Of a stretch of DNA of 31,233 nucleotides, positions 1 to 31,233 are shown in pieces. Made by a program: the position numbers and the translations under genes. The stretch is from a virus. A model generated the notes under the pieces. That model worked only from the letters and a program-made list of their open reading frames with translations, was not told the DNA's origin and did no database searches. The stretch spans positions 1 to 31,233 of the IMG/VR virus record IMGVR_UViG_3300009155_000163; one strand, written 5' to 3'. How positions within the stretch are numbered: position 1 is the first letter of the stretch; every line of letters begins with the position of its first letter.

Positions 1-2
1 CG

Positions 3-98
3 ACGAAATACTTCACTGGTTACATCGATGATGTGCGAATCACCAAGGGCGTGGCTCGCACAATCACCGTTCCAACAGCGGCATTCCCTGACGCATGA
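3..98 (+). CDS. C-terminal fragment of a LamG/concanavalin-like virion protein
   Basis: The gene is cut by the left edge of the window; only 31 codons remain. The fragment contains the phrase GYIDDVRITKGVAR and ends with a PTAAFPDA-type tail. In the laminin-G/concanavalin-like domains common on phage tail and capsid-decoration proteins, the last strand reads G-x-IDD-R-T-G-AR followed by a proline-rich end, so this is the terminal strand of such a lectin-like domain. It would act on the virion surface, probably in carbohydrate binding. The stop overlaps the next start (ATGA). Family assignment rests on this short motif only. Confidence 0.6.
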   Translation, partial: TKYFTGYIDDVRITKGVARTITVPTAAFPDA

Positions 99-253
99 CC
101 GACAACGAAACCATCACCGTCGCCCTCGCCTACTGCGCTCTTGCGCTGGTTGGCCCTGCCATCCTTACGCGACTTGTGCGTTGGGCCGAAAGCGACGAGG
201 CGGCGAATCTTGCGTATGAGATTGGCATGGCAATTGAGGGGGCGGCACGATGA
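95..253 (+). CDS. small single-TM protein, unknown function
   Basis: A 52-residue ORF that starts in an ATGA overlap with the LamG gene and ends in an ATGA overlap with the next gene, so translational coupling supports it. Residues about 6-27 form one hydrophobic helix (ITVALAYCALALVGPAIL), followed by a charged helix (RWAESDEAAN). It could be a small membrane protein or a hydrophobic virion component. I recognise no family. Its position inside a virion-gene operon is the only functional clue. Confidence 0.6.
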   Translation: MTDNETITVALAYCALALVGPAILTRLVRWAESDEAANLAYEIGMAIEGAAR

Positions 254-597
254 ATACATACAGTCAGCTGCCAGGCGAGCTCAACGTCGTTGTGTCACAC
301 ATTGACGGCCTGGCTATTACGGGGGCTCTCGGGTTCTCAACCGCTGGCGACACGCTGACTGCTGTTATCTACGAAGACACTGCTGCCGGGTACGCAGCAG
401 CGATCGCGGCCACGCCAGCACCAGCGGCAACCTGGTCCATCTCTCGTGTAGATAATTCAATCGGTGCCATCACGCTCTCGCTGTCAGCGTCGACCATCAA
501 GGGTCTTTCGTTGGCCAAGAGTTATCGCTGGTTCTTGCGTTCGTCTGCCCTTGATCGTGCTGTGACAAGTGGCACGTTCACGCTGAGGGCTCCATGA
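250..597 (+). CDS. putative virion/baseplate-type beta protein
   Basis: 115 residues, coupled by ATGA at both ends. The sequence is beta-rich and low in charge, with an [16 protein letters not shown] opening that resembles the N-terminal beta domains (BppU-like or Ig-like) of phage fibre-associated proteins, where a modest fold is built around repeated strands ([19 protein letters not shown]). It lies directly before the collagen-like protein and could be its adaptor to the particle. No catalytic motif is visible and the family call is tentative. Confidence 0.55.
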
Positions 598-1565
598 GCG
601 ACATTCGCGTCAGCGTCACTGGCCCTGCCCCCTTCACCGTTCGCGTCACCGGTGCAACAGGGGTTTCGCCTGCGATCACAAACGGGCAGACCTTCAGCGT
701 GCAGCTGGCCGGCGTCGGGCCGACTGGGCCGTCTGGCCCGCGCGGTGCTAATGGTGCTCAAGGCGAAATCGGTGCCACTGGGGCTGTTGGTGCGGCGTCA
801 ACGGTCACCGGACCAACTGGGGCAGCTTCAAGCGTGCCAGGCCCCACTGGCGCCGCATCGATGGTGACCGGGCCAACAGGGGCCGCGTCAACAGTGCAGG
901 GACCGGTCGGCCCGACTGGTGCATCCGGCGCTGCGGGCAGCACCGGAGCAACCGGTCCGACAGGTCCAGCTGGATTAACCGGAGCAAGGGGAAGTGATGG
1001 CGTCGGCGCCACTGGATCCACTGGCGCGACAGGTGCTGCGGGTGTTGCTGGTTTGACCGGGCCGACGGGGGCAGTCGGCAGCCAAGGCGTCACCGGGGCA
1101 ACTGGCGCGCGTGGAAGCGATGGTGGCGTCGGAGCCGTGGGTGCAACCGGGGCGACTGGGGCTACTGGAAGCACCGGACCTCGAGGTAGCGATGGCGCCG
1201 CAGGGCCAACCGGCAGCCAGGGTAATGCTGGCGCTGCATCTACCATAACTGGGCCAACCGGTTCTGTTGGTGCCGCTTCCACGGTAACTGGGCCTACCGG
1301 CGCAACCGGAGCCCCATCAACGGCTGCCGGCCCAACCGGAGCCACGGGGGCGACAGGCGCTGCATCTGCCGTCGCTGGTCCGACTGGGGCCACTGGATCA
1401 AACGGCGTGGCGGGCGCCACCGGGGCCACTGGTGCTTCCGCTGCTGTGGCTTATCAAGCCACGGCCAATTTCCCAGCAACTGGAGTCACTGGTGTGCTCT
1501 ACATCGCATCGGACCCGTCGAAGATTTTTCAATTTGTAAACGGGTTCTACGTTCAGATTGGTTGA
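594..1565 (+). CDS. collagen-like virion fibre protein (Gly-X-Thr repeats)
   Basis: 323 residues with three parts. An N-terminal beta segment (about 1-40, with [11 protein letters not shown]) is followed by a long Gly-X-Y region (about 41-285) dominated by GPT, GAT and GST triplets, broken by a recurring non-collagen unit of the [10 protein letters not shown] type. A short C-terminal domain (about 286-323, ending [12 protein letters not shown]) probably nucleates trimer formation. Phage collagen-like proteins form trimeric rods on tail fibres or capsids. Thr in the third triplet position is abundant; in Bacillus BclA, Thr-rich GXT triplets are O-glycosylated. A glycosyltransferase and a methyltransferase lie 2-3 kb downstream. 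The antisense proline-rich ORF is only the complement of these repeats. Confidence 0.9.
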
Positions 1566-1627
1566 TCTACAAATGCTATTTGCATTGCTCGTGATGCGTG
1601 GCACAAACAATTCACGGAGTAAGAGAA

Positions 1628-2275
1628 ATGCCGTATTTTTCAATCCCGGCAACATTGAGTGGTAACGCCACGCAACTCCAAGGCCGCGCTGTTTCGGCGA
1701 CTGCCCCAGCTGCTAACCAGGTGCTCGCGTGGAGCGGTTCGGCGTGGCTTCCGGCCACCGGCGTGACAGGCCCAGCAGGCAGCGACGGCTCGCAGTTCTA
1801 CGGCGGATCTGGTGCCCCGTCCGCCGGGTTCGGGAACAGTCGCGACTTCTTTATCGACACAACCAACGGCCGGCTGTACGGGCCGAAGACCGACGGCTCG
1901 TGGGGATCTCCGTTGCAATTGCAGACCGGCGCCCAAGGGCCGTCTGGCGTCACTGGAGCAACTGGGCCGGCAGGACAGAGTTTCACAGGCCCATCTGGTG
2001 CTGCTGGCAACACGGGTCCAACCGGAGTCGGGGGGGCGACAATTGTCGCTGTTGGCGGCACGCCAAATGCCAATGTTGGCAGAAACGGCGACTTGGCGTT
2101 TGACATCACCGGTAAACAGTTCTTCGGACCGAAGGCAAATGACCTGTGGCCGGCAGCAGTGTCGATCGCAGGTCCGACCGGCCCGACAGGCTCGCTGACG
2201 ATTGCCGACGTGATTGCGGCCATTGGTAGCAACGCCACTCTCAGGGCCGCGATTAAGTCTGCGGCCGCATCGTGA
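1628..2275 (+). CDS. second collagen-like virion protein
   Basis: 215 residues from the ATG at 1628, which has a GGAG 8 bases upstream; an upstream in-frame start at 1598 lacks this. The N-terminus (MPYFSIPATLSGNATQLQ) precedes short Gly-X-Y segments (GVTGATGPAG, GAAGNTGPTG) alternating with two copies of a beta unit, DFFIDTTNGRLYGPK and DLAFDITGKQFFGPK. These D-x-T-G-x-x-x-GPK units are typical spacers in phage collagen-like fibre proteins. A helical C-terminus (TIADVIAAIGSNATLRAAI) could trimerise. It probably forms part of the same appendage as the preceding collagen-like protein. The 62-base gap before it holds no clear promoter. Confidence 0.8.
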   Translation: MPYFSIPATLSGNATQLQGRAVSATAPAANQVLAWSGSAWLPATGVTGPAGSDGSQFYGGSGAPSAGFGNSRDFFIDTTNGRLYGPKTDGSWGSPLQLQTGAQGPSGVTGATGPAGQSFTGPSGAAGNTGPTGVGGATIVAVGGTPNANVGRNGDLAFDITGKQFFGPKANDLWPAAVSIAGPTGPTGSLTIADVIAAIGSNATLRAAIKSAAAS

Positions 2276-2282
2276 GGCACGG

Positions 2283-3344
2283 ATGCTTGAGCACCTCCAC
2301 CAGTTGGCCGTTCACGCGTACTACGCTGGCGAGCTCGACGCCGGCCGCCGGGCGTGCGAGCGATTGCTAGGCATGGAACTGACTCCAGAGAAGGAGCGGC
2401 TCGTGCGACGAAACCGCAGCTGGTACACGCAGACGCTTGACGAGCTCGTCGCGTGCCGGTTTCAGCGATTTGACGTGGAGCCTGCGGCGGACGGATGGTC
2501 GAAGTTCAACCCCACTATCATCGCGCACGACGACGGCTATCTGGCGATTGTGAGGTCTAGCAACTACCAGATCGTTGATGGTCAGTACGTGATCCCACCG
2601 GCGGACGGCGACACGATCCGCACGATCAACGTGCTGGCCACGCTCGGCGCGGATCTAATCGTTTTATCGCAGTCTGCGATACCGGATCCGATCTACCCAA
2701 AATCCGGCTATCCCGTACATGGCTTTGAGGACTGTCGGCTCAATGCTGTTCATGGCGAGCTTGTTGTGAGTGCCACGGTCCGCAATTGGGCCGGGCGCGA
2801 CGGCACGTGCCGGATCGCAACGGCCACGCTGCTGCCATACATGGGCAGCATGATCGACGCCACGCTACTCGACGAGCCTGTCAGCGGGCGGCACGAAAAG
2901 AACTGGATGCCAATTGTCGGCACTGAGGTGTTTCTGTACTCGTGCTGGGAACAAGGCCGCACGGCATTTGCTTCACGCAACGGAAGTGCATGGAAGATCG
3001 ACCGCAGGGGCGAGTCGCCGGCGATTGCACGCGGCTGGCGTGGTGGCTCGCAGGTCGTGGAGGCTGGAGACGGCCGCTGGCTCGCCTTGGTGCACGAGGT
3101 GGCGGAATACACGGGCGGCCGCATCTACGAGCATCGGTTCGTGCTGTTTGGGGACAGTTGCGACATTCTCGGCTGGTCGCCGGCTTTCGCGTTTCGCGAA
3201 ACGCGAGCGATTGAGTTTGCCGCCGGGCTCGCCCGGCGTGGCGACCAACTCGTGGCAACCTTTGGCGTGCGTGACGCCGAAGCGTGGATGGCTGAAATGA
3301 GTCTGGCCGAAGTGCTGGCCATGATTGGAGGAAATGATGGGTGA
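2283..3344 (+). CDS. five-bladed beta-propeller, glycosidase-like protein
   Basis: 353 residues from ATG 2283, 7 bases after the previous stop. Residues 1-55 are helical and TPR-like (AYYAGELDAGRRACERLLG). The rest resembles the five-bladed propeller of GH43/GH62/GH130-type enzymes: FNPTII, then GFEDCRL (equivalent to the E-D-x-R signature of GH130), then EKNWMPI and FLYSCWEQGR. Members act on glycans by hydrolysis or phosphorolysis, but related propellers with helical prefixes also sit in bacterial glycan clusters beside GT2 enzymes, as here. Whether catalytic acids are intact cannot be decided by eye. With the next two genes it forms a three-gene glycan cassette. Confidence 0.6.
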   Translation: MLEHLHQLAVHAYYAGELDAGRRACERLLGMELTPEKERLVRRNRSWYTQTLDELVACRFQRFDVEPAADGWSKFNPTIIAHDDGYLAIVRSSNYQIVDGQYVIPPADGDTIRTINVLATLGADLIVLSQSAIPDPIYPKSGYPVHGFEDCRLNAVHGELVVSATVRNWAGRDGTCRIATATLLPYMGSMIDATLLDEPVSGRHEKNWMPIVGTEVFLYSCWEQGRTAFASRNGSAWKIDRRGESPAIARGWRGGSQVVEAGDGRWLALVHEVAEYTGGRIYEHRFVLFGDSCDILGWSPAFAFRETRAIEFAAGLARRGDQLVATFGVRDAEAWMAEMSLAEVLAMIGGNDG

Positions 3345-3891
3345 CGAGCTCGAGGACCAGGTCGGCGACCGTCTGCGGATGCACTGGATGCCGGGCGACT
3401 GGTTTCCGTGTTCGCCGGAGGCCGTGGGCCACTATGCCGCCAAGGCCCGGGTGTGCCGCGAACACAAGCCGTTGAGCGTGATTGAGATCGGCACCCGGTG
3501 CGGCTACTCGCTCGCATCGTTCCACGTCGTGGCGCCCGACGCGAAGTTCCTCTGCGTGGACGGTGCCCTCGACGCAGACAGTCCTGCGTGCCTGCAGCAC
3601 TGGCAGAGCGTAGTAGACTCGCTCGGCATCGACGCCCAGCTGATCGTCTGCAACAGCCACGACATGCAGCAGCTGCCACCGGCTGACTTCGCCCACGTGG
3701 ACGGCGACCACTCTTACCAAGGGGCACTGGCCGACCTGCGGTTGGTGGCCCACGTGCCGGTGATCCTGGCGGACGACTGCGATAACCAGGAGGTCGAGCG
3801 GGCCGTTGAGGAGTTCTGCCAAGAGACTGGCCGCGAACCGGTTTACTACCACGACGGGCTGCGAAAGGCCGCCGTGCTTGTGGAGGCTTGA
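3337..3891 (+). CDS. class I SAM-dependent methyltransferase
   Basis: 184 residues. The ATG at 3337 was preferred to the one at 3334 because GGAGGA at 3327-3332 is better spaced to it. The AdoMet-binding motif I is VIEIGTRCGYS (about 48-58), followed by an acidic strand end FLCVDG (71-76) and a motif HVDGDHSY (120-127) typical of Methyltransf_24-type enzymes, which often methylate sugars or small substrates. It overlaps the propeller gene by 8 bases and abuts the glycosyltransferase by TGATG. Likely role: methylation of a sugar added by the neighbouring transferase (inference). Confidence 0.85.
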   Translation: MGDELEDQVGDRLRMHWMPGDWFPCSPEAVGHYAAKARVCREHKPLSVIEIGTRCGYSLASFHVVAPDAKFLCVDGALDADSPACLQHWQSVVDSLGIDAQLIVCNSHDMQQLPPADFAHVDGDHSYQGALADLRLVAHVPVILADDCDNQEVERAVEEFCQETGREPVYYHDGLRKAAVLVEA

Positions 3892-4949
3892 TGATCGTCG
3901 GCATCTACGCTCTCGCGAAGAACGAGGCCGCTAACGTGCCGGCGTGGGAAGCGTCGTGCCGCGATGCCGACGTGCGGGTGGTCACCGACACGGGCTCGAC
4001 TGACGACACGGTGCAGCTGCTTGAGGACCAGGGCGTGGACGTGGCCCGCGGCAACGTCGTGCCGTGGAGGTGGGACGATAGTCACAACCTCTCCATGCAA
4101 CACTTGCCCAGCCACGTGGACGTGGCCATCCGGCTCGATCTCGACGAGGTGCTGGAGCCGGGCTGGCGGGAGGCCCTGGAGGCAGCATGGAAGCCGGAGA
4201 CGACCAAGCTTCGGTACTGGTATCAGTGGAGCGACGCCCTGCGGTTTAAGTCTGATCGCATTCACCTGAGGGCGGGCTACCGGTGGACCGGGGCTACCCA
4301 CGAGGGCCTCGTGCGGTGGCACGGCGAAGAGGTGCAGACGCACTGCGAGCAGACGCTCATCCGGCATCACCGGCAGCCCGGGAAGCAGCACAAGACAGAC
4401 CTGACGCTGCTGCAGCAGGCAGTCCGCGAGGCACCGCACGACGCCCGCATGAATTGGTATCTGGCCCGCGAGCTCGACTACCACGACCAGCCTGGGATCG
4501 TGGAAGCGTTTGAGCACTACCTTACGCTCCCCGGCGGGGCCGCGTGCGAGCGAGCATACGCCTACCGCGTGCTTGCCCGCCGGCAGCCGGAGAAGGCCGG
4601 CAACTGGCTCCTGCGGACGATTGAGGAGTCGCCACACGAGCCGGAGGGCTACCTTGCCCTCGGCGAGGCGTGCTGGGATGCCGGCGACGCCGTCGGTGCC
4701 CTGCACTGGGCGAGGCGTGCTGCGATGGCTCCCCATGACAGGCAGACGCACACAAGCGATCCAGTGGCCTACGGGCACCGAGCACCTGAGATGGCTGCCG
4801 CAGCGGCCTACAGCATCGGGCTTAAGCAGGAGGCGCTGACGCACGCCCGCGAGGCGTTCCGCCGCCACTCGTCGCAGGAGACGGCAGCGGCCGTCGCGAA
4901 GCTGGAGCTCGAGCTCACGACAAATATCCCCGGCCCGCAGGAGCGATAG
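3891..4949 (+). CDS. family 2 glycosyltransferase with TPR-like C-terminus
   Basis: 352 residues starting in a TGATG overlap. The GT-A nucleotide-binding signature is VTDTGSTDDT (31-40), and the metal-binding acidic motif is in RLDLDEVLEPGW (81-92, a D-x-D-E arrangement). A WTGATHEGLV stretch follows near residue 130. From about residue 165 to the end, helical pairs (DARMNWYLARELDYHD, GYLALGEACWDAGDAVGALH) look like tetratricopeptide repeats, as in SunS/O-GlcNAc-transferase-like enzymes that modify proteins. It is therefore a good candidate for a protein glycosyltransferase acting on a virion substrate; the collagen-like Thr repeats upstream are the obvious one. Confidence 0.88.
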   Translation: MIVGIYALAKNEAANVPAWEASCRDADVRVVTDTGSTDDTVQLLEDQGVDVARGNVVPWRWDDSHNLSMQHLPSHVDVAIRLDLDEVLEPGWREALEAAWKPETTKLRYWYQWSDALRFKSDRIHLRAGYRWTGATHEGLVRWHGEEVQTHCEQTLIRHHRQPGKQHKTDLTLLQQAVREAPHDARMNWYLARELDYHDQPGIVEAFEHYLTLPGGAACERAYAYRVLARRQPEKAGNWLLRTIEESPHEPEGYLALGEACWDAGDAVGALHWARRAAMAPHDRQTHTSDPVAYGHRAPEMAAAAAYSIGLKQEALTHAREAFRRHSSQETAAAVAKLELELTTNIPGPQER

Positions 4950-4950
4950 C

Positions 4951-5457
4951 ATGCCAGTCACGCCGCACCTCTCACGCAACCTCGCCACGCGTCTGGCGGC
5001 CGCCCTTTCGGCATTTAGTTGGGGCAGCGTGCCGGGCGGCACGATCGCGGCCACCATGCAACGCAAACCCGACTACGGGCTTGAGGATCTCGGATCCCTG
5101 CGCGTGTCAGTGGTGCCCGGACCTTATGCGATGAAGACAGAGACAAAGGGGATGGAGCTCGCCGACACGACCGTCGGGATTGTCGTTGCCAAGCACGTCG
5201 GCAGCGAGGCAGACATCGTCGCCTTGGAGGATCTCTGCCAAGAGATCGTGGATGCGATTCGGTCGGACTACATCAAGCCCAGCGGGCTGCCAGAAGACAA
5301 CGACTGGACAGAGGTCAGCAACCCACTGCCATACGATCCTGAGCTCCTCGAGGCCAGGAATGTGTTCATGGCGCAGATCGCTGTGCAGTGGGATATCCCG
5401 GTGGATAAGTGGGCGCCTGCGGCGCCGACAGGCGCTACGGGAGCCACCGGCCCATGA
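4951..5457 (+). CDS. putative tail terminator/tail completion protein with collagen-like tail
   Basis: 168 residues, one base after the glycosyltransferase stop. The fold looks alpha/beta with an early helix (NLATRLAAALSAF), a strand-rich middle (SLRVSVVPGP, TVGIVVAKHV) and a regulated-length helix (ALEDLCQEIVDAIRSDY). This fits tail terminator/tail completion proteins, which are usually encoded between head-tail joining and tail-tube genes. The last ten residues, [10 protein letters not shown], are pure collagen-like triplets appended to an otherwise globular protein. Function is inferred from size and position. Confidence 0.55.
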   Translation: MPVTPHLSRNLATRLAAALSAFSWGSVPGGTIAATMQRKPDYGLEDLGSLRVSVVPGPYAMKTETKGMELADTTVGIVVAKHVGSEADIVALEDLCQEIVDAIRSDYIKPSGLPEDNDWTEVSNPLPYDPELLEARNVFMAQIAVQWDIPVDKWAPAAPTGATGATGP

Positions 5458-6173
5458 GCATGCTGGACGCTGGCCGGAATCCGCTCGGTGCCGGTCTGTC
5501 GGGATCGATGGGGATCCCGATGCGGATCAACTTTGATTTTTTCTTCGACCGTGCCAGCGTGCAGGCTGCGCTCGACAAGGCGATCTATCGCGGGCTGTAT
5601 CGGGCTGGTTCGGTGGTGATGCAGATCAGTCGACGGTCGATCAAAAAGATGGGCATGGCGAAGCCAAAGTTGAGGGTCATGCGAGCCAATCCTGACTCGA
5701 CGCTCCGGCAGTTGCTCGCAAGGAACGACATCAGCACCAGGACAAAACGGAAGATTTCTGACAGGTTGTTTGAGATCCGTTTCAAGCCGCCATCGCAGCC
5801 AGAAACTCCACCTCACACTCACGCGGGCACACTTCGCCGCTCAATCACTTACCAATATGACCCGTCCACTGAGTCTGTGGTTGTCGGTGCTTTTATGGAC
5901 GGTGCCCCATACATTGCAGCGTTGCACGAGCACGGCGGCTCGCAGCAGATGGCGGCCTGGGCGTGGATACCGCGGTATGGCCGCGGCTACAAGGGCATTC
6001 TCGCTTGGTATCGCGTCGGCAAAGGCCCGAAGAGCAAGGCGAACTGGCAGATCACCAGCTTCCGCAAGACGTTCCCGTACCCGCAGCGCCCGTTCATGTT
6101 ACCAGCCATGCTCGTGGGCGTGAGGCGCGGCAGGATCGCACAAGAGTTCGCGGGACGTTTCCGCAGTGGTTGA
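5454..6173 (+). CDS. HK97 gp10-like neck/minor tail protein
   Basis: 239 residues, starting in an ATGA overlap. The central and C-terminal regions carry the hallmarks of HK97-gp10-like tail-completion proteins: a basic helix (GSVVMQISRRSIKKMG), a strand with VVVGAFMDGAPYIAALHEHGG, and RPFMLPAM near the end, the usual R-P-F-x-x-P-A signature. These proteins join the tail to the head connector. A longer upstream GTG start (5409) would overlap the preceding gene by 49 bases and is less likely. The first 20 residues are Gly/Pro rich and poorly conserved-looking. Confidence 0.75.
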   Translation: MSMLDAGRNPLGAGLSGSMGIPMRINFDFFFDRASVQAALDKAIYRGLYRAGSVVMQISRRSIKKMGMAKPKLRVMRANPDSTLRQLLARNDISTRTKRKISDRLFEIRFKPPSQPETPPHTHAGTLRRSITYQYDPSTESVVVGAFMDGAPYIAALHEHGGSQQMAAWAWIPRYGRGYKGILAWYRVGKGPKSKANWQITSFRKTFPYPQRPFMLPAMLVGVRRGRIAQEFAGRFRSG

Positions 6174-6224
6174 CCATCCGTTCAGGTATACTGGCGATAG
6201 GTGCCCACCCCACGTGAGGAAGCT

Positions 6225-6590
6225 ATGGCAACCACTATCCAACTTGGCAAAAACACGACGATTAGCGGACTGACCGGCGTGCAAGACGTCTCGATGACGA
6301 TCGAGGCCGAGAAGGTCGACGCGACGACCAAGGGGTCTACTGGCGTCTACAAGCGGACCGTGGCCGGCCTGCAGTCGCGGACGCTTGAAGCGACGGTGCT
6401 TGGCGACTCAACGCAATCTTACGGCAAGCAGATTGCCGTCACCGTCACGCCCAGCGGTGGCACTGCGTTTGCCATCACTGGCGTTGTCACCAGCGCTAAG
6501 CGGACGCAGCCAATCGGCGGAGCCGAGGCCGTCAGCATCACGATCAAGCCAGGCATCGCTCTCGACTCCAACGATCAGGTCACCGTCTAA
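6225..6590 (+). CDS. tail-tube-like protein 1
   Basis: 121 residues, ATG 6225 with TGAGGA 6 bases upstream. The all-beta pattern is that of a small tail-tube fold: LGKNTTISGLTGVQDVSMTI, then a YKRTVAGLQSRTLEATVLGD loop and final GVVTSAKRTQPIGGAEAV, the last resembling the P-x-G strand of phage major tail proteins. It lies just upstream of two similar small proteins. It may be the major tail-tube subunit or a tube-associated copy. A 51-base gap before it contains a TATACT-like hexamer, but no acceptably spaced -35. Confidence 0.6.
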   Translation: MATTIQLGKNTTISGLTGVQDVSMTIEAEKVDATTKGSTGVYKRTVAGLQSRTLEATVLGDSTQSYGKQIAVTVTPSGGTAFAITGVVTSAKRTQPIGGAEAVSITIKPGIALDSNDQVTV

Positions 6591-6611
6591 GTTTTACAAC
6601 TAGAGGACCAC

Positions 6612-6938
6612 ATGGCCAAGTACAAGCTCGGTAAGACGGCACTCATCACTGCACCAGGCGTCAGCCTGGACGACGTTGTAGACGTCGATCTGAACGCCAG
6701 CGGCGACGAGGTGGATATCACTGTTTTCGGTGATACAGAGAAGCAGATCGGATGCGGTCTTCTCGACGTCACTGTCGAAGTGACTGCCACGAACCACTCT
6801 GCTACCGTCGGTGCCACCGGTGCGATCACTGTCGGCGGCATGAGCTCTGTTGCGTGCGTGGTGTTGGACGTCAAGAACAAGATTACCCCGAAGGGGCGGA
6901 GCGAGTACACCATCTCATACGCACCGACTGTGTCCTGA
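6612..6938 (+). CDS. tail-tube-like protein 2
   Basis: 108 residues, RBS AGAGGA at 6602-6607. The opening MAKYKLGKTALITAPGVSL parallels the protein before it (L-G-K-x-x-x-I-x-x-x-G-V). Acidic strands follow (VVDVDLNASGDEVDITVFG) and a final strand pair (ITPKGRSEYTISYAPTV). Its organisation matches the small beta-barrel tail-tube family. It is probably a paralogue of its neighbours, so the tube may be built from more than one subunit or one copy may be a tail-tip/tube-initiator protein. No enzyme motif is present. Confidence 0.6.
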   Translation: MAKYKLGKTALITAPGVSLDDVVDVDLNASGDEVDITVFGDTEKQIGCGLLDVTVEVTATNHSATVGATGAITVGGMSSVACVVLDVKNKITPKGRSEYTISYAPTVS

Positions 6939-6953
6939 CCGCAGAGGTGACCT

Positions 6954-7316
6954 GTGGCCAAGGTCCGCCTCGCCAGAAATCAATCGATCAGCGCGGACAA
7001 TGTTGTGCTATTAGGCACGCGCGACTTTGATGTTGAGCTAGAGCTTGACACGGTCGACGTGACGCCGTGGAACTCTGCAGCGCGTGGTGAGATCACTCTC
7101 ACCGAGATGAACACGGTCACGCTGCAGATTTACGACGCAGCAGATGTTAGTCGATTCATGGCAAAGTGGAATCAATTTCCGCCGCAGCCGGTGGCTATTA
7201 AAGTCGGCGGCGCCGAGGCGAATTTCCTTGTTCACAAAGTCAAAGTATCTGGCCAGTTCGGCGGCGTGATGGCTTACGAGGTTGTCCTAAAGCTCTGGCC
7301 TTACAAAAATGAATAA
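6954..7316 (+). CDS. tail-tube-like protein 3
   Basis: 120 residues from a GTG at 6954 preceded by AGAGGTGA. It repeats the theme of the two genes before it: an opening beta hairpin, an acidic strand stretch (DFDVELELDTVDVTPWNS) and a closing pair (VSGQFGGVMAYEVVLKLW). The segment ADVSRFMAKWNQFPPQPVAI is unlike the others. It overlaps the assembly chaperone gene by 8 bases. The order tube protein, chaperone, tape measure is the classical long-tail order, so this copy is in the position of the major tail protein. Confidence 0.6.
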   Translation: MAKVRLARNQSISADNVVLLGTRDFDVELELDTVDVTPWNSAARGEITLTEMNTVTLQIYDAADVSRFMAKWNQFPPQPVAIKVGGAEANFLVHKVKVSGQFGGVMAYEVVLKLWPYKNE

Positions 7317-7869
7317 GTTTAAAACACTCGACGGCCATGAACTGGCGATCGAGGTCAACTACCTTACGGTCAAGCGCGTTCGCGATCTGTGCGGCGTAAA
7401 CGTGCTCGACATCTGCAACCTCGACAAGGAATCGCTCTCGGGGTGGGTGGCCGACGATTTGAAAGTGCTCGAGGTCATCTGTGCGGTGGTGCGGCCGCAG
7501 CTTGCGTCCATCGACATGGCCGACGACGAGTTCTTTGCCGCGTGCGACGGCCAGGTTTTGAAGGAGGCCGTCGAACGGCTGGTTGACCAGGTATCTGATT
7601 TTTTCCAAGAGCCCAGGAAGGGGCTGGTCAAGAAGGTGATAGCGAAACTGAGGGAGACGGAGCGGAAGATGGAGGCCCAGGCAGAGAGGGCGATAGAACA
7701 GGCATTGAGCCAGTGCGACTTCGAGGAAGCCCTCAAGACGCATGGGAGCTCGGGTTCCACCTCGCAGGCATCGTCGGAGTCGCCCCTTGGAGCTTCACTC
7801 TCCGAGAGCTCGTCTGGATGGCGGAAGGCCGGCAGCACGAAAACTGGACGCACACGGCGTCGCTCATGA
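7309..7869 (+). CDS. tail assembly chaperone, G-type frame
   Basis: 186 residues as an uninterrupted frame. Residues 1-100 are a compact helical domain (YLTVKRVRDLCGVNVLDI, AACDGQVLKEAVERLVDQV) and 100-145 a charged helix (LVKKVIAKLRETERKMEAQ). It sits between tail-tube and tape-measure genes, where phages encode the tape-measure chaperones G and G-T. The last 43 residues are Ser/Gly-rich and low-complexity (GSSGSTSQASSES) and look like the shadow of the overlapping frame, whose third-position G/C signal takes over near 7742. G normally coats the tape measure during tail assembly. Confidence 0.8.
   Translation: MNKFKTLDGHELAIEVNYLTVKRVRDLCGVNVLDICNLDKESLSGWVADDLKVLEVICAVVRPQLASIDMADDEFFAACDGQVLKEAVERLVDQVSDFFQEPRKGLVKKVIAKLRETERKMEAQAERAIEQALSQCDFEEALKTHGSSGSTSQASSESPLGASLSESSSGWRKAGSTKTGRTRRRS
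7599..7605 (+). promoter_or_regulatory. candidate -1 frameshift heptamer
   Basis: T TTT TTC lies in the correct phase for the G frame (codons TTT at 7600 and TTC at 7603) and immediately follows the TGA at 7596-7598 that closes the T frame upstream. It is the only canonical X-XXY-YYZ site in the overlap. Against it, codon third positions favour the G frame until about 7740, so the real shift may happen later at a non-canonical site. Confidence 0.45.
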
Positions 7870-8042
7870 GCCTGTGGGCTCAGATTCACCATTCCGACGA
7901 AAGCGGCGAGCCTGCACCGACGATGTACACGTTCCATCCGTTCTACAAGGTGCCAAAACCGAAGCCGATGGAGGCCACGCCAGACATCCTTATGGCATTT
8001 GGGTTCCGGCCTGTGAACACGGAGGTGCCAGATGGCGGCTAG
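7713..8042 (+). CDS. tail assembly chaperone, T-type frame (-1 extension)
   Basis: This frame is -1 relative to the G frame and is open from 7599 to 8042; the listed start is the in-frame GTG at 7713, used only as a coordinate. The recognisable part, AWELGFHLAGIVGVAPW through FTLRELVWMAEGRQHENW, matches the W-x-L-A-G-x-x-G and T-L-R-E-L-x-W-M-A pattern of phage T-type extensions, followed by a helix with ASLMSLWAQIHH. It has no good RBS, so it is most likely made as a G-T fusion by -1 frameshifting. The end overlaps the tape-measure start by 11 bases. Confidence 0.75.
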   Translation: MRLRGSPQDAWELGFHLAGIVGVAPWSFTLRELVWMAEGRQHENWTHTASLMSLWAQIHHSDESGEPAPTMYTFHPFYKVPKPKPMEATPDILMAFGFRPVNTEVPDGG

Positions 8043-10587
8043 CGCAGGGGCGATTCGGGCCGGCAGTGCCTACGTGGAAATCTTCGCCCGCGATGGGCAG
8101 TTTCAGCAGTCGATGAGCCGGATCCGTGCTCGCATGATGACGCTTGGCACGCAGCTGCGGCAGGCTGGCACCGGCATGACGATCGGCGGAACGGCGATGG
8201 GCGCCCCGTTCGTCTTCGCGGCAAGAACGGCGGCTGCGTTCTCGCTGGAGATGGCCCGCGTGCGGGCGAACACGGGTGCGACAGACCAGCAGTTTGCATC
8301 GCTTAATGCGGCGGCAAAGGCAATGGCCGTGCAGTTTGGCCGCTCGCCGGAAGAGGTGGCCGGTGCCATGAGCGAGCTCGCGAAGGCCGGCCTTAACGCC
8401 GAGGGCGTGATGAAGTCGATCAGTCCGATCCTCGCGGTAGCGGCTGCCGACAACATGGAGCTTGCCAGGGCCGTCGAAGTAGCCGTGAGCACAATGGCTC
8501 AGTTCGGAATGACAACCGACGATTTTGGAACAATAGCCGACAAACTGCAGGCCACGGCAAACGCATCCACTACGAGCGTGGATCTTATCGGCGAAGCTTT
8601 GTCATACGTAGGCCCTAAAGCTCAAGAGGCCGGGCAGTCATTTGATGACGTTGCAGCGGCTCTCGCAACACTGGCCGACGCCGGCCTTCGCGGATCCCTT
8701 GGCGGCACGGGGCTCGCCCGCGTGATTGAGTCGATCGCAAACGAAGAGGAAAAACTTGCCGGGCTTGGCGTCAGCACTCGAGACGCGGCCGGCGGCATGC
8801 GGCCGTTCATCGACGTACTTGAGGACCTCGGCAAGAAGACGGCCAACATGAGCAATGTTGACCGCATCAGAATGTTCACCGATATCTTTGAGATTCGCGG
8901 CGCGAATGCCGCCATGTCACTCTCGACCATGCGAGACAAGTTCAACGACGTGCTTGGCACGATCCAGAACTCCGGCGGAACGGCGCTCAATAAAGCGACT
9001 GCAGTAATGAGCTCATTTGGTGGAGCCGTCAAGCAGCTTGGCGCCCAGTTTGGCGTGTTCCAAATCCAAGTAATCGAGTCGATGGGGCCAATGGCTACGC
9101 AGGCCGTTCAGGCGTTCACAAGGATGATGGCCGTGGTAGGCGAATTTATCTCACGCAACGGAACGCTGGTCGCGATTGTGGCCGGCAGTGCGGCCGCCCT
9201 GTTCAGCCTTGGCGTGGCCTCGCTGGCCGCCGGCATCGCCCTTCAGGGGCTCGCCACTGGCCTCCGTGTCATCCAAGCCATCCTGCCGCTCATCCCGGCC
9301 CTGTTCTCGCCCATTGGCCTGTCGATCGCCGCGATGGGGGCCGCGATCGCCGGCGGCGTGGTCATTGCCCGCACGCTATCGCCGGCATTCAAGGAAGAGA
9401 CTGACGCGATTGGTGCCGCCCTTATGCGGCTCGACTTTGGGGCGGCGTGGCAGGTCATGAACGTGAACCTGGCGATCGCCCTGGTGCAGATGCACCAAGC
9501 GTTCGCTCAAGCGTTCGACCTGGTGAAGAACACAGTGCTTTCAGCCAGCAGCTTTATCGGCGACATGTTGATCCAAGGGCTCGACCGGTTCATGGGGCTG
9601 TTCGGCGCCGACATCATCACGCTGCAGGCCGGGTTTGAAAAACTCGGCGTGTATTTCCGTGCTGCGTTCGACTGGGATTTCGCTGTTAACGGCATGTCTG
9701 ACGCACTCAAAAAGGTTGAGGCACGCGTCGAAGAGGCCCGCCAGCGTGCCCCGACCGCAGACGCTCGAGCAGAGCAGCGGAAGCAGGAGCGAGAAAAAGC
9801 CGCAGAAGGCCGCAACGAGGAGATCAAGCGGCGCGACGCCGGCTTTGAGGACACGATCAAGGAGCTCAGGAAGGACGCTGCAAGGGCGCGTGAGCGTGCC
9901 CTCGGAAAGCCTGACAAACCACCGGAAGAAGCGAAGGTTGACGAGAAGGGTAAGCCGATCAAGCCGATGCTCCAGGCGGCCCCCCCTGGAGCTTTCATGC
10001 CGCCCCCGGAAGGTGGAAAGGCAGAGAAGGACAAAGGCATCTCTTCGGCCGGCAACTGGAGCGGCGTTGGGCTCAATATTGGCCCAGAGATCAGTCGGCT
10101 TGAGGATCCGGCCCAGCGGACTGCAGATGCAACGGAGCGGACTGCCGATGCTGTGGGGGCGATTGCCGGCCAGCAGGGTCCGCAAGCGGCCGCGGGCGTC
10201 GCGCCGTTGGCCGCCGCTGCAGACATGGCTCCAGGCGAGTTCCAGGCTGGGCTTGATGCCGTCGCGGCTATGGCCGCCGATCCAAATGTCACGGCCGAGC
10301 AGCTGCTAGCCATGCATGGTGGCGGCGCTGCTGTTGTGCCGCAGGCGATTGGGGGAGCTCCAGCCGTCGCGATGGACGTCGTGGCGCCAAGGGCAGTAGC
10401 CGGGCAGATGGCAGCGGCTCAGGGCATGCAGGCGGCCACGGAAACATCACAGATCGGAATCGCTTTCCAGCAGGTCGGCAGCGAAATCGTCGCAGCCATA
10501 AACGCCGGCACGGAAGTGTCAAAACAGATGCTAGGCGCCATCAACAAGATCGCTGAAAAGAATTCTACGGAGTTGGCATTCCAATGA
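8032..10587 (+). CDS. tail tape measure protein, TP901-type core
   Basis: 851 residues, starting inside the T-frame end. The N-terminus (AGAIRAGSAYVEIFARDG) opens a coil, then residues about 70-330 match the TP901 tape-measure core: PEEVAGAMSELAKAGLNAE, then TVDLIGEALSYVGPKAQE-like and AALATLADAGLRGS. Two hydrophobic segments lie near residues 380-405 and 422-450, usual for DNA-ejection channel formation. Residues 550-660 are a charged Lys/Glu/Arg coiled coil (EQRKQEREKAAEG), followed by an Ala/Gly/Pro-rich tail. It sets tail length and assists DNA injection. An 851-residue tape measure implies a long tail, roughly 0.15 nm per residue by the usual rule. Confidence 0.92.
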   Translation: MAASAGAIRAGSAYVEIFARDGQFQQSMSRIRARMMTLGTQLRQAGTGMTIGGTAMGAPFVFAARTAAAFSLEMARVRANTGATDQQFASLNAAAKAMAVQFGRSPEEVAGAMSELAKAGLNAEGVMKSISPILAVAAADNMELARAVEVAVSTMAQFGMTTDDFGTIADKLQATANASTTSVDLIGEALSYVGPKAQEAGQSFDDVAAALATLADAGLRGSLGGTGLARVIESIANEEEKLAGLGVSTRDAAGGMRPFIDVLEDLGKKTANMSNVDRIRMFTDIFEIRGANAAMSLSTMRDKFNDVLGTIQNSGGTALNKATAVMSSFGGAVKQLGAQFGVFQIQVIESMGPMATQAVQAFTRMMAVVGEFISRNGTLVAIVAGSAAALFSLGVASLAAGIALQGLATGLRVIQAILPLIPALFSPIGLSIAAMGAAIAGGVVIARTLSPAFKEETDAIGAALMRLDFGAAWQVMNVNLAIALVQMHQAFAQAFDLVKNTVLSASSFIGDMLIQGLDRFMGLFGADIITLQAGFEKLGVYFRAAFDWDFAVNGMSDALKKVEARVEEARQRAPTADARAEQRKQEREKAAEGRNEEIKRRDAGFEDTIKELRKDAARARERALGKPDKPPEEAKVDEKGKPIKPMLQAAPPGAFMPPPEGGKAEKDKGISSAGNWSGVGLNIGPEISRLEDPAQRTADATERTADAVGAIAGQQGPQAAAGVAPLAAAADMAPGEFQAGLDAVAAMAADPNVTAEQLLAMHGGGAAVVPQAIGGAPAVAMDVVAPRAVAGQMAAAQGMQAATETSQIGIAFQQVGSEIVAAINAGTEVSKQMLGAINKIAEKNSTELAFQ

Positions 10588-11552
10588 GCTACAAAGTCTA
10601 CGAGCTCCGCGACTCCGAGAGCGGCAGTATCGACAACGAGAACCTTGAGTCGGGTGAGGTCTGGAACGTCACGAAGAAGTATCTGATCGGCCAGTGTCCG
10701 GGCGGCATGGGTGAGGTCAAGGATGCTATAGCTGAATACATGCCGCGGTACTGGTCGTCCCCTGTCGGCTACTGGCGTCGCAAGGGCATCACGATCAAGG
10801 GGGTCGGCAAACAGTGCTTTGAGTGCACTGGCGAATACACGACGCTTGTGCCTGTAAGCAGCGGAGGTGGAGGCGGCGACGGCGGCAATAATAACGATAG
10901 CAATTATGAGTTCGTCCCCGGGTCTATTGCTTGGGACACGACCGGCTCCACAGAGCACATCACCAGCGCGTTGAGCGAGCGCGTGATTGGCAGCGATGGC
11001 GCGGCAGACTTCGGCGGTGCGATCAATGTTCAAGGCACCAGCGTGCAGGGCATCGACAAAGTTGTGCCTGCGATGAAGTATTCTGAAACGTGGATCATGC
11101 CGGCGCAAATCGGCATGTCCGTGGATTTCGTGAAGAGCGTTTACACGTTGACCGGTACGGTAAACGCATCTCAGTTCCGCGCGTTTCAGCCAGGAGAAGC
11201 GCTCTTCATGGGGGCGCGCGCTCAGTGGAGCGGCGACCAACCGTACACAACGGTGACTTTTGATTTTCAGTGTCGCGCGAACGACTCTGAGTTCTATGTG
11301 AAGGGACTTCCTCAGACGACCAAGGAAGGGTGGGAGTTCGCGTGGGTCGTCTACAGGCAGAGTTCCACAGGCAGTGGATTCTTGGTGCAGCAACCGGCGT
11401 GCCTCGTCATCGACCAAATCTACAAGAAGAAGGAATGGTCTGGGTTCAAAATTGATGAAGCACCTGGCGCAAGGCGAACGGGGACAAAGGCGACAAGCGC
11501 TGCAACCGCTGCCGCTGTGCAGGGATTCTTTAGCAACAACACCAGTCAGTAA
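10584..11552 (+). CDS. distal tail protein, unknown family
   Basis: 322 residues, coupled to the tape measure by ATGA. Residues 1-90 form a compact domain with two pairs of aromatic/Cys positions (YLIGQCPGG, KQCFECTGEYTT), then a Gly/Asn linker (GGGGGDGGNNND) and a large beta domain with SETWIMPAQIGMSVDFVKSV and YTTVTFDFQCRANDSEFY. The immediate post-tape-measure position is where distal tail proteins and tail-tip components are encoded. I associate this architecture with planctomycete phage tails, but cannot name it. Confidence 0.65.
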   Translation: MSYKVYELRDSESGSIDNENLESGEVWNVTKKYLIGQCPGGMGEVKDAIAEYMPRYWSSPVGYWRRKGITIKGVGKQCFECTGEYTTLVPVSSGGGGGDGGNNNDSNYEFVPGSIAWDTTGSTEHITSALSERVIGSDGAADFGGAINVQGTSVQGIDKVVPAMKYSETWIMPAQIGMSVDFVKSVYTLTGTVNASQFRAFQPGEALFMGARAQWSGDQPYTTVTFDFQCRANDSEFYVKGLPQTTKEGWEFAWVVYRQSSTGSGFLVQQPACLVIDQIYKKKEWSGFKIDEAPGARRTGTKATSAATAAAVQGFFSNNTSQ

Positions 11553-11555
11553 CCA

Positions 11556-12212
11556 ATGGACCCGCGACAGAGCGTCAATCCGGGCGATCCGATCCGTTTG
11601 GCCGCAAGCCAGATCAACGGACTCAATCGCCTGTTGAATCTGGACGCAGGATTTCGATCGCCGGCCGCATCCGAGCAACCAACGCCCTACACGTGGGTGA
11701 TGGCGAAAAACAACACCGGGTCGTTGGTTGCACGCTGGGGCGTGCTCGCAATCACGGGCATGGAAATCGTCCCGGGAAGCAGCGACAACGCCACCAGCCA
11801 ATTTGAGCAGTTGCCGGTTGTCGCTGGCGGCACGCCAAGCGACACGACGACGGCCTGGTGCGTGGCGGTCGAGCCGATCGCGGCAGGGATGATAGGCAGG
11901 GTGGCAGTTGGTGGCGTGGTGCAGGTGAAGATAGAGGTCGCCAATTCCTTGCACGTGTTTGCGAAGTGCAAGTCATCGACTTCTGAGCTAAAAAGCACGG
12001 ACAACGGAGAGGGCGTGATCCTGTGGAAGGCCGGCACCGGATCTGGCCAGTGGGCACTGGTGCGTCTTGGCAACGGCCGAGGCACGCAAATTGACGTGGT
12101 GACGAACGTCACGCTGGACGCTAACGGCATCGCGGTCGAGAAGAAGCGTGCGTGGGTGTACGGACCCACCGGAATCACGGGATCGACCATCGGCACGACA
12201 GGGTGCACCTAA
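11556..12212 (+). CDS. tail-associated structural protein with collagen-like C-terminus
   Basis: 218 residues. The N-terminus begins with a short adaptor (MDPRQSVNPGDPIRLAASQ) and the body is beta-rich with alternating small residues (GRVAVGGVVQVKIEVA, WALVRLGNGRG), a pattern of virion structural proteins. The last 17 residues (YGPTGITGSTIGTTGCT) are Gly-X-Thr triplets, like the tail on the 4951 gene product. The stop overlaps the following start (TAATG). Role in the tail tip or fibre base is inferred from gene order. Confidence 0.6.
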   Translation: MDPRQSVNPGDPIRLAASQINGLNRLLNLDAGFRSPAASEQPTPYTWVMAKNNTGSLVARWGVLAITGMEIVPGSSDNATSQFEQLPVVAGGTPSDTTTAWCVAVEPIAAGMIGRVAVGGVVQVKIEVANSLHVFAKCKSSTSELKSTDNGEGVILWKAGTGSGQWALVRLGNGRGTQIDVVTNVTLDANGIAVEKKRAWVYGPTGITGSTIGTTGCT

Positions 12213-13411
12213 TGCCACTCGCCACAAAAAACGGCGCACTGATCGTCAAGGAAGGCAAGATCGCAGAGAGTTGCGCCTGCTGCTGCCCTTTGTCTGAATA
12301 CTCCAGGTTTGAATGGACTGGAACGCCAACCGCCTCGCTGGACTTCTGCGCGTGCTACTGGAACTCCGCGCCACTCGTGAAATCAATAAGCGAGTGCGGG
12401 GCATACGCAGGCATACCGCTCGCAGGCCTTAGTCGCGGCAGGTACGGAAATGTGTCGCAATCGTCCTTGGCTGGAATAGATGGCTCTGCCTCTGGGTATC
12501 CCAGCTATAGGAACCTTGACGCGCTGAGGCAATTTCAGGTAGCGGCAGACATGCAGTTCCCGGGGACGAATTTGGCAAACGCATCCCTTAGGGCTACGAG
12601 TTCAGCGCTGTATCTCCCAGATAACACCCTCATCGGACTGCACTCGCCTGCATCCGGTCAGACAGGAGTCCTTGAAGGGGCATCGGTAGCCAATCCGTAC
12701 ATGACTGGCAGCGGACACGCCTACAGGATTAGTCCTGTCACGCTGTCTGAGGCAACTGATTTGCGCGAGGCGCAGAAAGGACGTTCCCTAAAGTTTTGCG
12801 ACGGCAACTGGATAGCGGATCCGAGCAGGCCGTGGAAAGTTACAGCAAACGTCGCCGGATGGCCTCAAGGGCTTTCTAGGCCTTCATACAGTGGGGGCTA
12901 CTGGCAAGAGTCGTGGTCGCATGAGACTGTGCTTGATTCGCTTGTGCGTAGTTCAACTGGCATGCCGCTGATTTGGTCGCTTTCTAGCTCTTCTTCGGTG
13001 TCCCAAGAGGGTGGATTCATCTTCGGAAGGGGCGTGCAGGCCACTCTAACCGATAACAATGCCCACACGGACAACAGGCCACCAGAAAATGGTGACTTCA
13101 TTGGGTCAGGTTCGCAGTGGCCAGACACTACGGCATGCAGTAGTGGGTGCGAGGTCAAATACCTGTTCAATGTTTCTGTCACTTTACGTATACCGCTTAG
13201 TCAGTATGGCTTAGGAACTGTAGTTCTCACTGACACCGTGCATTGTGATCGTGTGTATAGTCCTTGCATTTCAAGTGGCGGGTCATCTTGGACTTCTCCT
13301 GCAACACGTCGCAACATGGTTGTCACTACTGCAACAGGTAATTTTGATCCTTACTTAGGAGTAATTGTTCATGTCCCAAATGAAAACGATAGCTTTACGT
13401 TTGAGGTGTAG
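12212..13411 (+). CDS. Cys-cluster tail fibre/tip protein
   Basis: 399 residues starting in a TAATG overlap. The N-terminus carries NGALIVKEGKIAESCACCC, with Cys 21, 23, 24 and 25, a pattern I recall at the start of fibre-like proteins in planctomycete prophages. The remainder is Ser/Gly/Asn-rich and beta-like, with scattered Cys pairs (DFCACYW, SSGCEV, HCDRVYSPC). Codons become visibly more A/T-rich in the second half (TTA, AGT, ACT, ATA), unlike neighbours, suggesting a separately acquired or fast-diverging receptor-binding tip. No enzymatic motif is seen. Confidence 0.65.
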   Translation: MPLATKNGALIVKEGKIAESCACCCPLSEYSRFEWTGTPTASLDFCACYWNSAPLVKSISECGAYAGIPLAGLSRGRYGNVSQSSLAGIDGSASGYPSYRNLDALRQFQVAADMQFPGTNLANASLRATSSALYLPDNTLIGLHSPASGQTGVLEGASVANPYMTGSGHAYRISPVTLSEATDLREAQKGRSLKFCDGNWIADPSRPWKVTANVAGWPQGLSRPSYSGGYWQESWSHETVLDSLVRSSTGMPLIWSLSSSSSVSQEGGFIFGRGVQATLTDNNAHTDNRPPENGDFIGSGSQWPDTTACSSGCEVKYLFNVSVTLRIPLSQYGLGTVVLTDTVHCDRVYSPCISSGGSSWTSPATRRNMVVTTATGNFDPYLGVIVHVPNENDSFTFEV

Positions 13412-13417
13412 CGTTCT

Positions 13418-13663
13418 GTGGTCGGCACTGAATTAAAAAAGCTCTTGGCGTCTTTCGGCATCGTTGACAACGGATGCCGTCTGTGCATGGAGCGTGAAGA
13501 ATTGCTTAACGCCGCTGGTCCAGATTGGGTTGAGCAGAACATCGACATACCTGTCGGCTGGCTCCGCGAGCAGGCCGAGGCTCGCGGTCTGCCGTTCTTG
13601 GACATTGCGGGCAGGTTGCTTGTGCGGCGGGCGATTGCAAACGCACGCAAGAAATCTGCCTGA
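13418..13663 (+). CDS. small Cys-containing conserved phage protein
   Basis: 81 residues with a GTG start at 13418, 7 bases after the fibre gene. It reads as a compact helical protein with C20-x2-C23 (GCRLCMEREELL) and a core VEQNIDIPVGWLREQAEARGLPF ending in basic helix RLLVRRAIANARKK. Small proteins with C-x2-C, N-I-x-x-I-V-G-W-L-R and a final Arg-rich helix are recurrent next to tail-tip genes in planctomycete prophages, as I recall it; their function is unknown. Lys/Arg at the C-terminus could bind nucleic acid. Confidence 0.65.
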   Translation: MVGTELKKLLASFGIVDNGCRLCMEREELLNAAGPDWVEQNIDIPVGWLREQAEARGLPFLDIAGRLLVRRAIANARKKSA

Positions 13664-13731
13664 CGCCCGCTGCTATTGCACCCCATTCCGGTTCTGGCAC
13701 TCTGCCTTTACGCCCCCTACCCGGAGGACCG

Positions 13732-14736
13732 ATGCCGAAACCGCCAGACGACATCGCGCGCATGGCTCGCCAGATCATCGCGGAATATCCGCAGCACCCG
13801 GCTCGCTCGCTCGCCAGGCGACTTGTCGAGGCGGCCAACGGTGCGATCACGCTGGAAACGGCTCGCACAAGGATTCGCAAGATGCTGGGGCAAAGCGGCG
13901 AGAAGAGCCGCCGTCGCAGCACTGGCCTTCAGCGGCCGTCGCGATCGCCTGGAGAAGGCGTGGCCATGCCGGCCAGCCGGGCCGCGAAATGGGAGCCATA
14001 CGATCCGAAACTGCCCGGCCTGTGGGGCGTGCTCTCGGACATCCACGTGCCATACCACTCAGAGGTGGCCTTGCGTGCCGCGGTCGAGCACCTAAAGCAG
14101 AAGCAGATTGTTGGCCTGCTTCTCAATGGCGACATCGCGGACTTCTACAGCATCTCGCGATACGTGAAGAATCCTGCAAACCGCGATTTTGGTGCCGAGC
14201 TCGCTCAGGTTCGGCAGCTGCTCAAGTGGCTGCGGGGAGAGTTCCCCGGCGTGACAATGATCTACAAGCAGGGCAACCATGAGGAGCGGTATCAGCACTG
14301 GCTCTGGCAGCACGCCGCGGAGCTCTCGCTCCAGCCGGAAATGTGCTTAGAGGTCTGGCTGCACTGCAACCTCTATGACATCGCGATGGTCGGCGACCAG
14401 CTGCCAGTGATGCTCGGAAAGCTGCCCGTCCTGCACGGTCACGAGAAGGGTGGCGGCATGACCGCTCCGGTGAACCAGGCCCGTGGTGCGTTCATGCGTC
14501 TGCATCACACCGTGCTCGAGGGACACGGGCATCGCACCAGCGGCCACTGTGAGCCCGATATGTGGGGCAACGAAACATTCTGCTGGAGCACCGGCTGCCT
14601 CGCGGATCTGCGGCCGGAGTACGCGAGGCTCAACAAATACAACCACGGCTTCGCCACGGTCGAGGTGCACGCCGACGGCAGCTTCGACGTCCAGAACATG
14701 CGGATCACGAAAGACGGTGTGGTACGCACCTCGTGA
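13732..14736 (+). CDS. calcineurin-like metallophosphoesterase
   Basis: 334 residues, RBS GGAGG at 13723-13727. Residues 1-60 are basic and helical and may bind DNA (LARRLVEAANGAITLETAR). The metallophosphoesterase core follows: SDIHVPYH (102-109), NGDIADFYS (132-140), GNHEER (181-186), then HGHEKGG and finally GHGHR, supplying the Asp, His and Asn ligands for two metals. Phage homologues lie between structural and lysis genes or with DNA metabolism genes. The likely substrate is a phosphodiester in nucleic acid or a nucleotide. The full metal-ligand set suggests it is active. Confidence 0.88.
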   Translation: MPKPPDDIARMARQIIAEYPQHPARSLARRLVEAANGAITLETARTRIRKMLGQSGEKSRRRSTGLQRPSRSPGEGVAMPASRAAKWEPYDPKLPGLWGVLSDIHVPYHSEVALRAAVEHLKQKQIVGLLLNGDIADFYSISRYVKNPANRDFGAELAQVRQLLKWLRGEFPGVTMIYKQGNHEERYQHWLWQHAAELSLQPEMCLEVWLHCNLYDIAMVGDQLPVMLGKLPVLHGHEKGGGMTAPVNQARGAFMRLHHTVLEGHGHRTSGHCEPDMWGNETFCWSTGCLADLRPEYARLNKYNHGFATVEVHADGSFDVQNMRITKDGVVRTS

Positions 14737-15563
14737 GACTCACGGACGAATACATCGCAGAGGCCCGCCAGCGGGCATATCGATTCCAGGGACAGTGGTG
14801 CGGCACAACAGGATCGATCGCCGCCGACTCCGCAAGATTGATCATCGAAAGGAAGGAACTCATGAGCACGATCGCTGAACTGGAGCAGGACAACGCGGCC
14901 ATGCGGGCCGCCATCGAATCACGTGGCGGATGCTGCGACGGCGGGAAATGCCACTCCCCCCCTGCCCTCAATCTGCCGGAAGGATACGCCGACTACACGC
15001 TGACGCCGGCAGTGCCGGTGCCGGAAGCCACGTTTGAGGACCCGATCCCAGTGGCTTCGATGCCGCCGGAGCAGCTGGAGGCTGCGTGGGCCGGCGTGAA
15101 GGAGCGGCAGCGTGAGCTCCACGAGCGTTTGCGCGATCCGTATTCCGCAGATCCAATTGATCGGCGAGTTATCGGCGGCGAACCGGAAGACGTGCCTGTC
15201 GTTCCTGTTGTGATTCCGCAGCCAGGAACCACGGCAAAATTTGGGACGGGTGCCGTCCGGTCGGACACGGTCGAGGAGTTTCGATATGACCTCGTGTCGC
15301 CGATCGGCCTTCGCGAGGTAGCTCGAGCATGTGCGGAGGGGGCCGGTAAATACGGTGACTGGAATTGGGAGCGCGGCATGCCGGTCAACGATCTGCTGAA
15401 CCACGCGATCGCCCATATCTACCAGTTTCTCGCCGGCGACCGCAGCGAGCCGCACCTCGGGCATGCCGCCTGGAACCTCCTTGCGGCCTGCCATTCGCAC
15501 GAGCTCTGGAAGGAGCTCAACGACGGCCATCTGCGTGGCCCTGGCTGCAAGCCGCCGACCTGA
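14733..15563 (+). CDS. dATP/dGTP diphosphohydrolase-like domain protein
   Basis: 276 residues from a GTG in a GTGA overlap. The first 160 residues are low in order (coil IAELEQDNAAMRAAI, a CCDGGKC Cys cluster, Pro/Glu linker). The C-terminal 100 residues match the domain formerly called DUF5664, now annotated as dATP/dGTP diphosphohydrolase: RYDLVSPIGLREVA, then GAGKYGDWNWERG and HAIAHIYQFLAGD, ending with HLGHAAWNLLAACH. Family members are proposed to trim purine deoxynucleotide pools in phage infection. No PurZ-type gene is in the window, so base modification cannot be claimed. Confidence 0.75.
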   Translation: MRLTDEYIAEARQRAYRFQGQWCGTTGSIAADSARLIIERKELMSTIAELEQDNAAMRAAIESRGGCCDGGKCHSPPALNLPEGYADYTLTPAVPVPEATFEDPIPVASMPPEQLEAAWAGVKERQRELHERLRDPYSADPIDRRVIGGEPEDVPVVPVVIPQPGTTAKFGTGAVRSDTVEEFRYDLVSPIGLREVARACAEGAGKYGDWNWERGMPVNDLLNHAIAHIYQFLAGDRSEPHLGHAAWNLLAACHSHELWKELNDGHLRGPGCKPPT

Positions 15564-15594
15564 ACAAAGGTACAATAAAGGCAGGAGCCGCCAT

Positions 15595-15816
15595 TTGAAG
15601 CCGTCCCAGCACCGCATGGCCGACACGCTGTTTCGCAACACGGCCCGCGGGCGGGAGCCCTTGGCGCCGCCGAGCGACGAGCACGTGCACTACCAGCCTC
15701 TGCGGCGGGCAGGGATTGGCGTCATCACCTCAAGGCCACAGACGGCCGAAAACGCGTGCCGGTGCTGGGCATGCCGACTCGGCTTCAACGTCGACCACTC
15801 AAAGCTCAAGAGGTAA
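15595..15816 (+). CDS. small protein with C-x-C-x2-C motif
   Basis: 73 residues. The TTG at 15595 was chosen because GCAGGAG sits 7 bases upstream; the ATG at 15616 is the alternative and has no clear RBS. The sequence holds a conserved-looking HYQPLRRAGIGVITSR and a Cys cluster ACRCWACRLGF, which could bind one metal ion with other ligands, followed by a basic end (DHSKLKR). A TACAAT hexamer at 15571-15576 might be a -10 box, but I see no matching -35. Function unknown. Confidence 0.5.
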   Translation: MKPSQHRMADTLFRNTARGREPLAPPSDEHVHYQPLRRAGIGVITSRPQTAENACRCWACRLGFNVDHSKLKR

Positions 15817-15819
15817 CTG

Positions 15820-16326
15820 ATGCCCACGCTCACGCTCACCGGCAACAACCGGCTCACCTTCTCGCTGGCCGACACACAGCTGATTGGCAGCGTGACAGGC
15901 GAGGTTGAGGTGCGGGCAACGCAGTCCGTGGCAAACGGCACCGGGGCCGGCCAGGCCAACGTCGCGTGGGCTACCAAAGTCACGCTTCCGGCTGGGCAGG
16001 CTTACTCCATCGACCTCACGAATCTTGCCGCGTCAGCGTTTGGCTACGTTGGCAAGGTCAACGTGGCGACGCTTAAAGACGTGATCGTCGTGAACAACGA
16101 GACAACGGCCAACCGCTACCTGCTCTACGGCGTGATCTCGGCAAACGACACGACCGGCTACGCGGCCCGCATCAACCGCGGCGGCAGCTATCGGTGGACT
16201 GACTACCAGGACGGGATCGCGATCACTGCGGGAAACAAAACGCTCTACATAGCGAATCCGTCTGGCGGTAGCGTGACGTTTGACATCGCTCTCGCTGGCG
16301 TCGGCTCCTACTTGGACAATTCGTAA
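15820..16326 (+). CDS. beta-rich virion-like protein
   Basis: 168 residues, 3 bases after the previous stop. It opens MPTLTLTGNNRLTFSL and continues in beta strands (DVIVVNNETTANRYLLYGV, GVGSYLDNS). The N-x-x-LTFSLADT opening and the later SGGSVTFDIALAGVG recall small planctomycete-phage virion proteins that end with a G-G-x-V-T-V strand; one such family is a minor structural protein. It is the last beta-type gene before the membrane proteins and may be part of the tail or capsid surface. No enzyme motifs. Confidence 0.55.
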   Translation: MPTLTLTGNNRLTFSLADTQLIGSVTGEVEVRATQSVANGTGAGQANVAWATKVTLPAGQAYSIDLTNLAASAFGYVGKVNVATLKDVIVVNNETTANRYLLYGVISANDTTGYAARINRGGSYRWTDYQDGIAITAGNKTLYIANPSGGSVTFDIALAGVGSYLDNS

Positions 16327-16682
16327 TGGTCGCGGCCACCGAAAACCTGCACACAACCGTGACGCAAATCACTGCGTTTCTGGCGTCGGCACGCGCTCAG
16401 GCAGCTGCGGGTATGACGTGGCAGAAGTTCGGCCAGATGCTCGTGGATCTGCTGCACCAAGCCGTCACCGGCCTTGACCACATCTCGGGCCTGTCAGGCC
16501 CTGAGAAGAAGGCGCTTGTGCTCACGGCCGTCGCATCGCTTTTTGACTCGGTGGCCGACCGCTGCGTGCCGCTGACCATGTACCCATTTTGGTCCATCGT
16601 CCGCCCCGCGACTCGCACGCTCGTGCTCGCGATCGCGTCCGGTGCCGTGGAATCCCTTATCCCGATCACGAGGTCTGCATGA
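16326..16682 (+). CDS. holin-like membrane-associated protein
   Basis: 118 residues, TAATG start. A helical domain (TAFLASARAQAAAGMTW, LLHQAVTGLDH) is followed by SGPEKKALVLTAVASLF and a hydrophobic segment RTLVLAIASGAVESLI near the end. The S-G-x-E-K-K-x-x-V-x-x-A-V stretch is like that of LLH-type phage holins and of planctomycete phage proteins I have seen annotated as such. It opens a run of membrane proteins that ends with a peptidase, so a lysis role is reasonable, but the hydrophobic segment is weak for a classical holin. Confidence 0.5.
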   Translation: MVAATENLHTTVTQITAFLASARAQAAAGMTWQKFGQMLVDLLHQAVTGLDHISGLSGPEKKALVLTAVASLFDSVADRCVPLTMYPFWSIVRPATRTLVLAIASGAVESLIPITRSA

Positions 16683-16951
16683 TCACGCTCCTGCTCGTTG
16701 CCACTGCTCTCGCGTTCCTGTTCTGGCCGAAGGGCTCGCAGTCTCTGCCAGCCCTGCCGTCGGCAGAGGATCTGTTTCGCGTGCCGCCGCCGGCGGTCCC
16801 GAAGCCTCCACAGGCGCCTGATGCCCGCGACGCTATCGATTCCCTGCTCGAGGTCCGCGACCGGCTGGCCGCGACCGAGGCCCTCGACGAGGACTCTGCC
16901 AAGGCCGTCGACATTCTCTGGTTGGACCTGCTCCACGGGAGCAAGAAATGA
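16679..16951 (+). CDS. small N-terminally anchored protein
   Basis: 90 residues, ATGA overlap at both ends. Residues 2-15 (ITLLLVATALAFLF) form one membrane helix or uncleaved signal, followed by Pro-rich linker (VPPPAVPKPPQAP) and an acidic C-terminal helix (DARDAIDSLLEVRDRLAA). The layout of short anchor plus periplasmic helix resembles phage spanin-like or holin-partner proteins, but nothing conserved is visible. Its place between the holin-like gene and another anchored protein suggests a lysis accessory. Confidence 0.55.
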   Translation: MITLLLVATALAFLFWPKGSQSLPALPSAEDLFRVPPPAVPKPPQAPDARDAIDSLLEVRDRLAATEALDEDSAKAVDILWLDLLHGSKK

Positions 16952-17406
16952 CGCGTGAAAAACTGATTGTGGCCGGTGCTCTGCTGGCCGGGGCTCTGCT
17001 CGCGGCCTACGTTGAGTACGGTCCCCGAAACTCAACACCAGCACCAGACCCGGTAGGCCAGTTTTCGCTCCGCGGCAAGTGGATCGGGCCAGCGGCCGCC
17101 GAGGACGCAGCTGCGTTCGCCGGCCTCTGCCGCGGGCTGGCCGACGCCCTTGAGGCGGACGGCAGCCGGCCGCAGCCGAGGATCACCACGGGCGTGCAGA
17201 TTGAAGACGTGAAGGTGGCCGCGGCCGAGGGCCGGTTTCTGCCGCGTCGCCTGACGCAAGAGCAACCGCACGCTGTGGCGGCCGCCGGCAAATACCTTGA
17301 CGAGGTGGCCGGCACATCGGGCGGGCCGCTGGACGCAGCTGCTCGAGGTCGCTGGGTTGAGGCATACCGGGCACTGGCAACCGCAGCCGAGGAGTCGATC
17401 CGATGA
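16948..17406 (+). CDS. membrane-anchored accessory protein
   Basis: 152 residues, ATGA overlap. An N-terminal hydrophobic helix (KLIVAGALLAGALLAAYVEY) is followed by a soluble helical domain (AAFAGLCRGLADALEADG, YRALATAAEESIR). The single Cys and many Ala/Glu residues give no fold. It lies in the consecutive run of anchored proteins before the peptidase and could be part of the same envelope-acting complex. No family recognised. Confidence 0.55.
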   Translation: MTREKLIVAGALLAGALLAAYVEYGPRNSTPAPDPVGQFSLRGKWIGPAAAEDAAAFAGLCRGLADALEADGSRPQPRITTGVQIEDVKVAAAEGRFLPRRLTQEQPHAVAAAGKYLDEVAGTSGGPLDAAARGRWVEAYRALATAAEESIR

Positions 17407-17648
17407 AGTTCAGCGACTTGCTGTGGGAAGTCATCGACAACGGCCTCTACGTGTTGCACCTGGTCGCGGCACTGTTTATCGCCGTGTCGGCCGTGGCCTG
17501 CCCAATCTGGCTCGGCATGATTCACCGCGAGCTTGTGACGATCCGCGATGAGATTAGGGCTATTGAGATCAAGCCAGAAGATGGCCCCGGGCCTGTGCTG
17601 CCGCGGGTGCTACCGCGCCTGCGGCGAATCGGCGAGGAGGCTGAATGA
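17403..17648 (+). CDS. small single-TM protein with charged tail
   Basis: 81 residues, coupled by ATGA to both neighbours. Residues about 12-38 are hydrophobic (NGLYVLHLVAALFIAVSAVA), then a basic/acidic amphipathic helix (HRELVTIRDEIRAIEIK) and a Pro/Arg tail (PRVLPRLRRIGEEAE). The topology, one helix with a charged cytoplasmic tail, fits an antiholin or holin-like product, but several phage proteins look the same. Function unknown. Confidence 0.5.
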   Translation: MKFSDLLWEVIDNGLYVLHLVAALFIAVSAVACPIWLGMIHRELVTIRDEIRAIEIKPEDGPGPVLPRVLPRLRRIGEEAE

Positions 17649-18712
17649 CCCGCATCGTTCGCGCATGGACCTGGTCGGCAATCGCGTTCGTCATTGTCGC
17701 CGCACTGATCGGTGCTGTTGTAGATCATTACGCTCACCGGCTCTTGCGGCGAGTCGACTCATCGTTTGGCTACACGCCCAACCCGGAGGGCGTTCGCGAA
17801 TTCCTCCGCGAGCTCCAAGAGCCGACGTTCGCAGAGGCCGGGGCGGACGCGATGAAGAACGCTACAGGGCGCGACACATTCCTCTATCGTGCGGTCAACG
17901 TGTCGCACCAGCGACGCTACGGGAAGCCGTGGCGGTCGTGGGACCAAGGGGCAGCGGGCACGTGCGTGAGCATGGCTTTTGGTTTGGGAGAATACGCAGC
18001 GGAAGCAGTCGACCACGTTGCAGGAAAGACGAAACAGCCGCCGCTTGTTTGCGCGAGCGAGCCAATTTATGGAGGTTCCAGAACCGCGGCGAGATTGCCC
18101 CCGATGGAGCGAAATCTCGGAGGGGATGGAAGCTACGGCGGTGCCGCTGCCCGCTGGCTCACCGGCAACTGCCAAGACAAGACAGTCGGCGGCGTGCTGT
18201 ACCGCACGAAGTACGGGCCGTTCGATCTGAGCACGTATTCAATCCCGCTCTCAAAGACGTGGGGCCGCGATGGTGTTCCGCTTGAGCTCGGCCGCCAGGC
18301 TGCGACGCGTCGAGCGAAGTGCGTGCAAGTGCAGACGTGGCAGGAGCTCTGTGCGGCCATTGAGCGGGGCACGCCTGTGGCCATCTGCTCGCAGGTGGGC
18401 TACGGTCCGACGCCGCGAGTGCGTGACGCTGACGGCGCTCTTTCCAGGGGCTCGTCCTGGTCGCATGCGATGTTGATATGGGGCGTGCGGCACAAGCACA
18501 ACGGATCGCCCGACGACATGGGGCTAATCCAAAACAGCTGGAATACGAACTGGTGCTCCGGTCCAAAGTGGCCGGACGATCAACCGGATGGCAGCTTCTG
18601 GGCTCGCCGGCGTGACGTCGAAGCGGCCCTGCAGCAGGGCGACTCGTGGGCCATCGGCACCAGCTACGAATGGCGGGATCTGCAAAACGCTGACTGGGGG
18701 CTCTCGCTATGA
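17645..18712 (+). CDS. membrane-anchored papain-like (C1) cysteine peptidase
   Basis: 355 residues, ATGA start. Residues 8-27 (WTWSAIAFVIVAALIGAVV) are a signal anchor. A papain-fold domain follows: oxyanion Gln101 and catalytic Cys107 in DQGAAGTCVSMAFG, catalytic His274 in SWSHAMLIWG, and Asn297 in LIQNSWNTNW, all in the papain order. Trp fragments (RSWDQ, NSWNTNW) are also typical. The triad is complete, so it should be an active peptidase or transpeptidase-like enzyme facing outward. In this lysis-type operon it would be an unusual endolysin candidate, acting on protein or peptidoglycan cross-links; alternatively it processes virion proteins. Confidence 0.85.
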   Translation: MTRIVRAWTWSAIAFVIVAALIGAVVDHYAHRLLRRVDSSFGYTPNPEGVREFLRELQEPTFAEAGADAMKNATGRDTFLYRAVNVSHQRRYGKPWRSWDQGAAGTCVSMAFGLGEYAAEAVDHVAGKTKQPPLVCASEPIYGGSRTAARLPPMERNLGGDGSYGGAAARWLTGNCQDKTVGGVLYRTKYGPFDLSTYSIPLSKTWGRDGVPLELGRQAATRRAKCVQVQTWQELCAAIERGTPVAICSQVGYGPTPRVRDADGALSRGSSWSHAMLIWGVRHKHNGSPDDMGLIQNSWNTNWCSGPKWPDDQPDGSFWARRRDVEAALQQGDSWAIGTSYEWRDLQNADWGLSL

Positions 18713-18939
18713 ATCTCATCATGTGGGCCATTTTCGGTGCGATCGTCGGCGGCATCGCCCGCTCGCTGCTGCCGTCAAAGATCCCAGTCGGATGGCTGCC
18801 GACGATCGCGATCGGCTGCATCGGCAGCATCGCCGGCGGGCTGCCGTTCGGCACCGGCCCGGCAGGGTTCGTCGGGTCAATCATTGGGGCTGTTGCCGTG
18901 TTGTACTTGCACCGCATCTGGAGCGAAACGAATGCCTAA
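18709..18939 (+). CDS. GlsB/YeaQ/YmgE-like membrane protein
   Basis: 76 residues, ATGA start. Hydrophobic Gly-rich helices fill the protein: NLIMWAIFGAIVGGIARSLL, then PTIAIGCIGSIAGGLPFG and FVGSIIGAVAVLYLH. The I-x-G-x-x-x-G-x-x-A-R and G-S-I-A-G-G repeats match the transglycosylase-associated membrane proteins of the GlsB/YeaQ/YmgE family. Those are small inner-membrane proteins of uncertain role; in a phage lysis block they may help form membrane lesions. The family usually has about 80 residues, as here. Confidence 0.7.
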   Translation: MNLIMWAIFGAIVGGIARSLLPSKIPVGWLPTIAIGCIGSIAGGLPFGTGPAGFVGSIIGAVAVLYLHRIWSETNA

Positions 18940-19213
18940 CTCGCAGAAGAAACTTGTCGTTGCTGGCGTGATCGCTGTGGCTCTCACCTGGTGGCTGGCG
19001 ACCGCTCCAGAGTCGCCCCTGCGCCCGACGCCCCCGCGGCCCGACCGGCCCGTCCTGCGGTTCCTCGCCCGGGTTGCCGGCGTGGCTGCCCGGTTCGGCC
19101 TGACGGCCCTCCTGTTCGCCGAGCCGGCTCCGCAGGATGCCGATGAGGTTCATCTCGCTCACGCGGTCCTCGGCCCAGACGGCCACCAGCAACTCAGGAA
19201 CGAGGTGTGGTGA
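18932..19213 (+). CDS. small anchored protein with basic/proline linker
   Basis: 93 residues starting in an 8-base overlap with the GlsB-like gene. An N-terminal helix (KLVVAGVIAVALTWWLAT) is followed by a Pro/Arg linker (RPTPPRPDRPVLRF) and a second hydrophobic helix (VAGVAARFGLTALLFAEP), then acidic C-terminus. The two helices and the basic linker suggest a two-TM lysis accessory. The stop overlaps the next start as TGATG. No family recognised. Confidence 0.55.
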   Translation: MPNSQKKLVVAGVIAVALTWWLATAPESPLRPTPPRPDRPVLRFLARVAGVAARFGLTALLFAEPAPQDADEVHLAHAVLGPDGHQQLRNEVW

Positions 19214-19482
19214 TGCACGCACTGTGGCACTGGATCCTCTACGTGCTGACGGCCACCTCGGCCGACCCGCAGCTGCTCGAGCACGAGCGTGCCCGCACGG
19301 CCGGCGCCGTGAACGTGGCCTATGCGTCGCTCGCCGCTGAGCCTCCGCCAGCCCCGAAGCAGGAGCCGGCGGTGCCCGCGGCCTGCCCGTGTGGAGGCAA
19401 GGGCTATACGGTGCGATCTGACGGCTCTCGGTGGGCCTGCCCATGCAAGACATGCCCGACCGGAACATGCCCTAAAAGGTGA
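19213..19482 (+). CDS. Cys-rich small protein (CPCG motif)
   Basis: 89 residues from the ATG at 19213 in a TGATG overlap; upstream GTGs at 19207 and 19210 are possible. A hydrophobic N-terminal stretch (LWHWILYVLTATS) is followed by a linker and a Cys-rich C-terminus: CPCGGKGY, then WACPCKTCPTGTCPK. The C-P-C-G-G-x-G and final C-P-x-T-C motif recur in small proteins of planctomycete phages, as I recall them; metal binding or disulfide cross-linking are both plausible. Function unknown. Confidence 0.6.
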   Translation: MHALWHWILYVLTATSADPQLLEHERARTAGAVNVAYASLAAEPPPAPKQEPAVPAACPCGGKGYTVRSDGSRWACPCKTCPTGTCPKR

Positions 19483-19485
19483 GCC

Positions 19486-19854
19486 GTGGAGCCCGTGCAG
19501 CGACTCACCGACCAGATCGCCCGCCAGCTTGGAGGCATCGCCGACGACTGCGGTGCCGAGCGGCTGGGCGCGATCATGCGGCTTGTCATCCGGCACTGGC
19601 CGCACGAGCACCTCCGCATCATCGCTCGCTCTGGCGGCCGCAACCACGCCGACCTGCCGCACGTCGGCAAACTGCTCGCCGCTCAGGTCCGCGAGCAGTG
19701 GGAGGCCCGCAACGGAATCTCGCCCGACTGGGACCTGATGCTCGCGAAGGCGGCGAGTGCGTGCTGGCTGGTGCTGCTTGAGCTCTGGTTCCGAGATCAG
19801 GAATTCCGCGTGACGCTGAAGGTGCTTACTCGGAAGATCGCGGAGCCATCTTAA
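19486..19854 (+). CDS. helical protein, unknown function, last gene of the late block
   Basis: 122 residues from a GTG at 19486. All-helical and charged (RLTDQIARQLGGIADDCGAE, LIVRHWPHEHLRIIARSGG-like stretch, LELWFRDQEFRVTLKVLTRKI). No motif recognised. It is the last rightward gene before the leftward integrase block and its 3' end converges on, and overlaps by 29 bases, the small leftward membrane gene, so the two transcription units meet here. Confidence 0.6.
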   Translation: MEPVQRLTDQIARQLGGIADDCGAERLGAIMRLVIRHWPHEHLRIIARSGGRNHADLPHVGKLLAAQVREQWEARNGISPDWDLMLAKAASACWLVLLELWFRDQEFRVTLKVLTRKIAEPS

Positions 19855-20035
19855 AGTCTTGCGCCGCCTTTTTCATTTCGCGGGCGGCATCCTTCATGGC
19901 CTGCTTCGCCTCCCAGGTGACAATTGTTTTGAAGGCAAACGCGGCAAGCAGTCCGCCTATGAACACTCCAATCGTCACCTGGGCGACGCCGCTGACGAAT
20001 GCGGCAATCGGATCGGGCCTTTGCTGGTAGTACAT
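19826..20035 (-). CDS. small leftward membrane protein
   Basis: 69 residues. Start chosen at 20035 because AAGGAGG lies 7 bases upstream on the minus strand, the best RBS in this block. Residues about 10-35 form one or two hydrophobic helices (IAAFVSGVAQVTIGVFIGGL, AAFAFKTIVTWE) followed by an amphipathic Lys/Glu tail (AKQAMKDAAREMKKAAQ). It follows the integrase gene on the same strand and would be co-transcribed. Its RBS and start codon lie in an inverted repeat (see regulatory entry). Function unknown; candidates are superinfection exclusion or host-membrane proteins. Confidence 0.65.
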   Translation of the reverse strand: MYYQQRPDPIAAFVSGVAQVTIGVFIGGLLAAFAFKTIVTWEAKQAMKDAAREMKKAAQDFKMAPRSSE

Positions 20036-20069
20036 ACGATCCCTCCTTCAGAGTGAGGAGATCGTATGT
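20032..20069 (-). promoter_or_regulatory. hairpin covering RBS and start of the small membrane gene
   Basis: Perfect 10-bp inverted repeat: ACATACGATC at 20032-20041 and GATCGTATGT at 20060-20069. In the minus-strand mRNA the start codon is inside the 3' arm, and the loop carries the Shine-Dalgarno AAGGAGG, whose GAGG can pair with CCUC on the other side of the loop. No T-run follows, so it is not a terminator. The folded form should block translation initiation. Confidence 0.6.
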
Positions 20070-20106
20070 GGGTGGCATCAAGCCAGTGAAGTGAACGGCC
20101 GTGCGC

Positions 20107-21063
20107 TCACGCCGCCGGCCGCTCCGGCGGCTCTTCGCCGAGGTCGAGCGGAGGCAGCAGGTCCGGTGCCGACGGCCCGTCTCTCACGATGTTCGGATCG
20201 AAATAGCTTTTGCGAGTTGTGCTCGGCCGGTCGTGATCAGCGAGACGCGTGGCATCACCACCAGCGGCATGGAAGTAACTCAGGCTCGCCTTTCTGAATC
20301 CGTGGAAGCCACGATACGTGACGCCGGCACGCCTGCAGAGAACCTTGAGCGACCCCCATATCGACGTGGGCTTCCGGTCCCACGGCCAGACGAGATCCTC
20401 GGGCCGGCGGCGACCGGCGGCCAGCATGTCGGCCGCTTGGCGATTGATGCCGCGAACGATATCCCTTGTCTTACCCTTGCGAGTCGCACCGAGGAACGTG
20501 ATCTCGCCAGCCTCAATGTCGATCTGTTCCCAGCGCAGGGCAAGCATGGCCCCCAGCCTTTCGGCCGTGAGCCACGACACGTAGATTTGTGTCGACCACC
20601 ACCAAGCATTCGGCACGCCGGCGATCGCACCCTTGTATGAATCGCTCCGTGTTCTGGCGAGTCTGATCAGCTTCGCGACGTCTTCTGACGAATACGCTCG
20701 AGGCACTCGCTCCGTGGCACGGTACGGAGGAAGCGACGGCCACTCGACGTGCTCGCCTCTGCTGTTACGCATTTTCTTCTTACTTGCGTAGGTCCAGATA
20801 GCGACCAGCTGCGTGCGATCCTTCAACACGCTGTTGCGAGAACAAATCTTTCCACGGTGCGGCGTGATCTCGCGATACCGCAAAAACCTGCTCACGACCA
20901 GGTCGTCGAGATCGTCAAGCGTGGGCTCAGGATCAACTCGGCCTGGCACCGTCGCGAGGTAATCGCGGAAGCGGTCGAGCGTGTAGGTGTACAGACCGAC
21001 GGTGCGGTCTGAGAGCATGTGCAGGGGTGCGTATCGTTCGAGCAGGAGAGAGCGGACAAGCAT
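20107..21063 (-). CDS. int: tyrosine recombinase (phage integrase)
   Basis: 318 residues, ATG 21063 with AAGGA upstream on the minus strand. N-terminal residues 1-120 form a SAM-like core-binding domain (LLERYAPLHMLSDRTVGLY). The catalytic domain has Arg169 (TAERLGAMLALRWEQID), Lys near 196-198 (ATRKGKTR), His254-x-x-Arg257 (HGFRKASLSYF), His277 (LADHDRPSTTRKSYF) and nucleophile Tyr287 in KSYFDP. All five catalytic positions are present, so it should be active in site-specific integration/excision. Placed leftward against both flanking blocks, as expected for a lysogeny gene. No tRNA gene or clear attachment core was found beside it. Confidence 0.93.
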   Translation of the reverse strand: MLVRSLLLERYAPLHMLSDRTVGLYTYTLDRFRDYLATVPGRVDPEPTLDDLDDLVVSRFLRYREITPHRGKICSRNSVLKDRTQLVAIWTYASKKKMRNSRGEHVEWPSLPPYRATERVPRAYSSEDVAKLIRLARTRSDSYKGAIAGVPNAWWWSTQIYVSWLTAERLGAMLALRWEQIDIEAGEITFLGATRKGKTRDIVRGINRQAADMLAAGRRRPEDLVWPWDRKPTSIWGSLKVLCRRAGVTYRGFHGFRKASLSYFHAAGGDATRLADHDRPSTTRKSYFDPNIVRDGPSAPDLLPPLDLGEEPPERPAA

Positions 21064-21098
21064 GGCGACGTCCTTCGCGGCAGGGTTTTAGACTGCCG

Positions 21099-21118
21099 CC
21101 GACTGCCATTGCAGTCGG
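21099..21118. promoter_or_regulatory. 8-bp inverted repeat upstream of integrase
   Basis: CCGACTGC (21099-21106) and GCAGTCGG (21111-21118) flank a CATT centre, 36 bases upstream of the integrase start. It may be an operator for int or a short structural element. A third GACTGC copy lies just before it at 21091. No promoter with good hexamers was recognised with it. Confidence 0.35.
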
Positions 21119-21343
21119 ACCGGCATCCTTGCCGAGGTCGCCTAGCGTACTGTACATCCGTCCAATATGCAACGGGAATGCCCTCCGCTCGAAAACTCTC
21201 GGCAGCCCCACCCTACGGCGGCGGGTGTCGAATCGTCAATTTTGGCTGCGACACGGCATTTTTGCTGTGATCGCGTCGTGAAATACACGAACCCCCCAAA
21301 TTGTCTATGTTTGGCCTTGTCGGATTTGCCACGTGGGCGAAAA

Positions 21344-21356
21344 CCGATAGCATCGG
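21344..21356. promoter_or_regulatory. short inverted repeat before the HTH gene
   Basis: CCGAT (21344-21348), AGC, ATCGG (21352-21356), immediately before the ATG at 21360. It could be an autoregulatory operator of the HTH gene. The 296-base intergenic space 21064-21359 otherwise shows no clear promoter by eye and no gene on either strand. Confidence 0.3.
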
Positions 21357-21359
21357 GAC

Positions 21360-21614
21360 ATGATCTCAATGGCCATTGAGCCGACAAAACGACGCCTGGT
21401 CCTGACCCGCGAGGCAGCCGAAATTTACGGCTGCACGATGGGTCGGCTGCGTCAGATGGCCAGGGCCGGCACGGTCTGGAGCGAGAAGGTCGGCCCCAGG
21501 GCGATGGCTTTCGACGCCGGCGAGCTCGAGCGGCTGGCCAAGGCCCGTGACAAGGCCCGCGGCAGGGGCAAACTCCGCGGAACCGCCCCCGGCGGATTCT
21601 CGCCCGACACGTGA
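21360..21614 (+). CDS. small HTH/excisionase-like DNA-binding protein
   Basis: 84 residues from ATG 21360; an ATG at 21369 is the alternative. The core LTREAAEIYGCTMGRLRQMARAG is a winged-helix MerR/excisionase-like HTH (T-x-x-E-A-A-x-x-x-x-C-T-x-x-x-L-R-x-x), with AMAFDAGELERLAKAR forming the third helix, then a basic Gly-rich tail. It is the first rightward gene after the integrase and is divergent from it, the usual place for an excisionase or early repressor-type regulator. It is a candidate for the factor acting at the repeated operators downstream. Confidence 0.7.
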   Translation: MISMAIEPTKRRLVLTREAAEIYGCTMGRLRQMARAGTVWSEKVGPRAMAFDAGELERLAKARDKARGRGKLRGTAPGGFSPDT

Positions 21615-21659
21615 TTTTCGCGTGCAAATGGCACCCTCTGGAAAAATTCTCATCTGGCC

Positions 21660-21687
21660 TTGATAAAGCTACCGATGTCGGTAATGA
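21660..21687 (+). promoter_or_regulatory. promoter and operator module 1, before Prim-Pol
   Basis: TTGATA (21660-21665), a 16-base spacer and TAATGA (21682-21687) form a sigma70-type promoter. The spacer begins AAGCTACCGATGTCGG and holds the dyad TACCGA-TG-TCGGTA (21670-21683). The same TTGAyA plus AAGCTACCGA arrangement recurs at 22339. A regulator bound to the dyad would block the promoter. The Prim-Pol start is 27 bases downstream of the -10. Confidence 0.6.
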
Positions 21688-21713
21688 TCTTTCGCCACCA
21701 ATCGGAGGAACCA

Positions 21714-22208
21714 ATGAACGAAATCGAAGCCCTCGCCGCCGCCGGCTGCCGCTTTGTGCGGCTGGCCCGTCGTGAGAAGAGGCCGCTCGGTGCGGCCTGG
21801 CAGACCAAGGCGACCGACGACATGACGTATGTCAAGCAGTGGCTGGCAGCCGGTCACAACATCGGCCTGCTTCTCGGACCTGAGTCGGGCGTGGTCGACG
21901 TCGAATTTGACGAGCCTGCCGGCGTCGAGCAGCTGGCGGCGTTCGGCATCACCGACCTGCATACGCCCACGTGGCGATCGGCCCGCGGCGAGCACAGGCT
22001 GTTTCGCTGGGAGCCCTGGATGCCTTTGACAGCCGTGGTCAAAGCCGACTCGCTTGAGATCCGCCTCGGCGGGCGGGCGGCCCAATCGGCGCTGCCGCCG
22101 TCGGTTCACCCCACTGGCGAACGCTACGAATGGATCGTGCCGCCGTCGCTTGTCACGATTGCCCCCTTCCCGGCCCAGCTGCTGCGAGGTCTGCCATGCA
22201 ACGCCTGA
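21714..22208 (+). CDS. stand-alone bifunctional primase-polymerase (Prim-Pol)
   Basis: 164 residues from ATG 21714 with GGAGGA 4-5 bases upstream. It matches the N-terminal Prim-Pol domain of phage and plasmid replicases: AAAGCRFVRL at the start, an acidic pair in VVDVEFDEP (60-68, the metal-binding D-x-E), SARGEHRLFRW (89-99) and EIRLGGRAAQSALPPSVHP (115-133), whose P-P-S-x-H-P is the family signature. No helicase or C-terminal domain is fused, so a separate helicase is needed; none is recognised in the window. It would synthesise primers for phage replication. Confidence 0.85.
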   Translation: MNEIEALAAAGCRFVRLARREKRPLGAAWQTKATDDMTYVKQWLAAGHNIGLLLGPESGVVDVEFDEPAGVEQLAAFGITDLHTPTWRSARGEHRLFRWEPWMPLTAVVKADSLEIRLGGRAAQSALPPSVHPTGERYEWIVPPSLVTIAPFPAQLLRGLPCNA

Positions 22209-22342
22209 CCTGGTCCCGCGTGATCGACAGTCTGGTGATGGTGCGCCTCGGGCAGGAGCTCGGCACATCAAGCGATCTCGCTCAGTCGATCGCGGGCGTA
22301 ATTGACGCGGCGATCGCGGTCCTCGGCAGATTCTTCTGTTGA
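22196..22342 (+). CDS. short overlapping ORF, unknown
   Basis: 48 residues, ATG 22196, overlapping the Prim-Pol stop by 13 bases. The text (RVIDSLVMVRLGQELGTSS, GVIDAAIAVLGRFFC) is helical, amphipathic. No RBS better than GAGGT is visible. The overlap with the upstream gene and G/C-rich third positions argue for a real small gene, but the evidence is slim. Its stop is directly followed by the next promoter. Confidence 0.4.
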   Translation: MQRLTWSRVIDSLVMVRLGQELGTSSDLAQSIAGVIDAAIAVLGRFFC

Positions 22343-22366
22343 CAAAGCTACCGACATGGATACCCT
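22339..22366 (+). promoter_or_regulatory. promoter and operator module 2
   Basis: TTGACA (22339-22344), 16-base spacer, TACCCT (22361-22366). The spacer starts AAGCTACCGACATGG, the same element as in module 1, overlapping the right arm of a degenerate dyad. Transcription would start near 22373 and run into the replication operon. Confidence 0.6.
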
Positions 22367-22373
22367 TGCCGCG

Positions 22374-22389
22374 AAAGCTACCGACATGG
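22374..22389 (+). promoter_or_regulatory. third copy of the operator element
   Basis: AAAGCTACCGACATGG at 22374-22389 repeats 22344-22359 exactly, 30 bp apart (about three helical turns). It falls on the predicted transcription start of module 2. No convincing -35 or -10 surrounds it, so it acts as an operator rather than a promoter. Confidence 0.55.
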
Positions 22390-22451
22390 GCAATGGAAAG
22401 AGTGGAAACACATGCTTTTCCCAGCACAAATCACCCACACCGAAAACTTTA

Positions 22452-22479
22452 TTGACAGCAGCGCCAGCGTGAATATGCT
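22452..22479 (+). promoter_or_regulatory. additional sigma70-type promoter
   Basis: TTGACA (22452-22457), 16-base spacer, TATGCT (22474-22479). It lacks the AAGCTACCGA element, so it may be constitutive or separately controlled. It lies in a 430-base gap (22343-22774) that otherwise holds only a doubtful 28-codon ORF (22412-22498), a 13-base C-run at 22582-22594 and the hairpins described below. Confidence 0.5.
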
Positions 22480-22660
22480 GGCCAGAAGCACCTACTGAAC
22501 AGCCGTACACCAGTGTGCTGTATAGTGCCGGATAACCAGTACACCACCCAAGTAAAGGGCTTTTTAAGAGGGACTTGCCCACCCCCCCCCCCCCTATTTT
22601 CCCACGCTCAAGAATGTGGATGGATGGTTGTTCACTACTAAGCAAGTTAGTTGATTAGGA

Positions 22661-22760
22661 CCGCTCGACGTCGGAGACGGCGAGCGGAAGGAAGCCGGCG
22701 GAGCCGGCATGGCAAGGAAGCACGGATCCCGCAGAGCACGACGCCGAGCGGGTCTTTTTT
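22661..22760 (+). terminator. possible attenuator: two alternative hairpins and a T-run
   Basis: Hairpin A pairs CCGCTCG (22661-22667) with CGAGCGG (22681-22687). A second CGAGCGG (22746-22752) ends a terminator-like stem, CCCGC (22728-22732) with GCGGG (22748-22752), followed by TCTTTTTT (22753-22760). The first arm can pair with either CGAGCGG copy, so hairpins could be mutually exclusive. The loop of the terminator stem is 15 bases, long for a classical terminator, and an RBS (AGGAGG) follows at once. Confidence 0.35.
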
Positions 22761-22826
22761 CTAGGAGGCAACGGATGCCGACGAAACGAAGCAAGCCGAA
22801 ACCCTCCGCATCTCGAGGAGGCTCAC

Positions 22827-23039
22827 GTGATCACGGACGACAACGGACTGGCCTGCAATCGCGGACGACGGGGCGGCGGGACAATGCGACCCGACGACCC
22901 AAGCCCCGCCGAGATCGAGCGGCTTTGCCAGATCATCCGGCAGGAGTGGCCGGAGTGGCGGCTGAACCAGGGCCGGCAGGAGTGGGTCGTCCAGGAGCAC
23001 TACGCGAAGCTGGCGGACACGATCCTCGGAGTGCACTGA
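22827..23039 (+). CDS. small early protein, unknown
   Basis: 70 residues from GTG 22827, with GAGGAGG 5-6 bases upstream; an internal ATG at 22884 is an alternative start. The coherent part is PSPAEIERLCQIIRQEWPEWRLNQGRQEWV. Small proteins with this E-I-x-x-x-C-x-x-I-x-x-x-W pattern occur in early operons of planctomycete phages; function unknown. The frame has G/C-rich third positions throughout. A different frame with a strong RBS at ATG 22775 crosses this gene but does not look coding there. Confidence 0.6.
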   Translation: MITDDNGLACNRGRRGGGTMRPDDPSPAEIERLCQIIRQEWPEWRLNQGRQEWVVQEHYAKLADTILGVH

Positions 23040-23311
23040 TACGCGGTGCCAGCGGTGCCGCCCTGCTCTGTGCCGATCGGCTCTCAAGGTGCACGTACCT
23101 CAGCGGCGACGGTACGGCCGACGAGGCCGACGACCTGGACCTCGACGAGCGTATCGCCCGTGGCGATCGCATGGTGGCCTATGACGTCATCGGTGCGTGC
23201 ATCAGTGATCTCACCGCGTGGCGTGACGGGCTCGGCGAGGTGCTCGCCGGTGCCGACACGCTCGCACGTATCGCCGCGCTCGCGGCCAAGAAGGAGCGAC
23301 GCGGATGCTGA
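23036..23311 (+). CDS. small early protein with CTG start
   Basis: 91 residues if translation begins at the CTG at 23036, in a CTGA overlap with the previous stop and 5 bases after GGAG (23027-23030). No ATG or GTG precedes the coding-looking part in this frame; the only ATG (23171) would remove half of it. The sequence is acidic and helical (ADEADDLDLDERIARGDRMV, LGEVLAGADTLARIAALAA). It overlaps csrA by 7 bases. Unusual start, so the boundary is uncertain. Function unknown. Confidence 0.5.
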   Translation: MIRGASGAALLCADRLSRCTYLSGDGTADEADDLDLDERIARGDRMVAYDVIGACISDLTAWRDGLGEVLAGADTLARIAALAAKKERRGC

Positions 23312-23526
23312 TTCTGTCTCGGAAGGTTGATGAATCGATTGTGTTTGAAGGACTCGACATTGAGGTGATGGTCACCTCAATCGAGAGAGGACGCGTGAAG
23401 CTCGGCGTGAAAGCCCCGGAGGGCGTGACTGTGCTGAGACACGAGTTGCTCGAGCGGATGGATCCGTGGGTTATTCAGAAGAAACCAGAAGGAGTTGAAA
23501 GCAATGGCGACGAATTTCATGCCTGA
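23305..23526 (+). CDS. csrA: phage-encoded CsrA/RsmA RNA-binding regulator
   Basis: 73 residues, close to the usual 60-70. The CsrA core is complete: MLILSRKVDESIVF, then IEVMVTSIERGRVKLGVKAP and GVTVLRHELLERM. Arg6 and Arg45 (equivalent to Arg44 of Escherichia coli CsrA) are the RNA-contacting residues. CsrA dimers bind GGA motifs in mRNA leaders and block or activate translation. In this operon, between two unknown genes and the recombination genes, it could shift host metabolism or control phage messages. The tail (DPWVIQKKPEGVESNGDEF) is longer than usual. Confidence 0.93.
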   Translation: MLILSRKVDESIVFEGLDIEVMVTSIERGRVKLGVKAPEGVTVLRHELLERMDPWVIQKKPEGVESNGDEFHA

Positions 23527-23734
23527 CCGGGCGGCCCGGTCGAGGTCGCAGCTGAACTGCGACCGTGGTGCTGCGATGGGCAGGGTGTTTCGGTTTGCTC
23601 GCGTGATGGTGGCCGGCATGGAGCAGTTGGATCGTGGGCTGTATCGCGTGGAGCCCGGTGATGTTCTGGCGCTCAGGACGGCGCTGGCCGAGGCTGCACG
23701 CATTGTTCGCAAAGACGAAGGGAGCTCGACATGA
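23504..23734 (+). CDS. small helical protein, unknown
   Basis: 76 residues, ATG 23504 with AAGGAG 9 bases upstream; overlaps csrA by 23 bases. It consists of a basic N-terminus (DRAARSRSQLNCDRGAAMG) and a helix pair (VFRFARVMVAGMEQLDRGL, DVLALRTALAEAARIVRK). It overlaps the next gene (ATGA). No family recognised; basic charge and operon position point to a DNA-related role. Confidence 0.55.
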   Translation: MATNFMPDRAARSRSQLNCDRGAAMGRVFRFARVMVAGMEQLDRGLYRVEPGDVLALRTALAEAARIVRKDEGSST

Positions 23735-24738
23735 GCGGAGTTTTGCAGATCACACGCGGCCGCCGCCAAGCGGCGGTTCGCGGGACGATTTACGGTGACG
23801 AGGGAATCGGCAAGAGCACGCTCGCGACGCAATTTCCGGCGCCGCTTGTGCTCGACACCGAGGACGGCACGCACCACCTCGACGTGGCACGCGTCTCCGT
23901 GCACGACTGGAAAACCCTGACGCTCGCCGTGACTGAGCTCGCGGTGAACCCGCAGGGATTTCAGACGATCGTCATCGACTCGGCCGACTGGGCCGAGAAG
24001 CTGCTGATCGAATGGCTGCTGAAGACGAGCGGCAAAAAGAGCATCGAAGACTTCGGCTTCGGCCGCGGCTACACGATGCTCGCGGAGCACTGGACCAGGT
24101 TCCTCGCGTCGTGCGACGCGCTCGTCTCGCACGGCATCAACGTGGTGTGGGTGGCTCATTCGTGCGTTAAGCGTGTGAGCCCCCCGGACCAGACCGACGG
24201 GTATGACCGCTACGAGCTCAAGCTGACCAAGCAGGTGAGCCCACTGCTTCGTGAGTGGTGCGACCTGCTGCTTTTCTGCACCTACAAGATGCGGTTGGTC
24301 GAGGGCGGCGACGGCCGGCTTAAGGCCCAGGGTGGCAAGGAGCGTGTCATGCACGCGGAGCATTCCGCGGCGTGGTCGGCAAAGAACCGGTTTGGGTTGC
24401 CGGCTGAGATGCCCATGCACATCGGCCAGTTGGAAAGCATCTTCGCCGGGCCGGCCCCGGCGGCTGTGGGTGGTGCGCACCGCCCTGCAAAAACCGAGGC
24501 TCGCAAGGCCGAGGTACAGTCGCCGGCTCCCGGTCTGGGGGAGCCGCTGCAGGATCTGATCTCACGGCACATCGCCGACGCGAAGACCGTTCGCACGCTG
24601 GGAAAGATCGGCGACAGGATCGACGCACTGCTCTCGGAAGGGCAGCTGACCGACGACCAGGCCGACGTGCTGACGAAGGCCGTGGAAGCCCGGCACGAGG
24701 AGCTCGAGCCAAAGGAGGTCGCCAATGTCGTGGTCTGA
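23731..24738 (+). CDS. Sak4-like/AAA_24 recombination ATPase
   Basis: 335 residues, ATGA start. Walker A is GDEGIGKST (22-30) and Walker B the strand TIVIDS (79-84). The domain then has a sensor-like stretch NVVWVAHS and the RecA-like C-terminal region (KLTKQVSPLLREWCDLLLF). This matches phage AAA_24 proteins related to the Sak4 single-strand-annealing-type recombinases. The last 90 residues (PAKTEARKAEVQ) are a linker plus helical tail not typical of the core. With the SSB two genes downstream it would run phage recombination/repair. Confidence 0.85.
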   Translation: MSGVLQITRGRRQAAVRGTIYGDEGIGKSTLATQFPAPLVLDTEDGTHHLDVARVSVHDWKTLTLAVTELAVNPQGFQTIVIDSADWAEKLLIEWLLKTSGKKSIEDFGFGRGYTMLAEHWTRFLASCDALVSHGINVVWVAHSCVKRVSPPDQTDGYDRYELKLTKQVSPLLREWCDLLLFCTYKMRLVEGGDGRLKAQGGKERVMHAEHSAAWSAKNRFGLPAEMPMHIGQLESIFAGPAPAAVGGAHRPAKTEARKAEVQSPAPGLGEPLQDLISRHIADAKTVRTLGKIGDRIDALLSEGQLTDDQADVLTKAVEARHEELEPKEVANVVV

Positions 24739-24934
24739 CTGCCCCCCCTGGAAGGTCCGCCAGGTCCAACGCGAAGAGCTCATGCGAAAGATTGCCGCAG
24801 TGGCGCGGGCGTATGAGTCTCGGGACATCGCGTTTGACAAGGCCAAGGACGAGATCGAGGAACTGCTGAACGGCGACGCCAACCGCATCGTGCGGGTTGG
24901 CAACAAGCAACACGAACCAGAGGTGCAGTCATGA
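24725..24934 (+). CDS. small helical protein between Sak4 and SSB
   Basis: 69 residues starting 14 bases before the Sak4 stop and ending in ATGA with the SSB gene. Residue 6 onward is encoded through a C7 run (CPPW). The rest is an acidic/basic helix (REELMRKIAAVARAYESRD, FDKAKDEIEELLNGDANR). No motif recognised; it is in the position where phages often encode recombination accessory proteins. Confidence 0.55.
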   Translation: MSWSDCPPWKVRQVQREELMRKIAAVARAYESRDIAFDKAKDEIEELLNGDANRIVRVGNKQHEPEVQS

Positions 24935-25419
24935 ACTGGGACGAATTTGGCGAGGACGAGTTTGAGGCTGGCGAGACGGGCGAGCAGGGCTTCGTGCCCG
25001 ATGGCACGCACGTGGCTCAGATCAAGTGGGTTGGCATCCAGAACAAAGACTGGGCAAAGAACGACCGCAACCCGGAGGGCAAGGTGCTTTCCGTCAAGCT
25101 CGAGGTGTCGGCCAAGTACAAGCCGGTGTGGGAGTCGATCCCTTGTCACCAGCGTGGCAAAGTCGAGCAGCTGTGCCGTGCGGCACGCGTTGATCCACCT
25201 CGAGGCGAGTGGGACGAGCGTGAGCTCAAGGGGCAGATGGCCACCGTCGAGACGGTGCTGGCGTTGAGCAAGGCCGGCAACGAGTTCGTGAAGGTCGTCG
25301 CGTGGAAGCCCGGCCCGGAGCCGCTGCCGAAGGCTGTTCGCGAGGCGCCGGTCAGGACTCCGGCGGCGAAGGTGCGGGCGGCGTCGCCCGCGATTGGTTC
25401 CGACGACGTCCCGTTTTAA
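24931..25419 (+). CDS. ssb: single-stranded DNA-binding protein
   Basis: 162 residues. The acidic N-terminus (NWDEFGEDEFEAGETG) precedes a beta-rich OB-like domain: GTHVAQIKWVGIQ, then GKVLSVKLEVSAKYKPVWESIP and ELKGQMATVETV. The C-terminus ends in SDDVPF, the acidic hydrophobic-tipped tail by which SSBs recruit partner enzymes. Overall it also resembles DUF669-type phage SSBs. Placed with Sak4, it should coat ssDNA during phage recombination and replication. ATGA start, RBS-independent coupling. Confidence 0.8.
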   Translation: MNWDEFGEDEFEAGETGEQGFVPDGTHVAQIKWVGIQNKDWAKNDRNPEGKVLSVKLEVSAKYKPVWESIPCHQRGKVEQLCRAARVDPPRGEWDERELKGQMATVETVLALSKAGNEFVKVVAWKPGPEPLPKAVREAPVRTPAAKVRAASPAIGSDDVPF

Positions 25420-25433
25420 CCAGGAGCAGCGTC

Positions 25434-25667
25434 ATGGATGACGAGCCAGATGAGGATCGCATGGAGGCCCGCCGCCGGCGCAACCGGCTGGAGGCGGACC
25501 TCGACAGGATCATCGCGGAAAAGCCTGAGCCTGTGACGCCGGAGCCGCCGGCACCGGCGATGCCACCGCTGCACCCTGCGTTCGCACGGTGCGTCGGTCG
25601 GTGCAGCCCGGCCGGGCAGGACGAGTGGAGCAACAGGATGGCCCACAAGTACGGAGGTGAATGGTGA
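25434..25667 (+). CDS. small proline-rich protein, unknown
   Basis: 77 residues, AGGAG at 25422-25426. The N-terminal half is acidic-basic helix (DDEPDEDRMEARRRRNRLE), the middle is Pro/Glu-rich (KPEPVTPEPPAPAMPP) and the end has CVGRC with a Trp-rich tail (EWSNRMAHKYGGEW). A disordered linker binding several partners would look like this. Function unknown; it sits next to SSB. Confidence 0.5.
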   Translation: MDDEPDEDRMEARRRRNRLEADLDRIIAEKPEPVTPEPPAPAMPPLHPAFARCVGRCSPAGQDEWSNRMAHKYGGEW

Positions 25668-25984
25668 GCGACTATTTCTCGGAAAACGTGCGGGCGATCG
25701 AGCTCGACATGCCGCTGTTCAAGGCAAGGAATTCAGACCCCCAGACGTCGCATGCGGCGGCGGCAGTGCTCAAAGAATTCACCAGCGAGCAACACATGGC
25801 GATCCTCAAGGCACTGGCGGCCGGCCCGGCCGGAGCCAGCCGCATCGCGGAGCGATGCGGTTTGAACCCGCACCAGGTCGGTAAACGGCTGAAGGAGCTC
25901 GAGGTCGCCGGCCGGATCACGCTCACCGGTAGGACGGTGGCAAGTGCGAGCCGGCGCGGGGAGAGGGAATGGAGGTGCGTTTGA
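25664..25984 (+). CDS. winged-helix HTH protein
   Basis: 106 residues from the GTG at 25664 (GGAGG 6 bases upstream; the ATG at 25661 is only 3 bases from it). It carries DPQTSHAAAAVLKEF, then AILKALAAGPAGASRIAERCGLNPHQVGKRLKELEVAGRI, a clear winged helix (helices, recognition helix PHQVGKRLKEL, wing ITLTGRT). Phage early operons often encode such MarR/ArsR-like regulators. It may regulate the replication operon or a host target. Confidence 0.75.
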   Translation: MSDYFSENVRAIELDMPLFKARNSDPQTSHAAAAVLKEFTSEQHMAILKALAAGPAGASRIAERCGLNPHQVGKRLKELEVAGRITLTGRTVASASRRGEREWRCV

Positions 25985-26580
25985 TGGGCACTTATGACCT
26001 TGCCATTCAGCGCATGGACGAAGCAATCGCTGAATCCGGCAAAGATCCGAAATGCATTGCTGAGGCAAAAAAGCTTAGGCAAAAGAAACCTCCCGCCATA
26101 CATGGTTGGGTTCTTGAATGCGTTTCGTACTGGTCGCAGCGTGTTTATGAGGGCGACATCGGAGTCGATTGGAGCGATGCCCATGATCGGTGCTGGCGAT
26201 GCGGCGCACAGAGGACGCTGCAACGCTGCCACATCATCGCGAAGCAATTTGGCGGGTCACTCGAGCCGTCGAACATCATTCCGCTGTGTGCCTTTTGCCA
26301 CGACGAGATGCCAGACGTTACTGACCATAAAGAAGTTTGGAGATGGATCTCCGAAACCAGGCCGCGGTTCTTCTACGGGTCATTGGTCGGCGAACGGGCC
26401 GTTGAGTTGTGCGTGCGGCGTCGTGTCGACCTGGCGAAGTTTAAACAGGACGTGTTTGAGAAGGCGATGGACGAGACAGGTCTTCATCTGATGCAGAACG
26501 GCAGCGGCTGCAGGATTAAAACGACTTCGATTGCGTGGGCAATCGAAATGGCATGCAAGGAGGCCAAGGATGGCCGGTAG
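25984..26580 (+). CDS. HNH endonuclease with zinc-finger pairs
   Basis: 198 residues, TGATG overlap. C70-x2-C73 in CWRCGAQRTLQ, H83 in RCHIIAKQFGGS, N97 in PSNIIPLC and C102-x2-C105-H106 (CAFCHDEMPD) form the HNH/zinc core in the standard order C-x2-C, H-I, N-x-x-P-L-C-x-x-C-H. C-terminal helices (RRVDLAKFKQDVFEKAM) are of unclear use. Its codons are noticeably less G/C-rich than neighbours (AAA, AAG, TTT, AAT), suggesting later acquisition, as with mobile HNH genes. No intron or interrupted partner gene is evident. Confidence 0.85.
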   Translation: MGTYDLAIQRMDEAIAESGKDPKCIAEAKKLRQKKPPAIHGWVLECVSYWSQRVYEGDIGVDWSDAHDRCWRCGAQRTLQRCHIIAKQFGGSLEPSNIIPLCAFCHDEMPDVTDHKEVWRWISETRPRFFYGSLVGERAVELCVRRRVDLAKFKQDVFEKAMDETGLHLMQNGSGCRIKTTSIAWAIEMACKEAKDGR

Positions 26581-27430
26581 CTGGATTCGCATGCGTCACG
26601 ACCTCATCGATGCCCCTGAGATCCGGCGGCTCGCTCGGGCCGTTGGCGTTACCAAAGACGACGTCTACGGCAAGCTGTTTCGGCTTTGGTCGTGGTTCGA
26701 CCGCCACAGTGTCAACGGCGTGGTGGCCGACGAGGAGCTTGAGGCCGTTGACGAGCTCATTGGCGTGACCGGGTTCGCTGCGGCGCTTGTCAGCGTCGGG
26801 TGGCTCGCGGACCAGGACGGCGGGATAGCGATCCCCCACTGGGAGCGACACAACTCGGAAACGGCAAAAGAGCGTGGTTTAGCGGCCGTTCGGCAGGAAC
26901 GGCACCGCGGAAAGGCCCCCCCGGGTGACCTGTCACGCTCCGAGCGTGACAACCCTGCCGGTGCCTGTCACGGTGGGACCGTCACCAGACTAGAGAAGAT
27001 TAGAGAAGATAATCCTCCTCCTCCTCCGATCGCTGCGCTGCCGGAAGCCAGAGCCGCCCTGCGGGCGGCCTGGAAGGCAGCCGTGAAGGCCGGGCACGCC
27101 CAGCCGTGGAATGCCCCTGCCCTGCCGCAGACCGCCGACCAGCGGCTATCGGAGCCCGGCTGGCTGGAGGAAGCCAAGCTGGCGATTGAGCGGCTGCCAT
27201 CGTGCCGGTACTTCGACCAGGGCAAGGCCACGCTGCACCAGCTGTGCGGCGATGGGTTCGTCACGCGGGTGCTCGGCGGGCTCTATGACAACCCGAAGCC
27301 GGCGAAGGCTGCTCGCGTATCGCCGGACACGGAAAAGGCACCCCCCCGGGTCTGGAGTGGGCCGGAGGAAGAATCTCGGCGCCGGATGCTGGCGGAACTC
27401 AAAGCGAAACAACAAGAGGCAACAGCATGA
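26570..27430 (+). CDS. phage replication protein with N-terminal winged helix
   Basis: 286 residues from ATG 26570 with AAGGAGG 7 bases upstream. The N-terminal 110 residues (SWIRMRHDLIDAPEIRRLA, GKLFRLWSWFDRHSVNGVV, ADQDGGIAIPHWERHNSETAK) are typical of a winged-helix replication-initiation/DnaT-like domain common in planctomycete phages. The middle is a linker with PPPPPI, and the C-terminal 120 residues are helical (AAWKAAVKAGHAQPWN). The linker DNA contains GTCAC-type repeats (see origin entry). It probably opens the origin or loads a helicase. Confidence 0.7.
   Translation: MAGSWIRMRHDLIDAPEIRRLARAVGVTKDDVYGKLFRLWSWFDRHSVNGVVADEELEAVDELIGVTGFAAALVSVGWLADQDGGIAIPHWERHNSETAKERGLAAVRQERHRGKAPPGDLSRSERDNPAGACHGGTVTRLEKIREDNPPPPPIAALPEARAALRAAWKAAVKAGHAQPWNAPALPQTADQRLSEPGWLEEAKLAIERLPSCRYFDQGKATLHQLCGDGFVTRVLGGLYDNPKPAKAARVSPDTEKAPPRVWSGPEEESRRRMLAELKAKQQEATA
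26925..27010. promoter_or_regulatory. candidate replication origin within the replication gene
   Basis: Five GTCAC/GTGAC pentamers occur between 26925 and 26985 (26925, 26932, 26946, 26967, 26981). Two form the perfect dyad TGTCACGCTC-c-GAGCGTGACA (26931-26951). They are followed by two perfect copies of TAGAGAAGAT (26991-27010), a polypurine, A/T-richer stretch. The arrangement of iterons plus unwinding segment inside a replication gene resembles the lambda origin in gene O. Confidence 0.45.
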
Positions 27431-27675
27431 ACACCCTGCAGCAAATCCCAGCGGCCAAGTCGGCCGGCACCACGGCCAAGCAACTTGAGCTCGTCCAAGC
27501 TATCCGCCGGCTGACGGCCGAGGCCGACGGTCTGCCGCCAACGGTCCGCGAGTTGTCGACGGCCGTCGGCACCAACGTCGGCGACGTCCAGCAGAAGCTG
27601 AACCGGCTCCGGCGTGACGGTGTTGTTATTTGGAAGCAGGGCAAGGCCCGTACACTTCGCGTAACAGGAGGCTGA
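27427..27675 (+). CDS. LexA-type winged-helix DNA-binding domain protein
   Basis: 82 residues, ATGA start. The sequence AKQLELVQAIRRLTAEADGLPPTVRELSTAVG resembles the LexA N-terminal domain (x-Q-x-x-x-L-x-x-I, G-x-x-P-T-x-R-E-L), with a wing RDGVVIWKQGKART. No peptidase domain is fused, so it cannot self-cleave; it would be a regulator or competitor at SOS-like boxes. Coupled to the replication gene, it may control the operon. Confidence 0.75.
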   Translation: MNTLQQIPAAKSAGTTAKQLELVQAIRRLTAEADGLPPTVRELSTAVGTNVGDVQQKLNRLRRDGVVIWKQGKARTLRVTGG

Positions 27676-27676
27676 A

Positions 27677-27820
27677 ATGTCCCCCCACCTCATTGCGATC
27701 TGCGGCGTGATTTATTTGGTGGTGGCCGTCGACCTGGCGGTGCACGGCAAGACTGGGCTGGCGATTGCGTATGCGGGTTATGCGTTCAGCAACGTCGGCT
27801 TGTACATGGCGGCGAGGTGA
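27677..27820 (+). CDS. small two-helix membrane protein
   Basis: 47 residues, ATG 27677 immediately after the LexA-like stop; RBS AGGAGG at 27667-27672. Two hydrophobic helices, IAICGVIYLVVAVDLAV and LAIAYAGYAFSNVGLYM, separated by HGKTG. The start codon is followed by a C6 run. The AGGAGG and clean reading frame support it although it is too short for an ordinary gene caller. Function unknown. Confidence 0.6.
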   Translation: MSPHLIAICGVIYLVVAVDLAVHGKTGLAIAYAGYAFSNVGLYMAAR

Positions 27821-27822
27821 CG

Positions 27823-28330
27823 CAGGAAAATGCCCCCCCCAGTCATATTTCAAAAGCAACGAAAAAACGACACATTGTCATAAGGGTTGGGCTATGGGAC
27901 GCATGTCACGCCAGAAAGGGAAACGCGGCGAACGCGAATGCGCAGCCGAACTCGGCCAGCTGCTTGGCGTTAAATTTCGCCGGGGTGTTCAATTCCAGGG
28001 CGGGCCGGATTCTCCCGACGTGGTGCTTGACGGCGTCGCAATACACGTCGAGGCAAAACGCGTCGAGCGGCTGCAGCTGTGGGCCGCGATCGAACAGGCG
28101 AAAAAAGATTCCCCCCCCGGTAAAACTCCTGTGGTGTGGCACAAGGCTAACCGGAGGGGGAGCGTGGTGATCGTGGAGACTGCGATGCTCGTCGACTTAG
28201 CCCGCGAGATCGTTCGGGCTGTTTCTCAGGCGGAACAAAATGCCCCCCCCGGAAAACTTCTGGTTGGCGATCGCTAATTTCTGAGCCGCGGCCGACCTTA
28301 AGCCGCACAAAACGCCCCCGGCAAACTTAT
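27823..28330. repeat. dispersed C-run repeat, four copies
   Basis: A degenerate element of about 25 bases, with A-rich left side, C-run and GG-AAAACT right side, is found at 27826-27850, 28105-28130, 28235-28255 and 28306-28328. The closest pair share ACAAAAyG, C5-8, GGmAAACTT. One copy is in intergenic DNA, two are inside the nuclease gene in the same frame, and one lies after its stop. Runs are C8, C8, C8 and C5. Confidence 0.5.
27894..28277 (+). CDS. PDDEXK-family (VRR-NUC/resolvase-like) nuclease
   Basis: 127 residues from ATG 27894 with AAGGG 7 bases upstream; an ATG at 27903 is the alternative. Catalytic order: Glu13 in KRGERECAAELG, Asp42 in GGPDSPDVVLDG, then Glu53-x-Lys55 in HVEAKRVERL. 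The G-G-P-D-S-P-D-V and H-V-E-x-K-R-V-E phrases are characteristic of phage Holliday-junction-type nucleases. Two in-frame C8 runs (DSPPGKTP and NAPPGKLL) are part of the repeated element described separately. Last gene of the rightward replication block. Confidence 0.8.
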   Translation: MGRMSRQKGKRGERECAAELGQLLGVKFRRGVQFQGGPDSPDVVLDGVAIHVEAKRVERLQLWAAIEQAKKDSPPGKTPVVWHKANRRGSVVIVETAMLVDLAREIVRAVSQAEQNAPPGKLLVGDR

Positions 28331-28342
28331 GCATCGAGCTAG

Positions 28343-28555
28343 TTAACTTTTTAGCCGCGGCCGTCCTCGTCCTGGTTGGCGCTGAAAGTTTTCAGCGTCG
28401 GAACGCAGAACAAAATGCTGGCCATCGATTTCGATTCCAGGGAAAACGCCGGCCACAATTAGTCGATTCAAATAAGCTCGCGTCACGTCGGCAATTTCTG
28501 CAGCCTTTCCGACTCGCACGTATTTCGTGGGATCGATCAACTTGGGTTTGCTCAT
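28343..28555 (-). CDS. leftward HTH (excisionase/MerR-like) protein
   Basis: 70 residues, start in an ATGA overlap with the next leftward gene. KYVRVGKAAEIADVTRAYLNRLIVAG is a MerR/excisionase winged-helix N-terminus (V-G-x-A-A-x-x-x-x-V-T-x-x-Y-L-x-R-L), then EIDGQHFVLRSDAENF. The tail (QRQPGRGRPRLKS) is basic, AT-hook-like. Part of a two-gene leftward operon; the nearest operator family starts 286 bases upstream. It converges on the nuclease gene. Confidence 0.7.
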   Translation of the reverse strand: MSKPKLIDPTKYVRVGKAAEIADVTRAYLNRLIVAGVFPGIEIDGQHFVLRSDAENFQRQPGRGRPRLKS

Positions 28556-28779
28556 TTCACTGACGGCTGCACGCCGCCCTCCCCTGGTACCATCACGTCC
28601 TTCACGTTGAACTTGTTGAGCCGCAGCACGGCGCCGGTGCCAGGCATCCTGACCTCGAGCCAGCCGCGGCCAGTTTCAAGGTCGACATCGTAGGCGGTTT
28701 TGCACCCCCACATGGTTTCGAGGAAACTCATCCTCCCTTGGAACTCGACGAGCAATTCATCCGACGGTGGGCTTGGCAT
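28552..28779 (-). CDS. small leftward protein, unknown
   Basis: 75 residues if it starts at 28779 with AAAGG upstream on the minus strand; a longer ORF from 28932 has no RBS and a non-coding-looking N-terminus. The product (DELLVEFQGRMSFLETMWGC, WLEVRMPGTGAVLRLNKF) is a mixed alpha/beta small protein. First gene of the leftward operon with the HTH protein. Function unknown. Confidence 0.55.
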   Translation of the reverse strand: MPSPPSDELLVEFQGRMSFLETMWGCKTAYDVDLETGRGWLEVRMPGTGAVLRLNKFNVKDVMVPGEGGVQPSVK

Positions 28780-28819
28780 GGCTAAACCTTTCTGCGTTGT
28801 GGCGTGGACCTGTGGAGGA

Positions 28820-28856
28820 TTATTACGCGACGACCGGTAAATATCCAGTCGGAAAT
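28820..28856 (-). promoter_or_regulatory. leftward promoter with operator over the -35
   Basis: Reading the minus strand: -35 TGGATA (plus 28842-28847), 16-base spacer, -10 TAATAA (plus 28820-28825). The operator ATATCC-AGTC-GGAAAT (plus 28841-28856) overlaps the -35 box. It would transcribe the two-gene operon starting at 28779 with a leader of about 30 bases. The operator is one of three related copies. Confidence 0.5.
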
Positions 28857-29535
28857 ACTGGCGTGGTGGCGGGAGTTTTTCTGCACTTCTCACTGACAAA
28901 TGGTCGAAGCATTTTTGTTTGGCCGCCGCCACGGAATCGTGGCCGGAAATTCCAAAAAAAAATGTCAGAGGAACTACGTAGCAAGAGGCTTCGGAAATTC
29001 GGTCGTCGAAATTTTCTTACCCCCACTGGTGGGGGTAGACCCCCGTCAGGGGGGTAGGGGGCTCGCCGGGGGGGTGGTGGCAGTCCGCGGCCGTCGGCCG
29101 CGGATGCGTGCACATTCCCCGGGCATGCATGCCCGTTTCCTGTTTTCCGTGTTGTCGATCGTGTCTTGTGTTGTACGCGTGCAGCTGGTCAAGCCGGCCG
29201 GCCAAATTTTTTTCTACGTGCACGCCCGGCCGGCCCAGCTGGTCGGCTGGTCCGTGGTCGATCGTGCACGAGCCCGGACGGCCGACGTCGGCCGTGGTGC
29301 TCGTGCTGTGCTGTGCTGTGCTGTGCTGTGTGGCCGTGCGCGCCTGGGCGCCTGCAGGGTGCTCCCCTGCGTCGCCACGTGGCCACGGACGGCCGTTATC
29401 GGTTTGTAAGTCTATGGGCATGCCGGCGCCTGTCCGCGGCCGTCAACGGCCGCGGACGTCGCCACGTCGCCACGTGCACGACCGCCGGCCGGCCCACGTG
29501 GGCAGGCGTCGCGACGCGTGCACCTGGTCAACGCG
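28857..29535. other. hairpin- and repeat-rich non-coding region
   Basis: I find no convincing gene. The region holds perfect inverted repeats: TACCCCCAC/GTGGGGGTA (29018-29037), ACCCCC/GGGGGT (29039-29055), TCCGCGGCC/GGCCGCGGA (29084-29104) and GTCCGCGGCCGT/ACGGCCGCGGAC (29432-29457, 2-base loop). Four G-runs of 5-7 lie between 29031 and 29074, able to form a G-quadruplex. Five GTGCT units occupy 29303-29327. Short ORFs on both strands here are low-complexity and cross-cut by these repeats. It could be a structured RNA, an origin or a regulatory hub. Confidence 0.6.
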
Positions 29536-29739
29536 TTACCCCTGAAAGTCTTCAATGTAGGCCAGCTGGTCGGCCAGCTGGTCGGCCGTCATATGCTCGA
29601 GCACATCGCGGTCCGTGAAGTCTAGTTCGGCGCCGGACCGCTCGAGCACGGCCGCGACGTGCTCGGCCGTCAACGGGCTCGGCCGACAATCGAAACAATC
29701 GCAGGCGCTGGAATCCGCGCAGCATTCGGCACGTAGCAT
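29536..29739 (-). CDS. small Cys-rich acidic leftward protein
   Basis: 67 residues from the ATG at 29739, with GGAGG 7 bases upstream on the minus strand. A TTG start at 29871 would extend the frame through two strong hairpins and is less likely. Cys cluster ECCADSSACDCFDC (4 Cys pairs) precedes an acidic helical tail (LTAEHVAAVLERSG, MTADQLADQLAYIED). May bind a metal. Unknown family. Confidence 0.55.
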   Translation of the reverse strand: MLRAECCADSSACDCFDCRPSPLTAEHVAAVLERSGAELDFTDRDVLEHMTADQLADQLAYIEDFQG

Positions 29740-29774
29740 GGGGAAAGCCTCCAGGGGGTCGTGAAACGGGATCC

Positions 29775-29853
29775 GGCCGGCCCACACTGGGCCGGCCAGG
29801 CATGACGTCAACGGCATGCCGCACGCCGCCCTGGTGCACGAGCACCAGGGCGG
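29775..29853. other. two strong hairpins between leftward genes
   Basis: GGCCGGCCCA/TGGGCCGGCC (29775-29797, 3-base loop) and CCGCCCTGGTGC/GCACCAGGGCGG (29826-29853, 4-base loop). Both are perfect. They lie in the space between the large leftward gene and the next one. Neither is followed by a T-run on either strand, so they are not ordinary terminators; they may stabilise or process mRNA ends. Confidence 0.6.
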
Positions 29854-29867
29854 ACAGCGGCCGGCCG

Positions 29868-30878
29868 TCAAGCCAATTCGACGACGGCCGTACCCTGCTG
29901 GACCAACTCCCCGACGAACATAGTTCCGCGCGGTCCGCCCGGGATAGACTTCGCGAAGCCAGTATCGCGGGCGTTTTTCTTCGCAGCCTTCGAGCCCTTC
30001 AATCGCAGCCCGACGGCGACACTGCGGCCGTCATACTCGGGCGTTCTCAGGTCGTGCGCATCGCCGTCTCGGACGTCAACGGAAAACTCCTCCCCCGTGC
30101 TCTTGGATCGGAACACGATACGCTCGGGGAGCACACCGAACCGGCCCTTTGCACCAGTTTTCCGGCAACGATACTGCGGATGATACCAGCTATCGAAAAC
30201 GACAATGAGGTTAACGCGAAGGGCATTAAGCCTTTTGACCTGGTCGAACGTGCTCTTTTCTGAAACGGAAAACGAGTAGTGCTCGTTTGCCGGCCGCATG
30301 CCGCGAGCGTATTGAATGCATCGCTCATCAAATTTCGTGTAGTGGTAGAACACGGCCGTCGGGAATAACGTCGGAAGTTCTGTTCCGTGTTCAATGTCCG
30401 ATGCCGTGTTCAATCGGATGTGAGCACGAGCCCCAAGCCGATCGGCTTTTCGAACGATCGCCCCCAACTCTTGGCGTGCACGAGCGTAGAACCGATCCGG
30501 CCGATACTTGAACAGGCCCGTCCGTGCTCGAGCAGCTGCCCGGACCGCGGCGCCGGTAGTGCGGCCGGCAAACTGCAAAACGCAGCTATTGAAACAACCC
30601 TTCGTCAGATTCCCGCATACGTTGACGAAGCCGGACCAGAATCCAGGGGCAAGACTGACGCCCTTTGCGAGCACGGGAGCACCGCCCGGGAGTTTGGTCA
30701 ACTTCGCATTCTCCCCGAACAGACTCTTTACGGCCGTATCGAAGTCTTCAAGGTATGCGGTCATACGTGCACGCCTGGCGGCTGCGATGGCGGCCGCGTG
30801 TTCGCGGATCGTATCGGCGGACGGCATGACGTTGAGCGTATCGGTGTTCATTGCTTCGATCGTGGAAGTTGTGGACAT
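29868..30878 (-). CDS. Cys-motif phage protein related to the gp88 group
   Basis: 336 residues, ATG 30878 with AAAGGA upstream on the minus strand. The N-terminal 60 residues are helical. A Cys motif, VCGNLTKGCFNSCVLQFAGR (C-x5-C-x3-C), is followed by GLFKYRPDRFYARARQEL, AHIRLNTASDIEHG and FYHYTKFDERC. The C-x5-C-x3-C, R-L-N-x-x-S-D and Y-x-Y-T-K pattern occurs in uncharacterised phage/plasmid proteins related to the gp88 family. A nuclease or metal-binding role has been suggested for such proteins, but I cannot support one here. C-terminal part is basic and beta-like. First gene of the leftward transcript. Confidence 0.65.
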   Translation of the reverse strand: MSTTSTIEAMNTDTLNVMPSADTIREHAAAIAAARRARMTAYLEDFDTAVKSLFGENAKLTKLPGGAPVLAKGVSLAPGFWSGFVNVCGNLTKGCFNSCVLQFAGRTTGAAVRAAARARTGLFKYRPDRFYARARQELGAIVRKADRLGARAHIRLNTASDIEHGTELPTLFPTAVFYHYTKFDERCIQYARGMRPANEHYSFSVSEKSTFDQVKRLNALRVNLIVVFDSWYHPQYRCRKTGAKGRFGVLPERIVFRSKSTGEEFSVDVRDGDAHDLRTPEYDGRSVAVGLRLKGSKAAKKNARDTGFAKSIPGGPRGTMFVGELVQQGTAVVELA

Positions 30879-30945
30879 TTGGGAATCCTTTTCTCTCGTG
30901 TTCTCTGATCATTCGCAGCCGCACAACGCGGCCGACGTCATGAAT

Positions 30946-30984
30946 ATATCCATGCGGATATATCATGGCAAGAGGGATCGACAA
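30946..30984 (-). promoter_or_regulatory. leftward promoter with operator over the -10
   Basis: Minus-strand -35 TTGTCG (plus 30979-30984), 16-base spacer, -10 TATATC (plus 30957-30962). The perfect dyad ATATATCC-ATGC-GGATATAT (30944-30963) covers the -10. It would transcribe the 30878 gene with a leader of about 70 bases. The dyad is the strongest of the three operator copies. Confidence 0.55.
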
Positions 30985-31007
30985 TCGGCCGCGAATTTAT
31001 TCACGAA

Positions 31008-31023
31008 ATATCCAGTTGGACAT
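31008..31023. promoter_or_regulatory. upstream copy of the ATATCC operator
   Basis: ATATCC-AGTT-GGACAT at 31008-31023, 62 bp from the copy at 30946 (about six helical turns), so the two could be bridged by one repressor. It is upstream of the promoter hexamers of the leftward gene. Confidence 0.55.
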
Positions 31024-31050
31024 TTAGTTTTTGGGAATGCGTGCACGAGC

Positions 31051-31086
31051 TCGAGCACGTTGACGTTGACGCGTCAACGTGCTCGA
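31051..31086. other. 15-bp perfect hairpin
   Basis: TCGAGCACGTTGACG (31051-31065) and CGTCAACGTGCTCGA (31072-31086) are exact inverted repeats with a TTGACG centre. No T-run is present on either strand. It is near the right edge, upstream of the leftward transcript. Possible uses: replication or transfer origin hairpin, binding site for a dimeric protein. Confidence 0.6.
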
Positions 31087-31119
31087 CGTTGCTCATGAAA
31101 TGATCAGACGTTACAACAC

Positions 31120-31141
31120 GTGAACGTGTGAACACGTGAAC
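31120..31141 (+). repeat. three tandem GTGAAC iterons
   Basis: GTGAAC recurs at 31120, 31128 and 31136, an 8-base period (GTGAACgtGTGAACacGTGAAC). With the hairpin at 31051 and the G-runs at 31197-31205 it forms a repeat-rich segment. The rest of the 30879-31233 interval holds no convincing gene; a short palindrome ATGCCA-ACA-TGGCAT lies at 31173-31187. Confidence 0.5.
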
Positions 31142-31233
31142 AGACGACCACTGCCACCCCCACCCAGGGGGCATGCCAACATGGCATACCACTTGTGGGG
31201 GGGGGTCCTTCCGCCGCCCGCGGCGGCCCCTGC

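What the first reader, a model, noticed from the sequence alone, without database searches (positions are those of the whole stretch)
594..4949. Phage glycan cassette beside Thr-rich collagen repeats
A collagen-like protein rich in Gly-X-Thr triplets (594-1565) and a second one (1628-2275) are followed directly by a propeller glycosidase-like protein, a sugar-type methyltransferase and a TPR-tailed GT2 enzyme in one coupled operon. In Bacillus exosporium, BclA collagen triplets of the GXT type carry O-linked, methylated sugars. A phage that glycosylates its own collagen fibres, and methylates the sugar, is a plausible and, to my knowledge, undescribed system. The TPR tail of the GT supports a protein substrate.
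Basis: partly seen in the sequence, partly recalled or inferred. Interest (0 to 1): 0.72.

Follow-up and report, generated by a model that had tools for sequence, protein, structure and literature searches.

The report
Phage sugar-coating of collagen-type tags
A group of freshwater phages carries three enzymes that very likely attach and methylate sugars on collagen-like 'Gly-X-Thr' sequences in their own particles, on long collagen fibres and also on short tags in the capsid and tail, and the same enzymes sit beside giant collagens in soil bacteria.

Summary
In detail: two collagen-like proteins, a propeller enzyme, a methyltransferase (MT) and a GT2+TPR glycosyltransferase (GT) lie in one coupled operon. 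The GT folds like the peptide glycosyltransferases SunS/ThuS. It has the architecture of C. difficile SgtA, which glycosylates Thr in a GPT collagen. The propeller is of the GH130/GT108 type, with its catalytic Asp kept.

Outside phages, homologous modules (GT2, TPR, propeller, MT) are fused into single proteins beside giant collagens with 90-99% Thr in the Y position in Mesorhizobium. Within that genus the propeller and collagens co-occur (16/18 against 12/63 genomes). Thr-poor collagens lack such a GT.

The 'collagen fibre only' reading is too narrow: half of the cassette-bearing phages have no collagen. They carry short TGxTG tags instead. The capsid cement protein has the tag in 34/36 cassette-bearing phages, in either of two loops, and in 0/18 relatives without the cassette. 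Among motifs tested, only this one is strongly enriched.

Best reading: the cassette O-glycosylates and methylates Thr in GXT sequons across the virion. The sugar, the linkage and the methylation are not shown. Independent evolutionary contrasts are few.

The parts
250..597 (+). small conserved protein (115 aa) just upstream of the large collagen in the window's clade; probable fibre partner
   Evidence: synteny; function inferred
594..1565 (+). collagen-like fibre protein, 323 aa, 64 G-X-Y triplets, 29 with Thr in Y; 20 TGxTG motifs
1628..2275 (+). second collagen-like protein, 215 aa, short GXT runs, 4 TGxTG motifs; lies immediately upstream of the propeller in the window's clade wherever the contig reaches that far
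2283..3344 (+). five-bladed propeller enzyme with N-terminal helices (GH130/GT108 type; G-x-E-D-x-R with catalytic-type Asp150)
3334..3891 (+). class I SAM-dependent methyltransferase, probable sugar O-methyltransferase
3891..4949 (+). GT2 (GT-A) glycosyltransferase with C-terminal TPR, SunS/ThuS/SgtA-like; probable initiating Thr glycosyltransferase
5425..5454 (+). C-terminal GXT tag ([10 protein letters not shown]) of the protein 4951-5457; kept in the window's clade with X varying (A/P), replaced by Pro/Ala-rich ends in cassette-less relatives
12162..12209 (+). C-terminal GXT tag (GPTGITGSTIGTTGCT) of protein 11556-12212, encoded two genes after the tape measure

Best explanation
The three genes are a virion-protein O-glycosylation cassette that recognises collagen-type Gly-X-Thr sequons. 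The GT2-TPR enzyme (3891-4949) puts the first sugar on Thr of GXT motifs while the proteins are still unassembled in the host cytoplasm. The GH130/GT108-type propeller (2283-3344) adds or trims a further sugar, perhaps a beta-mannoside. The methyltransferase (3334-3891) O-methylates the glycan. Substrates are the virion proteins that carry GXT: the collagen fibres (dense), and short tags in the capsid cement protein, the protein encoded just downstream of the GT and a distal tail protein. Shown by computation: folds, catalytic motifs, operon, fusion of the same modules in bacteria next to Thr-rich collagen, and the cassette-motif association. Inferred: the chemistry, the order of steps, the sugars, and the role (surface shielding, adhesion or fibre stability).
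For: (1) GT model (pLDDT 90.5) matches ThuS/SunS peptide glycosyltransferases best (E 3e-14). (2) SgtA of C. difficile: GT-A + 4 TPR, 358 aa, gene next to bclA3, puts beta-O-GlcNAc on Thr of GPT collagen peptides in vitro (PMC7157674). (3) Propeller model (pLDDT 92.6) matches GH130 and GT108; Asp150 aligns with the Asp of the G-x-E-D motif of Lin0857; an Ignavibacteria relative reaches Pfam Glyco_hydro_130 (1.4e-7). (4) Cellular homologues: a Mesorhizobium protein fuses GT2, TPR, propeller, a DXD sugar transferase and a weak Methyltransf_24 match; the next gene is GT2 (35% identical to the window GT), FkbM methyltransferase, TPR and, by eye, a propeller-like region; both lie beside giant DUF4347-collagens with mostly 90-99% Thr in Y. 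(5) In 81 Mesorhizobium genomes, 16/18 propeller-positive against 12/63 negative have 5 or more collagen matches (p 9e-8); on shared contigs they lie 3.3-6.1 kb apart in 14/14. Six propeller-less loci with Thr-rich collagen have another GT2-TPR protein alongside; three Thr-poor collagens have none. (6) Cement protein: TGxTG in 34/36 cassette-positive, 0/18 cassette-negative, in two different loops. (7) Among ten xGnxG motifs only TGnTG is strongly enriched in collagen-less cassette phages (71 against 5.8 expected); not in cassette-less ones (4 against 3.5). (8) C-terminal GXT tag in the window's clade against Pro/Ala ends in relatives. (9) Actinomycetia phage DSL-LC01 has the GT in the same operon as two Thr-rich collagens; cyanophage DSL-LC02 has the propeller and two FkbM MTs beside a collagen-like gene.
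Against: No glycan, enzyme activity or virion has been measured. Related phages are not independent: on the g5409 tree only 2-3 independent cassette contrasts exist (all in the expected direction, but too few for significance). Distant relatives of the GT occur in jumbo Pseudomonas phages with no annotated collagen nearby. Some cellular propeller loci, mainly actinobacterial, show no collagen within 10 kb. Two cassette-bearing phages lack the cement tag (L076, L354). The window is cut upstream, so its own cement protein cannot be read.
Confidence: 0.75

Rival explanations
1. One reading: the cassette glycosylates and methylates only the collagen fibres encoded next to it.
For: In the window's clade two collagens lie directly upstream; Thr-rich collagen accompanies the enzymes in bacteria and two other phages.
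Against: 27 of 54 cassette-bearing contigs have no collagen, including 17 with 8 kb or more upstream of g5409; the cement-protein tag follows the cassette even there.
Confidence: 0.12
2. The enzymes modify the host's surface polysaccharide (receptor masking, superinfection exclusion) and the neighbourhood of virion genes is incidental.
For: GT2 and methyltransferases are common in such pathways; PHROG_13126 is labelled 'moron, beta-1,4-glycosyltransferase'.
Against: No LPS-type or lipid-carrier genes recognised beside the cassette in the loci read; fixed place inside the late structural operon; SunS-like fold with TPR; the GXT association is unexplained by this.
Confidence: 0.06
3. The GXT tags and the cassette are both just markers of one phage lineage, with no functional link.
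For: Few independent contrasts on the g5409 tree.
Against: Tags sit at two different loops of the cement protein with at least 6 changes of position, at C-termini and in distal tail proteins; only Thr-Gly motifs are strongly enriched; Thr-rich collagen and the enzymes co-occur in unrelated bacteria and in phages with other genomes.
Confidence: 0.07

Closest known systems
C. difficile SgtA - BclA3 collagen glycosylation (PMC7157674)
   Same: GT-A domain plus C-terminal TPR, about 350 aa, gene beside a GXT collagen; Thr in GXT is the acceptor in vitro
   Different: spore protein, no propeller or MT in the reported unit; here a phage, with short tags on capsid and tail proteins as well
Mycobacteriophage virion glycosylation (Freeman et al. 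2023, cited in PMC12619734; paper not held)
   Same: phage-encoded glycosyltransferases modify capsid and tail proteins, at C-termini
   Different: GXT sequon, collagen, GH130-type propeller and MT are not part of what that citing text describes; enzyme family not compared here
SunS/ThuS S-glycosyltransferases (7msk, 7msn)
   Same: closest solved fold of the whole GT, peptide acceptor
   Different: they modify Cys of a bacteriocin (own knowledge); sequence identity 12-15%
GH130 beta-mannoside phosphorylases and GT108 mannosyltransferases (4udg, 5b0p, 6q4z)
   Same: five-bladed propeller, G-x-E-D motif with the Asp kept
   Different: extra N-terminal helices, fused to GT2 in bacteria, very low identity; reaction type unknown
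Bacillus BclA exosporium glycoprotein (PMC6222408) and mimivirus collagen glucosyltransferase (PMC9546862)
   Same: glycosylated collagen; in BclA the glycan ends in an O-methyl sugar; in mimivirus a virus modifies its own collagen
   Different: mimivirus modifies hydroxylysine, not Thr; BclA is cellular

Membership tests
SgtA/SunS-type peptide glycosyltransferase | GT-A fold of GT2 with acidic metal-binding motif | tested here: met
   invariant L82-D83-x-D85-E86 in 34 sequences; fold match to ThuS/SunS, E 3e-14
SgtA/SunS-type peptide glycosyltransferase | C-terminal TPR-like domain | tested here: met
   weak TPR matches; helical repeats 171-344 at high confidence
SgtA/SunS-type peptide glycosyltransferase | transfer of sugar to Thr of GXT peptides | not testable with these tools
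   needs enzyme assay
GH130/GT108 propeller | five-bladed propeller fold | tested here: met
GH130/GT108 propeller | catalytic Asp in G-x-E-D-x-R | tested here: met
   G147, E149, D150, R152 invariant; aligned with the same motif of Lin0857. The overall sequence match is weak (E 1.7)
GH130/GT108 propeller | phosphate-binding (phosphorylase) or nucleotide-sugar-binding (GT) residues | not tested
   residues not mapped; reaction type left open
Phage virion glycosylation system (mycobacteriophage type) | phage-encoded GT in or near the structural genes | tested here: met
   between fibre genes and tail genes in the loci read
Phage virion glycosylation system (mycobacteriophage type) | glycan present on capsid/tail proteins | not testable with these tools
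   only the sequon association is shown
O-antigen/LPS conversion cassette | neighbouring LPS-type, flippase or lipid-carrier genes | tested here: not met
   none recognised in the neighbourhoods read
Hydroxylysine collagen glycosylation (mimivirus L230 type) | lysyl hydroxylase | tested here: not met
   no such domain in the ten window proteins scanned

The most novel reading that the evidence does not exclude
Collagen-type GXT is a portable glycosylation sequon shared by bacteria and phages. Phages graft short GXT tags onto the capsid cement protein, tail proteins and fibres, and a dedicated GT2-TPR/propeller/methyltransferase set, related to the enzymes that probably decorate giant Thr-rich collagens of soil bacteria, coats the whole virion with an O-methylated glycan.
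Probability: 0.6. Interest if true: 0.85.

Novelty: new variant of a known kind. Interest (0 to 1): 0.74.

Why it matters
Virion glycosylation in phages has been shown in few groups. This gives a sequence rule (GXT tag plus cassette) that predicts which phages and which residues are glycosylated, in many freshwater phages. It suggests that Thr-rich bacterial collagens, including very long ones in Mesorhizobium, are glycoproteins made by a recognisable enzyme set. It also offers a compact, testable set of enzymes for glycosylating collagen-like or tagged proteins.

Tried and rejected
Thr-richness of the window collagen as evidence: rejected, it is within the bacterial norm. Pfam and NCBIfam gave no family for the propeller itself; the fold did. 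PDB sequence search with the propeller profile gave only one sub-threshold hit. Mann-Whitney on collagen Y-Thr of cassette-positive against negative phages (p 0.002, only 4 negatives) is kept as weak support only. The phylogeny-aware test is underpowered; two extra scans added few new contrasts. No tRNA in the window, and no close prophage among the genome hits, so the host stays unknown. L302 and other contigs that start inside the tail module were first counted as cassette-negative in one table; they are truncated and were not used in the cement-protein test. Literature searches for rhizobial collagen glycosylation or phage collagen glycosylation found nothing direct.

Full report
What is there. 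The window is an IMG/VR virus record. The first collagen has 64 G-X-Y triplets, 29 with Thr in Y. That share is normal for bacterial collagens (PMC8968730), so the argument cannot rest on it.

The enzymes. The GT (3891-4949) is a GT-A fold with a TPR-like helical tail (AlphaFold pLDDT 90.5). Its best solved relatives are ThuS and SunS, glycosyltransferases that act on a peptide. It has the same architecture and size as C. difficile SgtA (358 aa, GT-A plus four TPR), whose gene lies next to bclA3 and which puts beta-O-GlcNAc on Thr of the GPT collagen region in vitro (PMC7157674). The propeller (2283-3344, pLDDT 92.6) matches GH130 beta-mannoside phosphorylases and GT108 mannosyltransferases. 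The G-x-E-D-x-R motif is invariant in 40 relatives and aligns with that of Lin0857. The MT is a class I methyltransferase with a weak match to rhamnosyl O-methyltransferase (E 0.0035).

The cassette in phages. Scans of IMG/VR with the propeller and the GT gave 121 loci, some of them from the same contigs. Order and place are the same wherever they can be read: head and fibre genes, then propeller, MT, GT, then the tail genes. In a few lineages (L022, L115) the MT is replaced by other sugar-type enzymes, a second GT2 or another MT. In the window's clade the collagens are adjacent wherever the contig reaches that far. In a large sister group there is no collagen.

Independent support from cells. 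A scan of GTDB genomes with the propeller profile gave 51 loci in rhizobia, actinobacteria, Ignavibacteria and others. In rhizobia the propeller is fused to an N-terminal GT2 with TPR. One Mesorhizobium polypeptide carries GT2, TPR, propeller, a DXD sugar transferase and a weak Methyltransf_24 match; the following gene carries GT2 (35% identical to the window GT), an FkbM methyltransferase and TPR, and by eye a second propeller-like region. These lie beside giant DUF4347-collagen genes in which mostly 90-99% of Y residues are Thr, with up to 672 triplets in a run. In 81 Mesorhizobium genomes the propeller is in 18. Five or more collagen matches occur in 16/18 with it and 12/63 without (Fisher 9e-8). 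Where both are on one contig they are 3.3-6.1 kb apart in all 14 cases. Propeller-less Mesorhizobium loci with Thr-rich collagen carry a different GT2-TPR protein at the same place (six of six with the flank read), in one case checked by Pfam fused to Anp1 and GT25, the latter the family of animal collagen galactosyltransferases (own knowledge). Three Thr-poor collagens have no such neighbour.

Independent support from other phages. Actinomycetia phage DSL-LC01 has a GT relative in the same operon as two collagens with 62-66% Thr in Y. Cyanophage DSL-LC02 has the propeller and two FkbM methyltransferases beside a collagen-like gene.

What is the acceptor when there is no collagen? Scans with the downstream tail genes brought in related phages without the cassette. 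Of contigs with 4 kb or more upstream, 27/54 cassette-positive and 4/17 cassette-negative have a collagen. In the 27 cassette-positive, collagen-less contigs the motif TGxTG occurs 71 times against 5.8 expected from shuffled proteins. SGnSG, AGnAG, VGnVG and the other motifs tested there are at or within about twofold of expectation, and cassette-negative phages show no excess of TGnTG (4 against 3.5). The hits fall in a few virion proteins: the capsid cement protein (Pfam Phage_cement_2), a protein encoded after the tape measure, and a 112-aa neighbour. In the cement protein the motif is present in 34/36 cassette-positive and 0/18 cassette-negative members. It sits in one of two different loops. 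The window itself is cut before this gene. Its near relative L031 (same clade, GT 95% identical) has the loop tag. The window does carry C-terminal GXT tags on 4951-5457 and 11556-12212. The first is kept throughout its clade with X varying between Ala and Pro, while cassette-less relatives end in Pro/Ala-rich tails.

How it most likely works. The GT marks Thr in GXT of unassembled virion proteins, the propeller extends or edits, the MT caps by O-methylation. Collagen fibres are then the densest substrate, not the only one. The motif association, fusions and folds are shown by computation; chemistry, order and purpose are inferred. Purpose could be shielding, adhesion or stabilising the triple helix.

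Limits. Phylogenetic independence is poor: cassette presence changes at least 3-5 times on the g5409 tree depending on the set, and only 2-3 independent contrasts exist, all in the expected direction. GT relatives in jumbo Pseudomonas phages PaBG, Lu11 and HRDY3 have no annotated collagen nearby, and several actinobacterial propeller loci have none within 10 kb. 'Cassette-negative' means not seen on the contig.

Novelty. Virion glycosylation by phage enzymes is known (Freeman et al. 2023, cited in PMC12619734), Thr glycosylation of GXT collagen by a GT-TPR enzyme is known (SgtA), and a virus modifying its own collagen is known (mimivirus, PMC9546862). The combination here, a phage cassette whose substrates are marked by collagen-type tags on capsid, tail and fibres, with a GH130-type propeller and an MT, was not found in the searches made. 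I file it as a new variant of a known kind.

Noticed in passing
L175, L176, L177, L178, L181, L329 (Mesorhizobium): Thr-rich giant DUF4347-collagens next to a GT2-TPR protein (in L177 fused to Anp1 and Glyco_transf_25 domains): a probable bacterial collagen glycosylation locus in its own right.
   Followed up: partly
window 20107-21063 (-): Tyrosine-recombinase-like integrase by eye; the phage may be temperate, yet no close prophage was among the genome hits.
   Followed up: no
window 23305-23526 (+): Protein that reads like CsrA (carbon storage regulator) by eye, unusual cargo for a phage.
   Followed up: no
window 17645-18712 (+): Papain-like cysteine protease pattern by eye (QGAAGTC, SHAML, NSWNTNW); possibly lysis or virion related.
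   Followed up: no
L022:3631-5083, L115:8482-10004: In two lineages the MT is replaced by a protein of unknown family plus a GT2 (L022) or a different MT (L115): exchange of finishing enzymes around a constant propeller and GT.
   Followed up: partly
L326, L331, L332: Relatives of the GT in jumbo Pseudomonas phages lie near head protease genes without annotated collagen; worth testing for GXT tags.
   Followed up: no
L325:7433-9004: In Actinomycetia phage DSL-LC01 a tryptophan halogenase gene overlaps the GT beside the collagens.
   Followed up: no
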